Positions 1 through 64,000 of a stretch of DNA of 64,000 nucleotides are shown piece after piece. The notes beneath the pieces are model-generated. The model had not been told where the DNA came from and did not search any database. It worked only from the letters and a program-made list of their open reading frames with translations. The stretch covers positions 62,001 through 126,000 of the forward strand of contig SVEB01000028.1 of NCBI GenBank assembly GCA_015057635.1, written 5' to 3'. Made by a program: the position numbers and the translations under genes. This DNA comes from Lachnospiraceae bacterium. Lineage in GTDB: Bacteria; Bacillota; Clostridia; Lachnospirales; Lachnospiraceae. How positions within the stretch are numbered: the stretch's first letter is position 1; the number at the start of each line of letters is the position of its first letter.

Positions 1-1461
1 ATGAGCAATCTTCTGTTCCATAAAAGAACGATCCTGATCAGAGACAAGAATAATGAACTCATCTCCGCCGATCCGGTATACTTTTCCGCAGCCCTCAAAT
101 TCTTTTCTCAGCATTTCTGCTATTTCCTGAATGATCTGATCCCCATACATATGACCATTCTGATCATTAATCTCTTTTAAATTATTCAGATCGATAAATA
201 CGCACCAGACACACTTTCCCTGAAAAATATTGTAGTATGTCATATCCTCTATCAAAGCATTTCTGTTATTGGTCTTAGTCAGGTAATCCGTGTAGGCAAG
301 TGTCCGATATAGATTGACCTGATACATCTCCATCTTAAGCTCCCTTATCTCCCGAATCACATCCTGCATCTTTGCCCCTATATAAAGGATCATTCCTGTA
401 ATGCCAAAAATATGTTCCGAGAATACTAACTGCACATCATCGAGCATCAGATCCACCATCCATCCGCAGATCACGATACCGCCACTTCGCACACCTTTTC
501 TCTTTCTTGCCGCTATTACATAGACGAACTGAATCAGAAAAGTTCCATGATAAAGCAGCGAGGTAACCATTCTTCCACAAGGCAGTATGGAATTAAACAG
601 CAGATAGCAGATAACCTGAACGGCCGCATTTCCACAAATCAGATAGAAAAATAGGCGCATGCCTTTTTGAAACCGCCCTTCCACCTTCTCCATAAAAATC
701 AGCATAATCGTCACTGGCAAAAACAGCTGGCTTAAAAACTGTAGAATATAGATAAAATATGCATTCTGGGTGACAAGTTTAATAAGTGTATTGCTGCTGA
801 TTCCGTAGACCGCTGCGGTAAACGCGAAAAATCCTGCCAGCCACAGCATCCTTACCTGCTCCTGCTTCCCTAAGAACAGATATAAAAGGATGGCACATCC
901 TCCTGCCATTCCTAACAGCAGATACCAAAGGAGGATTGGGAGATTCACCTGTAAAATAGACACATACATGGAATCGTCATTCCCTATGGCGATCGGATAT
1001 AACACCATTGTATTCTGTGTGTTTAAATTAGCAGTAAAGGTGATCCGAATCGTTCCCTGGTAGTCGCCGTCAAGCCTGATCAGATCGATCCGCTTCATCA
1101 TAAACTTCGCCTGGGAAGACTGATATTTCTCGATTACTTTTCCACTAAACCGTACCTCATAATTTAACGAATTTGTGCGCAATAGAAGTGCTGCCTTCCC
1201 CTCTTTAGCATATTCAGGCATCTGTGCCGTGATTGTGTAATCCCCCTCTTCTTCCAGACTGATTTTCGTCGGAAGAATGATATCGGTTCGGATACCCGAT
1301 GGAGATTCTAGCACCCATTGTGTGATATAGCAGCTGCTCTCCTTGCTTTCTGAAAATTCTCTTGCATTGCGCAGCCATATCGTAAATAAAAAAGCAATCG
1401 AAAACAGAAAGCATGCAACAATTAATCCCGCATGCTGTCTATCTTTTCTGTTATTCTTCAT
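1..1461 (-). CDS. Membrane-anchored diguanylate cyclase (GGDEF domain), 3' end cut by window edge
   Basis: Open frame running off the window, absent from the ORF track; reads MKNNRKDRQHAGLIVACFLFSIAFLFTIW..., several TM segments, then ...LAYTDYLTKTNNRNA...VYRIGGDEFIILVSDQDRSFMEQKIAH. Confidence 0.9.
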   Translation of the reverse strand, partial: MKNNRKDRQHAGLIVACFLFSIAFLFTIWLRNAREFSESKESSCYITQWVLESPSGIRTDIILPTKISLEEEGDYTITAQMPEYAKEGKAALLLRTNSLNYEVRFSGKVIEKYQSSQAKFMMKRIDLIRLDGDYQGTIRITFTANLNTQNTMVLYPIAIGNDDSMYVSILQVNLPILLWYLLLGMAGGCAILLYLFLGKQEQVRMLWLAGFFAFTAAVYGISSNTLIKLVTQNAYFIYILQFLSQLFLPVTIMLIFMEKVEGRFQKGMRLFFYLICGNAAVQVICYLLFNSILPCGRMVTSLLYHGTFLIQFVYVIAARKRKGVRSGGIVICGWMVDLMLDDVQLVFSEHIFGITGMILYIGAKMQDVIREIRELKMEMYQVNLYRTLAYTDYLTKTNNRNALIEDMTYYNIFQGKCVWCVFIDLNNLKEINDQNGHMYGDQIIQEIAEMLRKEFEGCGKVYRIGGDEFIILVSDQDRSFMEQKIAH

Positions 1462-1628
1462 ATCTAGATACCTTCCGAAAACCGGTATATATAATTTCTG
1501 CATAACGGTTCATCACTATTTCTCTGTCCCAAAGACAGGAACCCAATATCGCAAATCCCTACGTATATAATAGTGAATACTAACTGAAATTTCAAGTTTT
1601 TCCGCTTGTTTGTATGTACATTTCCCGA

Positions 1629-2143
1629 CTAACCCTTATTTTTTGCTTTTATCTGAAAAATCAGAATTCCTGCAAAAATTAAAACACATCCCCTCTCTCC
1701 ATCCGAAATCCCTCTTTTATGCTAAGCAGATACAAGCCTACTACGGCAAATGCAATCCCAATCCAGGTATTTCTCCCGGTCTTCTGCTTTAAAAACAGTC
1801 CAAATACCGGCACCAGCACAATATGGAGTCCGGTGATGAATCCGCCTTTTCCCGCGGTAGTTGTGCTCATTCCTATCTGTTGAAGAGCCGATGCGGCAAA
1901 CAGGATGATGCCTGCGATCACGCCCCCTTTCATCAGCGTTTTGGCCTCCAGCTGAATCTGTCCCTTTTTCCGGATCACATACACAAGGAGAAGAAGGGAT
2001 ACAGCACCTAAAAGAAAGCGGATTCCATTAAATGTGAATGCTCCAATATACTGTGCTCCTACCCTTTGGGCCACAAAGGCAAATCCCCAGATCGCGGCAG
2101 TAGGCAGCAATCCCATGTTGGCTCTTACTTCTTTCTTAGACAT
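1629..2143 (-). pseudogene. EamA/DMT-family transporter with an internal deletion
   Basis: ORF 1679..2143 is the N-terminal half only (MSKKEVRANMGLLPTAAIWGFAFVAQRVGAQYIGAFTFNGIRFLLG...ERGDVF*); directly downstream in another frame is IFAGILIFQIKAKNKG*, resembling an EamA C-terminus. Confidence 0.7.
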
Positions 2144-2163
2144 GTCTCTTCTCCTTTTTGTAC

Positions 2164-3045
2164 TTATTTCCCCTCTTTAAGCTTCTCAAAGAACCGATAA
2201 TATTCTTCTTTATATAGGCTGTTCTTTAACATCACAAAATTAAACTCCCGACTGATTTTATGATTCTTAAGCGGGATCTCAAATAGTTTCTTTTCCCGTA
2301 ATTCCTGCCTTACCGCAGATTCATATAGAAATGTGATGCCGCATCCGCTCTTGACAAAGTGCTTGATGGCGCTGACATTTCCAATCTCGATCACCCGTTT
2401 GAAATTATAAATGGTCCGATTGTTCTCGTTTAAAACACGTTCTAAAATCTCCCTTGTTCCGCTTCCATTCTCCCTTACGATAATCGTATCTGCAAGCAGC
2501 TCTTCTAGCTCTGACTCCTCATAGGAACGAGTTACATCCGCGGTAACCGCAATGAAACGATCCTTTTGAAACAGACAGTAATCATATTCTTCTTTATGAA
2601 AATAGCCTTCAATAAATGCGAAATCAATTTCTCCATCCCTTACTTTTTTTAAAAGCACCGAGGTATTATCAACAATCATGGACAGGGATGTATCCTGATT
2701 ATTCCGGATAAAAGGGGCTAAAAGATCCGGCAGCACAAATTCCCCGATGGTAAGCGTGCTTCCAAAATGAAACTCCTTCTTTCCTTCCTCTTCCAGCAAA
2801 AGATGTTTTCTTATCTTTTCTTCATCCGCCGCCATCGTAAGTGCAGCCTGATATAACAGTTTTCCATTCTTCGTAAGCTCAATCTTACGTCCCACATATT
2901 CAAAAAGCCGACCGCCATAATATTGTTCCAGGTATTTAATATGCTGCGTAACGGCGGGCTGTGTGATACATAATGTCTCTGCCGCCTTCGTATAACTTCT
3001 TAATTTGCAGACCTCTAAAAATGTCTTGATTCTAAAATCCAGCAT
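2164..3045 (-). CDS. LysR-family transcriptional regulator
   Basis: N-terminal wHTH MLDFRIKTFLEVCKLRSYTKAAETLCITQPAVTQHIKYLE plus LysR substrate-binding domain; start set at MLDF. Confidence 0.9.
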   Translation of the reverse strand: MLDFRIKTFLEVCKLRSYTKAAETLCITQPAVTQHIKYLEQYYGGRLFEYVGRKIELTKNGKLLYQAALTMAADEEKIRKHLLLEEEGKKEFHFGSTLTIGEFVLPDLLAPFIRNNQDTSLSMIVDNTSVLLKKVRDGEIDFAFIEGYFHKEEYDYCLFQKDRFIAVTADVTRSYEESELEELLADTIIVRENGSGTREILERVLNENNRTIYNFKRVIEIGNVSAIKHFVKSGCGITFLYESAVRQELREKKLFEIPLKNHKISREFNFVMLKNSLYKEEYYRFFEKLKEGK

Positions 3046-3211
3046 GTAAATTCTTCCCTCCATTTTTTCTATTATAACAACTCCTTATAGTAAAATAAAT
3101 AAGGATAAAGTAATTTTATGGATTACCCGACGGCATCTTCACATCTTTTGCCTCTTTGTACTGTTATCGTATCCTTTCCAACATTGACTATACCATATCC
3201 ATAAAAGAACG

Positions 3212-3245
3212 AAAAAGAGACCGCCCATCAGACCGTCTCTTTTTC
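3212..3245 (-). terminator. Hairpin AAAAAGAGAC...GTCTCTTTTT
   Basis: 10-bp inverted repeat with T-tract just after the decayed unit. Confidence 0.6.
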
Positions 3246-3255
3246 ATTGTTTTAT

Positions 3256-3530
3256 TTAATTGCTTACGAATTCTTCTCCGCGCTCATCTAACACCTGAAT
3301 ATCTATTACTTCAACTCCTAAGTATTCAGAGCCGCCTGACTCTATTCTTGTTAAGGTTCCGGTCACTTCCACCCAGTCATTGATTGCTGGTTTCTGCTAC
3401 GCAAACAGGATGAATGCTGCAAAAGCATCTTAGCCGTTCTTGCAAAATCGTATGCCGGGAAAATGGCAGAGACTGCTCTCTTACTTATTCTATTTTGCAT
3501 CCGATCATCTCTTCTTTTTTACTGACCTAC
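3256..3530 (-). pseudogene. Decayed transcription unit: possible N-terminal stub plus C-terminal OB-fold-like fragment
   Basis: Minus-strand fragments ISKRAVSAIFPAYDFARTAK (3429..3485) and, in another frame, KPAINDWVEVTGTLTRIESGGSEYLGVEVIDIQVLDERGEEFVSN* (3256..3393), behind a consensus promoter and followed by a hairpin. Confidence 0.4.
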
Positions 3531-3559
3531 ATTGTAGCATTCTGCCTTTTAGGTGTCAA
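3531..3559 (-). promoter_or_regulatory. Sigma-A type promoter TTGACA-N17-TACAAT reading into the decayed unit
   Basis: TGTCAA at 3554-3559 and ATTGTA at 3531-3536 on the plus strand, spacer 17 bp. Confidence 0.7.
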
Positions 3560-3622
3560 ATGCTTTACATTGGGAAATACTAATGGGGTCTGATAAAATT
3601 CTATTATCCAAGAGGTAAACTT

Positions 3623-4804
3623 ATGATATTAATTCAAAATGGCACACTCCTCACAATGACAGATAAAACCTATGAACCAGGTGATATTCTGATCGAGGGA
3701 ACAAAGATTAAAAAGATTGCCAAACATATCAACCTGCCCGAAGGCGATACCACCACAATCATCGATGCAACCGGCTGTATTGTGACCCCAGGGCTGATCG
3801 AAGCACACTGCCATCTTGGCATAAGCGAGGCAAAGATGGGAAAGGAAGGCGATGACTGCAACGAATCCACAAAGCCTCTTACTCCATGGCTGCGCGCTCT
3901 GGATGCGATCAATCCAATGGATGCAGCATTCGACGATGCTGTACGTGCCGGCATCACGTCTGCCATGATCGGACCCGGAAGTTCAAATGTAGCCGGCGGG
4001 CAGTTCTTGTTTATGAAAACAAAAGGAGACCGAGTCATCGACCATCTAACAATGCTTGCTCCTGCCGCCATGAAAGTCGCATTTGGCGAAAATCCAAAGG
4101 TTGCATTCGGAGATCAGAATGTCATGCCAATGACTCGAATGGCGATTGCAGGCATGCTCCGCCAGGAACTATTTCATGCAAGAGAGTACTTAAGGAAAAA
4201 AAAACAGGCCGAGAAGGATGAGCAAACCTTTGAGACAGATTTCTGCTATGAAAGCTGGATTCCGGTTCTGGAACGAAAGATTCCGCTAAAGGCCCATGTG
4301 CACCGGACGGATGATATCCTGACCGCGATTCGCATCGCAAAAGAGTTTGACTTAAAAATCACGTTAGACCACTGTACGGAAGGCCATCTGATTGCAAAAG
4401 AAATCGCAGATGCCGGATTTCCTGCTATTGTAGGCCCGGATTTTGCAAGCCGTGATAAGATTGAGGTGCAGAATATGGCCTTCAAGACCGCCGGGATCCT
4501 GCATAAGGCGGGCGTATTGGTCGCTGTCACAACGGATCATCCGGTATCGATCATTCAGTCTCTTCCAATCTGTGCAGGCTTTGCAGCAAAATGCGGTCTT
4601 GGAAAGGAAGAGGCGCTAAAAGCGATTACGATCAATGCAGCAAAGATCTGTCAGGTAGATGACCGGGTCGGCTCTTTGGAAGAGGGAAAAGATGCAGATA
4701 TCGCCATCTTCGACGGTTTTCCTCTCGAAGTCTCCACTCGTTGCCTCTATACGTTTATCAATGGTCGTCTGGAATTTAACATCTATGACGAGCAAAATTC
4801 ATAA
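3623..4804 (+). CDS. Amidohydrolase family protein (imidazolonepropionase-like)
   Basis: 393 aa, MILIQNGTLLTMTDKTYEPGDILIEGTKI...VTPGLIEAHCHLGI...AVTTDHPV...GKDADIAIFDG. Confidence 0.88.
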   Translation: MILIQNGTLLTMTDKTYEPGDILIEGTKIKKIAKHINLPEGDTTTIIDATGCIVTPGLIEAHCHLGISEAKMGKEGDDCNESTKPLTPWLRALDAINPMDAAFDDAVRAGITSAMIGPGSSNVAGGQFLFMKTKGDRVIDHLTMLAPAAMKVAFGENPKVAFGDQNVMPMTRMAIAGMLRQELFHAREYLRKKKQAEKDEQTFETDFCYESWIPVLERKIPLKAHVHRTDDILTAIRIAKEFDLKITLDHCTEGHLIAKEIADAGFPAIVGPDFASRDKIEVQNMAFKTAGILHKAGVLVAVTTDHPVSIIQSLPICAGFAAKCGLGKEEALKAITINAAKICQVDDRVGSLEEGKDADIAIFDGFPLEVSTRCLYTFINGRLEFNIYDEQNS

Positions 4805-4821
4805 GAAACTTAAGCGAAGAA

Positions 4822-4899
4822 AGTCGGACTAAGAGAGCGTGAATTCCGGCACATTCAATTTCCCGAATGTGCCGGAATCCACGCTCTCTTAGTCCGACT
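4822..4899. repeat. Long intergenic hairpin, 35-bp arms and 8-nt loop
   Basis: AGTCGGACTAAGAGAGCGTGAATTCCGGCACATTC / GAATGTGCCGGAATCCACGCTCTCTTAGTCCGACT, one non-Watson-Crick position. Confidence 0.95.
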
Positions 4900-4940
4900 G
4901 CCCATTTCTGATCTGCTCTGTAACTAAGTTAGTTCTATTT

Positions 4941-6650
4941 TTAGGCGGACTGCTCTTCATTAATCACTATATCATTGGACTTTCCAAAGAGTTTATGAAT
5001 ACCCTGGATCGCCACCATGATACCTAAGCCAAGCAAGAGGATCGCGAATACCAACTGAAGACCGTCTTTCACCATAACAAAGTCTGCAGGTGTATTGATC
5101 ATGATCTTAATAATGGACCAGATTTTCTGGATCAAAGCCGTGAATGTGACACCAAGCATAATGACCATCGGTCCCCACAGCATAAAGCCCTGACGCTTGG
5201 TTTGCTTTAAGAATACCGCACAGGCGATTAAAGCAAGTGCCGATAATAACTGGTTTGCGGAACCGAATAATGGCCAAATATTAGCGTATCCAACTTTCGC
5301 CAAAGCAAATCCTAAGATTAAGGTCGCTGCCGTTGCCACGAATTTGTTCGTGCAGACCTTTCTTACAGGCCCCATATCCTCATCTCTGATTGAGGAATCC
5401 AAGAAGAATTCCTGGAAGCTTAAACGTCCTACCCTGGCAACAGAGTCAAGGCTTGTTAAAGCAAATGCGGATACCGCTAAGTTAATAAGGGTATAACATA
5501 CGTCTTTTTGAAGCCCTGCTTTTCCAAGGAAACTCGCAATCGCATTGGCAAAGATATTGGCCGGTGTGTTGGCTACTCCATCCGGAAGCGCGATGGCTGC
5601 TCCTACTGCGACTAATGCGATGACTGCCAATAAGCTTTCTAATAACATCGCTCCGAAGGATACCGGAAGCATATCCTTTTCATTCTTAATCTGCTTGGAT
5701 GCCGTTCCGGAGGATACTAAGGAATGGAATCCGGATACCGCGCCACAGGCGATTGTTACAAATAAAGTCGGGAACAGATAGCTTCCGTTCACCTTAAAGG
5801 AGGTAAAGGCATCCAGATTCATGCTTGGATTATAAACAAAGATACCTACTACCGAACCGATCATCATGGCGATCAAAAGAAAACTATTTAAGTAATCTCT
5901 TGGCTGCAACAATGCCCATACCGGCATAACGGATGCAACAAAGATATAGGCAAATACAAAATAAAGCCAGAAGTTAAGGCCAAAGTAGATCGGTGCATGG
6001 ATGCCGATCATAATAGATGCCACTAAGATTGCAATTGCAACCATTGTATTTACCGTTGTGGAACACTTGGATTTCTTTAAAAAAAGACCTAAACCTACTG
6101 CACCTACAATGAATAATAAAGAGGTCGTTGCAACAGAACCGTTTGCCGCTACTTTCACGGTCACCCCATCTGTCACATTCAAACCATTGAATGTCTTTGC
6201 AACGATATCTGCAAATGCTGCCACGACTAAAATGGAGAACAGCCAGCAGAACAATAAGAACAGCTTTTTACCAAGCTTCCCAATATAAACTTCAATTATG
6301 TACCCGATGGAACGGCCTTTGTTCTTTACGGATGCGTACATGCTCGAAAAGTCCTGCACCGCACCAAAAAAGATTCCGCCTAACAATACCCATAAAAGAA
6401 CCGGAACCCATCCAAAGACAGCAGCCTGAATTGGTCCGTTAATCGGGCCCGCTCCGGCGATGGATGCAAACTGGTGGCCAAATACAACACCTTTGTTTGC
6501 CGGCACATAGTCAACACCATCCTGCATCTCATAGGCTGGTGTTTTCGCTTTTGGATTGATTCCCCACTTCTTCGCCAAATATCTTCCGTATACAAGATAT
6601 GCAGCCGATAATGCGACAATTGCAATTACCATTATTGTGATACCTGTCAT
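4941..6650 (-). CDS. cstA: CstA-family carbon starvation protein / peptide transporter
   Basis: 569 aa, MTGITIMVIAIVALSAAYLVYGRYLAKKWGINPKAKTPAYEMQDGVDYVPANKGVVFGHQFASIAGAGPINGPI. Confidence 0.93.
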   Translation of the reverse strand: MTGITIMVIAIVALSAAYLVYGRYLAKKWGINPKAKTPAYEMQDGVDYVPANKGVVFGHQFASIAGAGPINGPIQAAVFGWVPVLLWVLLGGIFFGAVQDFSSMYASVKNKGRSIGYIIEVYIGKLGKKLFLLFCWLFSILVVAAFADIVAKTFNGLNVTDGVTVKVAANGSVATTSLLFIVGAVGLGLFLKKSKCSTTVNTMVAIAILVASIMIGIHAPIYFGLNFWLYFVFAYIFVASVMPVWALLQPRDYLNSFLLIAMMIGSVVGIFVYNPSMNLDAFTSFKVNGSYLFPTLFVTIACGAVSGFHSLVSSGTASKQIKNEKDMLPVSFGAMLLESLLAVIALVAVGAAIALPDGVANTPANIFANAIASFLGKAGLQKDVCYTLINLAVSAFALTSLDSVARVGRLSFQEFFLDSSIRDEDMGPVRKVCTNKFVATAATLILGFALAKVGYANIWPLFGSANQLLSALALIACAVFLKQTKRQGFMLWGPMVIMLGVTFTALIQKIWSIIKIMINTPADFVMVKDGLQLVFAILLLGLGIMVAIQGIHKLFGKSNDIVINEEQSA

Positions 6651-6797
6651 ACTCAGATCCTCCCTTTTTATCCCTCATTTTCACTGCCGTTTGCAGAGAA
6701 CTTAATTTCCCTCACTATATCACTTTAGTGCAGAAAACTCAATATTTCCAACCATGCTGATTTTTCATATTTCATATAACCCAAAGTTATATAAAAC

Positions 6798-6859
6798 AAA
6801 AAGACCATTCATGTACAGCGGCTGCAAATTCGCAGACTCTATACACGAATGGTCTTTTT
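6798..6859 (-). terminator. Intrinsic terminator hairpin
   Basis: AAAAAGACCATTCATGTA...TACACGAATGGTCTTTTT. Confidence 0.75.
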
Positions 6860-6887
6860 ACTCAACTCTATTTTCATACTCTCAATC

Positions 6888-6995
6888 CTAGAAATAACGT
6901 TTCTGTGCATTTGCAAGCATAACTGTCGCATTCATTACCTCATTAAAAAATGCCTTTATTTTTTCTTTTCCTGATTTTTTATTCTTGCTTTTCAT
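6888..6995 (-). CDS. Small basic protein, 35 aa (not in ORF track)
   Basis: MKSKNKKSGKEKIKAFFNEVMNATVMLANAQKRYF* preceded by AAAAAGGAGAAAGAAA-ATG and followed by a terminator at 6798..6859. Confidence 0.6.
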   Translation of the reverse strand: MKSKNKKSGKEKIKAFFNEVMNATVMLANAQKRYF

Positions 6996-7072
6996 TTTCT
7001 TTCTCCTTTTTGTTGTAGTATATGATTTTCAGTTTCCTAGAATACCTTACTTTTAAACGATTCGCAAGATGC

Positions 7073-7111
7073 AAAAATGAGAACTGTGATTTTTACCAAA
7101 CAGTTCTCATT
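7073..7111 (-). terminator. Terminator downstream of rlmD-like gene
   Basis: TGAGAACTGT...ACAGTTCTCA followed by TTTTT on the minus strand. Confidence 0.75.
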
Positions 7112-7179
7112 CTTTCTTTTTTCTCTTATAGAATGTATCCCAAAAAGGATGGATTTCTTTTATTCTTTGTGCTTTTTTA

Positions 7180-8601
7180 TTATGCTTTCGATCTCTCCAA
7201 CAGACATACCGTCTCTACATGAACGGAGTGAGGGAACTGATCCACCGGACGGATTCTCTTCACCTCATACCCACGGTCACATAAGTATCTGGCATCCCTT
7301 GCTAATGTAGCAGGATCACAGGATACATAAACCACACGCGCCGGGTTCATCTTGATAATCGTATCAAGCAGACTTTCCTCACAGCCTTTTCTTGGCGGAT
7401 CCACTACGATCACGTCCGCACGAAGACTGTCATTGCTTTCCGCATATTTTTGCGGCATAACTTCTTCTGCCGCGCCTACGAAGAATTCCGCATTCTCAAT
7501 CTGATTTAACATCGCATTATGTTTTGCATCTTCAATCGCTTCCGGCACGATTTCAACACCGCATACCTGTTTTGCCTGTTTCGCTAAGAACAGGGAAATG
7601 GTTCCGATACCGCAATAAAGATCCCATACGGTTTCATTCCCATGAAGATCGGCGTATTCTAAAGCAAGGTCATACAGCTTCTTTGTCTGGACCGGATTTA
7701 CCTGGAAGAAGGAAAGAGGTGAAATCTGATACTTGATATCACCGATATAATCCGTAATATAGGTCTCTCCATAAACCGGAATCACTTTCTTTCCTAAGAT
7801 TACGTTTGTCTTCTCGGTATTCACATTTAAGCATACGCTTGTCAGATGATACTTGTCATCCGCCATGCTTAAATCCTTTAGTGCTTCCACTAATTCTTCC
7901 TTATGCGGAAGATCGTTCCCGTTGATGATCACACATACCATAACTTCGCCTGTTGTAGCACCGACTCTTGTCAGGATATGACGCACCAGACCGGTATGCG
8001 TTTCTTCGTTATATGGCTTCACGCCATACTTTGCTAAGAATTCCTTTACCGTCTTGATCATAAATGCATTTAACGTATCTCCGATATAGCAGTGGCTTGT
8101 ATCGATGATAGTATGAGTTCTTCCGGCATAGAATCCAAGCACCGGCTTTCCATCGCGATCTGCTCCTACCGGGAACTGTGATTTGTTACGGTAGTGATAT
8201 GGTTCGTCCATCCCTACAATTGGCTCTAATTCAGGATTCTCAAAGCCGCCAATTCGCTTGAAGCAGTTGTAAACCTTCTGCTGTTTATACGCAAGCTGCT
8301 TTTCATAGGAAATCTGCTGGATCTGACAGCCTCCGCACTTTGCGGCAAGGTCACATCTTGGTGTGACACGGTATGGAGACGGGCTGATGATTTCCTCAAC
8401 TTTTGCAAAGCCGAATGCTTTCTTTGTCTTCAGCACTTTTGCGCGCACGACATCACCGGCAACCGCATCCTTGATAAATAGCGTATAACCGTTATATTTT
8501 CCGATGCCTTCGCCGTCATTTCCGATATCATCTATTGTTACTTCTACAATCTGATTCTTCTCCACAATATGAGAAGCATCCGTTCCGTTCTTCTTACTCA
8601 T
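7180..8601 (-). CDS. rlmD: 23S rRNA (uracil-5-)-methyltransferase, RlmD/RumA family
   Basis: 473 aa with TRAM-like N-terminus, CGGCQIQQISYEKQLAYKQQKV Fe-S motif, VWDLYCGIGTISLFLA, VVDPPRKGC, YVSCDPATLARD. Confidence 0.93.
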   Translation of the reverse strand: MSKKNGTDASHIVEKNQIVEVTIDDIGNDGEGIGKYNGYTLFIKDAVAGDVVRAKVLKTKKAFGFAKVEEIISPSPYRVTPRCDLAAKCGGCQIQQISYEKQLAYKQQKVYNCFKRIGGFENPELEPIVGMDEPYHYRNKSQFPVGADRDGKPVLGFYAGRTHTIIDTSHCYIGDTLNAFMIKTVKEFLAKYGVKPYNEETHTGLVRHILTRVGATTGEVMVCVIINGNDLPHKEELVEALKDLSMADDKYHLTSVCLNVNTEKTNVILGKKVIPVYGETYITDYIGDIKYQISPLSFFQVNPVQTKKLYDLALEYADLHGNETVWDLYCGIGTISLFLAKQAKQVCGVEIVPEAIEDAKHNAMLNQIENAEFFVGAAEEVMPQKYAESNDSLRADVIVVDPPRKGCEESLLDTIIKMNPARVVYVSCDPATLARDARYLCDRGYEVKRIRPVDQFPHSVHVETVCLLERSKA

Positions 8602-8619
8602 CCTGTTTCATCCTCAATA

Positions 8620-9564
8620 TTAATATTCCGATGTTCTTCTGATATTGGAGTCGAATAAACGCTGGAATCCTAACCAGTCAGTCTTATCATCTGCTCCAGA
8701 TAAAAGTTCGGTCATTGTCTGCATCTTAGCATCCAGATTATCAATCATGGATAAGGCAAGTGCTTCTGCAAGAGCTGGCTTCTTTGGAGAACCATACTCT
8801 AATTCACCGTGATGCGCTAATATACAGTGCATAATTTCATTTGCCATCTTTGGCGGAAATCCCGGAATGGTCTTGATTCGTTCATTCACTTTTGCAGTTC
8901 CGATAAAGATATGACCAAGAAGATTTCCTTCATCGGTATAATCATTCTCTGGGAAAGGAGAGATCTCTTCTAACTTTCCAAGGTCATGAAATAATGCGGA
9001 TGTCACCAAAAGATCACGCTGTAAGATCGGATAGTTATCACACATATAGTTACATAAACGTACGATTCCAAGGGTATGCTCTAAGAGACCTCCAATAAAT
9101 CCATGATGCACGCTCTTTGCGGCAGAGTGATTCTTAAACTTCTTAATAAATTCTTTGTCATCTACGAAGAAACTATTCACAAGCGCCTTTACATGAGGCT
9201 CTTTGATCTTTGCAATATAGGAAAGCAGTTCCTTATACATCTCTTCTACATTCTTTGTTGTGGTTGGCATGAAATCAGCTGGATTGTATTCCCCTTCCTG
9301 ACTTCTGCGAACACGCTTAATGTTTAACTGTAACGTACCTTGGAAGCTTGTAACCTGCCCCTCGATATGTATATAGTCCATTGTTTCAAAGTGATCAATG
9401 CCTGCTCCCAAATCCCATACCTTCGCATCCATGGTTCCGGTCTTGTCCTGTAACAGCATGGAATAATAGCTTTTTCCTGCTTTTGTCTTTAATGTCTGAA
9501 GCTGTTTGCAAAGGTACGTTTCTTTTATCATTTCTCCTTCGCGCAATTCGTTTAAAAATCTCAT
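8620..9564 (-). CDS. yhaM: YhaM-like 3'-5' exoribonuclease (OB fold + HD domain)
   Basis: 314 aa; OB-fold region TYLCKQLQTLKTKAGKSYYSMLLQDKTGTMDAKVW and HD motifs HHGFIGGLLEHTLGIVRLC / SALFHDLGKLEEI. Confidence 0.88.
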   Translation of the reverse strand: MRFLNELREGEMIKETYLCKQLQTLKTKAGKSYYSMLLQDKTGTMDAKVWDLGAGIDHFETMDYIHIEGQVTSFQGTLQLNIKRVRRSQEGEYNPADFMPTTTKNVEEMYKELLSYIAKIKEPHVKALVNSFFVDDKEFIKKFKNHSAAKSVHHGFIGGLLEHTLGIVRLCNYMCDNYPILQRDLLVTSALFHDLGKLEEISPFPENDYTDEGNLLGHIFIGTAKVNERIKTIPGFPPKMANEIMHCILAHHGELEYGSPKKPALAEALALSMIDNLDAKMQTMTELLSGADDKTDWLGFQRLFDSNIRRTSEY

Positions 9565-9659
9565 TTTTATCCCTGACCTTTCTAAATTACCTTATTCTTA
9601 TTATACCCTACCTCCCCTAATATATAAAGCACCAAATTTTGAGGCGGGGAGCGGAGAAG

Positions 9660-9885
9660 TTACGCCCCCCAGTAAGGGATGAGAGGGAGGCTGGCGTGAA
9701 GCAGTTCCAAATGTTCAGACGCATGAGCGGACAAAAAGATGACTCCGTCTTTGCCTAGCGGACAGGAAAAACTTCTGTCTGCTATTCAAAGACGGAGTCA
9801 CCTTTTTGTTCGTCATGAGCCGGACATTTCGGAACTGCTTCACACCAGCCTCCCTCCCCGCCCCTCCTGGGGCCCCATTCCGCCT
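9660..9885. repeat. Large palindromic element, copy A
   Basis: GGGAGGCTGGCGTGAAGCAGTTCC-AAATGTTCAGACGCATGAGCGGACAAAAAGATGACTCCGTCTTTG ... CAAAGACGGAGTCACCTTTTTGTTCGTCATGAGCCGGACATTTCGGAACTGCTTCACACCAGCCTCCC; clear arms 9685..9854. Confidence 0.95.
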
Positions 9886-9898
9886 TGTTCTCCAGATA

Positions 9899-10015
9899 AG
9901 CTCCGCAAGAACCGGCGGAATTTTCTTCGGATTGATGAGCTCTGCGAAAGCCGGCGGAATTTTCTTCAAATTAACGAGCTCTGCGAAAGGGATAGGGATT
10001 CTCTTCAGAAGAAGT
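9899..10015. repeat. 39-bp tandem repeat, three units
   Basis: Units at 9899-9937, 9938-9976, 9977-10015: AGCTCYGCRARARCCGGCGGAATTTTCTTC...; third unit diverged. Confidence 0.9.
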
Positions 10016-10038
10016 AAGGTCTTACTTCTTTTGAAGAG
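10001..10038 (-). terminator. 18-bp inverted repeat spanning the stop codon of the HtrA-like gene
   Basis: CTCTTCAGAAGAAGTAAG-GT-CTTACTTCTTTTGAAGAG. Confidence 0.7.
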
Positions 10039-11365
10039 TTACCTGGAAGGACATTTCCTTCATCTCATTTTTGAGGTTACGGTTTATGCTTACCTTAACA
10101 ATTTGTTTCGGCTCTAATGTGTTTAGGATGTTGGCGAAGTTTGTAATGGATACTACATTAGTATCGTTGATGGAGGTGATGATGTCCCCCTGCTTAATGC
10201 CTGCTTTAAAGGCTGGGGAATCGGCTAATACTTCGTTTACATAAATTCCGTTCTCCAGGTTCTGTTCCTGCAGTACACTAAGAGGTACATCCTCTCCGCG
10301 AATGCCAAAGTATACGCGTTCTTCTTTGTTGGCCATCTTTTCGATCAGCCCTTTTAAACGGGATATGCCGATGGCCGTGCTTAACTGCTGGTTTACATCT
10401 TCCCTTAAAGTTCTTGTGATAATGCCGATGATCTCACCTTTCATATTTACGATAATGCCATCGCTGTTCTCATTATCGGTGATATCCGTATTAAACAGCT
10501 CTAATTTATTATCCGTCGTATAGATGATGCTGCCTTTACTTGTAATCATGCCAATCTCCATGGATCCGGCATATCCGTTTGGATTTCCTAATGCGATGAT
10601 CGGTGTTCCTACTGTTATAGAGTACGATTCCCCTAATACAGCGGTCTTAATCTGAGAAAGCTGCTGAGACGGAATATCCTTTAATGGTACCGCTACAACT
10701 GCCAAATTGCAGTCTTCATCATACTCCCAAAGCTCTGCCGATACTGTCGTCGTACTTCCAAATGTAATCTCAATCTTATCCGCATTCTGAATCCGGTCGA
10801 AGTTAGTCAGAATCAGTAAATCTATCTTATTCTCACCGATTACGATTCCGCTTGTATCTTTTCTTGTCTCATAAGCATCATTAAACCAGTCTACCCCGTT
10901 TTCCACCGCTGTGACCGTTACAAGGGAATAGCTTACAGATGTTGCCACCCTCTTGATCTCATTGACCACTTTTTCGTAATCCGCGATGGTCGCATCTACT
11001 TTCTGTTCTACAACCGTGACTTCTTCCTGCTTTTCTTCTTCCGGTTCCGGTGTCGGTGTCAGAGTTGGCAAAATCATTGTCTGACTTGGCCCGATCGGTG
11101 TGATGTCAGCTCCAATCTCTTCCTCCAGTCCTTCGGATGGGATCGTGATCTGCTGCCGCTCCTCGATATCCATTCCGAGCAGTCTTAATACCCAGGATTC
11201 TGATTTGATGAATACAACCCGCGCAATAATTCCGAATATGACAGCTAACACGATTGTCATTGCAAAGGAAGCCGCCACTCGTTTTATCCGGTTTTTTCGG
11301 CGCGGCACTACCTTCTCCTGTATAAACTGAAATTCCTTTTCCGGCTCATGATGATCCTTAACCAT
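10022..11365 (-). CDS. Trypsin-like/HtrA-type PDZ membrane protein, apparently catalytically dead
   Basis: 447 aa: one TM, protease-like fold (ILTNFDRI, NLAVVAV, TDITDNENSDGIIVN, IIALGNPNG) and PDZ domain (YFGIRGEDV...GIYVNEVLADSPAFKAGIKQGDIITSIN). Confidence 0.85.
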   Translation of the reverse strand: MVKDHHEPEKEFQFIQEKVVPRRKNRIKRVAASFAMTIVLAVIFGIIARVVFIKSESWVLRLLGMDIEERQQITIPSEGLEEEIGADITPIGPSQTMILPTLTPTPEPEEEKQEEVTVVEQKVDATIADYEKVVNEIKRVATSVSYSLVTVTAVENGVDWFNDAYETRKDTSGIVIGENKIDLLILTNFDRIQNADKIEITFGSTTTVSAELWEYDEDCNLAVVAVPLKDIPSQQLSQIKTAVLGESYSITVGTPIIALGNPNGYAGSMEIGMITSKGSIIYTTDNKLELFNTDITDNENSDGIIVNMKGEIIGIITRTLREDVNQQLSTAIGISRLKGLIEKMANKEERVYFGIRGEDVPLSVLQEQNLENGIYVNEVLADSPAFKAGIKQGDIITSINDTNVVSITNFANILNTLEPKQIVKVSINRNLKNEMKEMSFQVTLQKK

Positions 11366-11546
11366 ATGTGTTCTCCTTATGCTTCTTCATATACGAGCAT
11401 TTTTCTTACACCCTATGCTGTTTTTTAGTACGTTGCTTGCATCCTGTTAACATATAATGTATGCCTTCTTCCGTTTCGCCCATTTTATAATTTCTATCCT
11501 AGCATGGACATATGAACAGACTATGAAGTTTCTGTAAACATTACCC

Positions 11547-12950
11547 TTATAGATAGCTTTTTGGCAGTGTGAAGATAAATTCTGTTCCCACGCCTTCCGT
11601 ACTGACAACATTAATATTCTCGTTATGAGCAGTAATGATATCTTTTGTGATAGAAAGACCAAGCCCGGTCCCTTTCTTATCTTTCCCCCTTGATACATCT
11701 GTTTTATAAAACCGTTCCCAGATCCGCTTGATGCTCTCCTTTGGTATCCCGATTCCATAATCCTTTACACTGATAAAAACCTTCGTTCCCTTCTCCTCTG
11801 TTGTTACCTTAATGACCGACTCTGTATTACTGAACTTAATGGCATTATCAATCAGGTTATAAAGCACCTGCTGAATCTTATCCACATCCGCATCCACATA
11901 CATCTCTTTTGCACCAAACAAAAGATTGAGCTGGATCTTCTTCTTTTTACACATTCCTTCAAATGTAGCCGCTGTCCTTCGAATTACCTCGTTAATATCA
12001 AATGTGGTGATTTCAAGCATGGCCCCGTTATTTTCAAAACTGTTTAATGCCAGCAGATTCGTCGTAAGCTTCGTAAGACGCTCTGATTCAAACAGGATGA
12101 TATCGAGATATTTGTTCTGCATCTCATAGGGAATCGTCCCATCGATAATCGCTTCCGCATACCCTTTGATGGATGTTAGCGGACTTCTGAAATCATGAGA
12201 TATGTTCGCAACAAACTTCTTCTGATAATCATCTAAGTTCTTTAACTCATCCGACATATAGCACACCAGATTGGCTAAATCCCGATACTCATCATGAGAA
12301 TAAATCTTCATCTTTGTCTCAAAGTTTCCCTTTGTGTACTCTTTCGTCGTATAGATCATCTTTCGGACTGGTCTTACCGTTATCCCATAGATATAGGCGA
12401 ATACAGCAAGAAGGATTAACAGAAAGATCAGATAACAGATATTAATGAAATCCAGGTAGTATACGCTTTCATCCCGAATTCCCTGCATGGAGGTATGAAT
12501 GCACACATACCCTTTCACCGAATAATTAAATGGGATCGGCACGATCACACTTAACATCGGTTCCGTAAAGATTCCCTTAAAATAAACATCCTTCACACAG
12601 CCCTGTTCCAAAAAGTGCTCATCTAGCTCATTGATATTGTAACCTTTTGCCCTGCTTTTCGTATCCGCGATAATGACACCGCTGTTATCCACGATCCAAA
12701 TTCTTGTATCCAAAAAGGTGTCGATTGTCCGCAGCTGAATGATCATGTCATTTAAGGACAGCTGGGATTTATAATAACTTGTAGCATATTCCGTCACAAT
12801 GAGGGATGCTTCGTTATACAGAATATCCTCTTTTTTCTCAATCAGCCTGCTCTCCAGCCTATTGACTCCGTATGTATTCAACAGTGCAAACATCGAAACC
12901 GCAGCAAATAGATAACAGATGACTAACTTAATCAATACCCTTCTTTTCAT
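11547..12950 (-). CDS. Sensor histidine kinase with HAMP domain
   Basis: 467 aa; two TM segments, HAMP, FVANISHDFRSPLTSIKGYAEAI, NLIDNAIKFS, GTGLGLSI. Confidence 0.95.
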   Translation of the reverse strand: MKRRVLIKLVICYLFAAVSMFALLNTYGVNRLESRLIEKKEDILYNEASLIVTEYATSYYKSQLSLNDMIIQLRTIDTFLDTRIWIVDNSGVIIADTKSRAKGYNINELDEHFLEQGCVKDVYFKGIFTEPMLSVIVPIPFNYSVKGYVCIHTSMQGIRDESVYYLDFINICYLIFLLILLAVFAYIYGITVRPVRKMIYTTKEYTKGNFETKMKIYSHDEYRDLANLVCYMSDELKNLDDYQKKFVANISHDFRSPLTSIKGYAEAIIDGTIPYEMQNKYLDIILFESERLTKLTTNLLALNSFENNGAMLEITTFDINEVIRRTAATFEGMCKKKKIQLNLLFGAKEMYVDADVDKIQQVLYNLIDNAIKFSNTESVIKVTTEEKGTKVFISVKDYGIGIPKESIKRIWERFYKTDVSRGKDKKGTGLGLSITKDIITAHNENINVVSTEGVGTEFIFTLPKSYL

Positions 12951-12959
12951 AGCTGCGTC

Positions 12960-13670
12960 CTAACTTTTCTTTAAGTCGAATTTGTATCCGATTCCCCACA
13001 CCGTTGACAATTTCCATGCGGGATGATCCTTAATCTTTTCTCGTAACCGTTTAATATGTACGTCAACTGTTCTGGTATCCCCAATATATTCATAGCCCCA
13101 CAGCTTATCAAGTAACTGCTCTCTTGTGAATACCTGATTTGGATGGGATGCAAGAAAATAAAACAGTTCCAGTTCCTTTGGCGGCATATCGATATTCTTC
13201 CCATAATAGACAACCGAATAGTTGGACTGATTGATCACCAGATCCGGATACGCTACATAATCGCCCTTTTCCTCTGTCTCTTCTGTCGCTGCCATAGCCG
13301 GCTGAAATCTTCTTAATACCGCTTTTACTCTTGCCACCAGTTCCTTTGAATCAAATGGCTTAATCATATAGTCATCGGCTCCAAGCTCAAGCCCCAATAC
13401 TTTATCAAAAATCTCTCCTTTTGCCGATAGCATGATAATCGGCACTGAAGAAGTCTTCCGAACCTGACGGCATACTTCATAACCATCAATTCCGGGAAGC
13501 ATCAGATCGAGAAGAATCAGATTCGGGCGGTACGTCTCAAACTGACGTACCGCCTCCTCTCCATCATCCACGATTAATGTGTCATAGCACTCCTTCATTA
13601 AATAAAGAGAGATCAGTTCCGCGATATTTGCATCATCATCTACTATCATAATCTTCTGCTTTACTGCCAT
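12960..13670 (-). CDS. OmpR/PhoB-family response regulator
   Basis: 236 aa; receiver IMIVDDDANIAELISLYL...LILLDLMLPGIDG..., C-terminal winged helix. Confidence 0.95.
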   Translation of the reverse strand: MAVKQKIMIVDDDANIAELISLYLMKECYDTLIVDDGEEAVRQFETYRPNLILLDLMLPGIDGYEVCRQVRKTSSVPIIMLSAKGEIFDKVLGLELGADDYMIKPFDSKELVARVKAVLRRFQPAMAATEETEEKGDYVAYPDLVINQSNYSVVYYGKNIDMPPKELELFYFLASHPNQVFTREQLLDKLWGYEYIGDTRTVDVHIKRLREKIKDHPAWKLSTVWGIGYKFDLKKS

Positions 13671-13702
13671 ACCTTCTCCTCTTCTTTCCTAAATTCGAAG
13701 CA

Positions 13703-16096
13703 CTACTTAAATTCTACGATCGTAACCCCATGATCGCCTTCACCAAAACCGCCTACACGGTAACTCTTTACATAGCTGGTGCGTTTTAACTGTGCATGCA
13801 CGGCATCCTTAAGGGCGCCGGTTCCTCTTCCATGAATGATCGTCACCTTAGGAAGATGTGCCAAATAAGCATCATCCAGATATTTATCCACAATCGGAAG
13901 CGCTTCATCCACGCGTTTTCCGATAATATTTAATTCCGGACTGATTGCCATGGACTTGGACATACGGATCTTGCCACTCTGTGTTTTTGACACATTCGGT
14001 GTAGCAACGGTTTCTTCCTCTACAAGCTCTAAATCCTTAATATTCACTAAAGAACGAAGAATACCCATTTGCACATACAGATCACCCTTTGCATTTGGAA
14101 GAGAGCTTACGGTTCCCTTTAAATTCAGGCTTAATACATTTACCGTATCGCCGAGCTTAAAGTCACCGACCTCATGTTTCTTCTTATTCTTCTTTGTCTT
14201 GATGGCAAGCTTCTGATCTTTCTCACCAAGCTTTTCACGAAGGGCATGGCGTTCATTTTCCATATCCTTGCCGATTCCGCCTTCTTTGCTCCACTTATTA
14301 TACTTGCGGATTGTTTCGTCAGCGTAATCTTTTGCTTCCTGTAAAATCTCTCTTGCTCGTTCATTGGCTTCCCGCAAGATACGATCCTTCGCTGCATCAA
14401 TCTTATCATTCTTCTGCTCTAATCTCTTCTTAAGCGCTTCTGCTTCTTTCTTATAAGCGGCTGTTACTTCCTTTTGCTTCTCAATCTCAATTCTTGTTAT
14501 TTCCAGATTGGAAATGACATCTTCAAAGCTTTCATCCTTTGTTCCGATGAATTCTCTTGCGCTGTCAATAATAAAGTCCGGAAGACCCAATTTGGAGGAA
14601 ATGGCAAATGCATTACTCTTTCCAGGGATACCGATCAATAAACGATAAGTTGGACGAAGTGTCTCCACGCTGAATTCACAGCATGCATTGGTTACACCTT
14701 CTGTGGAAAGCGCATAGATCTTAAGTTCACTGTAATGAGTAGTTGCCATTGTGCGGATCTTGCGCTTATGCAGATACGTTAAGATGGCTGTCGCTAATGC
14801 CGCACCTTCTGTCGGGTCAGTACCTGCTCCAAGCTCATCGAATAACACAAGGCAGTTCTCATTTACATTCTTTAAAATAGAAACCGTATTGGTCATATGA
14901 GAAGAGAACGTACTTAAACTCTGCTCAATGCTCTGCTCATCCCCAATATCCGCAAACACTTCATCAAAGATACCAAGTTCGGATCCATCGAACGCCGGAA
15001 TATGAAGTCCCGCCTGTCCCATTAACGTAAACAGACCTACGGTCTTTAAGGATACGGTCTTACCACCGGTATTCGGACCGGTGATTACAAGCTGATCAAA
15101 CTCATCCCCCAGATAAATATCAATTGGAACCACCACCTTTGGATCAATCAGAGGATGACGTCCTTTTTTAATATTCACATAATGACGATCATTGAACTTC
15201 GGCTCACTTGCCTTCATCACCTTGCTTAACTGAGCTCTTGCGAAGATAAAGTCGAACTCGGCAAGTGTCTGTAAGTTGAATTTCAGATTTTCTGTCTCTG
15301 CTCCTACAAGGTTGCTTAATGCCTGCAGCACTTTTTCAATCTCTTCCCGTTCCTTGATCGCTAATTCCGCTAATTCATTGTTTAATTTCACAACTGCCAT
15401 TGGTTCGATAAAAGCAGTAGAACCGGTGGATGACTGATCATGGATCATGCCCCCGAAGGAATTCTTATATTCCTGTTTTACCGGCAGGCAATAACGTCCG
15501 TTACGCATGGTAATGATTGCATCCTGTAACATCGTTCTTGCAGAAGCACTGGTCACAATCGCATTCAGCTGTTCATGCACCTTATCATTGGTGATCTTAA
15601 TCTGTCTTCTTACACTCTTTAATCCGGCGCTTGCATCATCCGCAATCTCATCCTCGGAAATGATGCATCGTAGGATTTCATTGTTGATTGGAGAAAGCGG
15701 CTCTAATAAGGAGAAACGTTCTGTCAGGCTGTCTCCCTCGTCTTCTCCGTCTTCCTCTTCTGTCCTTTTGCTGCTGTTGCCATAATTCTTCGCACGAAGT
15801 GTGGCTGTTAATACCGAACTGATCTTTAATAACTCTCCTGCACCTAAAGTTGCCCCTACTTCCAGACGGATAATCGATGCTCGGATATCCGGGATTCCGC
15901 TAAAAGACAGGCTTCCTTTTGCAAAAATTCTTGCAAGCGCATCTGATGTCTCTTTCTGCATCGCACTGATTATTTCTATATTATTAAGCGGAAGCAGATG
16001 AGCACACTTTTCCTTGCCTAACATGGAACCTGCCATTCCAGTCAGTCTTTCAATGATTTTATTATACTCTAATGTTCTTAACGCTTTTTCATTCAT
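13703..16096 (-). CDS. mutS2: Endonuclease MutS2 with Smr domain
   Basis: 797 aa; VITGPNTGGKTVSLKTVGL Walker A, VLFDELGAGTDPTEGAALA, C-terminal Smr HGRGTGALKDAVHAQL. Confidence 0.96.
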   Translation of the reverse strand: MNEKALRTLEYNKIIERLTGMAGSMLGKEKCAHLLPLNNIEIISAMQKETSDALARIFAKGSLSFSGIPDIRASIIRLEVGATLGAGELLKISSVLTATLRAKNYGNSSKRTEEEDGEDEGDSLTERFSLLEPLSPINNEILRCIISEDEIADDASAGLKSVRRQIKITNDKVHEQLNAIVTSASARTMLQDAIITMRNGRYCLPVKQEYKNSFGGMIHDQSSTGSTAFIEPMAVVKLNNELAELAIKEREEIEKVLQALSNLVGAETENLKFNLQTLAEFDFIFARAQLSKVMKASEPKFNDRHYVNIKKGRHPLIDPKVVVPIDIYLGDEFDQLVITGPNTGGKTVSLKTVGLFTLMGQAGLHIPAFDGSELGIFDEVFADIGDEQSIEQSLSTFSSHMTNTVSILKNVNENCLVLFDELGAGTDPTEGAALATAILTYLHKRKIRTMATTHYSELKIYALSTEGVTNACCEFSVETLRPTYRLLIGIPGKSNAFAISSKLGLPDFIIDSAREFIGTKDESFEDVISNLEITRIEIEKQKEVTAAYKKEAEALKKRLEQKNDKIDAAKDRILREANERAREILQEAKDYADETIRKYNKWSKEGGIGKDMENERHALREKLGEKDQKLAIKTKKNKKKHEVGDFKLGDTVNVLSLNLKGTVSSLPNAKGDLYVQMGILRSLVNIKDLELVEEETVATPNVSKTQSGKIRMSKSMAISPELNIIGKRVDEALPIVDKYLDDAYLAHLPKVTIIHGRGTGALKDAVHAQLKRTSYVKSYRVGGFGEGDHGVTIVEFK

Positions 16097-16199
16097 ACTT
16101 TAGCCCTCTTATACCAGGACAGCCCACAGTAGCCATCCCTCCGATTTGCTGATCTCTCCCCCTATTTTACATGATTTTCCCCTAAAATAAAATACTTAC

Positions 16200-16355
16200 T
16201 CAAAAATTATTGGAGAGGGGCATGACTGTGAGAAGGAGAGAAGGATGGGAAGGATGCCCGGAAAGTGAGAACAATTTTGCCAGGGCGGTTGGAACGATAA
16301 AACAGGGGAACGAAACAGGAAGAAAGGAAATAAAAAACTGCACCTGCTCCTGCAT
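16200..16355 (-). CDS. Possible 51-aa hydrophobic peptide, RBS inside an inverted repeat
   Basis: MQEQVQFFISFLPVSFPCFIVPTALAKLFSLSGHPSHPSLLLTVMPLSNNF* behind ACAAGGAGAAAG-ATG; absent from ORF track in this form. Confidence 0.25.
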   Translation of the reverse strand: MQEQVQFFISFLPVSFPCFIVPTALAKLFSLSGHPSHPSLLLTVMPLSNNF

Positions 16356-16538
16356 CTTTCTCCTTGTAGTTAACTAGGTTAGACGAGGAAGAAACATGCA
16401 GTTGCAAGTGCAGTATCAGTTTATCCAATATGATGTTGTTTATGCAAAAAATTTGCGGGTGATTTTTTATCTATCTTGGGACTCACCAAGCGATACATGT
16501 CCAAAATCATGTGCAAAGTTTAGACTTAATCTCGAGTT

Positions 16539-17042
16539 CTACAGCGCTTCATCCCAGGAATGGTTGTGGAGTTCACCCTGAAGGCGCATGTGGTCGAAAT
16601 TGTTCTGGCGAAGCGCTTCGTAGAGAACGATGGCTACAGAGTTTCCAAGATTAAGAGATCGGATGTCCCCGATCATTGGAATACGGATAGCCGTTTCTTT
16701 ATGCTCTAACAGAATCTCTTCCGGAATGCCTGCGCTCTCCTTGCCGAACATAATATAAGCGTTTGGCTCATAAGACACCTCCGTATATACGTTGCGTGCT
16801 TTTGTAGTTGCCATATAAATCTTAGCATCCGGATTCTTATCCAAGAAATCCTGCCAGTTATCATATACAGTCACGTCAAGATCTTTCCAGTAATCTAAGC
16901 CCGCTCTTCTGATTTCCTTTTCATTCAGTCTAAATCCTAATGGTTCAATCAAATGCAGTCTTGTCCCGGTAGCCACGCAAGTACGTCCAATATTCCCTGT
17001 ATTTGCTGGAATTTCCGGCTCATATAATACAATGTTCATCAT
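16539..17042 (-). CDS. trmL: tRNA (cytidine(34)-2'-O)-methyltransferase, SPOUT family
   Basis: MNIVLYEPEIPANTGNIGRTCVATGTRLHLIEPLGF...MFGKESAGIPEEIL...IPMIGDIRSLNLGNSVAIVLYEALRQ. Confidence 0.93.
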   Translation of the reverse strand: MMNIVLYEPEIPANTGNIGRTCVATGTRLHLIEPLGFRLNEKEIRRAGLDYWKDLDVTVYDNWQDFLDKNPDAKIYMATTKARNVYTEVSYEPNAYIMFGKESAGIPEEILLEHKETAIRIPMIGDIRSLNLGNSVAIVLYEALRQNNFDHMRLQGELHNHSWDEAL

Positions 17043-17186
17043 AATGCATATTTCCTTTCAATAATAAATACTCTTCCCCTATTTTAGCCCCTTTTTCAAA
17101 ATTTCGCACTATATTTATATAAAAAACTCCTCTTCCAAGTCGTCCGTCCGCAAAAAAATCCCCCCGTTAAACCGGAGGGACATATA

Positions 17187-17654
17187 TTAGCTTGCAAGAG
17201 CAATATTAATTTCGATTACTTTGTTTTCATCGTAAACAAGAGGAACGCAGATATTCGTCGCAAAACTATTGGAGAAAGTCACTGGTCCATTGCAAAGTGT
17301 AGGAGGCGTAATATCAATCACCACTCCATTATTAGAAAATACAGTCGCTGTATTTCCAAGAATCATGTTGCATAATTCGCTGATTGCACTCTGCGATAAC
17401 TCGTTAAGTTCGTCCATCTGCATCATGCACATCTTAGATGCGATATCCAAAGCTACTCCGTGATTAAATTCTAAGATAACCTGTCCCTTAATCTGTCCTG
17501 TAATCCCAAGCATGATCAGTAAAAGATTGTCTCCAAATTCCGTTGTTTTTAAATAAGGTTTTCCCACTTTTGCATCAATCATGACAAAGTCTTTTAATAC
17601 TTTAGTCGATGCCATCAGGAATGGATTGATGTATTCTGCATTCATACCCGCCAT
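17187..17654 (-). CDS. CheX-like chemotaxis phosphatase family protein
   Basis: 155 aa; INPFLMASTKVLKDF...SAISELCNMILGNTATVFSNNG. Confidence 0.82.
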   Translation of the reverse strand: MAGMNAEYINPFLMASTKVLKDFVMIDAKVGKPYLKTTEFGDNLLLIMLGITGQIKGQVILEFNHGVALDIASKMCMMQMDELNELSQSAISELCNMILGNTATVFSNNGVVIDITPPTLCNGPVTFSNSFATNICVPLVYDENKVIEINIALAS

Positions 17655-17892
17655 GTTACTTCCTCCTATGTATGTTACCTGTACAGTCGGCCATTCGGCC
17701 TATGTATCTTGTCTTTTCTATTCTTTGTATGTTCTCAAAATGCCATGATAGCATTCTATCGCTTATATAAAATTGTACCATACTTTGTCATTCTATTTCA
17801 ACCTATTTTCACATTTTCTGTACTTTTTGGTAAGATTTTTCATATCCTATCAGTAAAATTATTGTATTTAAATAATCTTCCCCTAGAATCCT

Positions 17893-17952
17893 AAAAGTAA
17901 AGACAAACTCATGCTATCCTAAACGGTACAGCATGAGTTTGTCCTTACTTTT
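17893..17952 (-). terminator. Terminator hairpin
   Basis: AAAAGTAARGACAAACTCATGCT inverted repeat with terminal T-run. Confidence 0.8.
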
Positions 17953-18941
17953 TATAGTGCTTTATAAATTTCATCAAAACGGAACGGTTCAATAAAACGA
18001 GTCTCATCCTCATTCTTTACAATACGGTCATTTCCGTCGGTCAGATGTCCGATCACAGCTGCCTTGATTCCTGCCTGTTCCAATTTATCAATAAGCTTTC
18101 CGGCTGCCTTTGTTACGATCAGCATGCTTCCACCACTCTGCAGCATATATGGATTTAAATCATAAAAATCGCACACTTCTACAGTCTCCTGCTTCATTGG
18201 AATATTCTTTAAATTCACTTCCATGCCGGCATGCAGGTATTCACCCAATTCCCAAAGCGCACCAAATATTCCGCCTTCTCCTACATCATGAAGGAACAGA
18301 TAGGATTCTTCCTTGATTGCATCCATCTCCGGCTTTAGGGAAAGGTGCTCATACAGTCTGCTTCCACCTTCTAAGAATGTCTTTGTATAGCGCGTATTAA
18401 GTTCCTGCATCTTTGCATTTGTTAGAAGAATCGTTGCCTCCATGCCAACCCATTTGGTAAGAACGATATCTGCATCCTTTGTCTGACTCCGATCAACCTT
18501 GTATTCTTCATTGGAAACAGCCGCTTCGCCTATCGCACTTACGGTGATCACCATTTCTTTCACCGCTTTTAGCACGGTTGTATGGCCACCGATGATATCA
18601 ATGCCAAGCTGTGCGCATACGATATTAGCTCTCTCCATTACTTCCTTTAATCTTGCTTCTTCCGCAAATTCCGGAAATGTAATGGCAAGACTGACGCCAA
18701 TCGGCCTTCCCCCCTTTACATAAACATTGTTTACCGCACGATGAATGGCTAAATCCATTCCAAAACGATCTTTTCCGGCAACAGTTGCAATGGCAGTCAC
18801 AATGGTACTTCCTGTCTCCATCTCAATTCTTGCCGCATCCACACCCACTCCCGGCTTCTCTAAGACTTCTTTGCGGGTATGCTTTAAATTCTTTACGATG
18901 CTTCTGTCTACAATCGTATGTTTTACTTTCCCTAGCTTCAT
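17952..18941 (-). CDS. AIR synthase / HypE-like ATP-grasp-associated family protein
   Basis: 329 aa; GVDAARIEMETGSTIVTAIATVAGKDRFGMDLAIHRAVNNVYVKGGRPIGVSLAITFP, FLHDVGEGGIFGALWELGEY. Confidence 0.8.
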   Translation of the reverse strand: MKLGKVKHTIVDRSIVKNLKHTRKEVLEKPGVGVDAARIEMETGSTIVTAIATVAGKDRFGMDLAIHRAVNNVYVKGGRPIGVSLAITFPEFAEEARLKEVMERANIVCAQLGIDIIGGHTTVLKAVKEMVITVSAIGEAAVSNEEYKVDRSQTKDADIVLTKWVGMEATILLTNAKMQELNTRYTKTFLEGGSRLYEHLSLKPEMDAIKEESYLFLHDVGEGGIFGALWELGEYLHAGMEVNLKNIPMKQETVEVCDFYDLNPYMLQSGGSMLIVTKAAGKLIDKLEQAGIKAAVIGHLTDGNDRIVKNEDETRFIEPFRFDEIYKAL

Positions 18942-19013
18942 ATATCCTCCCCAAAAGCAGATGCTTTTCGCCTTTTCATTTTCCCGCTATTATACCGCAT
19001 TCCGGCACTTCTT

Positions 19014-19907
19014 TCAACCTCCCGTTCCGACCGTGATATAAGCAGGTGATGCCGTATAGATGCTGGAGTTAATCTTAATGCGGTCCACTTCCTGTCCATT
19101 TTTATAAATCACTTTATATAGTTCCGCCTCATATCCTTTGTGGGCTCTCTGCGTCATTTTCGTAAATCCTCTTGGCTTGGACTGATCGTATGTGACCACC
19201 GTATCGCCTGGATTAACGGTGGAAACTATTTTCGTCTCAAACTTGATCGTACGCACACTTTTATTCCTTGTTTCAATTCCTAAAATCTGAAACGTCACGC
19301 TGTCCCCATATACCATAGCCTTAATGGCAACCGGATGTCTGGAATCATTGGTAAAACAGAAATCCTTATAAGTACCGGCGATGGCGGCATCTCTGGCCAG
19401 ATCCACATAGCTGACGGTCATAGAATGAGCATGTCTCTCCACAATCTCCAACTCCGCACCAAGGACAGCATTATAAAGTGTGGAAGAAATCTGGCATACA
19501 CCGCCTCCCACACTGCTTACAATCCGCCCATTCTGATAAGCCCCAGCCGTCTCATATCCATTTGCCGCATTAAAAGGAGCCAGTACATCATAACAGGAAA
19601 ACGTCTCCCCGGGAAGAAGCGTGATTCCGTCTAGCTTCATCGCTCCGTTTTTTATGTTCTTTTTTCTGGAAGGGGAGGAAGTCGCAAAACTTGTCGTATA
19701 CTCTCCCAAAATGGAATCGGTCTTCATATGAAGCTCGCCTGCCGGATTTGGAGCTTCCATTCCCACAGCCCACGCTTGCATGGCTTTCTCCGTTTCTGCA
19801 GGAACGATACATCCATCCCCGAGTATTGGGAGCATAAGGCTGCCCCACATGCTTTCTGCTGCCATCCATATGCTAAAAAAGATAACTGACCACTGCCGCT
19901 TCATACG
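19014..19907 (-). CDS. VanW family protein
   Basis: ATSSPSRKKNIKNGAMKLDGITLLPGETFSCYDVLAPFNAANGYETAGAYQNGRIVSSVGGGVCQISSTLYNAVLGAELEIVERHAHS; start at MKRQWSV after GGAGGGCGT. Confidence 0.9.
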   Translation of the reverse strand, partial: RMKRQWSVIFFSIWMAAESMWGSLMLPILGDGCIVPAETEKAMQAWAVGMEAPNPAGELHMKTDSILGEYTTSFATSSPSRKKNIKNGAMKLDGITLLPGETFSCYDVLAPFNAANGYETAGAYQNGRIVSSVGGGVCQISSTLYNAVLGAELEIVERHAHSMTVSYVDLARDAAIAGTYKDFCFTNDSRHPVAIKAMVYGDSVTFQILGIETRNKSVRTIKFETKIVSTVNPGDTVVTYDQSKPRGFTKMTQRAHKGYEAELYKVIYKNGQEVDRIKINSSIYTASPAYITVGTGG

Positions 19908-20049
19908 CCCTCCAGTTCCTTCATTGACATTTATGTTTATTTTATGTATATTCATCATATCTATTCACGATATGAATTGACTTATACATAGAACAGAAAG
20001 TTTACAAAAGCAATTCCTAAGCGTAATGCCCCGAGTTCCTGATAATCTA

Positions 20050-20100
20050 AAAAAAGAAAGGCTTCTCAGAATATGTTTTCATAATCCGAAAAGCCTCACT
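20050..20100 (-). terminator. Terminator hairpin downstream of small membrane peptide
   Basis: GTGAGGCTTTTC...GAGAAGCCTTTCTTTTTTT on minus strand. Confidence 0.75.
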
Positions 20101-20135
20101 TTACTAAATTAATCTGTTTCATTGCATGCCTTGTC

Positions 20136-20237
20136 TTATAATGCGCTGAGTACCAGTGGCAATACCATAGCTGCAATTAAAACAACAGCGATTACGATAG
20201 AAACCATTCTTCTTGTCTTGTTATTTCTAAAATTCAT
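20136..20237 (-). CDS. 33-aa single-TM peptide
   Basis: MNFRNNKTRRMVSIVIAVVLIAAMVLPLVLSAL* with RBS GAGGTGAAAGAT-ATG and its own terminator; buried in a longer spurious frame in the ORF track. Confidence 0.75.
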   Translation of the reverse strand: MNFRNNKTRRMVSIVIAVVLIAAMVLPLVLSAL

Positions 20238-20283
20238 ATCTTTCACCTCATTTTTTATTATAACACGAAAGGTTGTGCATAAA

Positions 20284-20892
20284 ATGCCTGTAATTATTGG
20301 CTGTACCCTCATTTTTCTAGTCTGGTTCTCCCTAAAGAAATCCCAGGCCATAAAACAGGAGTTAAGAACCTCCGAAGCATTCTGGGAGGAAGAGCGCCGC
20401 TCCAACACCATAAAAAAGTGCGATATCAGCGATCTAAACTACATTCAGATCCCACTTGATTCCCTTCCGTTTTCCGACACCTGCCCCGACTCCATCAAAC
20501 GCTGCCAAGATCAGATACTATCCTTATCGGAGAAAAAGATCCTGAACTTAACAGGCCTCACTAACACGGAGCTAAAACTCCGCTACGGAACCGCAAACCT
20601 TCCGTTCCTCTCTGAATACGACACCAATTTTCTAATCCTGTGCCGTACCCTAAATCAGTGGGGAATCCTTCTAAAGGACGAAGGCTTCGTCGAGGATGCC
20701 AGATCTATCCTTGCCTATGCCGTCTCCATCGGTTCCGACATAAGCAGCACCTTTGTGATGCTTGGCAACATCCTAAAGGAAGAAGGCGACTTTATCGCCC
20801 TTGCCCAACTCAAAGAGCGAACCGCTAACCTCTCTTCGATTATGAGAGATTCCATACTGACATCCCTCAGAGAAATGGAACAGGGAGAGTAA
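20284..20892 (+). CDS. Hypothetical membrane-anchored protein with TPR-like C-terminus
   Basis: MPVIIGCTLIFLVWFSLKKSQAIKQE...LLKDEGFVEDARSILAYAVSIGSDISSTFVMLGNILKEEGDFIALAQLKERT; start chosen after AAAGGTTG rather than ORF-track start. Confidence 0.75.
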   Translation: MPVIIGCTLIFLVWFSLKKSQAIKQELRTSEAFWEEERRSNTIKKCDISDLNYIQIPLDSLPFSDTCPDSIKRCQDQILSLSEKKILNLTGLTNTELKLRYGTANLPFLSEYDTNFLILCRTLNQWGILLKDEGFVEDARSILAYAVSIGSDISSTFVMLGNILKEEGDFIALAQLKERTANLSSIMRDSILTSLREMEQGE

Positions 20893-20958
20893 AACACATC
20901 GCGGATGCATCCCACTCTAAGGTTTTTCTCCCCCTGCTCTATTCCCTAGTGTGGGCAC

Positions 20959-21672
20959 CTACCTCATAATCATCCCATTCTCTAGTATAATCTTGTCGAT
21001 CATGCGGGATGCATCACTTTTAGTCATGGTATCAAGGTCAATCTCGTCCTCTATTTTATGATACGCCCTAAGATCCAGTAAGTACTTTCTCTGCTTTAAT
21101 GTAATCGGCTCCTGCTTCTTTGGCTTATAGAAAAGAAGTTCTGCCTCAAACGCCTTTGCATCCTTCTCTTCAAACTCTTCTGCCATCTTAAATAAAATAT
21201 CCGCGCTCGCCTGTGCATCATGATACGCTCTATGGCTTCTTTCATTTACAATCTGATAGTGAGCACATATGCTTCCTAAATTCTTGCTCGGAAGATCGGC
21301 ATGAAACTTTCTCGCTAACTTTAGCGTATCAACGGCTGCCTTCTCAAACGTATATCCATGGCGGACTGCTGCCGTCTTTAAGAAGCTAAAATCAAATCCT
21401 ATATTATGACCGACGATCACATCGGTATCCGCAAATGCAAGAAATGCCGCAATCGTCTCCTTTTCTTTTGCCGCATCCTTTACCATATCCCCGGTAATGC
21501 CGGTAAGAGATGTGATTTTTTCCGGAATGGGAATACCCGGATTGATCAGGGCAGAAAAGGTATCCACCGCCTTTCCATCCTGATACTTCACCGCACCGAT
21601 CTCAATTAATTTATCTTTTTCCGGACTTAATCCGGTCGTCTCTACATCCAGAGCCGTAAATGTAAGATTCAA
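20959..21672 (-). CDS. DnaQ-like 3'-5' exonuclease (DEDDh)
   Basis: FTALDVETTGLSPEKDKLIEIGAVKY...VIVGHNIGFDFSFL...HRAYHDAQASADILFKM. Confidence 0.92.
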   Translation of the reverse strand: MNLTFTALDVETTGLSPEKDKLIEIGAVKYQDGKAVDTFSALINPGIPIPEKITSLTGITGDMVKDAAKEKETIAAFLAFADTDVIVGHNIGFDFSFLKTAAVRHGYTFEKAAVDTLKLARKFHADLPSKNLGSICAHYQIVNERSHRAYHDAQASADILFKMAEEFEEKDAKAFEAELLFYKPKKQEPITLKQRKYLLDLRAYHKIEDEIDLDTMTKSDASRMIDKIILENGMIMR

Positions 21673-21676
21673 TCTG

Positions 21677-22378
21677 TTATTCCCCCTTCTTCATGGCTGC
21701 TTTCATCTTCTTCTTTTCCTTTGCAAGATTATCCTTACATAAATCCTTTAGAAAACAGCTCTCGCACTGCGGGCTTCTTGCCGTACAGATGCCTCTTCCG
21801 TGCTCAATGATCTGAATGTTATATAAGATCCAGTGCTCCTTTGGAATCACCTGCATCAGATCATATTCAATCTTTTCCGGATCGTCTTCCTTTGTAAATC
21901 CAAGCTTATTTGAGATCCGCTTCACATGGGTATCCACTACAATGCTTGGCTCATGAAAGATATTGCCGCGTATTACGTTTGCGGTCTTTCTACCAACCCC
22001 TGCAAGAGCGGTCAACGCATCGATATCATTCGGAACCTCTCCATTATACTTGTATAAAAGATCTTTCATACAGGAAATGATATTCTTCGCCTTATTATGA
22101 TAAAAACCGGTAGAATGAATATCTTTTTCTAACTCCTTTAAATCCGCGTTAGCAAATGCCTCCACGCTCGTATATTTCTGAAATAAATCCTTGGTCACGA
22201 TATTGACCCGTGCATCTGTGCACTGTGCGCTTAACATCGTCGCAACAAGAAGCTGCCATGCATTTTCGTGATTCAGATAGCATTTATACTCCGTTGTATA
22301 ATGCTCATCCAGTCGATCCAGTACCTTCTGTATCCGTTCTCTTTCTGCCTTGGTAATTCTTCTTCTGACTGCTGCCAT
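21677..22378 (-). CDS. nth: Endonuclease III
   Basis: HhH-GPD LTALAGVGRKTANVIRGNIFHEPSIVVDTHVKRISNKLG and C-terminal Fe-S cysteines CTARSPQCESCFLKDLC. Confidence 0.95.
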   Translation of the reverse strand: MAAVRRRITKAERERIQKVLDRLDEHYTTEYKCYLNHENAWQLLVATMLSAQCTDARVNIVTKDLFQKYTSVEAFANADLKELEKDIHSTGFYHNKAKNIISCMKDLLYKYNGEVPNDIDALTALAGVGRKTANVIRGNIFHEPSIVVDTHVKRISNKLGFTKEDDPEKIEYDLMQVIPKEHWILYNIQIIEHGRGICTARSPQCESCFLKDLCKDNLAKEKKKMKAAMKKGE

Positions 22379-22405
22379 GCCTACTCCTTCCTTTATTCCA
22401 GCATG

Positions 22406-24133
22406 TTATGCTAAGGAGTCTAACTCCTTAGCATACGCCTGCCCATGAAGCGGCTCTCTTCTGCTGTAATCAAATAATATAAAGTAATCTCTCTTTACAG
22501 CTTTCCCTGTTTTTGCACTTTCCTTCACATCCATTGTAAAATGTTCCAAATGAAGCGGCTCGCCATACCCCTTTAAGCGTTCCTTATCAAAGAAGAACTC
22601 TTTGTAAAGCTTCTTATATTCATCCACGGCGTTAGCAAACTTCGGACGCGTCTTCATTTTCTCACGAATATATAAATCATACATCATCACTTCATCTAAA
22701 ACAGTCAGCATGTCTTCCCCGGCATCTAACTCTTCGATTAAGAATTCACGTAAGATTTCATATCTTCTGATTCGGGCATGATTCACTAAGAAATACCCTT
22801 TACGTTCATAAAATGCACCAAGAGACTCATATAATGCAAATGGTGTCTCATAAAAATGTTCCATGAACTTAATCGTATTCATAAACTGGCCGCTGTTATA
22901 ATAAACCTCAACCATATCCTCTAACGCCTTTAACCGTAACATGTCATCATAGGATAAATACTTCGTATATAACACTTCATAAGGTGCCTTGCTCTTATAA
23001 ACGATTCCATGCTCTTTGCATACTTCCTTCATATAAGAACCCTTTAACACCTTAAGAAAACCTAATTGAAGCTGATCCGGCTCCATCGCATAGACATCAT
23101 TAAATGATTTTGCAAAGGAATCATAATCTTCATAAGGAAGACCTGCGATCAGATCCAGATGCTGATGAATATTTCTTCCGCTCTTCACTCTTGCCACATT
23201 CCTTGCGACTTTCTCTAAATTCATCGCACGGTTGATCGCCTTGATCGTCTCTGGATTTGTGGACTGCACGCCGATTTCCAACTGGATTAATCCCGGACGC
23301 ATTGTCTTAATTAATTCCATCTCTTCTTCCGTTAAGATATCTGCTGCGATCTCAAAATGGAAGTTGGTAATGCCGTTATCCTGCTCCTTGATAAATCGCC
23401 AGATTGCCATCGCATGTTCTTTATTACAGTTAAATGTCCGGTCGATGAATTTAACCTGTGCGACTTTTTTATCTAAAAATAACTGAAGTTCTTCCTTAAC
23501 CAAATCGAAATCACGCAGTCTTACGCGCTTATCGATGGAACTTAAACAATAAGAACAGGAAAATGGACAGCCCCTGCTTGTCTCATAATAGATGATACGG
23601 TTTTCAAACGCATCTAACCCTTTCATCTCTTCATACATAAAAGGAAGACGTGCAAAATCTAATGGCATTCTGCATGCTGTTTCTGCTATACTTCCATCTT
23701 CCTTACGGTAGCATAAGCCTTTGATATCCTGTAACGGCATTGCATCCTTTACATAGTGTCCGGCTAGCTCTAAAAATGTCTCTTCTCCTTCACCGACCAT
23801 CACGCCGTCAAGTTCCGGAATGCGTTCCATGCATGCACGTGCATCATAGCTCACTTCCGGTCCACCAACCCAGATCTTAACCTTCGGATCAAGCTTTCTG
23901 TATTCTTTGATGACTTCTTCAATAATGCCAATATTCCAAATATAGCAGGAAAATGCCAGTACGTCAGGTTTTTGTTTATATAAACTTTGTAAGATTTGAT
24001 CGGGATAATGATTGATGGTATATTCAGAAAGAAAAATGTGATCCCGGTAACAATCTGCATATCGTTTTAAACTGTAGATTGCCGGATTAGAATGAATGTA
24101 TTTCGCATTGACTGCGGTAAGTAAAATTTTCAT
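22406..24133 (-). CDS. B12-binding-domain radical SAM protein (DUF4080-like)
   Basis: MKILLTAVNAKYIHSNPAIYSL...VWVGGPEVS region...YYETSRGCPFSCSYCLSSIDKRVR (CxxxCxxC). Confidence 0.9.
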   Translation of the reverse strand: MKILLTAVNAKYIHSNPAIYSLKRYADCYRDHIFLSEYTINHYPDQILQSLYKQKPDVLAFSCYIWNIGIIEEVIKEYRKLDPKVKIWVGGPEVSYDARACMERIPELDGVMVGEGEETFLELAGHYVKDAMPLQDIKGLCYRKEDGSIAETACRMPLDFARLPFMYEEMKGLDAFENRIIYYETSRGCPFSCSYCLSSIDKRVRLRDFDLVKEELQLFLDKKVAQVKFIDRTFNCNKEHAMAIWRFIKEQDNGITNFHFEIAADILTEEEMELIKTMRPGLIQLEIGVQSTNPETIKAINRAMNLEKVARNVARVKSGRNIHQHLDLIAGLPYEDYDSFAKSFNDVYAMEPDQLQLGFLKVLKGSYMKEVCKEHGIVYKSKAPYEVLYTKYLSYDDMLRLKALEDMVEVYYNSGQFMNTIKFMEHFYETPFALYESLGAFYERKGYFLVNHARIRRYEILREFLIEELDAGEDMLTVLDEVMMYDLYIREKMKTRPKFANAVDEYKKLYKEFFFDKERLKGYGEPLHLEHFTMDVKESAKTGKAVKRDYFILFDYSRREPLHGQAYAKELDSLA

Positions 24134-24181
24134 GTCGAACCTCCTGGTGCATTCGCGAACCTGAATTTTGGGTACACAAAA

Positions 24182-24252
24182 AGCGGGTGATGGGAATCGA
24201 ACCCACGTATCTAGCTTGGAAGGCTAGTGTTCTACCATTGAACTACACCCGC
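24182..24252 (-). tRNA. tRNA-Gly (anticodon TCC)
   Basis: GCGGGTGTAGTTCAATGGTAGAACACTAGCCTTCCAAGCTAGATACGTGGGTTCGATTCCCATCACCCGCT. Confidence 0.97.
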
Positions 24253-24296
24253 ATGTTAATTATGTGATTATTTTACTTTGTTTGCAGTAAATATAC

Positions 24297-24382
24297 TGCC
24301 GGCGACCGGAATCGAACCGGTACGGGAGATTAGTCCCGCAGGATTTTAAGTCCTGTGCGTCTGCCAGTTCCGCCACGCCGGC
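24297..24382 (-). tRNA. tRNA-Leu (anticodon TAA)
   Basis: GCCGGCGTGGCGGAACTGGCAGACGCACAGGACTTAAAATCCTGCGGGACTAATCTCCCGTACCGGTTCGATTCCGGTCGCCGGCA. Confidence 0.97.
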
Positions 24383-24386
24383 AAAA

Positions 24387-24468
24387 TGGATGGAGAAGGA
24401 TTCGAACCTTCGAAAGCGTTGCTAACAGATTTACAGTCTGCCCCCTTTGGCCACTCGGGAACCCATCC
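24387..24468 (-). tRNA. tRNA-Tyr (anticodon GTA)
   Basis: GGATGGGTTCCCGAGTGGCCAAAGGGGGCAGACTGTAAATCTGTTAGCAACGCTTTCGAAGGTTCGAATCCTTCTCCATCCA. Confidence 0.97.
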
Positions 24469-24579
24469 ATATTGTTACTGACAAGAATGAATTATAGCAG
24501 ATATTTTTTTTAATTTCAAGTCTATTTTTGATTTTTTTTGATTTTTTTGATTTTTCTCCTTTAAATTATCTTTTGTACC

Positions 24580-26754
24580 TTATTCTTCTTTTATCGTCAT
24601 CATCGACTTTGGCATATTTTTAAAAACAACCGAAGAAAATGGATTGACCTTTAAATACAGCACGCCATTCTCCGTCCATATAATCGTGGCATCCACTCCA
24701 AATCCCTCTTCATTGGTATATGCCATCCTTACAAGCGGCAGATCATCAACCACTCCAATCTGCCATGCCGGGATCTCTACATTCACATCATAAGGATTGT
24801 TATTGATAATAATGATGAACTGATCCTTCTTATCAAACCGGCCATAGCTTACAACACCGTGCATCCCTCCTAAAAACTTAATGGATCCGACGCAAAGTGC
24901 CTCATAAGACTTATGAATGCGGATCATCTCTTTATGAAGTCTTATTAGCTCCTTATCCTCTCTTCCCCATGGATAGCTTCTGCGGTCATCCGGGTCGGTC
25001 CAGCCACATACCCCGGCTTCATCCCCATAATAGATGGTCGGCGCTCCCGGCCAAGTCATCTGCATCACCACAGCCTCCCGCATAATAGCCGGATTGATGT
25101 CATAATTCGCTGCCTCTGCGCCCAATGAAGTCGTTCTTCCTACTTTATGATTTGTCCTCGTCATAAACCGGGAATGGTCATGATTGGATAACTCATTCAT
25201 CGCCACCTGCAACGATAACGTCTGGAACTTTGTCATAAAATGAGCCATCGCTCCAAAGAATGCATCCTGATTGGAGAGCATATCCCCTCTGTAATTGTCA
25301 GAATGCTTCTCCACACCGGTTAAAAACCAGGTGATCGGTTCCATAAATGCATCATAGTTCATAATGGAATCCCATTCATCCCCCTTTAGCCATGGCGACG
25401 GATCTCCATAATGCTCTGCTAAAATCAGGGCATTCGGATTAGCCTTTTTGACCACCTCTCGGAATTTTCTCCAGAACTTATGATTGTAGTTTGCAGAATG
25501 TCCTAAATCTGCGGCAACGTCAAGCCTCCAGCCATCCACATTGTACGGCGGAGACACCCACTTGCGCGCGATATTCATAATATATTCGGTCAGCTTTTCT
25601 GATTCCTCATAATTTAACTTTGGAAGCGTATCATGCCCCCACCATCCATCATATGTCTTATTATAAGGCCATTCTTCCCGATAGAACTTAAAGAAGGAAT
25701 GATACGGGCTGTTCCGGTCTACATATGCTCCCTTTTCATATCCCATCGCATGTTCATAAATTCCCTCACGGTCCAGCCATTTATTAAACGATCCACAGTG
25801 GTTGAATACGCCATCTAAAATAATCTTCATCCCACGCCTGTGAATCTCCTTTACAAGCCTTATAAACAGTTCATTGCTTGCTTTTAAATTCTCCTTATCG
25901 GTAACTCTGCATATATACCGGCTTGCCTCCCGGTTGGTCGTCTGATACGGCTGCAGACATTCCCCGATATCCTTTACAATCATGCCATAATGGGGATCCA
26001 CATAATCATAATCCTGAATATCATATTTATGGTTGGAAGGAGATACGAAAATCGGATTTAAATATAGCACTTCCACGCCCAAATCCTGTAGGTAATCAAG
26101 GCGTTTCATAACCCCTGCCAGATCACCTCCGTAAAACTCTCGAACTCCCATCGCTGCCGGATACTTATACCAGTCTTTCACCCGGACGGTTCCTTCTCCA
26201 ATATAGACATACTCCCGGTCCAAAACATCATTCGAAGCATCCCCGTTGCAGAACCGGTCCACAAAAATCTGATAAAAGATCGCACCTCTGGCCCACTTCG
26301 GAGTATGGAAACCAGGTGTGATCACAAAGTTATATTCACTCCTTAAATACTCCGTCAGCCCAATTCGGTTATAGTAATAATTAGAGCCTGCGCAGGTCAG
26401 TAAAAAATAATATTCGGCCTTTTCTTCCTTCAGGCTGATAATTCCTTCGTAATAATCAAACAGTTCGTCGCTCTCCACGATCTTCGTCGGCTTCGCCACA
26501 TCTCCCTGCATCAGTACGACCTGATCCACATTATCCTTCGCAGTCCGAAGGCGAACCCGCACATCTTCTCCTGCATCTGCTTCGATTGGATCACGGAACA
26601 TACTGGTGCCGTCGCTAAAAACAGCTCCATGATTGAGCTCTTTTTTTACAATGGAACTGGCTTTTATGCCACGCTCCACGGAAGAGAGTGCATTCACGTC
26701 GCCTCTATATTCAAACTGCTTTCTGATATCTCCACAATAATTATTTATCTCCAT
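24580..26754 (-). CDS. Glycoside hydrolase family 13 (neopullulanase / cyclomaltodextrinase-like)
   Basis: 724 aa; IFYQIFVDRFCNGD, GVEVLYLNPIFVSPSNHKYD, GMKIILDGVFNHCG, VDGWRLDVAAD, LILAEHYGD, MNELSNHDHSRF. Confidence 0.93.
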   Translation of the reverse strand: MEINNYCGDIRKQFEYRGDVNALSSVERGIKASSIVKKELNHGAVFSDGTSMFRDPIEADAGEDVRVRLRTAKDNVDQVVLMQGDVAKPTKIVESDELFDYYEGIISLKEEKAEYYFLLTCAGSNYYYNRIGLTEYLRSEYNFVITPGFHTPKWARGAIFYQIFVDRFCNGDASNDVLDREYVYIGEGTVRVKDWYKYPAAMGVREFYGGDLAGVMKRLDYLQDLGVEVLYLNPIFVSPSNHKYDIQDYDYVDPHYGMIVKDIGECLQPYQTTNREASRYICRVTDKENLKASNELFIRLVKEIHRRGMKIILDGVFNHCGSFNKWLDREGIYEHAMGYEKGAYVDRNSPYHSFFKFYREEWPYNKTYDGWWGHDTLPKLNYEESEKLTEYIMNIARKWVSPPYNVDGWRLDVAADLGHSANYNHKFWRKFREVVKKANPNALILAEHYGDPSPWLKGDEWDSIMNYDAFMEPITWFLTGVEKHSDNYRGDMLSNQDAFFGAMAHFMTKFQTLSLQVAMNELSNHDHSRFMTRTNHKVGRTTSLGAEAANYDINPAIMREAVVMQMTWPGAPTIYYGDEAGVCGWTDPDDRRSYPWGREDKELIRLHKEMIRIHKSYEALCVGSIKFLGGMHGVVSYGRFDKKDQFIIIINNNPYDVNVEIPAWQIGVVDDLPLVRMAYTNEEGFGVDATIIWTENGVLYLKVNPFSSVVFKNMPKSMMTIKEE

Positions 26755-26855
26755 ATCGCAGTCGCTCCTAGTAAATTTTTTCCTGCTATTCCATTTTATG
26801 ATGTTTTCCCACCAAATACAATAACAACATGACGCAATATGCTACAGATTCTTTT

Positions 26856-27261
26856 AAAAAATGTGTTTGGTTGGGAGGATCTCGGAGGGAGGTGTGAGGG
26901 GGAGGATGGGGGTGTGAATGCAGGGGTGGTGAGGTGTTGGAGGCGGTGACGGCTGAGAGGCGCGAGTGGGCGGCGGCGGAGCGATATTTTTTCCAAATGT
27001 TCGGACGCATGATGAACAAAAAGCTGGTTCTGTCTTTGCCTATCAGACAGGAAGGCTTTGTCTGCTATTCAAAGACGGAACCAACTTTTTGTTCATCATG
27101 AGCCGGACATTTCGGAAAAATATTGCCCCGCCGCCACCCACTCACACCTCTCAGCCATCACCGCCTCCAACACCTCTCCATCCCTGCATTCACGCCCCCA
27201 TCCTCCCCCTCACACCTCCCTCCGATATCGCGACGCGTTTACAAAACAAACGCATCGTGAT
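26856..27261. repeat. Large palindromic element, copy B (arms about 150 bp)
   Basis: Left arm TTGGGAGGATCTCGGAGGGAGGTGTGAGGGGGAGGATGGGGG... mirrors right arm ...CCCCCATCCTCCCCCTCACACCTCCCTCCGATATCGCG; centre holds the conserved core. Confidence 0.95.
27227..27261. repeat. Terminal small hairpin of copy B
   Basis: ATCGCGACGCGTTT-ACAAAAC-AAACGCATCGTGAT. Confidence 0.9.
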
Positions 27262-27748
27262 AAAACACCAGCATATGATGGATCATTTGGTTTTTTATCG
27301 TTTAATTTTTTAATCATTTAGTCATTTTATATAAAGATTATGAACGGCCTTTATAAAAATATTTGACAGAATCAAAAGATACTCTGATTCAGTGCGTCAA
27401 TCCTCGATAGATCAAGGAATGATTCTTATATTGTTAAGAATCGTTATGAAGTAGCATAGACTAAACTTAAAGTAGATTGTTCGGCCCCCTTAACGCCTGT
27501 CTTTTGTCTTAATTATTTCTTATTACCATACCTCTACCTTTATCCTAAGTTTTCTTTCTTTCCTCCTGCCATATTGTATACAGAAATGATAGAATGCAGA
27601 AATATAAAAATAAACGAATACCTGATCCTAACGTATATCCATATTCTCATATCCGTGTATCCCTTTCATACGTTCATTAACTAATCCCGCCAGCACTTCA
27701 GTGCCTGGTCCATCTGTTCGTCCTTTCGTTTCACCAGGCTAGTGTATC

Positions 27749-27779
27749 CACGATGCGTTTCGTTTAGAAACGCGTCGTG
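27749..27779. repeat. Terminal small hairpin of copy C
   Basis: CACGATGCGTTT-CGTTTAG-AAACGCGTCGTG, matching the end hairpin of copy B. Confidence 0.9.
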
Positions 27780-28177
27780 ATGGCGAAGGGAACCCCATGG
27801 AGGGTGCGCTTTCTTTTGGGGGCGGCGGACGCATGATGGGATGCGTGGGAGAGTGGGGCACAGATGTGGACAAAGCAGGATGTGCGGGAGCAACGGGTAA
27901 TATATTTTCCGGAATGTCCGGCTCATGACGAACAAAAGTGGGAGGTTATCTTTGAATAGCAGACAGCGCCTTCCTGTCTGATAGTCGAAGATAACCTCCC
28001 ATTTTTGTCCGCTCATGCGTCCGAACATTCGGAAAATAGATTGCCCGTCGCTCCCGTGCATCCTGCTTTGTCCACATCTGTGCCCCACTCCTCCACGCAT
28101 CCCATCATGCGCCCGCCGCCCCCAAAAGAAAGCGTACCCTCCATGGGGTTCCCTTCGCCATCCTCCCAACAAACTAC
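27749..28177. repeat. Large palindromic element, copy C, opposite orientation to B (arms about 190 bp)
   Basis: Left arm GGCGAAGGGAACCCCATGGAGGGTGCGCTTTCTTTTGGGGGCGGCGGACGCATGATGGGATGCGTGG... mirrors right arm ...CCACGCATCCCATCATGCGCCCGCCGCCCCCAAAAGAAAGCGTACCCTCCATGGGGTTCCCTTCGCC. Confidence 0.95.
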
Positions 28178-28180
28178 AAA

Positions 28181-28213
28181 AAAAGGACAGCTTAACGGGT
28201 GCTGTCCTTTTTC
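28181..28213. terminator. Bidirectional terminator-like hairpin
   Basis: AAAAAGGACAGCTTAACGGGTGCTGTCCTTTTT. Confidence 0.6.
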
Positions 28214-28452
28214 GGAGAAGGTATTTTTGTTACTTATGGGGTGTAGCAAAAACTATATAATGTATTGGGGTTTACGAGTATTAGTATAGCATTGAAAGCC
28301 GAATAAGTGTGCACAAACATTTAACTAAATTTGCAATATTTTTGTTTGAATTGACAATTAGATAAATCTGTTAATTTAGGCGCACTGGAAAAACATCCAA
28401 AAAACAATTTCCATTGAAAATTTTTTTATATTTTTCCAAATACTGTATAAAC

Positions 28453-30315
28453 CTACACTTCCTCGCTAACGATATTACCCTCGATTTCCGGCTGCTTTGT
28501 TTCGAATAAAGCTTCGAATTCTTCACGGCCGATTCTTTCCTTTTCAATCAGAAGCGCTGCACAGTTATGAAGCACATCGATATGATCCAGTAAAATCTGT
28601 TTTGCTTCCGCATAACAGCCATCGATGATCTTTCTTACCTCTTCATCAATTGTGCTGGCAACTGTCTCACTGTAGCTTCTTGTATGAGCTAGGTCTCTTC
28701 CGATGAATACTTCATCATCGTCATTGTCATAGTTCACCATACCGATGCTTTCAGAGAAACCATATCTTGTCACCATGCTTCTTGCAGTCTTTGTTGCCAC
28801 CTTGATATCCTGGCTTGCGCCGGTTGTAATATCATCAAATATGATTTCCTCTGCAATACGTCCGCCAAGGCTTACGATAATATCCTGATGCATTCTTCCC
28901 TTTGTATTGAACATCTCATCTTTTTCCGGAAGCGGCATGGTATAGCCTGCTGCACCAGATCCGGTTGGGATGATGGATACGGTATAAACCGGTCCTACAT
29001 CCGGAAGCACATGGAATAGAATTGCATGGCCTGCTTCATGATATGCAGTGATTTTCTTTTCTTTTTCTGTAATGACACGGCTCTTCTTCTCTGTTCCGAT
29101 TCCTACCTTAATAAAGGATTTCTTAATATCCTCAAACTTGATGAAGTTACGGTCATCCTTTGCAGCGCTAATTGCTGCTTCATTTAAAAGATTCTCAAGA
29201 TCTGCTCCGGTAAAGCCTGCTGTTGTCTGCGCGATCTGCTTTAAGTCAACATCCTCTGCAAGCGGCTTTCCTTTTGCATGTACCTGTAAGATTTCCTCTC
29301 TTCCCTTTACATCCGGTCTTCCAACCATGACTTTACGGTCAAAACGGCCTGCACGAAGGATAGCAGGATCTAAGATATCCACACGGTTTGTGGCCGCCAT
29401 TACGATAATTCCTTCGTTCACGCCAAATCCATCCATCTCTACTAACAGCTGGTTTAACGTCTGCTCTCTTTCATCGTGGCCGCCGCCCATGCCGGTACCT
29501 CTTCGTCTTGCAACGGCATCGATTTCATCAATAAAGATGATACATGGGGAATTCTTCTTTGCTTCCGCAAATAAGTCACGCACACGAGATGCGCCGACAC
29601 CAACGAACATTTCCACGAAATCCGAACCCGAAATGGAGAAGAACGGAACGCCTGCTTCTCCGGCAACTGCTTTCGCAAGCAGTGTCTTACCGGTTCCAGG
29701 AGGTCCTTCCAATAAAACACCTTTCGGAATTCTTGCACCTACCTGAATATATTTCTTTGGATTCTTTAAGAAATCTACGATTTCTCTTAATTCTTCCTTT
29801 TCTTCCTGAAGGCCTGCCACATTCTTAAATGTAGTGTTCTTGCCTTCATCGGTCGTCATCTTAGCCCGGCTCTTGCCAAAGTTCATCACTTTGGAATTTC
29901 CACCGCCGCCGGCACCCATCTGACTGGTTAAGAATGAAAACATCAGGATAATGACTACGAAGCCTAACAGATATGGAAGCACGCTTGTTAAAAACCAGCT
30001 TGGCTTCTGCACATCATTCATAAGAGCAGTAACGCCATGTTCCTCTGCATCCTGTCTTGCTTCCTTCGTATCTGCCACGTATACGCTGTAACTCTTTCCG
30101 TCTTCCGTGGTAACCCGTATCTCGCCGGTCGGTGCCTCTTCATTCTGATAGATATCGACTACTTTAACTGTTCCACTTTCCAGACTGCGTATATAGTCAG
30201 CATAACTGTAATTTTGGGAGCTTCCGCTTCCCATTCCCTCTGACAAATAAACTGCAGCCATAATGATTAGCAGGATAATGACATAAAAGCCATATCCCCT
30301 CATTGACTTTTTCAA
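28453..30315 (-). CDS. ftsH: ATP-dependent zinc metalloprotease FtsH
   Basis: 620 aa; [67 protein letters not shown] zinc motif. Confidence 0.98.
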
Positions 30316-30336
30316 TCCTTTGCCTCCTTCATCATA

Positions 30337-30858
30337 TTATAGTTCTACCACACCAATGTAAGGGAGGTTTCGATAAATCTGCTTATAGTCAAGACCATAA
30401 CCAACAACAAAAGCGTCTGGGATCTTAAAGCCTGTATAATCAACAGCAACCTCCATCTCTCTACGATCTGGTTTATCAAGCAGCGTACAAAGCTTAAGAC
30501 TTGCTGGCATTCTGCCCTTTAGCATAGCAAGTAAATAGGAAAGTGTTCTACCAGAATCGATAATATCTTCGACGATTAATACATCTTTTCCTTCAATTGA
30601 TTCATCTAGGTCTTTTACAATCTTAACTCTTCCTGAACTTACGGTTGCATCACCATAGCTGGAAACTGACATAAAGTCGATGGATACTGGTATTGTCATA
30701 TGTTTTGAGAGTTCGGTCATAAAGAATACGCCACCCTTTAACACACATATCATATGAAGACTCTTGCCTTCGTAAGCCTTGCTGATTTCAACTGCTAACT
30801 CTTTAATTCTCTTATCGATTTCTTCTTCGGATATTAGTACCTTAATTGTTTCGGCCAT
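30337..30858 (-). CDS. hpt: Hypoxanthine phosphoribosyltransferase
   Basis: 173 aa; KVLISEEEIDKRIKELA...MICVLKGGVFFMTEL...DVLIVEDIIDSGRTLSYLL. Confidence 0.96.
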   Translation of the reverse strand: MAETIKVLISEEEIDKRIKELAVEISKAYEGKSLHMICVLKGGVFFMTELSKHMTIPVSIDFMSVSSYGDATVSSGRVKIVKDLDESIEGKDVLIVEDIIDSGRTLSYLLAMLKGRMPASLKLCTLLDKPDRREMEVAVDYTGFKIPDAFVVGYGLDYKQIYRNLPYIGVVEL

Positions 30859-30878
30859 TGTATTACACCTCTTTCTTA

Positions 30879-32276
30879 TTACTTCTCACCTGCAGAGCAT
30901 AGTCTGGCGACTAGAATTCTCTTCGTCTCATCACTTACAAAAAATCCTTCTGTGCCCCGATCCCCGATCATCCATAGTACATGGTCTCCCGCGGTCAGCA
31001 GACACAGCTTGTCACGCTGCTCTTTTGGTATCTTCTTGTCTATCATGACTGATTTTAAAGACTTCCTTCCTCCTGATTGATTGATCTGAAGAAAGTCACC
31101 TGTCCGCCTTGTTCGTACAACAATAGCATTCCTTATTTTATCATAGTCAAACCATTTCGTATACCCATTTTGAGGAATTCTCATGGTTTTTTTATAATTT
31201 TCAATTGATAGCGCAAGCCGCATTCCAAGGCTTTCTATATAAATACTTCCCGGAATTTCACATAGCATCTCATCCGCACATGTCTCTTCCATTTTATTCA
31301 AAATGCAGACATCAAATGTAGTATACCCTCGCTTTACAAATATATGATAAGGAAGCATGATTTGTTTCCCTACCTGCTTATTTTCCAAAGAAATAATATC
31401 TAAAATATGCTTTCTTTCTATATTTTTCAATCCGCCCGCCAAATCTTCGAGCACTTTCTGTATCAGCCTCTGTTTTATAATCTGATCCAGCAATCCAAAT
31501 TCATTTAAAGAAATAGAGTATCCATTCTCTATCTTTGTAACAATATGCCCGTACTGTTCCTTTACATAATGATTCAAAAACGCGTCAATCTGGGTCATCT
31601 CAGATGCCAGACTTGTGATATGCTCCACCGCCTTTGCATTGATTTCTTCCTTTACATAAGGAAGCACCCTTCGCCTGATCTTATTCCGGCTATAGTCTTC
31701 GGTAAGATTCGTCGCGTCCGTGCGAAACGGTATGCTTTTCTCCTCGAGATATGCTTCTATCTCGCTTCTTAGGCATGTTAAAAGAGGCCTAATGATCATG
31801 CCCCTTGTCGGCTTAATCCCCGATATGCCCCTGATCCCGCTTCCGCGAAACAGGTGGAAAAGCACCGTTTCCGCATTATCGTTCTCATTATGAGCTATGG
31901 CGATCTTTCCACATCCATGGATTTTGCACTCCTTCTCAAACTCTTCATACCTTACCTTGCGCCCGGCCTCCTCTTCGGAAAGCCCTTCCTTTTGTGCAAG
32001 GCCCTTTATATCTGCTTCGATAATCCGGACTGAAAGCTCATTCTCTTCACAGAATGCCTTCACATATTCAGCATCCGCTCTTGCTTCCTCTCCCCGGATC
32101 CCATGATTGACATGTACCACGAACAGTTCTAATCCATAGTCTTTCCTAAGCTCCATCAGACAGCTTAAAAGGCACATGGAATCGGCGCCTCCTGATACTC
32201 CCACTACAACCTTATCGCCATCTGAAAGCATATTCTGTTCCTTGATATATGCCCTTACCTTCTCTATCATCTGCAT
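30879..32276 (-). CDS. tilS: tRNA(Ile)-lysidine synthase
   Basis: VVVGVSGGADSMCLLSCL PP-loop motif; HVNHGIRGEEARADAEYV; HNENDNAETVLFHLFRGSG. Confidence 0.96.
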   Translation of the reverse strand: MQMIEKVRAYIKEQNMLSDGDKVVVGVSGGADSMCLLSCLMELRKDYGLELFVVHVNHGIRGEEARADAEYVKAFCEENELSVRIIEADIKGLAQKEGLSEEEAGRKVRYEEFEKECKIHGCGKIAIAHNENDNAETVLFHLFRGSGIRGISGIKPTRGMIIRPLLTCLRSEIEAYLEEKSIPFRTDATNLTEDYSRNKIRRRVLPYVKEEINAKAVEHITSLASEMTQIDAFLNHYVKEQYGHIVTKIENGYSISLNEFGLLDQIIKQRLIQKVLEDLAGGLKNIERKHILDIISLENKQVGKQIMLPYHIFVKRGYTTFDVCILNKMEETCADEMLCEIPGSIYIESLGMRLALSIENYKKTMRIPQNGYTKWFDYDKIRNAIVVRTRRTGDFLQINQSGGRKSLKSVMIDKKIPKEQRDKLCLLTAGDHVLWMIGDRGTEGFFVSDETKRILVARLCSAGEK

Positions 32277-32493
32277 GTACCTTTCACTATTTCATTTCTC
32301 TTTTCTATGAGACCCTATCAGGTCTTCCAATTCCTATCCGTTCAGGCCCCATGCCTGCAAGGATATCTTTCTTTTTATTCTACAACGCCCCGCTATAAAT
32401 AGCAAGTATTCCCAATCTCCGAAAAAGGTATACGTCTGCTTTTTCCGCGCTTTCCTCTCCTTTCTCTGTTTGTCACCTCTTATATATGTACGA

Positions 32494-34140
32494 TTACTTT
32501 TTCCAGATCCCGGTGACTAATACTGTCATGTCGTCAATCGGTTCATATCCATGCTGCTCTAATGCCATGGAAAGAATCGCATTGGCAAGTTCCTGAGGAT
32601 TCTTATAGGAAAGCCCTTTGATTAATTCCGTCAAATATGCCTCCTTATCCTCTTCCTCCACACAGTCAAGCACTCCGTCCGATACCATGATCACATAATC
32701 TCCCTCGTACAATTTCTTGCACTGCGTCTGATAATCGACTTTATTTAACATGCCGGGCGGAAGCGACGTTGACTCAATGGTCTCTACATTTCGTTCTCTT
32801 TTAATAAAGGTAGTTGCCGCTCCAATTTTCACGAACTCACAGGTTGCCGCACATAAATTAATCACACACAGATCAACCGTTGAAAACATCTCCTGCTCAG
32901 ACCGCAGGACCAAAATGGAGTTAATTAAGCGGACCGCGATTTCTTCTCGAAATCCCGCTTCCAAAAACTCCTCTAACAACTCAATCACCATCTCACTGTC
33001 CCGATTTGCTTCCTCTCCGGTTCCCATGCCGTCTGAAAGCATCATCACCACATCGAAGCTGTCCGGGTACAAAAAGGAGAAATTATCACCGGATACTTCC
33101 CCTTTCTTCTTGGCGGCTCTTGCTACCCCCGTTAATACCTTAAAGTTGGCATCCTCGCAGAATACATAATCCGCATACTTCTTTCCAATGACATTTCTGG
33201 AATCCTCCCTTGGAATAAAGTGTTTGTCTAAGGCCTGTCCAAGGAGGACGGCAGCCTCCTTGGTCGTGATACAGCGGCCTTCCCTGCACTTTGCCGTAAG
33301 ATGCAGTTCCGCGCCGCGATTCTCCCTTTCAAACATCATCACTCTTGCCACCTTCACATCATGGCGGCCTAGCTTCTTCGTGACTTTTTTTCTCTGAATC
33401 TCGATAATTTCCCCCGTATCGCATAAATTATTCGAAAACTCCTTTACAATGCGCGCCACTTCTTTAAGCTGCCCGGCAACCGCTTCACGGCTTTCCGCCA
33501 TGCGGTTATGCCAGGCAAGCTTTAATTTGGCGAGTGACATGTTCCGATTGGTTTCCTCTATAAAATCTTCTACCCGGATGCAGTGTTTCTTTAAATGTAT
33601 CGGCACATCCTCCATCCCCACCGCCCCATTTTCCCTTGCTGCTTCTAACACACAACATGCCGCTTCATAGCTTTCGTCGAAATGCTTCTCCCAGCAGATG
33701 CTGCATTTGGTACAGTTTTCACACAGATTTGAAGACACTCCTTCAAAGACCGCATTCATATCCGTGACATTTAAGGCTTCCTTTGATTCTGTCAGGCTTT
33801 CAAAGCTTGCTGCAAGCTTTTTAAAGGATCCCGAGATCCCTTCCAGTTTCCTCTTTGCGGTATTCTCCAGTTCCTCTTTGATATACTCCTCTCCGCTCTT
33901 TCTTTTCTGCCTTCTTAAAAAAGAAAGTGCCACAGAGAACGTAAGAAGTGCCGCCGAAATCGCCGTTGCATAGATGACGAGCTTTAGTAAAACATCCGAT
34001 TCAACAAAGAAAAATGCAAACACCGCCAAAATTGCTCCCACCAGTAGTAGTACTTGTCTCCTTCTTTTACTCATATGCTTTACCTGACCTTGTGGCATAG
34101 CGCCAACACCCTTTCTTTTATAATCTTCGCCTATATGCAT
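32494..34140 (-). CDS. spoIIE: Stage II sporulation protein E-like PP2C phosphatase with reduced membrane domain (start could be 34098 or 34074)
   Basis: 548 aa; C-terminal PP2C fold (FLYPDSFDVVMMLSDGMGTGEEANRDSEMVIELLEEFL...ADGVLD-like YVIMVSDGVLDC); central Cys-rich SpoIIE region; only two predicted TM helices. Confidence 0.88.
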   Translation of the reverse strand: MHIGEDYKRKGVGAMPQGQVKHMSKRRRQVLLLVGAILAVFAFFFVESDVLLKLVIYATAISAALLTFSVALSFLRRQKRKSGEEYIKEELENTAKRKLEGISGSFKKLAASFESLTESKEALNVTDMNAVFEGVSSNLCENCTKCSICWEKHFDESYEAACCVLEAARENGAVGMEDVPIHLKKHCIRVEDFIEETNRNMSLAKLKLAWHNRMAESREAVAGQLKEVARIVKEFSNNLCDTGEIIEIQRKKVTKKLGRHDVKVARVMMFERENRGAELHLTAKCREGRCITTKEAAVLLGQALDKHFIPREDSRNVIGKKYADYVFCEDANFKVLTGVARAAKKKGEVSGDNFSFLYPDSFDVVMMLSDGMGTGEEANRDSEMVIELLEEFLEAGFREEIAVRLINSILVLRSEQEMFSTVDLCVINLCAATCEFVKIGAATTFIKRERNVETIESTSLPPGMLNKVDYQTQCKKLYEGDYVIMVSDGVLDCVEEEDKEAYLTELIKGLSYKNPQELANAILSMALEQHGYEPIDDMTVLVTGIWKK

Positions 34141-34159
34141 CTAGGCCTTGTACTTTCTG

Positions 34160-34192
34160 ATTATAGGGTGCAGAAACTGAAATGTTTGTCAA
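34160..34192 (-). promoter_or_regulatory. spoIIE promoter TTGACA-N21-TATAAT
   Basis: TGTCAA 34187-34192 and ATTATA 34160-34165 on the plus strand, 21-bp spacer. Confidence 0.8.
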
Positions 34193-34467
34193 ATACAAGC
34201 CCGTTTGCCTTGAAATTTAGTGACATTTTCCCACTTTTCCTCACTTCGAACTCGATTCAAGGCAGCTCATAGTGTTTCAGAAGCTAATGTTGACAAATTT
34301 AAATGGAATTGTAAGATACTGCATCGTTAAAGGGATTGCGTGATATGATTTCAGAAATACCTGTTTTGTTTCGTTTAAAATCAGGGTATTTTAGGTGTCG
34401 AATAGTCGAATGAAGCAGAATGAATGAGAACGATTTTTTTGAGTTCGGATAACTGCACATAACACAA

Positions 34468-34502
34468 AAGCGGCCTGAAATCCTAAGATTTCAGACCGCT
34501 TA
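34468..34502. terminator. Terminator-like hairpin next to tRNA-Met
   Basis: AAGCGGCCTGAAATCCTAAGATTTCAGACCGCTT. Confidence 0.7.
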
Positions 34503-34509
34503 TTATTCG

Positions 34510-34583
34510 TAGCGAAAGAGGGATTTGAACCCACGACACCACGGGTATGAACCGTGTGCTCTAGCCAACTGAGCTATTTCGCC
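34510..34583 (-). tRNA. tRNA-Met (anticodon CAT, elongator type)
   Basis: GGCGAAATAGCTCAGTTGGCTAGAGCACACGGTTCATACCCGTGGTGTCGTGGGTTCAAATCCCTCTTTCGCTA. Confidence 0.95.
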
Positions 34584-34791
34584 AAAACTGTAATCAAAGT
34601 ATAGCATGATCTTTTTTACTTGTCAATAATATTTTTTAAATTTTTTAAAAAATTATGCGAATTCCATTAATTTCATTTTTCTTATGCTGGAATGCAATAT
34701 GCTGGAATGCAAAAACTGCCGGGATTCATTTTGTTAGTATCCCGACAGCATCTAGTTTCTTATCTGACCTCATGCAATCCGCTGCTTGTCC

Positions 34792-35097
34792 TTACTGCTC
34801 CTGTTTGAAGATGATCTCATCCTTATAAACGAGCCCCAGGACATCACGCGCTACCTGCTCTATGTATTTTTTAGTCTGCATGTAAGCCTTTTTTTCTTCA
34901 AGCTCTTTTGTTCGTTCTTCCTGTTCGGCAATCTGTACTTCTAAATTCGCTTTTTTTGCAAGCTTATCTTCATAATCATTTTCTAACTCCGAACGTTTCA
35001 CTATTACAACCAAGCATATCATTAAAACCATCACGGCAATCAGCCTAAGTCCGGTTCTTTTTCTTCTTTGTCTTTGTTTTCTCTTTCTTGCCTGCAT
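34792..35097 (-). CDS. divIC: DivIC/FtsB-family septum formation initiator
   Basis: 101 aa; basic N-terminus, one TM, coiled coil, C-terminal KYIEQVARDVLGLVYKDEIIF; position after yabQ. Confidence 0.9.
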   Translation of the reverse strand: MQARKRKQRQRRKRTGLRLIAVMVLMICLVVIVKRSELENDYEDKLAKKANLEVQIAEQEERTKELEEKKAYMQTKKYIEQVARDVLGLVYKDEIIFKQEQ

Positions 35098-35716
35098 CCT
35101 CGATCACTTCACCCTTTTCCTCCGATACCGGAATCAGTTCCAGGCATCCTTTTTTAATCTCTGGAAGATCTGGTTTCGCTCCTTGCTCCGCCTGCTGTTC
35201 CTGGCGTTTTTTCTCTTCTTTCGTTTTCTTTTTTATTGTAACCTTTTCCTGATGCTTTTTCAATTGTTTTTGCATGATTCTTCCTGCCGCATCTGCCCTT
35301 CTTCTGCTCTTTCTGTACACAAACCGATAAAACCGTCTGATTTGCTTTAGTAAGAGGCGTCCGGGCGTAAGCAGGATATGTATGGTTTTCTTAATCCAGT
35401 GGATTAAGGTCTTTAATGCCTTTGTGACATATGTCACAAGAAACCTGCTAAGTAAAAAATGATATGCATTCATTCCTATAATAATTCCCAGCACTGCATA
35501 CCATCTGATTGTTCCATTATTCTTAAGATACATCATTCGAAAGATCAACACCCCTGATGTAATCCAGAAACAGATATCTTCTATGGCAATCAGAATTTTT
35601 CCATGTCTGATAATATTTCGAATGATCAGGATGCCGTCATACATAAGAAAAAGGAGAGCGCCCCACGCTAACGAGGTAAAAAAATATTCTGCCTCTGCAA
35701 AGATAGCTGTATTCAT
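35045..35716 (-). CDS. yabQ: Spore cortex biosynthesis protein YabQ
   Basis: 223 aa with N-terminal TM segments; between yabP and divIC. Confidence 0.85.
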   Translation of the reverse strand: MNTAIFAEAEYFFTSLAWGALLFLMYDGILIIRNIIRHGKILIAIEDICFWITSGVLIFRMMYLKNNGTIRWYAVLGIIIGMNAYHFLLSRFLVTYVTKALKTLIHWIKKTIHILLTPGRLLLKQIRRFYRFVYRKSRRRADAAGRIMQKQLKKHQEKVTIKKKTKEEKKRQEQQAEQGAKPDLPEIKKGCLELIPVSEEKGEVIEDAGKKEKTKTKKKKNRT

Positions 35717-35731
35717 CCATACACCCCCAGG

Positions 35732-36016
35732 TTATTTAAACATTCTCTTAAGGAGCGATTCCCCCGTCTTTTTATAATTCCGGATTTCTGAATATACTAA
35801 ACTATCAATATTTCCTGTGATATCTACCTCTCCCTTTTCCAGTGTGAGCCTTCCGATATGAAGTTCGCTTCCGCGGATCATGAGCATGCCCTGCTCAGTC
35901 TCAAGAATGATTTCCTGTTCATCAAAGGAACGGACATCATTCACTCCGGTTAGCACCGCGGATTTCCGGTCACTCATATTAATAAGATGCTTTCTTGTCT
36001 GTGCTCTATCTTCCAT
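35732..36016 (-). CDS. yabP: Sporulation protein YabP
   Basis: 94 aa; NMSDRKSAVLTGVNDVRSFDEQEIILETEQGMLMIRGSELHIGRLTLEKGEVDITGNIDSLVYSE. Confidence 0.93.
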   Translation of the reverse strand: MEDRAQTRKHLINMSDRKSAVLTGVNDVRSFDEQEIILETEQGMLMIRGSELHIGRLTLEKGEVDITGNIDSLVYSEIRNYKKTGESLLKRMFK

Positions 36017-36091
36017 ATAAACACCTCATACCATTTTCTACGGGTCTTCCCCTGCTGTTAATAATATATGCGGTGTCTTGGAATTCATGAT

Positions 36092-36331
36092 TTATAAATA
36101 CTTATAGAGCTCTTTTGCCTCATCCTTCTTTGTGGTGTCCTGAATATTCAAAACCTCCACCTTCACAGCTTTGCTTCCGAAGCCGATTTCGATCACATCC
36201 CCTACTTTAACGTTCTGGGATGCCTTTGCTGGCTTATCATTAATCAGTACACGTCCTGCATCACAGGCTTCATTGGCAACCGTTCTTCTCTTAATCAGAC
36301 GGGATACCTTAAGATACTTATCCAAACGCAT
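36092..36331 (-). CDS. S4-domain RNA-binding protein
   Basis: MRLDKYLKVSRLIKRRTVANEACDAGRVLINDKPAKASQNVKVGDVIEI. Confidence 0.93.
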   Translation of the reverse strand: MRLDKYLKVSRLIKRRTVANEACDAGRVLINDKPAKASQNVKVGDVIEIGFGSKAVKVEVLNIQDTTKKDEAKELYKYL

Positions 36332-36418
36332 AGAATTTCTCCTTTCTTTTTATATCATCTGCCCTCTCATCTTATATAGTGTGAGGGCCAATTATCCTTT
36401 TAATTCTCTAAAATGAAA

Positions 36419-36494
36419 AAAACTGTCGCACCGAAATGCTAACGAAGCGGGATTTTTACTGTTTCCCACAGCTTTAGCATCTTTATGCGACAGC
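36419..36494 (-). terminator. Terminator of the HU gene
   Basis: CTGTCGCA...TGCGACAG with inner GATGCTAAAGC/GCTTCGTTAGCATT pairing and T-tract on minus strand. Confidence 0.75.
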
Positions 36495-36545
36495 CTGACA
36501 TTCTTATGTTTACCTAGAACATTCTAAAAGTAAATAGATCCCTAA

Positions 36546-36821
36546 TTACTGATTGATAACGTCCTTTAAAGCCTTACCAGCTTTGAATTTAGGTGCCTTG
36601 GAAGCAGCGATAGTGATAGTTTCCTTTGTCTGTGGATTTCTACCAGTTCTTGCTGGTCTTTCGGATACTTCGAATGTACCAAAGCCAACTAACTGAACTT
36701 TTTCACCTTTTGTTAATTCTTCTGTAACTACATCGATAAAAGCTTTTAAAGCCTTTTCGGAATCTTTTTTAGATAATTCTGTCTTTTCTGCGATAGCTGC
36801 AACTAATTCTGCCTTGTTCAT
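36546..36821 (-). CDS. hup: HU-family DNA-binding protein
   Basis: 91 aa; [69 protein letters not shown]. Confidence 0.97.
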
Positions 36822-37629
36822 GGATAAACTCCTCCTCTAACGTATTATTATAATAGTTCTCTCGAATAATCATTCTGATTATCACACACGTTCCCATAGA
36901 GCATCACGCTCTTCTCCGGGCAAATCAGGTGAAATACTAGTGTTTTCTAAGATCGACATCACCTTCAATCTATTTATAAACTTATTGCGCTTATTTGTCA
37001 AGGAATTTTCTGCATTTATTTCCAAAAAGCCAGAGTTTTTTAGCGTTTTCACAACCACTATTTCCTTTTTTCTCAGAAGGCGTGTTGAATTTACTTTTTT
37101 TCCTATTTCTCTGTAAAAATAAGAAAAGAAATGCTTAAAAAATGGCCCTGTACATACACAATTTCATAGTATTTTTATACATTTAATATTTATAAATATA
37201 CAATTGAATGATTTTTCTAAGGCTTTCATTTTAAAAACCTCTTCCTTATTTATCGGTATTTCACAAGTAAAATGATAACCCCAATTCACGGTTATATACG
37301 TTTTTCTTGATTTTTTCTTAATCTATATGTACTTTCCCAGCCTTTAACACTCACTTTCCTATGCTTCCTTTCCTCTCAATAGCCAGCACGTTGCCAGGCA
37401 GGGGTGCTAGAATTGTTTCCGGCCATTCTTTTGTCTTTACGGACAGATCGGCCATCCATTCTCCAGCTCTTTCTTGGAAAGCTGTACTTTTCCACTCGTT
37501 CGAATACGTAACGAACTGCTGCCGCTTTGTCTCCCTCCTTTCGCTCTCTGCTCCACATATTTTATTTATCGTTATCATGCCGTGAAAATAGCATTATTCC
37601 TTATTTATCCTGCCACGATTCCGTGAAAT

Positions 37630-37706
37630 CCCCTATAATATAGAAGAAAGAGCATCCATCTCCTTTTTTTCAGGAAATGAATGCTCTTTCTTCTATATTA
37701 TAGGGG
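37630..37706. repeat. Long hairpin (35-bp arms, 7-nt loop) overlapping the patatin gene stop codon
   Basis: Minus strand: CCCCTATAATATAGAAGAAAGAGCATTCATTTCCT-GAAAAAA-AGGAGATGGATGCTCTTTCTTCTATATTATAGGGG; outer 20 bp perfect, two G-T positions. Confidence 0.95.
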
Positions 37707-38684
37707 CACTTTATCCTCCGTGATTTTCCTTGCGATTTCCTCAATCCGATATTTCTCCCGATATGCTAATTTCTCGCCGTATTCTATCAGTTTCTTTATG
37801 TCATCTGCGCCTGTATCATCCATTCCCGGAATCTCTTCTTCCGTAACCCAGATCATTCGATAATAATTATGAGGCTTGTCAATGGCTTGATAGATCTTTC
37901 TCAGCTCATAATCCACAGTCTGCTCATTTCCGTTCAGCAATACATCAAACATCGGAACTGCCCAGCTAATTAATCCCCACCGTTTTACCTCGTCATAGCA
38001 GTAGCTCTTTTTATTCGTCAGGTTTCCGACGGAAAGAAGCAGGGTATCCTCAATTTTATTGTTCCCAGGAAGCTTTAAGGATTCAATTAAAGCCGTCATG
38101 GCTGGATTATTCGCTACCACCCCTCCATCTACCAGGCAGTTTACCCGTTTTTTCCCGATTGTTAGGGGCTGTGGTGGAAAATAGGTCGGAGCTGCAGTGG
38201 ATGCCATGATCGCATCTACAAGAGAATAATTTCGCTTTTCATCTTTTCGACTGCTTACGGTATTAAAGAACACCGCCTGTTTCTTTGTCATGTCATAAGC
38301 CACCATTAAGCATGGTCTTCTTAAATCTGCGATACATGCATCCCCGAAATACTCATACAGCCTTTGTTTTAACCGTCTGTTCGTATATTTTGCCCCAACG
38401 AACGGATATCCGAATCTTCTTTTAAATATGTACTCTCCCTGGTCGATATAAAGCTGCAGCACTTCCTCTGCCGAAAATTTAGAACCTCCATGGTCATTTG
38501 CAAACAAGTAAAGTCCCGTAAGAATCGCTCCTGTGCTTGTTCCTGCTATCAGATCCATATAGTCTGCAAGCCTGGCATCAGGATTTTTGCTATACTCCCT
38601 TAACTTGCGCTCTAAATCCCTTAGTACGACAGCGGATACAATTCCTTTCATCCCCCCGCCATCAATGGACAATATTTTTTTCAT
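37698..38684 (-). CDS. Patatin-like phospholipase
   Basis: MKKILSIDGGGMKGIVSAVVL, GTSTG serine motif (DLIAGTSTGAILTG), CLVDGGVVANNPA. Confidence 0.93.
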   Translation of the reverse strand: MKKILSIDGGGMKGIVSAVVLRDLERKLREYSKNPDARLADYMDLIAGTSTGAILTGLYLFANDHGGSKFSAEEVLQLYIDQGEYIFKRRFGYPFVGAKYTNRRLKQRLYEYFGDACIADLRRPCLMVAYDMTKKQAVFFNTVSSRKDEKRNYSLVDAIMASTAAPTYFPPQPLTIGKKRVNCLVDGGVVANNPAMTALIESLKLPGNNKIEDTLLLSVGNLTNKKSYCYDEVKRWGLISWAVPMFDVLLNGNEQTVDYELRKIYQAIDKPHNYYRMIWVTEEEIPGMDDTGADDIKKLIEYGEKLAYREKYRIEEIARKITEDKVPL

Positions 38685-38823
38685 CAAGACTTCATCCCTT
38701 TCCCTGAAAGTGGAATCTTCTCCTACTCTTCCTCCCTGATTCTTTGCGTCATTTTGGGGCATATCGTTTCATATTCTATTATACAGCGCTATACCGGATC
38801 TAGAACCGTTTTTTAGTTTTTCA

Positions 38824-38873
38824 CAAAAAAGGAGGCTGCCATGCACTTCTTCGTGCGGCAGCCTCTTTTTTTG
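38824..38873 (-). terminator. Terminator hairpin
   Basis: AGGAGGCTGCC...GGCAGCCTCTTTTTTT. Confidence 0.75.
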
Positions 38874-38886
38874 GCAATCGGAAGAA

Positions 38887-39210
38887 TTATAAAATTTGTT
38901 TCTTCCACTGACACTGTTTCATATCCACAGTGCCATCCTCTAAAAATATAACACCTTCATTCGCCAAAAGCTCCATCTGACGGCTTCCGCCGCCAAATGC
39001 AAATGCTCTGGAAACCTCTCCTGCTTTTGTTACGACACGATAGCAAGGAATCATCTCCGGATCCGGATTGGCATGCAGTGCATATCCTACTACCTGTGCC
39101 CATCTGCGGTTTCCTGCAAGGGCAGCCACCTGTCCGTAGGATGCCACCTGTCCGCGTGGAATTTCCTTTACTACCTCGTATATTCTCTGAAATGTGCTCT
39201 TTTCTTCCAT
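38887..39210 (-). CDS. MGMT-family (methylated-DNA-protein cysteine methyltransferase-like) protein
   Basis: 107 aa; IPRGQVASYGQVAALAGNRRWAQVVGYALHANPDPEMIPCYRVVTKAG. Confidence 0.88.
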   Translation of the reverse strand: MEEKSTFQRIYEVVKEIPRGQVASYGQVAALAGNRRWAQVVGYALHANPDPEMIPCYRVVTKAGEVSRAFAFGGGSRQMELLANEGVIFLEDGTVDMKQCQWKKQIL

Positions 39211-39324
39211 TTTGCCAGACTCCTATCTAATGAAACCAATCAACCCTTATCGACTGTAATGATAAACAGAAATAAACAAGAAATCAATCCCTTAAGCGCG
39301 ATTACCTAATATTGATAAATTGCT

Positions 39325-40674
39325 TTACTCTGCTGAGATGTCCAGCCTTTTCCCTTCCATCTGGTGCATGAAATAGTATCCGCCGCCTAAAACGACCGCA
39401 CAGACTGTTAAGTATAAGATAAATAACGGATGGCTGATTGTTCCTGTTAAAATGATCAGGGATCCGATAATGGCCATAACCGGAACAAAATATCCCATAA
39501 ATTTATTCTTGATCTCACCCTTCTTTGCAAGACGAATCACAACCACATACAGCAGGATATAGCTTACATAACTAAAGCATACCGGAACTTCCGATACATC
39601 CGGAAGCCCCGCCTTCTGTGAGAAATAATTGACTGCATACCACGCACTCGCAATTACATAGGCAAGAATCGCAGAATTTACCGGCATCATGCCAAATCTT
39701 TTTGATTTTTTTGTAAGTATACCGCTCATCGGAAGCAGACCTTTTAATGCAACGGAATATGGAAGCTGAATAAATCCAAGAATCAGCCCGTTTAAGGTTC
39801 CTAAAACCGATATGATGACAAATACTAAGATTAACTTTCCGCCGATATGCCCGAATATCTGACTTGCTGCAAGGAATACGCTGTCATTTCCCTTTGCCAT
39901 TACCGTATCTGTGCCAAGCAAGGATGTAATTCCTACAAAGTACAGGATATAGCATGCCAAAATAACAAGCGGTGAAATGATTAAGGCAATCGGAAGATTG
40001 CGCTTCGAATTCTTGATCTTATGTCCAATAGAAACCGCAACAATCCATCCATCATAGGAAAATGCGATTGGTGCAAATGCTGTAAGCCATCCGGCTGATA
40101 CGCCTGCGCTCTTTATGGTCTCAACATCATGTGAGATAACGGCACCCGGTTTCCCATACCTCAGTCCAATTACGGCAAATAGCAACAGCGGAATCAGCTT
40201 GATAATCATAGACGCATTCTGAAAGTATCCGCCTACTGCTGCGGAAAGCATATTCATTGCGAAAAAAAGTGTCATAATAACAAAACCAGTCATCATCTGA
40301 TTATTTAATGTTTCTTCAATCTGAAAGAGCTGACACACATAGATGCCGCTTACCCAGGCAACTACGGGTACTAGTGTACCTAAATAAAAAATAACCTGAA
40401 ACCATCCGAGAGCCCCGGCGGCCTTTCTTCCTACAAACTCTTCTGCATACCCAATCACACCACCGGATGCATCGCTGCGGCCGGCAAGCTGTGCAATTGT
40501 CAGACATCCGAATATAATTGCAATTGCTGCTATTAAAAAAACTGCTATTCCAAGCAACATATTTCCATCCGTATACTGCAGTATATCATCGGATTTAAAA
40601 AAGATACCAGATCCGATAACAATTCCCGTGATCATTGTTATGGTGGTAAACAATCCATATTTCTTCTCTTGCAT
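39325..40674 (-). CDS. APC-family amino acid permease
   Basis: 12-TM protein, YGLFTTITMITGIVIGSGIFFKSDDIL; start placed at MQEKKYG. Confidence 0.9.
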   Translation of the reverse strand: MQEKKYGLFTTITMITGIVIGSGIFFKSDDILQYTDGNMLLGIAVFLIAAIAIIFGCLTIAQLAGRSDASGGVIGYAEEFVGRKAAGALGWFQVIFYLGTLVPVVAWVSGIYVCQLFQIEETLNNQMMTGFVIMTLFFAMNMLSAAVGGYFQNASMIIKLIPLLLFAVIGLRYGKPGAVISHDVETIKSAGVSAGWLTAFAPIAFSYDGWIVAVSIGHKIKNSKRNLPIALIISPLVILACYILYFVGITSLLGTDTVMAKGNDSVFLAASQIFGHIGGKLILVFVIISVLGTLNGLILGFIQLPYSVALKGLLPMSGILTKKSKRFGMMPVNSAILAYVIASAWYAVNYFSQKAGLPDVSEVPVCFSYVSYILLYVVVIRLAKKGEIKNKFMGYFVPVMAIIGSLIILTGTISHPLFILYLTVCAVVLGGGYYFMHQMEGKRLDISAE

Positions 40675-40868
40675 GTTGGATTCTCCCATCTTAATTTATT
40701 GCTATGTCACTAAAACGCGTTACTGCGTTAAACACCAAGGGTAAACGATCTCCCTATTACATATGTTTATCATAATATTATGAAAAATTATCAATTGCAA
40801 TCGTTTTCTTCCATATTTTCAAATAACTACATTTGTCTTCTACTCTAGTACATGAAAGAAGTAACGTA

Positions 40869-40906
40869 AAAGAGGCTGTCACACGCTCACCGTATGACAG
40901 CCCCTT
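40869..40906 (-). terminator. Terminator of spoVT copy 1
   Basis: AGAGGCTGTCACACGCTCACCGTATGACAGCCCCTT. Confidence 0.7.
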
Positions 40907-40913
40907 CCTTATC

Positions 40914-41459
40914 TTAGTTTTCCATCTGACGGCCAAGGAATGCCGCAGCTGTTGCCGCAAGCTTCACTTCCACGTCACCAAGCTTATTCTTTGCATCCTT
41001 AGTTAAGATCATAACCGCACCGATGGCATCTCCTTCGCTGATAATAGGAGAGATTACTTCATATGCGATATCGTCATCATCATTTGCAATACGTACAAAA
41101 CCTCTTTCCTCTTTTCCTGCTGTGATGCTTTCACGGTCGTTGATTAAGATTTCTAAGTCCTTGCTGATGGATCTTCCCATCCATTCCTTCTTGCCAGAAC
41201 CTGCAACCGCTACAAACTGATCTTTATCCGCAACGATCACGATATGACCTGTTGTCTGTGCAATTGCTTCTGCATACTGTTTTGCAAACTGACCTAACTC
41301 ACCGATTGGGGAATACTTCTTTAAGATGATTTCTCCTTCACGGTCAGTGAAAATTTCTAATGGATCCCCTTCACGAATTCGTAATGTCCTTCTAATTTCC
41401 TTTGGGATAACAACTCTGCCCAAGTCATCGATTCTTCGTACAATTCCTGTTGCTCTCAT
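40914..41459 (-). CDS. spoVT: SpoVT-like AbrB-family regulator, copy 1
   Basis: 181 aa; MRATGIVRRIDDLGRVVIPKEIRRTLRIREGDPLEIFTDREGEIILKKYSPIGEL. Confidence 0.95.
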   Translation of the reverse strand: MRATGIVRRIDDLGRVVIPKEIRRTLRIREGDPLEIFTDREGEIILKKYSPIGELGQFAKQYAEAIAQTTGHIVIVADKDQFVAVAGSGKKEWMGRSISKDLEILINDRESITAGKEERGFVRIANDDDDIAYEVISPIISEGDAIGAVMILTKDAKNKLGDVEVKLAATAAAFLGRQMEN

Positions 41460-41862
41460 ATCGCATGTTCCTCCATCTTTCTATTCTTATTTTTACGATT
41501 ACATTCCTTTGCAATTCTGATGTTTTAATAACATGGCTTTGCCATACTAAATAGCATCTTCTGCCCATTTCTCAAAAAAATGTCATCACATAAAAAAAGA
41601 TACCTGACCAGATAGCAGATTCTTCTACTATGGCGGTAAACAATTTATTTTTCTCGTATATTTTCTCTCTTGTAGTCCGGATTTTTATTCTCTATCCGTC
41701 TTATTCCGTATTAAAACAAAATTAGATGCTTCTCATCATAATTTTACATGTTACATCATATTATGAAAAATTATCATTTGCAATCATTTTTTTTCATTTT
41801 CGCCAAAAAACTACATCTTAATTTGTATTTTGTGGATTTCTTGAGAGCTTTCCTATAAACAA

Positions 41863-41914
41863 AAAAGGAACTGCAATACCAGAATATTCGGCTTCTGGCA
41901 TTACAGTTCCTTCT
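41863..41914 (-). terminator. Terminator of spoVT copy 2
   Basis: AAGGAACTGCAATACCAGAA...TTCTGGCATTACAGTTCCTT. Confidence 0.75.
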
Positions 41915-41917
41915 TTA

Positions 41918-42463
41918 TTAATTTTCCATCTGACGTCCTAAAAATGCGGCTGCTGTTGCGGCAAGCTTGATTTCTGCATCGCCTAACTTTAACTTTGCAT
42001 CCTTTGTCAGAATCATAACTGCTCCAATCGCATCTCCCTCGCTAATAATCGGAGCAATTACTTCATATACAATATCTTCATCATCGCTTGTGATTCGAAC
42101 AAATCCTTTATCCTCTCTTCCAACAGCGATACTTTCACGATCATTGATTAATGTCTCTAAGTCCTTGCTAATTGGTTTTGTCACCCAGTCCTTCTTAGCA
42201 GTACCTGCAACAGCTACGAACTGATCTTTATCGGTAATCACAACAATATGTCCGGTTGTCTGTCCAATTGAATCAGCATACTGCTTCGCGAACTGGCCTA
42301 ACTCGCCAATTGGTGAATATTTCTTTAAAATAATTTCACCTTCACGATCAGTGAATATCTCCAAAGGATCTCCTTCACGGATTCGCAGTGTCCTTCTGAT
42401 TTCTTTCGGAATAACTACTCTACCCAAATCATCTATCCGTCGTACGATTCCTGTCGCTTTCAT
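41918..42463 (-). CDS. SpoVT-like AbrB-family regulator, copy 2
   Basis: 181 aa; near-identical to 40914..41459. Confidence 0.93.
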   Translation of the reverse strand: MKATGIVRRIDDLGRVVIPKEIRRTLRIREGDPLEIFTDREGEIILKKYSPIGELGQFAKQYADSIGQTTGHIVVITDKDQFVAVAGTAKKDWVTKPISKDLETLINDRESIAVGREDKGFVRITSDDEDIVYEVIAPIISEGDAIGAVMILTKDAKLKLGDAEIKLAATAAAFLGRQMEN

Positions 42464-42578
42464 ACAGCATGTTCCTCCATTTTACATTATATAGTCTTAA
42501 GATGAATTCTCATATTTAAGTTTTATGTCTATATTGTTTGTAAAATCAAGGAATTTATACCTTAGTGGCCTAACATAT

Positions 42579-44447
42579 TTATTCGATTTCGCTTGTTTTT
42601 ATGATAAATTTAACACTTCCCTTGCAGTCAGATGCAATGTCTGTGAAGCTTTCATAGCTCTTGCCTGCACTTACGACAGCATCCAGTCTGTTGATCACAT
42701 CCTTGATGTCACCGTTGAATGTATCGATTACTTTTAATACAGCATCCTGATGGAATGTTTCCATACCTTCTTTTAATTCCTTGCCGCCATCTGTTAAGGT
42801 ATCAACACCTTCCGATAACTTTCCAACTGCTGTGTTTAAAGTTGCAGTTCCCTGCTGTAATGTATTCGCGGCAGCACGTAACTTCTGTGTGCCTTCCTTT
42901 AAACTTGTGCTTCCGGCTGCTAACTTAGTGATGCCTGCTTCCAGTGTCTTAGTACCTTCATAAAGCTTGCTAAGACCTGCGCTTAACTGTTCAGAACCAT
43001 TCTTAAGGGCACCTGCTGCGGTATTTAATGCAGCGATGTTCTCACTAAGTCCTGCATCGTTCATCTGGGATAAAATCTGATTTAATGCACCGATTGCACC
43101 TTCTAACTGTCCTAACTGTTCATACTGCTCACTTGTAAGATCAGCTCCAGCGGCTGCTAATTTTGCCTGTGCCGTCTTAAGCTCTTTCACCTGTGCGGTA
43201 TAAGTTTCAATTGTCTTCTGCATGGTCTGCGCCATGGAGTTCACACCAGCTGCAAGCTTTTCAGTACCAGCGCTTACCTGACCTAAGCCGCCTGCGATTG
43301 TCTTTGCCGCATTTACAGCACCCTTATCGCCTTCATATCCGGCTACAATAGTGGCTGCCCCTGCTTTGCTGCTTGCAAGACCGTCTGCCAATGTCTTCAT
43401 ATTATCATCTAATGTTGCAACTCCGCTTGCAATCTGGGAACCACCGCCTGCTAATGTGGAAACAGCGCTTGAAAGTTCACCCATCTTGCTCTGAAGAGTA
43501 ACCAATCCATCATATAAAGTACCGGAACCGGAAACAAGCTGTTCGGATGCATCGCTGATCTTATCGATCAAATCATTAATGCTGTCAACATCTTCGATTT
43601 CCGATACATCAAGGTCTGATAAAAAATCGTTTGTTGCAACTGTAATGGTCATTCCTAATGTGAAGTCTTCCACATCCGCTGTAATTTCAACGGTATCGGA
43701 TAATAAGGAGCTTGTTTTCTCATTCTTACTTAAGTTTAAGCTTTCATTTAATCCTGGAACGGCATATCCTAACACGACGTTGCGGGAACCATCGGAGAAT
43801 ACCTTGCCCTGGCTGACTTCCACATTTCTAAACTGATCCGTTGGAAGGATCACGCCGGTTGCCATTACAAATGGAACATACACATCATAGTTCTTGCCGT
43901 CTTCTTTTACGGTCTGCTGTTCCTTGTTTGTGTATTCATAACGGATGGTTACCTTGCCGCTCTTATGAAGAAGATCTTCTGCTGCAATTTCTTCCCCATC
44001 TAATAAGTAGGTCACCTTAACGGAGACTGGAAGTTCCTTTGTTGTAGTACCCTGATAATAGATATCATTTCCGGTTGTATTCCAGGTAATGCTTCCATCA
44101 TCTGCTACGGTGAATGTTTCATCCCCTTTTACGTTTACGATATCAGAAAGGTCGGAAGCATCTGCTAATGTTTCACTTCCTTCTCCGTTCTGAAGCCAGT
44201 CGCTTACGATCACATTGGAAATGGTGCCGTCCGCGCCACAGAATGCATATACAGTCTCATCCTTTGCAAAGATTCCGTTTAATACGGACTGAACCGCTTT
44301 GTCATTTTCCTGTTTTACCTCATCTGTCACTACATTGGATGAAGCCATAACTTTCTCTACTGTATTATTATTAATGTGAACCGCACCAGTTACTAATAAT
44401 GCTGCGATTGCGGTCACTGCTGTAACTTTCACAAATTGCTTTTTCAT
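42579..44447 (-). CDS. Secreted YhgE/Pip-like coiled-coil repeat protein partnered with MMPL exporter
   Basis: Signal peptide MKKQFVKVTAVTAIAALLVTGAVHINNN; heptad-like repeats ALKNGSEQLSAGLSKLYEGTKTLEAGITKLAAGSTSLKEGTQKL. Confidence 0.8.
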   Translation of the reverse strand: MKKQFVKVTAVTAIAALLVTGAVHINNNTVEKVMASSNVVTDEVKQENDKAVQSVLNGIFAKDETVYAFCGADGTISNVIVSDWLQNGEGSETLADASDLSDIVNVKGDETFTVADDGSITWNTTGNDIYYQGTTTKELPVSVKVTYLLDGEEIAAEDLLHKSGKVTIRYEYTNKEQQTVKEDGKNYDVYVPFVMATGVILPTDQFRNVEVSQGKVFSDGSRNVVLGYAVPGLNESLNLSKNEKTSSLLSDTVEITADVEDFTLGMTITVATNDFLSDLDVSEIEDVDSINDLIDKISDASEQLVSGSGTLYDGLVTLQSKMGELSSAVSTLAGGGSQIASGVATLDDNMKTLADGLASSKAGAATIVAGYEGDKGAVNAAKTIAGGLGQVSAGTEKLAAGVNSMAQTMQKTIETYTAQVKELKTAQAKLAAAGADLTSEQYEQLGQLEGAIGALNQILSQMNDAGLSENIAALNTAAGALKNGSEQLSAGLSKLYEGTKTLEAGITKLAAGSTSLKEGTQKLRAAANTLQQGTATLNTAVGKLSEGVDTLTDGGKELKEGMETFHQDAVLKVIDTFNGDIKDVINRLDAVVSAGKSYESFTDIASDCKGSVKFIIKTSEIE

Positions 44448-44475
44448 ACTGATTACCTCCTTAAATTCAAACATG

Positions 44476-46587
44476 CTAAACCGCTTTTTTAGTTTCCACT
44501 GGTTCTTCTGCTCTTCTCTTTCCTGCCTGTTTCATGCCCATTGTTGTGACACAGATGGCTGGGTCAAAAATCAATAGCATTGCCGGAAGCACAGTCAGAA
44601 CGACCACCATACTGATTAAGGCACCTCTTGCCATTAAGGAACATAAGGAACTGATCATATCAATATCGGAATATAAACCAACACCGAATGTTGCTGCAAA
44701 GAAGCTTAATGCGCTGACTACGATGGATTTCGCACTTGCAAGATGTGAAATTCTTACCGCATCTTTCTTGGAAAGGCCATGAATACGCTCTTTCTTATAA
44801 CGGTTTGTCATTAAGATCGCATAGTCAACCGTTGCACCTAACTGAATCGTACCGATTACGATAGAGGAGATGAACGGAAGCTCTGTTCCGGTATAGAATG
44901 GAATACCAAGGTTGATAAAGATGGCAAATTCAATAACGGCTACTAAGATAATTGGAAGCAGAATGGACTTAAATACAAGAGCGATGATTACGAAGATTAC
45001 CGCGATGGATAAGGTATTGACTACCTTAAAGTCCTTATCTGTGATCTGGATTAAATCTTTGGTACAAGGCGCTTCCCCTACGATCATGCCATCTTCATCA
45101 TAGCTTTTAATGATTTTATCTAACGCATCTACCTGCGCGTTTACTTCATCAGTTGCTACTTTATAACGAGATCCGACTAACATTAACTGATACTTTCCAT
45201 CATTTAAAATAGATTTGATGGAATCCGGAATCATTTCATCCGGAATGGCCGGTCCGATTAAGGAATTAAGGCCGACTGCCCATTTCACACCATCTACCTG
45301 TTCCATATCATCTGCTAACTTGATGGAATCCTTTGCCGACATGCTGCCATCGATTAATACCATATGGGTCGCGTTCATATCAAACTCATCCGCTAATTTT
45401 GTATTGGCAATGATGCTTTCTAAGTCTTTTGGAAGTGTCTCATCTAAGTTGTAATAAACGGTGGTGTGATTGTTGCCGTAGATTGCAGGTACTAATAATA
45501 CAAGGAAGATCAGTGCGAATACACCATAGCGTTTTGTCACCACTTCTGAAAGCTTTGGAACTTCTGGAAGAAGCGGTTTATGGCTGCATTTTTCAAGTGC
45601 TTTGTCAAAAATTAAGATCATGGCTGGAAGAACGGTTACACAGCAGATTACGCCGCATACAACACCTTTCGCCATAACGATTCCTAAGTCCATGCCTAGT
45701 GTAAAGCTCATAAAGCAAAGAGCGATGAAACCGGCTACTGTTGTGACGGAGCTTCCGACAATAGAGGTAACGGTCTGTGCGATCGCATGAGCCATTGATT
45801 CGTTCTTATCGTTTGGATACTTCTCCTGCTGTTCCTTGTAGCTGTGCCATAAGAAAATGGAGTAGTCCATTGTAACACCAAGCTGAAGAACTGCGCTTAA
45901 CGCTTTTGTGATATAAGAAATCTCACCAAGGAAGTAGTTTGTTCCTAGGTTATATAAGATAGCGATTCCGATACTTACTAAGAAAAGAATCGGTGTTAAG
46001 TAGGAATCCATTGTCAGCGCAAGTACGACGATGGATAATACCACGGCGATTCCGACATAAAGCGGTGTTTCCTTTTCGGAAAGCTTCTTGGTATCGGTTA
46101 CAACTGCTGACATGCCGCTTAAGAAACACTGTTCATTGGCAATGGAACGGATTTCTTCGATCGCATTCATCGTTCCGTCTGCAGATGTTGTATCATCAAA
46201 AATAATTGCCATTAAGGTAGAAGAACCGGAATTGAATACTTCATTGATCTTATCCGGAAGCAGTTCCATTGGAACATTAATATCTGCTACGCTGTCATAC
46301 CAGACTACTTTCTCTACATGTTCCACATTCTCTATCTTTTGCTTCAGTGCCGATATATCCTTGTTCTCCATTCCATCTACGATAAAGAAGGAAAATGCTC
46401 CTGTTCCAAACTCATTGACTAAGATATCCTGGCCTTTCATTGTCTCAATGTCATCCGGCAGATAAGACAGGATATCATAGTTGACTCTTGTAAATAAAAA
46501 TCCAAATACCGATGGAATCAGCAGTAATAAACTCAGAATAAAGATCGGAATTTTGTACTTAACTACTTTCTTCCCAAACTCAACCAT
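44476..46587 (-). CDS. RND/MMPL-family transporter
   Basis: Two SSD-like TM blocks (LQLGVTMDYSIFLWHSY; IQLGATVDYAILMTNRYKKER); start placed at MVEFGKKVVKYK. Confidence 0.92.
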   Translation of the reverse strand: MVEFGKKVVKYKIPIFILSLLLLIPSVFGFLFTRVNYDILSYLPDDIETMKGQDILVNEFGTGAFSFFIVDGMENKDISALKQKIENVEHVEKVVWYDSVADINVPMELLPDKINEVFNSGSSTLMAIIFDDTTSADGTMNAIEEIRSIANEQCFLSGMSAVVTDTKKLSEKETPLYVGIAVVLSIVVLALTMDSYLTPILFLVSIGIAILYNLGTNYFLGEISYITKALSAVLQLGVTMDYSIFLWHSYKEQQEKYPNDKNESMAHAIAQTVTSIVGSSVTTVAGFIALCFMSFTLGMDLGIVMAKGVVCGVICCVTVLPAMILIFDKALEKCSHKPLLPEVPKLSEVVTKRYGVFALIFLVLLVPAIYGNNHTTVYYNLDETLPKDLESIIANTKLADEFDMNATHMVLIDGSMSAKDSIKLADDMEQVDGVKWAVGLNSLIGPAIPDEMIPDSIKSILNDGKYQLMLVGSRYKVATDEVNAQVDALDKIIKSYDEDGMIVGEAPCTKDLIQITDKDFKVVNTLSIAVIFVIIALVFKSILLPIILVAVIEFAIFINLGIPFYTGTELPFISSIVIGTIQLGATVDYAILMTNRYKKERIHGLSKKDAVRISHLASAKSIVVSALSFFAATFGVGLYSDIDMISSLCSLMARGALISMVVVLTVLPAMLLIFDPAICVTTMGMKQAGKRRAEEPVETKKAV

Positions 46588-46637
46588 ACGATTAACCTCT
46601 TTTCTTTTCACTTTGTTTTTTGTGGGCCTCACAAAAA

Positions 46638-46650
46638 TGACCATTAGTCA
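46638..46650. promoter_or_regulatory. Candidate TetR-type operator 1, TGACCATTAGTCA
   Basis: Near-palindromic 13-mer upstream of the MMPL gene. Confidence 0.65.
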
Positions 46651-46679
46651 CTTACTAGTATATGTTTATACACCCAAAA

Positions 46680-46692
46680 TGACCATTGGTCA
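46680..46692. promoter_or_regulatory. Candidate TetR-type operator 2, TGACCATTGGTCA
   Basis: Perfect 6-1-6 palindrome 42 bp (start to start) from operator 1. Confidence 0.7.
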
Positions 46693-46776
46693 ATATTATT
46701 TTTCCAATTTATTGTTTTTTTATATTTGGTTTCTATTTTCATTAGAATCGTACAATCTTTCTCTGCGTTTGTTCCC

Positions 46777-46804
46777 TTGACAATTCCCCTCCCCCCGATA
46801 TAAT
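46777..46804 (+). promoter_or_regulatory. Promoter of tetR-type gene, TTGACA-N16-TATAAT
   Basis: TTGACA 46777-46782, TATAAT 46799-46804. Confidence 0.75.
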
Positions 46805-46901
46805 CTAAAAATAGAATTACATAAGCGGCAGCTTCTTTGCAAACGCAAAAATGGACTTGCAGACAGGTAAAGCTTTCGTGAAAAGAAAAGGGGTTATGAT
46901 T

Positions 46902-47516
46902 ATGGGAAAACTAGAGAATAACAAAAAAGAAAAAAAAGAAGCTTTATTGAATACCGCTTTTGAGCTCTTTACGTCAAAGGGCATTAATAAAACTTCCATA
47001 TCAGACATTGTAGAACAAGCTGGCGTTGCGAAAGGCACATTCTACTTATATTTTTCGGATAAATACGACATCCGGAACAAGCTGATTTCCCATCGTGCAA
47101 GCAAACTTTTCCATAATGCCGAAGATGCCATGAATGCAGTGCCGGCAGACAGCCTTGTATCCTTCGATGACCGCATCATCTTTATGGTTAACCATATTAT
47201 CGACCAGCTTACAGCAAATAAGTCCCTACTTAACTTTATCAGCAAGAACCTAAGCTGGGGCATCTTTAAGACAGCACTTACAACCCCGAAAGATTCTTCC
47301 GAAGTTAACTTCTATGACATTTATACAAACATGCTTGAGAAAGAATCCCGCCATTTCAAGGATCCTGAGATCATGATCTATATGATTGTGGAACTGGTAA
47401 GCTCCACCTGTTACAGTTCTATCCTCTACAGTGAACCCACATCGATTGATAAGCTGAAACCATATATCTATCAGACAATCCGACACATTATCAGTGAGCA
47501 TACGATTCCAGCATAA
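46902..47516 (+). CDS. TetR/AcrR-family transcriptional regulator
   Basis: KEALLNTAFELFTSKGINKTSISDIVEQAGVAKGTFYLYFSDKYDIRNKL; divergent from MMPL gene; start after AAAAGGGG. Confidence 0.93.
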   Translation: MGKLENNKKEKKEALLNTAFELFTSKGINKTSISDIVEQAGVAKGTFYLYFSDKYDIRNKLISHRASKLFHNAEDAMNAVPADSLVSFDDRIIFMVNHIIDQLTANKSLLNFISKNLSWGIFKTALTTPKDSSEVNFYDIYTNMLEKESRHFKDPEIMIYMIVELVSSTCYSSILYSEPTSIDKLKPYIYQTIRHIISEHTIPA

Positions 47517-47519
47517 AAA

Positions 47520-47595
47520 CAAGACTGCCCTATAAAGAGCAAGGAGCGGGAAATCGCATTCCCGTCCAGATGCTCGTAAGGCAGTCCTTTTATTT
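47520..47595. terminator. Bidirectional terminator between tetR and truA
   Basis: AAGACTGCC...GGCAGTCCTTTTATTTTT with inner GGAGCGGGAAATCGCATTCCCGTCC. Confidence 0.7.
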
Positions 47596-48360
47596 TTTAT
47601 ATTCTACTTTTTCTAAACATAATCCGATAGAAGAAAGCGTCTGGCCAGCGAGACTTCTGTCTTTTTCTTCTAATGCTCTTCTTACGCTTTCAATATCCCG
47701 TTCTGACCGTCCAACTTCCAGTAACGTCCCTGCAATAATCCGCACCATATGATACAAGAATCCGTTCCCGGTCACATAGATTCGGACTTCCTGTCCATGA
47801 TAGTTGTTTTTCTCTTCTGTGATACGGATTTCCGTGATCGTGCGCACCGTCGGCTTCCCATCCTTTCGATCGGTGCAAAAACCCTTAAAATCATGAGTTC
47901 CTACAAGGTAAGAGGCGGCTTCCCGCATTGCGTTTAAATCAAGATGTCCCCCTGCCGGATACACATATTTTCTTGTAAAGACACATTCTCTCTCTTTCGT
48001 ATCGATCCGGTAAAGATATGTCTTTGATACCGCATCATACCGACTATGAAAGGACGCTCCTACAAACGTCACATCCATCACTCTGATTTCTGCAGGCAGT
48101 CTTTCATTTAACTCATGTTTCATCTGCTCTTCACTGTATTCTGTATCAACCTGAACATTTGCCACCTGTCCAAGCGCATGCACTCCGGCATCGGTTCGCC
48201 CGGATCCCGTCACCTTCTCTTTCTGTCCGGTTATCTCCTCTATCTTCTCTTCTAAGAGCTTCTGAATGGATGGCTTATTCTCTTTTGCATTATCGACACG
48301 CTGCCATCCGGAAAATGCATTTCCGTCATAGGACAGCACAAGCTTTATATTTTTCTTCAT
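47590..48360 (-). CDS. truA: tRNA pseudouridine(38-40) synthase
   Basis: MKKNIKLVLSYDGNAFSGWQRV...VTGSGRTDAGVHALGQVAN; start chosen downstream of ORF-track start. Confidence 0.95.
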   Translation of the reverse strand: MKKNIKLVLSYDGNAFSGWQRVDNAKENKPSIQKLLEEKIEEITGQKEKVTGSGRTDAGVHALGQVANVQVDTEYSEEQMKHELNERLPAEIRVMDVTFVGASFHSRYDAVSKTYLYRIDTKERECVFTRKYVYPAGGHLDLNAMREAASYLVGTHDFKGFCTDRKDGKPTVRTITEIRITEEKNNYHGQEVRIYVTGNGFLYHMVRIIAGTLLEVGRSERDIESVRRALEEKDRSLAGQTLSSIGLCLEKVEYKK

Positions 48361-48541
48361 TTTAGACCTCTGGTTTGGAGAATTTTCGAATCCTGTTTTT
48401 TTCTGCATTATAACATATCCTTTTCTGTTATTGTGAAATGTATCTATATTTTTTGTAAAGTAGTTAGAAATTCTTAAGAAATGTTCTATACCCAAATGCT
48501 TCTAATTGTGCTATACTTTCATAGCATTAAACTCAGATTTC

Positions 48542-48571
48542 CAGGCATCTTGGTATGAGCCAAGATGCCTG
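48542..48571 (+). promoter_or_regulatory. 12-bp perfect hairpin in the 5' leader of the LTA-synthase-like gene
   Basis: CAGGCATCTTGG-TATGAG-CCAAGATGCCTG, 53 nt upstream of the ATG. Confidence 0.7.
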
Positions 48572-48624
48572 ATAATAAAATAATTATGCCGTAACTGGCT
48601 TAAAACATTCAACGAGGTGCTATT

Positions 48625-50736
48625 ATGCAGATACATTTTCACAAACCAGACTCAAACGAATGGAAGAAAAAATTAAAACACCCTATGGTTGTTTGCTTTT
48701 TGGTAGCGTTTGGTCTGAACCTTTTTGTTGAAGCAATGTCAAGATGCTCACTGTTTGGCGCATTCGGATACTTATTCACCAATCCGCTCGTATTCCTTTA
48801 CAATACTGTGATTATCGCAGCCACGCTTTCCATCACGCTCCTGTTTCGAAAGCGCACATTTGCTATGACATTCGTTTCCCTTCTATGGGTGATCATCGGT
48901 ATCACGGATTTCATCCTGTTACAGTTTCGTACGACACCTTTCACCGCAATCGATATTCTGATGATCAAATCCGCCATTGAAATTTGGCAGTACTACCTAA
49001 ACTCCTTCCATCTGATCTTAATCGGAGCGGGCCTTGTCCTCTTAATCCTTGGACTAGTTTTCTTATGGAGAAAGACAAAGAAAATAACCGGAAAGATTGC
49101 ATTTTACAAAGTGTTAGCCTTTAGTGCCATCACCTTTCTTTCCTCCCTTTTGTTAACGGAAGCCGGCCTTAAGACAAATCTTTTAGCCGCGAACTTCGGG
49201 AATCTGGCAGATGCCTTTCACGAGTATGGCCTCCCATACTGTTTCGTAAACAGTGTGATCAATACGGGAATTGACAAACCAAAGCACTATTCCCCGGACG
49301 TGGTGAATCAAATTGTAAACGCAGTAGAAGAAGGGGTTGTCGTACAGCCTTCCGATATCATTCCAACCAATAAACCGGATACACTTCCTACTGCCACACC
49401 AACTCCGACTGCAACTCCGACACCAACTCCAACTGTTGTACCGGAAGCTGCAAACCCTTATCCAAATATCATTATGGTGCAGCTCGAATCCTTCTTTGAT
49501 CCAGCGCATATTAAAGGAATCACCTTCACCTCAGATCCAGTTCCAAATTATCGAAACCTGGTCAACAATTACTCTTCCGGATACTTAAATGTACCTAGCG
49601 TTGGTGCTGGAACCGCTAATACCGAGTTCGAAATCATTACCGGCATGAACCTTGACTTCTTTGGTCCCGGCGAATATCCTTACAAAACGATTTTACAGGA
49701 AATGACCTGTGAAAGCGTGAATTTCAACTTAAAGACATTAGACTATACAACCCACGCAATTCATAACAATACCGGAACCTTCTACGACCGTAATAAGATT
49801 TTCTCCCAGCTCGGATTTGATACCTTCACATCTGTGGAATATATGAACAATGTGGAACACACACCGCTTGGCTGGGCAAAAGATGATATTTTAGTAGGTG
49901 AGATTGATAAAGCGCTTAAAGACACAGATGGCCAGGATTTCGTTTATACCATTTCCGTACAGGGACATGGAAGCTACCCATCCGAGCCAATTCTTAAAAA
50001 TCCGGAAATCGACTTAACGCTTCCTAGTAACTTATCAAGCGACTTATATTACCCGCTTCTTTACTATGTGAACCAGATTCACGAGATGGATGATTTCATC
50101 GCCCATCTTATGGACTATGTTGACTCCCTTTCCGAAGATACCGTCTTAATTATGTATGGCGATCATCTTCCTGGCTTTAAGCTAGAAGCGACCGATTTAG
50201 ACAATGAATCCTTATTCCAGACGCAGTATGTCATGTACAGCAACTTTGCAATGGATACCATTCACAAAGATTTGGAATCCTATCAGCTGTACTCTTATGT
50301 ATTAGAGCGTCTTGGCATCAGCGTCGGGCTTATTCCAAAGCTTCACCAGACACAGCAAGATTCTGAAGTTTATTTGGATGAGTTGAAAATTTTAGAATAC
50401 GACATGCTTTATGGCGACTTAGACTGCTATGGCGGTGTGAATCCGAACGTTGCGACCGATCTTCAGATGGGCATCGATCCGATCACCATCAACAACGTGC
50501 AGTTAATCCCGGTAAATGATACGGAAGACCAAAATATCTGTATCGTAACCGGTGATAATTTCACTCCATACAGTAAGATCTGCGTAAATGGCTCCTATGT
50601 CACAACGACTTTCCAGGATTCCCACACACTGACCGCATCCGACGTGACCCTCTCCTCTGGCGACCAGGTCACCGTAGTTCAAAGCGGCACCGACATGGTA
50701 GTCCTTAGTTCCACTGAACCTTGGATACAAGACTAG
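48625..50736 (+). CDS. LTA synthase family (sulfatase) membrane protein with C-terminal IPT/TIG-like domain
   Basis: 703 aa; N-terminal TM helices, PTATPTPTATPTPTPT linker, IIMVQLESFFDP, VGAGTANTEFEIITGM, TISVQGHGSYPSEP, MYGDHLPG; C-term ICIVTGDNFTPYSKICVNGSYVTTTFQDSHTLTASDV. Confidence 0.9.
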   Translation: MQIHFHKPDSNEWKKKLKHPMVVCFLVAFGLNLFVEAMSRCSLFGAFGYLFTNPLVFLYNTVIIAATLSITLLFRKRTFAMTFVSLLWVIIGITDFILLQFRTTPFTAIDILMIKSAIEIWQYYLNSFHLILIGAGLVLLILGLVFLWRKTKKITGKIAFYKVLAFSAITFLSSLLLTEAGLKTNLLAANFGNLADAFHEYGLPYCFVNSVINTGIDKPKHYSPDVVNQIVNAVEEGVVVQPSDIIPTNKPDTLPTATPTPTATPTPTPTVVPEAANPYPNIIMVQLESFFDPAHIKGITFTSDPVPNYRNLVNNYSSGYLNVPSVGAGTANTEFEIITGMNLDFFGPGEYPYKTILQEMTCESVNFNLKTLDYTTHAIHNNTGTFYDRNKIFSQLGFDTFTSVEYMNNVEHTPLGWAKDDILVGEIDKALKDTDGQDFVYTISVQGHGSYPSEPILKNPEIDLTLPSNLSSDLYYPLLYYVNQIHEMDDFIAHLMDYVDSLSEDTVLIMYGDHLPGFKLEATDLDNESLFQTQYVMYSNFAMDTIHKDLESYQLYSYVLERLGISVGLIPKLHQTQQDSEVYLDELKILEYDMLYGDLDCYGGVNPNVATDLQMGIDPITINNVQLIPVNDTEDQNICIVTGDNFTPYSKICVNGSYVTTTFQDSHTLTASDVTLSSGDQVTVVQSGTDMVVLSSTEPWIQD

Positions 50737-50778
50737 AATGTGCGAACGGTAGTAAGCACACGTAAGACAAAAAAGAGG

Positions 50779-50940
50779 GGATGGCGCGCTATCTTTTTTG
50801 AATGTTCAGACGCATGAGCGAATAAAAAGACGCCCGGTTCTTTTCCTGGCAGACAGCAAATTCATCTGTCTGCCAGGAAAAGAGCCGGGCGTTTTTTTGT
50901 TCGTCATAAGCCGAATATTCAAAAAAATAGTGCGCCATCC
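50779..50940. repeat. Large palindromic element, copy D
   Basis: GGATGGCGCGCTATCTTTTTTGAATGTTCAGACGCATGAGCGAATAAAAAGACGCCCGGTTCTTTTCCTGGCAGACAG ... CTGTCTGCCAGGAAAAGAGCCGGGCGTTTTTTTGTTCGTCATAAGCCGAATATTCAAAAAAATAGTGCGCCATCC. Confidence 0.95.
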
Positions 50941-51002
50941 TCCGTAGCCATTGTCCACACCATCGCGCCTCGCTTCCCGGATTTCTCACGGTCCATCCGT
51001 CT

Positions 51003-52010
51003 CTATTCCAACTCCCTGGCGGATTCGCGGATAACAAGTTTTCCAGTCAGCATCTTACGGCCGAGGGTAAGGTCTGGGTTCTCGATTTTATCTATGATGC
51101 CCTTGGCGGCAGTTTCAGTCATAACATCAAGGTCAATGCTTAAAGTTGTCAGCTTTGGAGAACAGAGTTCTGCGAAAATATAGTTATCATAGCCAACGAT
51201 GGAAATATCGTCTGGAAGATGATAGCCTTTTTCCTTTAGGTGGTTGGCAAATAAGTATGCCACCTCATCACAATTGCATACGAATGCAGTCGGCATGGTC
51301 TTTGGCAGAGTGAAATTAATGAAGTTTCCTTCCTCATCCCGGTCATTGATCACCCAATGGTCATTAATCGGCAGGTTATTCTTAATCAGCGCTCTCATAT
51401 ATCCCATATAGCGGTCCAGTATGCTGCTTGTGGCATTTACCGTTCCCACAAATCCAATCTTCTTATGGCCTAATGAGATAAGATAGTCGGTTAACAGATA
51501 GGTGCCATAAAAGCTGTCACTGATTATTGCATCGATCTCACTGTGGGCATCCACATAATCAAGGAATAAAAATGGAATACCGCTTTCCCGGATCATCTCA
51601 ATATACTTTGTCCCTAACTGTCCCAGCACAATAATACCGTTTACTTTTCCATCTGCAATAATATTCGGCTTTACTCCGGATACCTCATTCACATGTGTCA
51701 CCACTTCTAAGATCCCGTAATACCCATGTGTGGAAAGCGCTTTTACCGTCTTCTGGTACATCTTTAAATAGTAAGATACATCATCCCTTACAAACTGCTC
51801 TGCCACTAAAATCCCCACATTATAATGGTTTGTCTCTTTTACTGTCTTTGTGAGATTTCCGGTATGATAGCCCATCTCCTCGGCTACCTGCTTGATCTTC
51901 TCACGAAGCTCCGCGGATACCCCATCTTTATCAGCAAGCGCTTTGGAGATCGTAACAATACTTACTCCCAGCTCATTTGCAATATCTTTCATCGTAACAT
52001 TTTTCTTCAT
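51003..52010 (-). CDS. LacI-family transcriptional regulator
   Basis: 335 aa; VTMKDIANELGVSIVTISKALADKDGVSAELREKI HTH and periplasmic-binding-like domain. Confidence 0.95.
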   Translation of the reverse strand: MKKNVTMKDIANELGVSIVTISKALADKDGVSAELREKIKQVAEEMGYHTGNLTKTVKETNHYNVGILVAEQFVRDDVSYYLKMYQKTVKALSTHGYYGILEVVTHVNEVSGVKPNIIADGKVNGIIVLGQLGTKYIEMIRESGIPFLFLDYVDAHSEIDAIISDSFYGTYLLTDYLISLGHKKIGFVGTVNATSSILDRYMGYMRALIKNNLPINDHWVINDRDEEGNFINFTLPKTMPTAFVCNCDEVAYLFANHLKEKGYHLPDDISIVGYDNYIFAELCSPKLTTLSIDLDVMTETAAKGIIDKIENPDLTLGRKMLTGKLVIRESARELE

Positions 52011-52089
52011 ATGCCCTCCACCTTATCTGCTTCCACTTGTGGATCCTTTATCTAAATATACTGGATTAATCCTTATCAATTCTCTTTTA

Positions 52090-52113
52090 TTAGGACCAAA
52101 CATGCAGTCCTAA
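52090..52113. promoter_or_regulatory. Inverted repeat TTAGGAC-N10-GTCCTAA upstream of lacI-type gene
   Basis: Perfect 7-bp arms adjacent to a TTGACA-like hexamer (52120-52125). Confidence 0.4.
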
Positions 52114-52220
52114 CATATCTGTCAATTATAAATATTATACCATCAATCCCTGATATTACAACCCGAATTACAGCCTATCTGTATGCCTTCCCTGCGTAAA
52201 ACTCCCCTGTCACTTTTCTC

Positions 52221-52318
52221 TTTCCAATAAAAAAATGCATGCCCTAAAGCTCTTTTTTCGGAACTCCCTGCTTATGGATTTCCAAAATAAATGCTTTAAG
52301 CCATGCATGATTTTTTCT
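52221..52318 (-). terminator. Large terminator-like hairpin downstream of ABC permease
   Basis: AAAAAATGCATGCCCTAAAGC / GCTTTAAGCCATGCATGATTTTTT. Confidence 0.55.
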
Positions 52319-52340
52319 GCCTTACTGCGTCTTCACGCTC

Positions 52341-52364
52341 TTATCTTTATCTTTATCTTTATCT
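52341..52364. repeat. Hexanucleotide tandem repeat (TTATCT)x4
   Basis: ttatctttatctttatctttatct, just past the permease stop codon. Confidence 0.95.
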
Positions 52365-52392
52365 TTCTTTTTCTTGCTGTTCCTATCTTTCT

Positions 52393-53607
52393 TTACGCAT
52401 TGAACATCACTTTTTCACTGTTAAATGCTTTTGCGATCAGTGCTGTTATGATAATTGCAAGTGCTCCTGTACCACAGATCGAAGCACCAAACTGAGCTGC
52501 TGTCAGCTCGTTTGTCATCAGATTCTGGATTGCGATGGAGTTGCCGTATACCGGAATGAAGAACTGGTATAGTGGTTTTTCCATGCCGCCCTGGAACATG
52601 GTGATCATACCGCCTGCCACTACTGCGATATAAAGAGGAGATACATAAGTCTGTGCTTCCTTTGAGGTTTTTGCAAGAACCGATACCAATGCAACCAGTG
52701 CCACATACAGATAAACCATAACAAGCATGATTGCAACGAGCTCTAATACCTGTACTGGTGAGAATTTCACTGCAAATGGGAGAGCATCTTCGCCCAATGT
52801 CTTACCCATTAATGGAAGCGCAATTACCATGGCAACTGCATAAACCAAAGCGGAAATGCCGCTTAGTACAGAAAGGGCAATCAGTTTGCCGCATACAAGC
52901 TGAGAACGTTTTAACGGAGTCAGCAGTAATTTTGCCATTGTACCACGTTCCTTTTCGCCTGTGATCGCATCCACGCCTAAGCTCATCGCACCTGCGAATA
53001 ACATAAAGGTAATGAAGTAAGGAAGCAGCTGTGCCATCATCTCACCGTTTGCCTTGTCTTCATTTACAATCACGTTGTCCTTCACTTCGTAAACGGTTAA
53101 AAGATCCAGATTTCCAAAACGCTCTGCAAGGAGGCTGCTCTGAAGCGGAGCTAATACCATGGATTCAAAATTGCTCTTTGCTACTGTAGAGTAATTTCCT
53201 GTCGTATTATAGTTTAATACAATACTTGGGATCTCATCCCCTTCTGCTTTGTAGCTTCTGATTGCCTCTAAGAAATCAGTCGGGAAGGTAACTAAAAGAT
53301 CAATGGAACCATCTAAGATCCCCTGTTCAATGCTTTCTGTCTCATCAGAATCGGATAAATACGTAATCTCGGAATTTTCGCCAAATCCCCCGTCAATAAA
53401 AGTCGTAAGTCCCTCCGGTGCATTCTGTATGTAAACACTTGATACATGCGCCTCCACATCATTAGAAAGGTTCTGCACCATATATCCCATAAGAGCAAAC
53501 ATGCCAAGCACGATCAGTGCCGGAAGCAAAAATAAACTAAAGATCAGCTTTGGATCTTTAAAAACACGTACAAATTCTTTGCGAATAATTGTTCCAATAC
53601 CCTTCAT
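52393..53607 (-). CDS. ABC-2 type transporter permease (NatB-like)
   Basis: MKGIGTIIRKEFVRVFKDPKLIFSLFLLPALIVLGMFALMGYM...; start 4 bp overlap-type junction with ATPase gene. Confidence 0.9.
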   Translation of the reverse strand: MKGIGTIIRKEFVRVFKDPKLIFSLFLLPALIVLGMFALMGYMVQNLSNDVEAHVSSVYIQNAPEGLTTFIDGGFGENSEITYLSDSDETESIEQGILDGSIDLLVTFPTDFLEAIRSYKAEGDEIPSIVLNYNTTGNYSTVAKSNFESMVLAPLQSSLLAERFGNLDLLTVYEVKDNVIVNEDKANGEMMAQLLPYFITFMLFAGAMSLGVDAITGEKERGTMAKLLLTPLKRSQLVCGKLIALSVLSGISALVYAVAMVIALPLMGKTLGEDALPFAVKFSPVQVLELVAIMLVMVYLYVALVALVSVLAKTSKEAQTYVSPLYIAVVAGGMITMFQGGMEKPLYQFFIPVYGNSIAIQNLMTNELTAAQFGASICGTGALAIIITALIAKAFNSEKVMFNA

Positions 53608-53608
53608 G

Positions 53609-54385
53609 TTACTGCTCCTCCTTATTATTTTCCTTATAAAGTTTAAAGAAGGCATCTTCTAAGTCTGCGCTCTTTGTTTCTTTTAAGATATCCGTAAGCG
53701 TTCCTTCGATTACTTTCTGTCCATTGATGATCACGCCGATCCTGTCACAAAGCTTCTCCGCTTCTGACATAATATGCGTGGAAATAATTACGACCTTGCC
53801 TTCTTCCTTTAAGATCTTTAAATAATCCGTCACATGTCTTGCGGTTACGATATCAAGACCGCTTGTCGGCTCATCAAAGATCACGACTTTTGGATCATGT
53901 GCGAGACATACTGCGATGGCTGCCTTCTGCTTCATGCCGGTTGACAGCTCCTCAATCTTCTTATCCTGAAATTCCGTAATCCCAAAATAAGAAAACAGTT
54001 TCTCTCTTCTTTCTTTCACGGTCTTTGGATCGATTCCATGAAGCTCACTGTAAAAGTCAAACATATAGCGCGCTGAGAAATGAGGATCCAGTTTAATCTC
54101 ATTGGTCAGAAAACCGATGCAGCTTCTTACCTTTTCAGGCTCTTTCACGGTATCATATCCGCATACCTTAATGGATCCCTCTGTCGGTTTTAACAGCGTT
54201 GCCACGCATCGAAGCGTCGTTGTCTTCCCTGCTCCGTTCGGTCCCAACAGTCCATAGATCTCCCCTTCTTTTGCCTTTAGAGAAATATGCTCTGCTGCCT
54301 TCTTCATATTTTTCTTTGTCTTCATCTGACTCATCTGCTTCTTGCTTAACTTATATATCTTTGTCAGATTCGTGATTTCAATCAT
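53609..54385 (-). CDS. ABC transporter ATP-binding protein (NatA-like)
   Basis: MIEITNLTKIYKLSKKQ...GLLGPNGAGKTTTLRCVATLL...LSTGMKQKAAIAVCLAHDPKVVIFDEPTSGLD. Confidence 0.95.
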   Translation of the reverse strand: MIEITNLTKIYKLSKKQMSQMKTKKNMKKAAEHISLKAKEGEIYGLLGPNGAGKTTTLRCVATLLKPTEGSIKVCGYDTVKEPEKVRSCIGFLTNEIKLDPHFSARYMFDFYSELHGIDPKTVKERREKLFSYFGITEFQDKKIEELSTGMKQKAAIAVCLAHDPKVVIFDEPTSGLDIVTARHVTDYLKILKEEGKVVIISTHIMSEAEKLCDRIGVIINGQKVIEGTLTDILKETKSADLEDAFFKLYKENNKEEQ

Positions 54386-54428
54386 ACTTCCACCTTTCCT
54401 TCCCTTATAAAACTGATTAGCTGCATTC

Positions 54429-54629
54429 CTATTCATCTTCACCGAAGATCTCGTCTAACGTCTTTCCAAGAACCTTGCAAATCGCCCGGCATAAGTTAAT
54501 CGTTGGATTATAATCACCGCTCTCGATTGAATTCATTGTCTGTCTGCTTACTCCGACACGTTCCGCCAGCTCTTTCTGTGACATATCAAGCGCCGCCCTT
54601 GCCGATTTAAGCTTTAAATTTTTTGCCAT
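54429..54629 (-). CDS. XRE-family HTH regulator (66 aa)
   Basis: MAKNLKLKSARAALDMSQKELAERVGVSRQTMNSIESGDYNPTINLCRAICKVLGKTLDEIFG. Confidence 0.93.
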   Translation of the reverse strand: MAKNLKLKSARAALDMSQKELAERVGVSRQTMNSIESGDYNPTINLCRAICKVLGKTLDEIFGEDE

Positions 54630-54888
54630 ACAGCCTTTCCTCCAATTTCCATGTATATCCTATCACTACCATCTTATAGTGTCAAGTATATTTTACTTTT
54701 TGTTAAGATTATTTTCCATAATGTCACCTGATAACAAAGCAGCTCCGCTACGCCAGGATCAGCATCCCCTTTTTCTTCGGACGATGTACTTTATCGCGCC
54801 CAAGCCCATGCTTTGCGCACATCCTACAGAGAGTTTTTAATTCATAGAAAGGAACGTTCAAAGCACTTTTCCTTCTATGAATAAAAAA

Positions 54889-54950
54889 AGCGGCTCTAAA
54901 GCAGTTGCCTCCCCGGTAGACATCCTGCTTTAAACGCCGCCATCTTATTC
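54889..54950 (-). terminator. Terminator of PrsA-like gene
   Basis: GCGGCGTTTAAAGCAG...CTGCTTTAGAGCCGCTTTTTTT on minus strand. Confidence 0.75.
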
Positions 54951-54970
54951 ATACTGGTTATTTAAACTCT

Positions 54971-56002
54971 TTACTCCTGATTCTTTACACTTACAGCTGC
55001 CCATACATCATCCTGTATATCAACTGCTGCCTGTGTCTCCCAGGAAATATACTGTGAGGTAAACGCCTCTTCCTGACGTTTTTCAATGATCGCTTCTTTG
55101 GCTTCTGCCGTAGCTTCCTCATCCATCTCATTCTTACAGTATAGAATAAAATATCCGCTCTCTGTCTCAATTACAGCACTTGTTTCTCCGGTCTTCATTG
55201 AAAATGCTACCTTCTCAAGCGCATCATCCAAATCGCCCTTTCCTGCCACGATTTCAATCTCATCGCTGTTATCACTGTTTTCTTCCGCAAGAGAATAAAA
55301 ATCCTGTGTCTCCTTCGCCTGTTCGGAAAGGTCCTGCGCTTTCTCCTTCACGGCATTTAACTCTTCCTCTGAATAGGCGATCTCATTCCCAGATTCATCG
55401 TACCCGGTCTTAGACAGAAAGATATACTGCAATACAACCTGTCTTGCCTCTTCCGAACTCACATCGGTATCTACATTTAACGTAAGACTTTCAAAGATCT
55501 TATTCGCCAGTACATTATCCGAATAAATCTGTTTTACCACGTCTTTCTGAATTCCGTATTTTTTTATATCGGCTTCCGATACCTGGGATAAAAAGTCCGC
55601 TGTATACTCATCCACATCTAGCATCTCATCTTCTGACAGGGTGATATCCAATGCCTCTGCCTTTGAACATACAATCTTGATATATTTGATTTTCTCTAAC
55701 AACTGCTGCTTAAATAAATCCGCATATGTGGTCCCTTCTATATCGACTGTATAGTCCCAGATCTCATCGCCGTACAGTGTCTCCACCTCTTCCTTGGATG
55801 AGAGCAGGTAGATCATGGCTTCTTCTAACAATACATCCGTTCCTTCGACCGTCATTACCACCTGCTTCGAATCAACCGATTCCGAAACCGTAGGCGCAGC
55901 GCTTTCTGTGCTTGTATCCTTTGCATTGGAACATGCAAGCATGGATGTCATCAAAGCTGCAATTATGGCTAGCAATACTGCTTTCTTTTTTAACTGTCTC
56001 AT
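54971..56002 (-). CDS. PrsA/SurA-like peptidylprolyl isomerase lipoprotein
   Basis: Lipobox LMTSMLACSNA; SurA N-terminal-like region and PPIase region GDLDDALEKVAFSMKTGETSAVIETESGYFILYC. Confidence 0.88.
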   Translation of the reverse strand: MRQLKKKAVLLAIIAALMTSMLACSNAKDTSTESAAPTVSESVDSKQVVMTVEGTDVLLEEAMIYLLSSKEEVETLYGDEIWDYTVDIEGTTYADLFKQQLLEKIKYIKIVCSKAEALDITLSEDEMLDVDEYTADFLSQVSEADIKKYGIQKDVVKQIYSDNVLANKIFESLTLNVDTDVSSEEARQVVLQYIFLSKTGYDESGNEIAYSEEELNAVKEKAQDLSEQAKETQDFYSLAEENSDNSDEIEIVAGKGDLDDALEKVAFSMKTGETSAVIETESGYFILYCKNEMDEEATAEAKEAIIEKRQEEAFTSQYISWETQAAVDIQDDVWAAVSVKNQE

Positions 56003-56061
56003 TCTTTCCTCCGTTTATAAAAACCATCTGCTTCTTCCTCTATTATAAGCAAAGGCATTTC

Positions 56062-59000
56062 CTACATCAATATCTTAAAATCCATTAATAGATTTTTCAC
56101 ACATTCAAACAGTGTATCAGGATCGATTTTTCCTAACTTATTTCGGCTTGCTGCCGGAAGTTTATAGGTAAATACCGGTGCAGTCCCTGGCGTAAGCTTT
56201 AATGTGTTTCCGTATTTCTCTAACAGATCCGGAATCTTCTCCACTTTCACTTTTGCCTTGGCATACATCGTAAGCTTCACCTCATCTTTCTTCTGCACCA
56301 GACTTGTGATATAAACCTGATGAGCCATTGCTTTCATAAACGCAATATTTAAAAGATTATTCACAGAAGCAGGGATATCCCCGAAACGATCCACCATCTC
56401 TTCCTGCATATCCATAAACTCTTCTTCATTTTCAATACCCGCCACACGCTTATACATGTCTAACTTCTGCATCTCATTTTTAATATACGTAGATGGAATG
56501 AATGCATCCAGATCCATATCCACCAGGGTATCAAACGACTCTTCCTCGCTTATCTCTCCCTTCATGGTCTTTACCGCCTCGTTGAGCATCTTGCAGTACA
56601 GATCATATCCTACACTTTCCATATGCCCGCTCTGTTCCGCACCAAGAAGATTTCCGGCGCCTCGGATCTCTAAATCACGCATCGCGATCTTAAATCCACT
56701 TCCAAGCTCGGTAAATTCCTTAATCGCCTGCAGTCTCTTCTCCGCCACTTCTTTTAGCATCTTATCTCTCTTATACATCAAAAACGCATAGGAAGTACGG
56801 TTTGATCTTCCGACTCTTCCTCTAAGCTGATAAAGCTGAGAAAGTCCAAGACGGTCTGCATCATCAATAATCATCGTGTTTACATTGGATATATCAAGTC
56901 CGGTCTCGATAATGGTAGTCGCCACCAGCACATCGATTTCTCCATTGATAAACTCAAACATAATCTTCTCTAACGTATGCTCATTCATCTGCCCATGGGC
57001 AAATGCCACATTGGCATCCGGCACAAGCTTTGCAATCTGGTTTGCCACCTCGTCGATGCCATTTACCCGGTTATACACATAGTAAACCTGTCCGCCTCTG
57101 GCTAACTCACGGTTGATCGCCTCTCTTACGATTTCATCATTGTGTTCTAAGACAAATGTCTGAATTGGAATACGATCTACTGGCGGCTCTTCTAATACAC
57201 TCATATCACGAATTCCGACTAAACTCATATGAAGTGTTCTTGGAATCGGTGTGGCCGTCAGTGTCAGAACATCGATATCACCTTTTAGCTGCTTGATCTT
57301 TTCTTTATGCGCAACACCAAAACGCTGCTCCTCATCGATAATCAGAAGTCCAAGGTTTTTAAACTCCACATCCTTGCTTAATACTCGGTGAGTCCCGATA
57401 ATAATGTCTAACTGGCCCTTTTTTAACTTCTCTAAGGCCTTCTTCTGCTCTGCGGTAGACTTAAAACGAGAAAGCATATCAATACTGATTGGGAAATCCA
57501 TCATTCTCTGGGTAAATGTATTATAGTGCTGCTGCGCCAAAATGGTGGTTGGCACTAAGAACACGACCTGCTTTCCATCCGATACTGCCTTAAATGCCGC
57601 ACGAATCGCAATCTCTGTCTTTCCATATCCAACATCACCGCACACAAGACGATCCATGATCTTCGTGCTCTCCATATCTGCCTTGGTTGCCTCAATTGCC
57701 CTTAGCTGATCATCCGTTTCCTCATATGGGAACATTTCTTCAAATTCCCGCTGCCATACCGTATCGGCACAAAACTGATGTCCAACCCTTGCCTGTCTCT
57801 CGGCATACAATTTCACCAGATCCTCGGCGATCTCCTTTACCGCCTTCTTTACCTTAGCCTTTGTATTCTTCCATTCCGAAGAATTTAACTTATTTAATTT
57901 CGGCTTTCTAGCATCCGCGCCTGCATACTTCTGAATCACATCCAGTCCGGTCGCTAAGATATAAAGCACTCCGCCTCCGCCATATTCAATTTTAATATAG
58001 TCCTTGCTTACTTTATCGACCTCAATCTTCTCAATTCCACGGTAAATTCCAAGTCCATGATTCTCATGTACCACATAATCTCCGATACTCAGATCATTAA
58101 AGCTGGCAATCTGCTTTCCTTCGTACTGTTTCTTCTTTTTCCTCTTCTTCTTTTCTGCGCCGAAGATATCGCTTTCCGAAATAATAACAAGCTTAATTAA
58201 TGGATATTCGAATCCCCTATGCAGATTTCCGTAAGCGACCATAATCTCACTTTTCTTTAGCTCACGATCCAGATCATCGCTGTAAAATGCATTCAGTTCA
58301 TACTCCCTTAAATCCTCAGCCAGTCTTCCGGCTCTTGTCCTGGAGCCTGAAAGCAGGATTACCCGGTATCCGTTCTTCTTCCATTCTTTTAGATCCTTTA
58401 CCAGAATCTCAAAATTATTATTGTATGGGTTGATGCTCTTAACGGTAATATCATATCGATGCTTTACCTGCACCTGTGCTGTCTTATGATCCATCGTACT
58501 GATAAACACACTGTTTCTTCGTGCGAAGTTTGCGAACAATTCCTTATAATCATAGATCACATCCATCTGGCTCGGCAGGATATACCCTTTTTCAATTCTT
58601 CCCACCATGCTTTCCGAGAACTCGGTTTCCACCGCTTCCCCTTTCTCTAGCAGACGGCTCGGTTCATCTAAGAACACAACGGTATCTTTTCCTGTAAAAT
58701 AATCAAAGAAAGAGCAGGTTGTATCATAAAAGAATTTGATATAACTGTCGAGTCCCACCATGCCCTGGAAACACTCCAGGTTTTCCTTGAATTCTGCGAT
58801 GATCTGTGTAATACGCGCGGCCTCTTCTGTTTTCATTTGGCTTTTAAGCCCTGCCACATATTCATCCTTTTCTGCCTCAATTCTTGCAAGCCCCGCCTCA
58901 ATCTGTGCAGCATCCAATACGATTTCTGCTGCCGGATAGATGACTACCTCCGAGATTCTTTCAATCGACCTCTGGCTGCTCACATCGAAGGTTCGGATGG

Positions 59001-59598
59001 AATCGATTTCATCGCCCCACAGTTCAATACGGAACGGTACCTCTTCCGTAAGAGAGAAAATGTCCACAATCCCGCCTCGCACCGCAAACTCGCCCGGCTT
59101 TTCCACCTGTCCCATTCTCTCATATCCAAGGTGTACCAACGATTCCGTCAACGCCGCGAGATCCACCGTATCCTCCTCATGGATCTTTACCACCTTCTTT
59201 TCAATTAGTGATAATGGAAGCACCTTATCGAGCCCGCCGTCAAACGTCGCGATAATCGTCACCGGTCTGCGCTCGATCAAGGCCTTTAATATTTTAAGAC
59301 GTTCTCTTACGATTGCATTTCCATGAATATCTGCACTGTAGAAAATAATATCCTTTGCCGGGTACAGCATTACATTTCGGTCATATAGCTTGTAGTCCTC
59401 GTAGATTTCTTTTGCTTTGCTGTCATTGTATGTGACAATCAGCTTAAATGGAATATCTTCTGCCAGTGCATGGATCATATGACATTTCTGAGAATCGATG
59501 CATCCGGTTACCTGAATCGGATATTCCTGCGACACGATATTTTGCCGGATATCATTAAAGTCCTTATATTCCATTAAGGGCGCTGTAAATGTTCTCAC
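56062..59598 (-). CDS. mfd: Transcription-repair coupling factor
   Basis: 1178 aa; CarD-like RID ([23 protein letters not shown]), helicase motifs [50 protein letters not shown]. Confidence 0.97.
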
Positions 59599-60170
59599 GC
59601 CTTAACCTCCCTCTTGTTATAGATATTCATCGCCGCATCCATTCCATCGCAGATAATGCATTCACAAGCTTTCACCGTGCGTTCCACAGACGCTTTCATC
59701 ACTTCCTGCTCTTCCTTATTAAATCTTCCAAGCACATAATCTGCTAAATCCCAGCCCTTTGGCTTATCTCCCACACCGATTTTCACACGTGGAAACTCAT
59801 CGGTTCCAAGATGGTTTATGATGCTCTTGATTCCGTTATGACCGCCCGCGCTTCCTTTTTTTCTTAGGCGCAGTGCTCCCACATCCAAGCTGATATCGTC
59901 ATAAAGAATGATGATCTCCTCACTGGACACTTTATAAAAATCCGCTAATTCTCTCACGCTCTCTCCGCTTAAATTCATATAGGTCTGAGGCATTGCAAGG
60001 ATAACCTTCTCTCCTCCGATTATGCCTTTTCCGCATACTGCCTTATGCTTTCTGCTATCCATCGTAATCTGATATGCCTTTGCGATTGCCTCAATTGCCT
60101 CAAATCCGATATTATGTCTTGTTCCTTCATACTCCCTTGTCGGATTTCCTAAACCTACTATTATATACAT
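59595..60170 (-). CDS. pth: Peptidyl-tRNA hydrolase
   Basis: 191 aa; MYIIVGLGNPTREYEGTRHNIGFEAIE...AMPQTYMNLSGESV...LRKKGSAGGHNGIKSII. Confidence 0.97.
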   Translation of the reverse strand: MYIIVGLGNPTREYEGTRHNIGFEAIEAIAKAYQITMDSRKHKAVCGKGIIGGEKVILAMPQTYMNLSGESVRELADFYKVSSEEIIILYDDISLDVGALRLRKKGSAGGHNGIKSIINHLGTDEFPRVKIGVGDKPKGWDLADYVLGRFNKEEQEVMKASVERTVKACECIICDGMDAAMNIYNKREVKA

Positions 60171-60482
60171 ACGAACCTCTTTCCTGGTATATCACCACAA
60201 ATTTTAAATCTTCCCGCCTCATAAGGGTTTATGAGTACCCAATCGCAGGCTGGACTGTGTTTTTCTATATTTAAGCATGCAGATTTGCCGCACATATGTG
60301 ATTTCTCCCATACCTGCGGTGTTCAAACGCATGATACCGAATTTGTTCATACGTATTTTTATTTTCTCCTGTTTCATGCTTTCTTACACGGTGTTTTGCA
60401 TTCTTTCCATGTACTTTATTATAAGCGAAGAACCCTGTTTCATCAACTTCTTTTCCATTTATTCCATTTGCAAAACAAAAGA

Positions 60483-60541
60483 AGCTGCCACACGAAAAGA
60501 TGCTCTGCTCTTACGCATTCTCTTCGTGTGACAGCCCTTCT
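60483..60541 (-). terminator. Terminator of polysaccharide deacetylase gene
   Basis: AGGGCTGTCACACGAAGAGAATGC...GCATCTTTTCGTGTGGCAGCTTCTTTTG on minus strand. Confidence 0.75.
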
Positions 60542-60544
60542 TAC

Positions 60545-61663
60545 TTACCTGCCGTTATAATATACTTTTCCCGCTTCTAACGCATGCCCCTTTGCAGCAA
60601 ACAGCTCATCGATTGTCACAAGCTGATAGCCTCTTTTAATCAGTTCCGGCACTAAGTATTCCACCGCTTCCGCTGTGCTTTCATATAAATCATGCATTAA
60701 GATGATATCCCCGTCTTTCACTGTGCCTAATACATTATTGATTACGGATTTTGCATCCCGACTCTTCCAGTCCTCTGTATCCAAAGACCATGCGATCATT
60801 GGAACCGTAAGATTCTCACTTACCGTATCATTCCGGCTTCCATACGGAGGACGAAGCACAACCTGCTCTTCCGCTGCATGTTCCTGAATCAGCTCACATG
60901 CATACCCTACTTCATACTGCAATTCCTTTATTGTGATTTTTGTGAGATCCTTATGGCTGTATGTATGATTGCCAATCTGGTTCCCCTGTTCATATGCCTT
61001 TTCTACCGTATCACCATAGCTATCCATTCGATTTCCCATAACAAAGAATGTGGCACGTCCTCCATTATCCGATAATACCTGTAATATACGGTTTGTCACC
61101 TTCGGATACGGACCATCATCAAACGTAAGGGCAACCATCGGTTTGCTCACATCAATATTATTCTTCGCGATGACCTCCTGCGCTTTTAAATCCGCAGCCA
61201 GCTCCTGATCCGATGTCTTGTCATCTTCTGCTGCCGGTGTCCCCTCGGTCTGGCCTTCCTGTGGTGTCACTACTGGCTCTTCTGCACCTTCTTTAGAGTC
61301 TGCTCCCTCTTCTGTCTGATCTGTAGCACTCTCTCCCTTAGACGGAGTGCCTCCTTCTGACTTTTCTCCATCATTCTCCTGAACAGTTCCATCTTCTTCC
61401 TTTTGTTCTTCTGCATTAGGTTTTTCGTTTTCCTTGTTCTGATCCTGTACTGGATTTTCCGCTTCCTCTTTCGGTACTGTCTCTTCACTCTCGTTGGCAC
61501 TTACCATTCCCTGATTCATTGCCTCACCTGCTTTATCTATGCCTAACAGCCGATTGCCTGCCACTAACAGTATAATTGTAGCGATAATCGCTGATACAAT
61601 CCATACTATCTGCAATGTATATACAATTTTCTTCCTTTGTCGTTTTTTGTTATTCGATTTCAC
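60545..61663 (-). CDS. Polysaccharide deacetylase (NodB domain) with acidic Glu/Lys-rich linker
   Basis: 372 aa; VALTFDDGPYPKVTNRILQVL, IGNHTYSHKDL, LRPPYGSRNDTV, IILMHDLYESTAEAVEYL. Confidence 0.93.
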   Translation of the reverse strand: MKSNNKKRQRKKIVYTLQIVWIVSAIIATIILLVAGNRLLGIDKAGEAMNQGMVSANESEETVPKEEAENPVQDQNKENEKPNAEEQKEEDGTVQENDGEKSEGGTPSKGESATDQTEEGADSKEGAEEPVVTPQEGQTEGTPAAEDDKTSDQELAADLKAQEVIAKNNIDVSKPMVALTFDDGPYPKVTNRILQVLSDNGGRATFFVMGNRMDSYGDTVEKAYEQGNQIGNHTYSHKDLTKITIKELQYEVGYACELIQEHAAEEQVVLRPPYGSRNDTVSENLTVPMIAWSLDTEDWKSRDAKSVINNVLGTVKDGDIILMHDLYESTAEAVEYLVPELIKRGYQLVTIDELFAAKGHALEAGKVYYNGR

Positions 61664-61795
61664 TCTCTCGCCCTCTCTGCTTTCCCCTTTTCTAACACGT
61701 TTTTTCTCTCTAATTTCCTTTTACATCCCTTTATTATATGAAAAAGCATGTCTCTTTATTAGAGTAGCGCAATCTAAAAAAAGTTGCAAGATAAA

Positions 61796-61834
61796 CAAAA
61801 AAAACAGGCTGCGAATTTCTGACAGCCTGTTTTC
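61796..61834 (-). terminator. Terminator-like hairpin
   Basis: AAAACAGGCTGCGAATTTCTGACAGCCTGTTTT. Confidence 0.7.
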
Positions 61835-61866
61835 TATTAGGGACTTCTTTAAACAGCTTTTTGTTT

Positions 61867-62151
61867 TTAGCCTTCCTCTTCCTCGTTTTCGCCTTCTAAT
61901 GCTGCGATCTCATATTTCTCTAATATGATTTTCTGAATACGATCACGAGTTTCAGAATTGATTGGATGAGCAATATCACGATATTCCCCATCTCCTGCCT
62001 TTCTGCTTGGCATTGCGATGAAGAGACCCTTTTCGCCCTCAATCACCTTAATGTCATGTACCACAAATTCATTGTCCATTGTGATAGAAACAACTGCCTT
62101 CATCTTACCTTCTTTGCTTACTTTACGCACTCTTACGTCTGTAATCTGCAT
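61867..62151 (-). CDS. spoVG: Septation protein SpoVG
   Basis: 94 aa; [65 protein letters not shown]. Confidence 0.97.
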
Positions 62152-62286
62152 TTTGCATCCCCCTTTAGCACCATAGTTATTGTCAGTTTAAGTCAGAAAA
62201 CGCCTTCTCCTACGCTTTGCGATGCCATATCTTATGTTCGCCGCAGCTTTCCTGCTATCCACCAAGACAGCTTGTCTCATGAAAAG

Positions 62287-63408
62287 CTACATAACATAGC
62301 GGTCATTTTTCTCAACGACGATCTTTACATTCCCTTCCTCACCAACATGCGTAGTGTTTGCCTTTATCGTATCTCGGCTTTCAACAATACAATTCTCAAT
62401 GTAAGTATTGTCACCAATATGTACATCATTTAGAATAATAGAGTTCTTGATTGTGCAGTTGTTTCCTACATACACTTTCTTGAATAAAACGGAATTTTCT
62501 ACTACCCCATTGATAATGCATCCGCTGGAAACCAGACTGTTCTTTACCATAGCACCGGCATTATATTTTGCCGGAGGTAAATCATCAATCTTAGAATACA
62601 CATCCGGATACTGTTTAAAAAAGTAATCCCTAATTTCTTTATTTAAAAAATCCATATTGGTCTTATAATACGAATCTACACTTGCGATATTGCTCCAGTA
62701 ACTGTTCATCTCGTAAGCATAAATTCGCTTCACGTTCTTGTAGCGAATTAAGATATCGCTTACAAAATCGTGTCTTTCTTCCGCAGCTGACTTCTCGATT
62801 AATTCGATCAGCTGTCGGCGGCGAATGATATAAATCCCCGTAGAAATAATGGTAGAATCCGAAACTAAAGGTTTCTCTTCAAATTGGGTGATCCTGCCAT
62901 CCTCATTCACCCCGATAATCCCAAATCTGGTACTATCTTCGATATTATCTAAACGCTTTGTTACAACGGTAATATCCGCTTTCTTTGCGATATGATATTC
63001 CAATACTTTGTTGTAATCAAGCTTATACACCCCATCACCGGATGTAATCACTACATACGGCTCATGACTATTCTTTAAGAAATTCAGATTCTGATAAATA
63101 GCATCTGCCGTGCCCCGGTACCAGAATCCATTGTCTGCGGTTATGGTTGGTGTAAATACAAATAAACCGCCCTGCTTTCTTCCAAAGTCCCACCACTTGG
63201 ATGAACTTAAATGCTCATTTAATGAGCGTGAATTATACTGTGTCAGTACAGCAACCTTCTGAACATGGGAATTTGACATATTGCTCAATGTAAAATCAAT
63301 GCTTCGAAAGCTTCCTGCTACAGGCATAGCAGCTATGGCTCTCTTATTGGATAATTCTTTCATTCTGTTACTATTGCCACCAGCTAAAACGATTCCTATT
63401 GCTCTCAT
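62287..63408 (-). CDS. glgD: GlgD subunit of glucose-1-phosphate adenylyltransferase
   Basis: 373 aa; MRAIGIVLAGGNSNRMKELSNKRAIAAMPVAGSFRSIDFTLSNMSNSHV; C-terminal left-handed beta helix. Confidence 0.94.
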   Translation of the reverse strand: MRAIGIVLAGGNSNRMKELSNKRAIAAMPVAGSFRSIDFTLSNMSNSHVQKVAVLTQYNSRSLNEHLSSSKWWDFGRKQGGLFVFTPTITADNGFWYRGTADAIYQNLNFLKNSHEPYVVITSGDGVYKLDYNKVLEYHIAKKADITVVTKRLDNIEDSTRFGIIGVNEDGRITQFEEKPLVSDSTIISTGIYIIRRRQLIELIEKSAAEERHDFVSDILIRYKNVKRIYAYEMNSYWSNIASVDSYYKTNMDFLNKEIRDYFFKQYPDVYSKIDDLPPAKYNAGAMVKNSLVSSGCIINGVVENSVLFKKVYVGNNCTIKNSIILNDVHIGDNTYIENCIVESRDTIKANTTHVGEEGNVKIVVEKNDRYVM

Positions 63409-64000
63409 AGTCTGTCACCTGCCTTGATCAAGCATTCTCCACCTTCCAGTACACCATGTGGATAATCATCAATGGTTGTTCCGCCGTTCACTGCGGTATT
63501 CTTTCCAATCCTTACTTTATCCGGTATTACAGAATCCTCTCCGACTGTAACCAGACCATCCATATAGATGTTCGGATACTTCACATTCGGTACTTCCTCT
63601 CCGATTCCAAGTTCACAATCCGAACCTACCACACAGTTCTCTGCGATAATCGCTTTATGAATGATCGTATTCTCTCCAACTACAGTAGACTTCATCACAA
63701 TAGAGTCATATACTTTTGCTCCGGCTTCAATCGTAACACCTGCTCCGATAACGGAATTATGTACTTCGCCATAAATCTCGCTGCCTTCTCCAATGATACA
63801 GCGATCCACCACGGCATTATCTGCGATATACTGAGGTGGTATGACATCACTCTTTGTATAGATCTTCCAGAACTCCTCATATAGATTAAATTCCGGAATT
63901 AAATCAATCAGCTCCATATTAGCCTGCCAGTAAGCACCTAACGTACCGACATCTTTCCAGTATCCGTTATATTCATAAGCGAATACGCGGTCTCCTCTCT
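63405..64000 (-). CDS. glgC: GlgC subunit of glucose-1-phosphate adenylyltransferase, 5' end cut by window edge
   Basis: Frame continues past the ORF-track start: RGDRVFAYEYNGYWKDVGTLGAYWQANMELIDLIPEFNLYEEFWKIYTK...; stop overlaps glgD start. Confidence 0.92.
   Translation of the reverse strand, partial: RGDRVFAYEYNGYWKDVGTLGAYWQANMELIDLIPEFNLYEEFWKIYTKSDVIPPQYIADNAVVDRCIIGEGSEIYGEVHNSVIGAGVTIEAGAKVYDSIVMKSTVVGENTIIHKAIIAENCVVGSDCELGIGEEVPNVKYPNIYMDGLVTVGEDSVIPDKVRIGKNTAVNGGTTIDDYPHGVLEGGECLIKAGDRL

Follow-up and report, generated by a model that had tools for sequence, protein, structure and literature searches.

ERIC, BOX and RUP elements are non-coding, dispersed intergenic palindromes that keep most of their unit sequence, and integron attC sites are imperfect hairpins that sit right after a gene and combine conserved blocks with a variable stem. 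BOX and RUP have been described as intergenic palindromic repeats (PMC3049150). REPs, which are 20–40 bp long with inter-REP spacings of 71–110 bp, and the REPINs are high-copy, extragenic, lineage-specific hairpins that lie for the most part 3' of genes, where the gap is tandem or convergent; their conserved blocks are separated by stretches that are constrained in length and pairing and often show compensatory changes (PMC3116915, PMC3733652, PMC2817692). Intrinsic terminators, including bidirectional and DUS-containing ones, follow the stop codon and are built of an A-tract, a stem, a loop and a U-tract (PMC1852404).

The palindromes described here, four of which lie in the window (the whole 64,000-nucleotide stretch of Lachnospiraceae DNA that was analysed), have something in common with most of these systems. 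Like REPs and REPINs, they are high-copy extragenic hairpins, found mainly 3' of genes, with frequent compensatory changes. They differ in being much larger (about 210 bp and up to 453 bp), in carrying a terminator and in having their conserved block at the center with free arms outside. A RAYT flanked by repeats and lying outside a tnpA/tnpB insertion sequence was not found in the genome, and in place of a 20–40 bp unit with a GTAG or CGTC tag the termini read GACGGAC...TGTTTGGTG or TTTAGGGGGATGTCG...CGACATC. With no RAYT found, no tag and a different size, the family is REPIN-like in organization yet is not REP or REPIN by membership. Compared with intrinsic terminators, the place after the stop codon and the succession of A-tract, stem, loop and U-tract are alike, but the palindromes share a core and an apex among unrelated genes and wrap an extra arm, usually about 45 bp and up to 170 bp, around the terminator. 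They are set apart from ERIC, BOX and RUP by stems that are mostly copy-specific, a distinction that is drawn from description, with sequence comparison through Rfam only. Like attC sites, they are imperfect hairpins right after genes with conserved blocks and variable stems, but their neighbors are ordinary housekeeping loci (rpoC, thrS, ileS), not cassettes, and no attC R'/R'' consensus was seen in them by eye. A word-match search of open papers found no published description of the family. The most likely explanation, in our view, is a non-autonomous, dispersed, REPIN-like hairpin with a built-in intrinsic terminator, which many genes of one clade have come to use as their own.

Four palindromes in the window

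A first-pass annotation of the window had picked out four intergenic sites with a common layout, and all four are present with that layout; their inverted-repeat spans are listed below (that of copy D is approximate). Each folds far better than its dinucleotide shuffles, none of which was as good (z-scores of −14.8 for A, −37.3 for B, −34.7 for C and −19.0 for D). The covariance-model check that the annotation had proposed was run with 27 aligned copies, A and C among them and B and D outside the alignment, and it matches the window at precisely those four places, each on its better strand (E = 1.5e-31 for A, 3.3e-28 for B, 8.5e-34 for C and 4.6e-22 for D). Judged by their cores, A, B and D lie on the plus strand and C on the minus strand. 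The features are as follows.

9667..9872, plus: copy A, whole palindrome with outer arms, cores and inner terminator-type hairpin (inverted repeat, fold, covariance model)
9710..9737, plus: copy A left core, AATGTTCAGACGCATGAGCGGACAAAAA (sequence, family consensus)
9728..9812, plus: copy A inner terminator-type hairpin, with A-tract, copy-specific stem, CGGACAG/CTGTCTG apex and U-tract
9808..9828, plus: copy A right core, GTTCGTCATGAGCCGGACATT
26878..27229, plus: copy B, whole palindrome with long outer arms of about 115 bp
26996..27022, plus: copy B left core, converted: it complements the copy's right core exactly over CATGATGAACAAAAA
27091..27111, plus: copy B right core, GTTCATCATGAGCCGGACATT
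27231..27259, plus: terminal accessory hairpin adjoining copy B (CGACGCGTTT...AAACGCATCGTG)
27749..27779, minus: terminal accessory hairpin adjoining copy C (CACGATGCGTTTC...GAAACGCGTCGTG)
27779..28162, minus: copy C, whole palindrome, 3' of ftsH (28453–30315, minus)
27913..27933, minus: copy C right core, GTTCGTCATGAGCCGGACATT on the minus strand
27929..28011, minus: copy C inner terminator-type hairpin
28002..28029, minus: copy C left core, AATGTTCGGACGCATGAGCGGACAAAAA on the minus strand
50777..50942, plus: copy D, whole palindrome, about 40 nt beyond the stop of a sulfatase gene (48625–50736, plus) on the same strand
50801..50828, plus: copy D left core, divergent, AATGTTCAGACGCATGAGCGAATAAAAA
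50819..50903, plus: copy D inner terminator-type hairpin, apex stem fully paired
50899..50919, plus: copy D right core, divergent, GTTCGTCATAAGCCGAATATT

The shared-core layout holds overall, with one correction: the left core of copy B reads CATGATGAACAAAAA instead of the consensus that the annotation gave for all four. Its placement of copy A between the 3' end of an HtrA-like gene and the start of a YhaM-like gene agrees with domain content. The HtrA-like gene (10022–11365, minus; Trypsin_2 and PDZ) ends at copy A, the YhaM-like gene (8620–9564, minus; HD and OB) starts beside it, and copy A is oriented against both. Between ftsH and copy C lies an ordinary-looking hairpin with a T-run, at about 28170–28212.

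Above the Rfam gathering threshold the window contains tRNAs only, and the palindromes have no Rfam match; at a low threshold, the hits to copies A and D were for the most part to hairpin models of eukaryotic miRNAs and snoRNAs, and every one of them scored well under cut-off. Two further long hairpins in the window have no core. The one at 4822–4899, a near-perfect 35-bp hairpin about 42 nt beyond the stop of the gene at 4941–6650 (minus), has AATTCCGGCACATTC at its center and is possibly an internally deleted family member; the other is at 37630–37706 (35 bp, 94%).

Copy number and lineage range

The four palindromes had been taken for a four-member family, but the window's own genome (G000, 94.6% complete) holds at least 150 copies by the covariance model and the right-core search. 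Further copies genome-wide are thus plentiful, and the sister species (G004, 78% complete) adds at least 147 covariance-model matches. With up to three mismatches, the 21-mer of the right core matches 162 times in G000, 75 times in G004 and, among three other members of the genus, 0 times in G001, 0 times in G002 and once, at three mismatches, in G003; the reversed pattern has 0 matches in G000. The covariance model, with up to 150 candidates scored per genome, finds no copy in G001, G002 or G003. An exact scan of this 21-mer across 85,462 species genomes found it elsewhere only in the uncultured Lachnospiraceae MAG CALZIE, which by its contig coordinates is G004, and among 397 sampled Lachnospiraceae the remaining matches number one or two per genome at two or three mismatches, as for the reversed control, that is, at chance level. 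The family is lineage-specific and belongs to two sister species of gut bacteria.

The apex CAGACAG...CTGTCTG occurs 158 times in G000; as about 71 of 107 sampled copies have it in exact form, a total of about 235 copies can be taken as a fair estimate for that genome. The assemblies of both carriers are fragmented drafts, and that of the sister species is titled as a MAG. Many contig ends (C82 and C86 in G000; C4, C303 and C20 in G004) lie within about 150 bp of a copy, and because the assemblies break at palindromes, the copy counts are probably low. Most statistics below come from 1.26 Mb of G000 and 0.40 Mb of G004; densities in them are biased, as the G004 regions and part of the G000 regions were picked for holding copies. 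An assembly artefact is ruled out, since two independent MAGs share orthologous copies with diverged yet self-complementary arms.

Anatomy and subfamilies

A hairpin census of the 1.26 Mb of G000 returned 146 long hairpins, 107 of which have the cores and are sharply separated from the rest. From the outside in, a copy consists of a base helix, an outer arm that is specific to each copy and at least about 45 bp long, a conserved core with internal loops, an A-tract, a copy-specific inner stem and the conserved CAGACAG/CTGTCTG apex, followed by the mirror half with a U-tract. Most subfamilies cluster at spans of 203–220 bp, a long-armed subfamily spans about 300–360 bp and the maximum is the 453 bp given above. 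Subfamilies differ by matched changes in the middle core helix (CATGA/TCATG, CGAGA/TCTCG, CAAGA/TCTTG). Subfamily A has the ends GACGGAC|GG...CC|TGTTTGG, in which CGGAC is able to pair with GTTTG; subfamily B starts with TTTAGGGGGATGTCG and ends with CGACATC, followed by a small hairpin (ACAATGCGTTTC...GAAACGCATTGT). Among subfamily A copies, 69 of 74 have four to six T within the six nucleotides after the stem, and a clear U-tract is mostly absent from subfamily B. With its A-tract and U-tract, the inner hairpin is an intrinsic terminator by anatomy.

The two cores together form a direct repeat, CATGAGC(C)GGACA. At least four copies have no inner hairpin (C65:216072, C25:90042, L155:4231 minus and L158:7579 minus), and we read the junctions of loss in these four as sitting at the core direct repeat.

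Position after genes and replacement of ordinary terminators

A same-strand gene stop lies within 400 nt upstream of 93 of the 107 copies, mostly 3–60 nt before the arm. On the contigs for which genes were called, with a simple ORF scorer, 39 copies sit between tandem genes, 19 between convergent genes and none between divergent genes (the chance of zero divergent copies is about 1e-5); in tandem gaps, 29 copies are oriented with the genes and 10, copy A included, against them (p 0.003). Subfamily A copies place a stem-loop and U-tract soon after a stop codon, as intrinsic terminators do. As an aside, copy-bearing genes end in TAG unusually often: 63 of 93 do so in an ORF scan of the G000 copies in the 1.26 Mb, and among gene calls TAG closes 18 of 28 genes with a copy vs 91 of 257 without one.

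What do relatives have at these places? For six genes that carry a palindrome in G000, G004 or both, which we take from reading their protein tails to be rpoC, carB, thrS, ileS, a U32-peptidase-like gene and an ABC-F-like gene, the same place in the non-carrier genomes G001–G003, as retrieved per gene (the ABC-F-like gene in G003 ran past the end of the locus), holds ordinary hairpin-plus-T-run terminators. Additionally, at several loci G000 and G004 differ, one having a palindrome and the other an ordinary terminator, in both directions, and some of these ordinary terminators bear a CAGACA-type apex. The comparison with empty sites that had been suggested yielded sister alleles that have ordinary terminators in place of the palindrome, not clean empty sites; the intergenic DNA of these alleles is too diverged to define a target-site duplication.

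In other words, the element sits in place of the gene's intrinsic terminator, a specific role that was missing from the candidates proposed at first (a mobile palindrome, a structured or double-stranded RNA, a cruciform protein-binding site). Among those candidates, the structured non-coding RNA gains from these data to the extent that position, orientation and the A-tract/U-tract hairpin support a transcribed 3' structure. Anatomy and position suggest that the palindromes would terminate transcription. Some copies are reversed or lie beyond an ordinary terminator, and therefore not every copy is its gene's terminator.

Arms that vary freely and stay paired

Arms are unique to their locus, apart from those of orthologues, a single tandem duplicate, a locus that was fetched twice and some short matches. 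Between orthologous loci of the two species, mean identity is 0.83 at the gene end, 0.88 in the cores, 0.67 in the outer arms and 0.55 in the downstream flank, for comparison with 0.50 between non-orthologous arms. Pairing, in turn, is kept: most stem positions are 93–97% Watson–Crick over roughly the first 48 nt, falling lower at 12–15 nt. In the alignment, 95.3% of cells are paired, 38 of the 58 modelled pairs change on both sides (none of 500 shuffles is as high), and there are 275 double vs about 17 single changes, counted as cells and not as events. Four orthologous G000/G004 pairs with alignable arms show 13 transversions and 5 transitions that are fully compensated, and 7 A.C, 4 G.T and 1 other change that are not. 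The best reading is that arm sequence is free and that only pairing and length are maintained. The 12–15 nt stretch, measured from the right core end, has a local excess of A.C/C.A mismatches that copy A also shows.

How complementarity is kept may be visible in the apex. Its stem normally has two mismatches (CTATC/CTATT; 57 copies in G000 and 31 in G004). In 11 copies of G000 and 1 of G004 it is symmetrised, the right side complementing the left at the two positions; a few copies are symmetrised in the opposite sense, with the left the complement of the right. At several orthologous loci the apex is symmetrised in one species and mismatched in the other, and the core of copy B is in the same symmetrised state, making it an arm-converted copy. 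The joint resolution of two linked mismatches speaks for one arm having served as template for the other, as happens in quasipalindrome correction and in template switching (PMC7202029, PMC8794818). Hairpins maintained in this way likewise show multi-base compensated changes and homogenized arms (PMC8794818, PMC7202029); the difference is that template switching has been described for assorted stems and would act here on a dispersed family of long palindromes. The symmetrised copies support arm copying as a process, which may or may not be what maintains the long arms. At the core, arm copying must be rare or opposed by selection, because the conserved core mismatches persist in most copies.

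Mechanism and alternative explanations

Our preferred explanation, to which we give a probability of roughly 0.6, is that these lineage-specific palindromes act as 3'-end intrinsic terminators, that their pairing is kept by selection together with arm copying, and that their core spread as a non-autonomous hairpin. RNA polymerase leaving a gene would transcribe the inner hairpin and U-tract and then stop, and because the inner hairpin is nearly symmetric it could work in both directions. The most likely reason for the kept pairing would be selection on the hairpin plus replicative template switching between the arms, which would turn imperfect palindromes perfect, and the shared core would have been dispersed, as a non-autonomous hairpin element, by some mobilizing enzyme. 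We put forward more tentatively, at clearly less than even odds, a stronger version: that the lineage replaced a large part of its ordinary terminators by self-repairing palindromes, in which arm copying by template switching lets complementarity be inherited without selection on each base pair while doubling as a termination system.

Selection on the transcript alone could also keep the arms paired, if the palindrome were a structured RNA element (a 3'-end stabilizer, an RNase III substrate or a protein-binding 3' UTR) for which termination is secondary. Conserved internal loops, a bulge and the apex amid freely varying helices, conserved G.U wobbles in the core on the gene-sense strand and the strong bias to gene-sense 3' positions all speak for such an element; however, G.U mismatches should then outnumber A.C on the transcribed strand, and the outer arms have 158 GT vs 225 AC. 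A clear excess of A.C over G.T was our first impression and did not last, being partly due to the 12–15 nt hotspot and to minor subfamilies: away from the hotspot the counts are 52:49 and 39:35 in gene-sense contexts. The ordinary terminators of the same genome give 144:106. A clear G.U excess, which would mark an RNA strand, is not seen in the arms, and one-sided intermediates are few in the alignment. The test has little power, since transcription may run through many copies both ways, and on balance we consider a structured RNA element less likely than not as the primary role. Near parity of GT and AC is what would be expected if DNA, not RNA, mattered, and together with the conserved core loops it could indicate a cruciform or hairpin site for a nucleoid, supercoiling or recombination protein, placed after genes where supercoiling accumulates. 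Such a site leaves the A-tract and U-tract around the inner stem and the replacement of ordinary terminators unexplained, has no known binding protein and would coexist in this genome with an encoded SbcD, which belongs to a nuclease that cleaves hairpins in DNA; we consider it improbable.

A DNA hairpin would need its pairing as much as an RNA one if the family were a selfish, non-autonomous mobile hairpin (REPIN- or MITE-like) that moves as single-stranded DNA, the 3' site being a safe niche or target preference and the terminator incidental. High dispersed copy number within one clade, near-constant length with conserved ends in two subfamilies and the REPIN-like organization all fit, and make this possible, if still the weaker bet when set against its own difficulties: arms differ between copies, contrary to recent whole-unit transposition, many sites are common to both species, and subfamily A copies near a stop codon replace an ordinary terminator and are not added to one. 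Nor was a RAYT or other linked transposase found in the genome, or a viral, phage or plasmid copy in our searches. The non-autonomous mobile palindrome proposed at first is thus upheld in its dispersal (at least 150 copies, one clade, palindrome and ordinary-terminator alleles between sister species), and no mobilizing enzyme was found for it.

Searches for a mobilizing enzyme

The Y1 transposase profile PF01797 found two genes only in G000, which at 94.6% completeness may hide a missed gene, and neither is a single-gene RAYT. That on C34 (L131 2765–4740) belongs to an IS605-type tnpA/tnpB element with its own ends, directly beyond the pckA copy; that on C115, a short contig where no family copy is seen, is a tnpA of the IS200/605 type. 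IS605 and RAYT were rejected as mobilizers, the IS605 ends being unlike the element and a single-gene RAYT not having been found in the genome. The IS605 left end on C34 contains GTCATGAG, which resembles the right core over eight bases, probably by coincidence. An autonomous element with the subfamily B terminal hairpin at its boundaries was likewise set aside, since the inspected copies adjoin palindromes and not transposases, as was a phage, plasmid or virus vector, for which searches gave no match. Mobility is suggested by the dispersal of the core, with no mobilizing enzyme found and no target duplication that could be defined.

Implications and further observations

If the preferred explanation is right, one repeat family can overwrite a genome's terminators within a single genus. 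The parallel copies, which number in the hundreds and have orthologues in a sister species, also provide a natural experiment on how long stems stay paired; whether selection or template switching keeps them so is a question still open for RNA evolution (PMC8794818). That stems of about 100 bp occur alongside an encoded SbcD bears, in addition, on the survival of palindromes in bacteria; absence of SbcCD was dismissed as the cause of that survival, as SbcD, the one subunit looked at, is encoded in all five genus members.

Two loci in the sister species deserve mention. At about 8808–9060 of L158 (G004), an extra, unrelated hairpin is nested within a family copy, directly before the right core. 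At 3140–4000 of L149, two adjoining inverted G004 copies correspond to one G000 copy (C81:18182) whose outer arms mismatch, a difference that suggests recombination between neighboring cores.

Follow-up and report, generated by a model that had tools for sequence, protein, structure and literature searches.

A lineage-restricted family of long extragenic palindromes with terminator-like cores and arms that change in concert in Lachnospiraceae

Element B, a near-perfect hairpin of 352 nt at positions 26878-27229 of the window (the whole analysed stretch of 64,000 nucleotides from a Lachnospiraceae genome), probably represents one copy of a palindrome family that is built around a bidirectional-terminator core, mostly replaces ordinary terminators and has its arms kept matched by template switching. 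With moderate confidence we regard the family as lineage-restricted, high-copy, terminator-like extragenic palindromes, to be filed as a variant of the extragenic palindromic repeats.

Structure of element B and of the family

The existence of a giant hairpin at copy B was confirmed. Its fold as single-stranded DNA reached -184 kcal/mol compared with -62 +/- 4 kcal/mol for shuffled sequences (z = -31), and its inverted repeat comprises 26878-27004 and 27103-27229 (127 nt, 90% complementary), with inner arms at 26988-27049 and 27059-27120 according to the inverted-repeat search. The element, whose bounds follow from the inverted repeat, the fold and the nhmmer/palindrome searches, lies on the plus strand with respect to the sense orientation of the family and consists of outer arms of approximately 112 nt and a structured core. 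The sequence-only reading had placed the hairpin at 26856-27261, which holds for the hairpin itself and is slightly too wide for its bounds, as the range takes in some 20 nt to the left of the element and, on the right, another small hairpin that is separate from it.

The 5' outer arm (26878-26990, +) is G-rich and locus-specific. Its base composition (62 G, 21 T, 18 A and 12 C; n = 113) bears out the strand bias that had been ascribed to the arms, and its claimed lack of relationship with the arms of copies A and D also stands, since no other match was found in its own genome or in that of the sister species. For the same lack of other matches, a captured genomic fragment was rejected as its source. 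The 3' outer arm (27118-27229, +) is the C-rich complement of the 5' arm, and the count of arm pairing (104 matched positions, 8 transitions and 2 transversions in the outer arms) agrees with the earlier statement that the mismatches are mainly transitions.

Between the outer arms, and likewise on the plus strand, are located the 5' conserved block TTCCAAATGTTCGGACGCATGATGAACAAAAA (26991-27022), which ends in an A-tract that is a T-tract on the minus strand, the 5' side of the variable stem 2 (GCTGGTTCTG, 27023-27032), the conserved inner hairpin TCTTTGCCTATCAGACAG-GAAGGC-TTTGTCTGCTATTCAAAGA (27033-27075), the 3' side of stem 2 (CGGAACCAAC, 27076-27085), a T-tract (27086-27090) and the 3' conserved block GTTCATCATGAGCCGGACATTTCGGAA (27091-27117). 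Both conserved blocks were delimited by the family alignment and stem 2 by two-sided Watson-Crick changes across the copies. The inner hairpin contains a pair of normally asymmetric hexamers which can be used as a marker of conversion, and the T-tract, directly following the 3' side of stem 2, is predicted from RNA folds in both directions to form a terminator-like unit together with stem 2 and the inner hairpin. The small second hairpin GCGACGCGTTT-ACAAAAC-AAACGCATCGTG (27230-27259, +) adjoins the 3' arm, and the same module follows many other copies. Two open reading frames of 115 codons (26966-27313, +) and 163 codons (27681-28172, -) cross B and D, respectively; they are a by-product of the arm composition and were not counted as genes.

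In the family alignment the order of the parts is arm, TTCCGAATGTTCGGACGCATGAGCGGACAAAAA, stem 2, TCTTTGACTATCAGACAG, loop, CTGTCTGCTATTCAAAGA, stem 2', TTTTTGTTCGTCATGAGCCGGACATTCGGAA and arm', conserved blocks alternating with stems that are complementary within a copy and different between copies. The conserved core of approximately 110 nt, which had been recognised in B before, is common to at least 150 loci of the host genome. Its blocks are imperfectly symmetric, so that the orientation of each copy can be read from the hexamer pair ACTATC/AATAGC, from wobble pairs that are fixed and from a bulged G. The outer arms are mostly 30-70 nt long and exceed 110 nt in some copies, reaching approximately 125 nt or more. 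Over the whole family the 5' arms consist of 39% G, 24% A, 23% C and 14% T, and the arm mismatches comprise 458 transitions and 150 others.

A second hairpin with the consensus ACAATGCGTTTC-N-GAAACGCATTGT was detected directly 3' of the 3' arm in approximately 41 of the 140 copies analysed; its stem varies in a paired manner, and the flanking sequence has an alternative pairing partner in the end of the 3' arm. Some copies carry AGACGGAC ahead of the 5' arm and TGTTTGGTG after the 3' arm, another subset TTAGGGG ahead of the 5' arm and the second hairpin after the 3' arm, and the motifs CACTAG and GTGCCTCAC recur near the element ends. Reduced forms, which kept parts of the outer blocks and are missing the inner hairpin, were found near L074 10690 and L075 4870, the former with a deletion consistent with the direct repeat CATGAGC.

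Copies in the window and the locus of element B

Four copies of the family are located in the window, where the palindromes range from approximately 160 to 380 nt and the Rfam 15 covariance models at gathering score gave tRNAs only. Element A (9667-9872, +) has short arms, and its core is in the opposite orientation to that of its orthologue in the sister species (L061:4620-4815) while the flanks are collinear; such a reversed core is a loop inversion of the kind that template switching or recombination between the arms can give. Element D (27779-28162, sense on the minus strand) is a giant hairpin behind ftsH, followed by its own small second hairpin (27749-27779, -). The orthologous place is occupied in the sister species, the two cores being nearly identical, whereas stem 2 and the larger part of the arms have different sequences that still pair. 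The fourth copy (50779-50940, +) lies 43 nt after an open reading frame at 48625-50736 (+) and before a convergent one at 51003-52010 (-).

Element B is an exception, belonging to the minority of copies that do not follow a same-strand stop codon; it has no gene of the same strand in front and lies upstream of a GH13 gene. It is flanked by minus-strand genes: GH13, on the left, leads away from B, and ftsH, on the right, has its end behind D. A GH13 promoter about 40 bp away and an effect of B on this gene had been proposed. Promoter-like hexamers (TTGTAT-N17-TAAAAT) are indeed present at 26822-26794 on the minus strand, approximately 42 bp from the end of the homology to the sister species; their resemblance to the sigma-70 consensus is weak, and they were not reported by the consensus promoter scan. 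In the sister species, which lacks B at this place, the homology stops at 26864 and the GH13 upstream region is intact, the hexamer region being conserved in the alignment and the stretch adjoining the GH13 start being 94% identical over 148 nt. Because B is missing there despite the conserved sequence, the promoter region can do without B. Taking also into account that the family is mostly found behind genes, a special effect of B on GH13 is not supported. At most, B, read in the minus direction, could block read-through from ftsH ahead of the GH13 promoter.

Distribution of the family

A covariance model of the core gave at least 150 matches in the host genome (G000) and at least 149 in the sister species (G001), an uncultured Lachnospiraceae of the same genus represented by a metagenome-assembled genome of 78% completeness. 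These two uncultured, gut-type bacteria were the only positive ones among 116 genomes searched, the core not being found in three other congeners or in the remaining relatives. A 24-base core pattern was found in one genome of a collection of 84,980 species from which the host species may be missing; this metagenome-assembled genome of an uncultured Lachnospiraceae (CALZIE01) corresponds to the sister species. The core had no match among plasmid records, phage records and IMG/VR. Of the long hairpins detected in the two carrier species, 19 of 24 and 22 of 25 carry the family core.

Long palindromes are usually held to be unstable in bacteria. At least 150 of them persist in the host genome although an SbcD homologue is encoded; the loss of SbcD as the cause of their survival was rejected, since a homologue is present in all five genomes (5/5).

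Position behind genes and terminator-like core

The upstream gene is encoded on the sense strand of the element in 117 of 143 copies, and in 111 of 140 a stop codon on the same strand precedes the arm by a median of 17 nt (open reading frames of at least 80 codons, stop within 120 nt of the element). The core is, as far as can be told from its sequence, built like a bidirectional intrinsic terminator. Read as RNA on both strands, its unit of A-tract, stem 2, inner hairpin, stem 2' and T-tract was recognised as terminator-like in 111 of 140 copies in the sense and in 115 of 140 in the antisense direction, compared with 7 of 120 shuffled sequences. The family cores thus have the stable stem-loop followed by a T-tract and, B excepted, the location just behind a gene which characterise intrinsic terminators. 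Against a terminator role, many cores have a short T-tract of 4-5 T, and a run of four is missing from 12 of the 140 cores.

A separate terminator between the stop codon and the element was detected in only 5 of 111 cases, whereas terminators were present at 36 of 65 and 50 of 96 convergent gene ends free of the element, these counts being derived from a second finder, as long hairpins escaped the first-pass one. Orthologous gene ends without the element in the sister species often have an ordinary, unrelated terminator hairpin; among these places, two actually hold reduced elements and one a terminator with a loop resembling the inner core. Most copies therefore appear, on these counts, to replace the ordinary terminator behind a gene. 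Since the elements sit mostly behind genes throughout the family, their likely role is terminator-like, and transcription would presumably end at the element.

Two other ideas on the core were abandoned. Insertion of the core into the loop of an older terminator, the stems of which became the arms, was rejected because the terminator stems at element-free orthologues are unlike the arms, and an integron attC-like nature, suggested by variable stems with fixed irregularities, was dropped because the copies do not form cassettes but occur dispersed behind housekeeping genes. As side observations, the 40-300 nt behind the 3' arm are purine-rich family-wide with approximately 10% C, compared with 16-18% behind element-free genes, and the stop codon TAG is used by 70 of 111 genes with the element and by 85 of 287 without it.

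Concerted divergence of the arms

The view that the symmetry of the arms is actively maintained, put forward in the sequence-only reading, predicted that the arms would not diverge asymmetrically between relatives. This was examined on 13 to 16 orthologous pairs of host and sister species, in which the arms change in concert and block conversion is visible, so that this part of the earlier interpretation was upheld while the special effect on GH13 was not. In 13 pairs, two-sided changes that preserve the pairing were counted at 141 arm positions and one-sided changes at 86; the corresponding numbers from an earlier comparison of 16 pairs were 84 and 42. The concerted changes have a transition:transversion ratio of 63:78 (0.81), which is close to the neutral ratio of 3363:3686 (0.91) at four-fold sites, 45% of which differ between the species. 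This similarity and the two-sidedness of the changes indicate that the arms drift much like neutral sequence, but jointly. The one-sided mismatches, which are young, are rich in transitions (65:21, i.e. 3.1). Rewriting of the arms in multi-base patches was not evident from adjacent concerted changes (46 observed, 40 +/- 4.2 expected, not significant), and symmetric indels of the arms were not demonstrated by a simple, alignment-sensitive test (9 vs 92).

The inner block provides a record of copying. Usually ACTATC (57 copies) or CCTATC (33 copies) is found opposite AATAGC. Seven copies are symmetric as ACTATC/ACTATC and four as CCTATC/CCTATC, each matching its own 5' variant, and symmetric states of all kinds amount to 17 copies. 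Symmetrising the block takes two or three transversions, and intermediates one step from symmetry were found three times for the ACTATC kind and not at all for the CCTATC kind. The known orthologues of the symmetric copies are asymmetric and have retained the AATAGC partner. The converse state with AATAGC on both sides, in which the 5' side would have been converted, was not seen among the copies compared. This pattern is expected if the 3' arm is copied from the 5' arm of the same strand. The sequences thus indicate that the 3' side of the inner block has been rewritten from its own 5' side by a multi-base change that symmetrises one arm relative to an asymmetric orthologue, as in quasipalindrome template switching. 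The one-sided direction of conversion is compatible with switching on the leading strand and may also reflect selection.

In the mechanism that we propose the nascent strand would fold on the hairpin during DNA replication and the folded strand would copy one arm from the other by quasipalindrome template switching. A mutation in one arm would thereby be erased or transferred, so that the arms could drift together with no fixed arm sequence being required. Replication is presumably the time of copying, and the same copying may well maintain the outer arms. Quasipalindrome mutation has been well studied in E. coli, where it shows a leading-strand bias (PMC7202029), and RNA hairpins have been proposed to arise and persist through template switching (PMC8794818).

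Alternative explanations

The arms might instead be kept complementary by selection on RNA pairing, i.e. on the structure of a 3' UTR or terminator, through two-step compensatory mutation. The location behind stop codons in the orientation of the gene is consistent with this explanation, as are the irregular stem positions kept by the core (a fixed bulge and fixed U-G and G-U pairs), and there is a precedent in the terminators of Bacillus cereus, which evolve by compensatory changes with G-U as the commonest and favoured intermediate (PMC5381666). In the arms studied here, on the contrary, sense-strand G-T mismatches are fewer than A-C mismatches (175 vs 283). The same holds between convergent genes and in tandem arrangements, in which the sense transcript alone is relevant (61 vs 109). 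This lack of G-T enrichment speaks against selection on RNA pairing being the main cause, although a bidirectional use of the element could mask a wobble preference. The moderate excess of A-C over G-T in the outer arms is likewise unaccounted for by template switching. Furthermore, 78 of the 141 concerted changes (55%) could not have passed through G-U, compared with 102 of 482 switches, about a fifth, in B. cereus (PMC5381666), a comparison that is indicative only as the divergence differs. Joint changes by two or three transversions in the inner block are not expected from compensatory evolution, and the 3' arm would be outside the RNA if transcription stopped at the core. Selection on RNA pairing therefore seems unlikely to be what keeps the arms matched.

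The elements could also be non-autonomous, MITE- or REP-like transposons mobilised by a transposase in trans, with the arms as long terminal inverted repeats and the location at gene ends as an insertion preference. The high copy number, the differing presence and absence between the species and the outer-end motifs conserved in subsets fit such an origin. However, closely similar arms were found in only one pair of host copies, which are neighbours, no target duplication was seen where the intergenic divergence is too high to define the boundaries of empty sites, a reverse transcriptase was found in neither carrier genome, and two transposases of the Y1_Tnp type (IS200/IS605-type) were found in the host and none in the 78% complete sister genome. 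A purely transposon-based origin is thus rated as quite improbable. Some spread must nevertheless have occurred, and transposition may hold for the core alongside template switching. A retro-element was rejected because no reverse transcriptase was found in either genome, and a RAYT partner was dropped, since the Y1 transposase located close to one of the copies is a TnpA beside a TnpB; this IS605-type pair (L118:2390-4629), close behind the copy that follows a phosphoenolpyruvate carboxykinase-like gene, is taken as a coincidence. The remaining alternative, an assembly or amplification artefact, has in its favour that the genomes are fragmented, that the sister genome is metagenome-assembled and that fold-back chimeras yield inverted repeats. 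Two separate assemblies share orthologous positions and the same core with fixed asymmetries, the arms contain mismatches, 400 kb of the control congener (G003) contain no such hairpins and the element positions are non-random relative to stop codons, which makes an artefact extremely improbable. Returning to the template-switching explanation, we regard as tentative its extension in which the core spreads into gene 3' ends (the route to new loci is one that we infer), displaces the resident terminator and, through successive template switches, builds up and preserves there a giant palindrome specific to the locus.

Comparison with known systems

Intrinsic (Rho-independent) bidirectional terminators resemble the family in having a stem-loop with an A-tract before and a T-tract after it, behind stop codons and often between convergent genes. 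They differ from the family, for which termination is predicted, in that the latter has a conserved core of about 110 nt at its many loci and long outer arms. If the terminator role is true, one repeat family substitutes for ordinary terminators at many genes.

Repeats of the REP, BIME, ERIC and YPAL types (with GTAG and CGTC REPs; PMC3733652) are similarly high-copy, extragenic, located mainly downstream of coding regions, palindromic and lineage-restricted. REPs are 20-40 bp long with a conserved stem (PMC3733652), whereas in the present family conserved blocks alternate with stems whose two sides pair but whose sequences are unrelated from copy to copy. The palindromes of the window exceed the REP length, and no unpaired GTAG or CGTC tag was seen in the alignments. 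No RAYT-type partner was identified, at least one of the two Y1_Tnp genes of the host having a TnpB neighbour (IS605 type).

The palindromes retained in the mitochondrial genes of Nematomorpha (PMC6649704) are comparable in that many long, near-perfect palindromes persist in a genome. They are located inside protein-coding genes of animal mitochondria (PMC6649704), whereas the family described here is extragenic, bacterial and has a shared core.

Quasipalindrome correction by template switching (PMC7202029, PMC8794818) shares with the family the rewriting of multiple bases in an arm, a directional bias and, as in element A, loop inversion as a by-product. An old question on paired stems is whether they change by two-step compensation or by one-step copying; here hundreds of parallel natural replicates with an internal marker, the asymmetric hexamer pair, reveal copying and its direction. 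Template switching is known from single reporter loci and has been inferred in rRNA stems, whereas in this family an entire genomic set of terminator-like hairpins appears to be subject to it.

Follow-up and report, generated by a model that had tools for sequence, protein, structure and literature searches.

Element C, a long palindrome lying behind ftsH in the 64,000-nucleotide stretch of Lachnospiraceae DNA analysed here (the window), belongs to a lineage-specific, high-copy repeat family found in two closely related gut bacteria. The reading that we favour, with somewhat more confidence than doubt, is that members of this family are gene-end hairpins, in which a bidirectional terminator core sits within a larger palindrome, the arms of which are held complementary by template switching together with selection.

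Element C and its relatives in the window

The inverted repeat at C is real, as the sequence-only reading had proposed: its ungapped arms (27779-27928 and 28013-28162) are 89% complementary, and the minus-strand RNA of 27740-28215 is predicted to fold into a single unbroken hairpin of -372.6 kcal/mol, compared with -158.5 +/- 6.7 kcal/mol for 100 shuffled sequences (z = -32). The features of this region and the other copies in the window are as follows.

27780..28161, minus strand: whole hairpin of element C, core plus private arms (arm alignment, RNA fold)
27902..28040, minus strand: conserved core of C (covariance model R1, 146 bits)
28041..28162, minus strand: private left arm of C, 122 bp
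28003..28028, minus strand: left collar of C, ATGTTCGGACGCATGAGCGGAC, and A tract AAAA (sequence)
27938..28002, minus strand: inner hairpin of C, a variable GC-rich stem with the conserved apex ATCAGACAGG..CTGTCTG
27914..27937, minus strand: T tract TTTTG and right collar of C, TTCGTCATGAGCCGGACAT
27779..27901, minus strand: private right arm of C, 123 bp
27749..27779, minus strand: small 3' hairpin of C, ACGACGCGTTTC..GAAACGCATCGT, 'M' subtype
28178..28213, minus strand: terminator-like hairpin and T tract (GGACAGC..GCTGTCC TTTTTTT), between ftsH and C (sequence, fold)
28453..30315, minus strand: ftsH, co-directional, on the left-arm side of C
9667..9872, plus strand: element A
26878..27229, plus strand: element B, M subtype
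27229..27262, plus strand: small 3' hairpin of element B
50779..50940, plus strand: element D, located 42 bp past the stop codon of a gene of the sulfatase family

The centre of C aligns with copies A (9699-9839) and B (26985-27122), the three forming one family as had been anticipated, and also with D (50790-50930), a fourth member in the window that had gone unlisted. A 441-base query spanning element C matched elsewhere in the genome through its core only, and the outer arms of C are therefore private to it. The description of these arms as a third, unrelated sequence thus holds, although such privacy is the rule across the family rather than a peculiarity of C, and the arm length first given, about 190 bp, fits half of the whole hairpin but not the private arm, which is only about 122 bp long, the remainder being shared core. 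Similarly, the extent of 27749-28177 first assigned to the palindrome takes in the hairpin but also, at 27749-27779, a small hairpin that is separate from it.

Element A has a counterpart in the congener (L161:17191-17327) that lies on the opposite strand although its flank is syntenic, owing either to an inversion inside the palindrome or to an independent insertion; no counterpart of element B was found at the corresponding site of that genome. The apex of element D is perfectly paired. Two more long hairpins with 35-bp arms and without the core motif occur in the window (4822-4899 and 37630-37706), as does a 300-nt direct repeat (78%) at 40914-41213 and 41918-42217, within two adjacent 181-aa ORFs. 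At gathering score, Rfam identified only tRNAs in the window, and its best weak matches to the element itself were microRNA hairpins far below the cut-off.

A conserved centre and locus-private arms

In gene orientation, the members of the family share one order of parts: a private outer arm, the collar ATGTTCGGACGCATGAGCGGAC, AAAA, a variable inner stem, the apex, the returning stem, TTTTG, the collar TTCGTCATGAGCCGGACAT and the returning arm. The apex consists of TCTTYGAC TATCAGACAGG, a loop and CTGTCTG CTATTCAAAGA, and the collar contains an internal loop and a bulged G. Of 139 copies, 115 have inner stems of 11 or 12 bp on each side, and the stem sequences are different in 138. Outer arms are private to each locus and usually continue 30-45 bp past the core, C (122 bp) and B being long-arm outliers within a minority; the core measures 139 nt, a typical element about 210 bp and C 382 bp. 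In about a quarter of the copies (46/163, a count obtained with a loose pattern and including at least one doubtful case) a small hairpin stands right behind the right arm, defining the M subtype, and in 17/163, the P subtype, AGACGGAC precedes the left arm. Short end motifs are common only to these two subtypes, the outer arms otherwise varying by locus. In the covariance model, which was built from 33 cores and comprises 57 pairs, double compensatory changes are seen in 31 of the 57. Two collapsed copies (L114:9436 and L087:5205) have their collar halves close together and the inner hairpin missing.

Distribution of the family

The covariance model returned at least 149 matches, at about 147 or more distinct places, in this 4.23-Mb assembly, and about 97 distinct places in a same-genus genome of 2.8 Mb once strand duplicates had been merged and the weakest matches excluded. 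No copies were found with the model in three other congeners, one of which, over 400 kb, yielded 0 strong long hairpins versus 71 and was also devoid of the apex motif. A covariance search of 250 genomes of the family and 391 of the class matched this genome alone, the element-bearing congener not being among the draws; an exact 24-mer motif scan of genome contigs matched one MAG, which was that congener (CALZIE01 Lachnospiraceae MAG). Blastn against other relatives revealed no copies and phage and plasmid collections no match, while among viral contigs there was no 22-mer match and the eight 16-mer matches were not elements. No description of this repeat family was found in the literature searched.

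Many contigs of the congener (G001) start or stop inside or beside an element. This frequent coincidence is what an assembly artefact, the objection raised in the sequence-only reading, might be built on, but we attach a practically negligible probability to it: the arms are imperfect (89% in C) and vary from copy to copy across more than 160 places in two assemblies made separately, and the congener ortholog of C has different arms that are equally complementary. Because contigs break at elements, the repeats probably disrupt short-read assembly, and the copy numbers are to be taken as lower limits. One contig of the congener (G001:C261) carries a cluster of several tyrosine-recombinase matches.

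Placement behind genes and the terminator reading

Calls from a simple ORF caller place a co-directional gene on the left-arm side of 128 of the 151 copies, its stop codon at a median distance of 18-20 bp. Copies lie between convergent genes in 72 of 151 cases; among neighbouring gene pairs separated by more than 100 bp, the figure is 89 of 357. A Pfam scan of twenty neighbouring genes identified many as housekeeping genes (RecA, enolase, LepA, MutY-like, FtsH, cyclophilin), and antisense promoters facing the element were not enriched. A short motif (~GTGCCTCACTAG) is repeated shortly 3' of stop codons at L102, L119, L123 and L146, with or without an element.

The heart of the element would be the inner stem, GC-rich and 11-12 bp long, on its conserved apex (ATCAGACAGG..CTGTCTG), with AAAA before it and TTTTG after it, such that RNA polymerase would encounter a stem and a U tract whichever way it travelled. 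Around this putative terminator core would come the conserved collar, presumed to bind something, and then the locus-specific outer arms. Judged from its sequence, this core would terminate transcription in the cell. The elements have the form of intrinsic terminators, in that a GC-rich stem followed by a T-rich tract is present on both strands and behind coding regions: the stem next to the T tract is about 61% GC, and the 8 nt past the inner stem include at least 5 T in 85% of the 153 copies (83% in the opposite direction), values that are partly circular as the measurement was anchored on a motif. In C, the inner hairpin (27938..28002) is a predicted bidirectional terminator stem of -36 kcal/mol. 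Eroded copies without collar or arms retain the inner hairpin and T tract (L170:1022, L232:8808, L235:12382, L103:6658, L115:6692). A terminator-like hairpin stands between the stop codon and the element in 1% of element-bearing genes and within 120 nt past the element in 22%; among genes without an element 40% have one (Fisher p = 0.003). The gene at L109:1501 has an element where, by eye, its congener counterpart (L160) has an ordinary terminator-like hairpin.

Other observations count against termination. The T tract is not only short but also pairs in part with the A tract, and copy L105:7559, like C, comes after an ordinary terminator-like hairpin. The hairpin that precedes C (28178..28213) was missed by a simple terminator scan and identified from sequence and fold; with a separate terminator-like hairpin coming first, ftsH may have no need of C as a stop. 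The terminator scan of 26750-28460 returned 0 sites (1.9 expected by chance), and it calls no site at the elements owing to the length of their inner stem and the interruptions in it. Nor does termination account for the outer arms.

Evolution of the stems

Twelve orthologous element pairs were recognised between the two species by their flanking genes, and further shared sites, C and A included, appear in alignments. In pairs with inner stems of equal length, double Watson-Crick changes outnumber single ones (21 versus 6). The conserved blocks of orthologs are 88% identical, versus 81% for random cross-species pairs (p = 0.013), and the coding flanks of orthologous copies are 85% identical. 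No right-hand flank of at least 150 bp could be aligned within 250 bp of an element, and for this reason we make no claim that the stems evolve faster than neutral sequence. At L098 and L087:3355 the congener carries a small hairpin or a collapsed remnant instead. Loss of SbcCD was considered as a reason for the survival of the palindromes and rejected, SbcD having been found in all five genomes.

Among 130 copies, the conserved apex has two or three mismatches in 107, none in 17 and one in 5, with correction in either direction. Template switching predicts missing intermediates and bidirectional correction (PMC8794818), and the small number of one-mismatch apices is what it predicts; descent from a few corrected ancestors is another possible cause of their scarcity. 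According to the scenario that we favour, the elements would have reached the 3' ends of genes no later than about the time at which the two congeners diverged, often occupying the position of the terminator, and their stems would since have been rewritten while staying complementary, through template switching, by which one arm is copied from the other, and through selection for stem length and core. Template switching would thus be the molecular cause of the kept arm pairing.

Mutation alone, in the form of template switching within existing hairpins, could in principle sustain such palindromes with no function at all. The wholesale correction of the apex in both directions is in keeping with this, as are the private arms, the left of which has a purine fraction like that of the local strand and the right its complement. 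Pure correction would, however, wipe out the collar loop, the bulge and the mismatches, two or three of which are kept in most apices, and it does not account for the inner stem length of 11 or 12 bp in 115/139 copies nor for orthologous cores that are 88% alike next to right-hand flanks of which no stretch of 150 bp or more aligned within 250 bp. We therefore consider a purely mutational origin improbable.

Strand asymmetry of mismatches

Read on the gene strand, arm mismatches are A.C in 332 cases versus G.U in 172 (99 copies versus 31). The A.C excess is present in every gene context, is strongest in the M subtype (77 versus 12) and extends to the inner stems (58 versus 34); several counting schemes all gave more A.C than G.U in stems, and none of the explanations tried fits. 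In the core the picture is reversed, since there it is the gene strand that carries G.U pairs, and the element as a whole also folds slightly better on this strand, whereas the outer arms fold better on the antisense strand (p = 3e-8). The A.C excess speaks for the antisense strand as the one that folds, either as RNA or as single-stranded DNA. Selection acting at the RNA level on the gene strand would be expected to give the opposite excess, and this counts against the terminator reading.

The same excess weighs on the proposal that the elements are stabilisers of mRNA 3'-UTRs or double-stranded RNA substrates of RNase III, for A.C mismatches in the arms of the sense strand are unexpected under selection for an RNA duplex. 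The short distance to stop codons and the extreme predicted stability are suggestive of such a role, but the full duplex would go untranscribed if the inner hairpin terminates, and we hold it to be decidedly improbable. For the same reason the hairpin transcript of about 400 nt envisaged for C stands in part: a full-length RNA would fold in this way (about 380-400 nt), yet it may rarely be made, as the conserved inner hairpin followed by TTTTG resembles an intrinsic terminator.

More in line with the asymmetry would be non-autonomous mobile DNA whose hairpin is recognised by an enzyme as single-stranded DNA of the antisense strand, the placement behind genes then reflecting insertion preference and counter-selection with no terminator role. 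On that strand the more frequent class of arm mismatch above is G.U, regardless of gene direction, and the outer arms fold better; the high copy number, the restriction to one lineage and the element-free sites in the congener point the same way. On the other hand, the ends are unconserved, and hence no transposase end is visible; IS200-like transposases do not track the family, there being two here, none in the element-bearing congener and 13 in an element-free one; reverse transcriptase was detected in neither element-bearing genome and no integron integrase (IntI) scored over the cut-off; and the shared copies with conserved cores look constrained. A mobile origin of this kind is thus, in our estimation, rather unlikely. 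Integron attC sites are variable folded sites directly behind ORFs that are recognised on one strand, and the elements resemble them in being variable, folded and placed behind ORFs; attC was rejected on the grounds that the neighbours are housekeeping genes rather than cassettes and that no integrase passed the cut-off.

Relation to known repeats and significance

In their many dispersed palindromes behind genes, the elements are reminiscent of REPs, BIMEs and REPINs, and their placement is similar: REPs often lie less than 20 bp from the 3' end of an ORF, mostly between convergent or co-directional genes (PMC3733652). REPs are, however, 20-40 bp long and mostly tagged at one end, whereas members of the present family reach 200-400 bp and have a conserved centre and private ends. 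Of the REP foot tags GTAG and CGTC, GTAG is absent among enriched flank 8-mers, and CGTC occurs, on the other strand, within the AGACGGAC of the 17/163 copies of the P subtype. Whereas a RAYT transposase has been proposed for one REP super-family, no transposase tracks the elements here. Relative to MITEs and REPINs the architecture is reversed, the centre being conserved and the ends private, and the conserved terminal inverted repeats by which MITEs are defined were not found.

The nearest functional parallel is offered by the DUS/USS of Neisseria and Pasteurellaceae, inverted pairs of which form terminators and are enriched between convergent genes (PMC1852404). An uptake-sequence function was rejected, as the collar motif is essentially confined to elements and collapsed elements and does not occur as genome-wide singletons. 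Stems with multi-base compensatory changes liken the family to template-switch hairpins (PMC8794818), and the concerted evolution of its arms to the coding palindromes of nematomorphs (PMC6649704); unlike either system, it consists of dispersed bacterial copies that keep a fixed inner core while their arms are private to each locus.

Interspersed bacterial repeats are usually conserved at their ends, and this family combines a conserved centre with private complementary arms. With it, a single genome offers well over 100 parallel cases for testing whether long stems keep their pairing by template switching or by selection. We tentatively entertain the possibility of a self-spreading terminator, a repeat that brings its own bidirectional stop, replaces native terminators at well over 100 genes of one lineage and, wherever it settles, generates new complementary arms through template switching. 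Should the inner hairpin indeed act as a terminator, the family would represent a repeat able to take over gene ends across a lineage.
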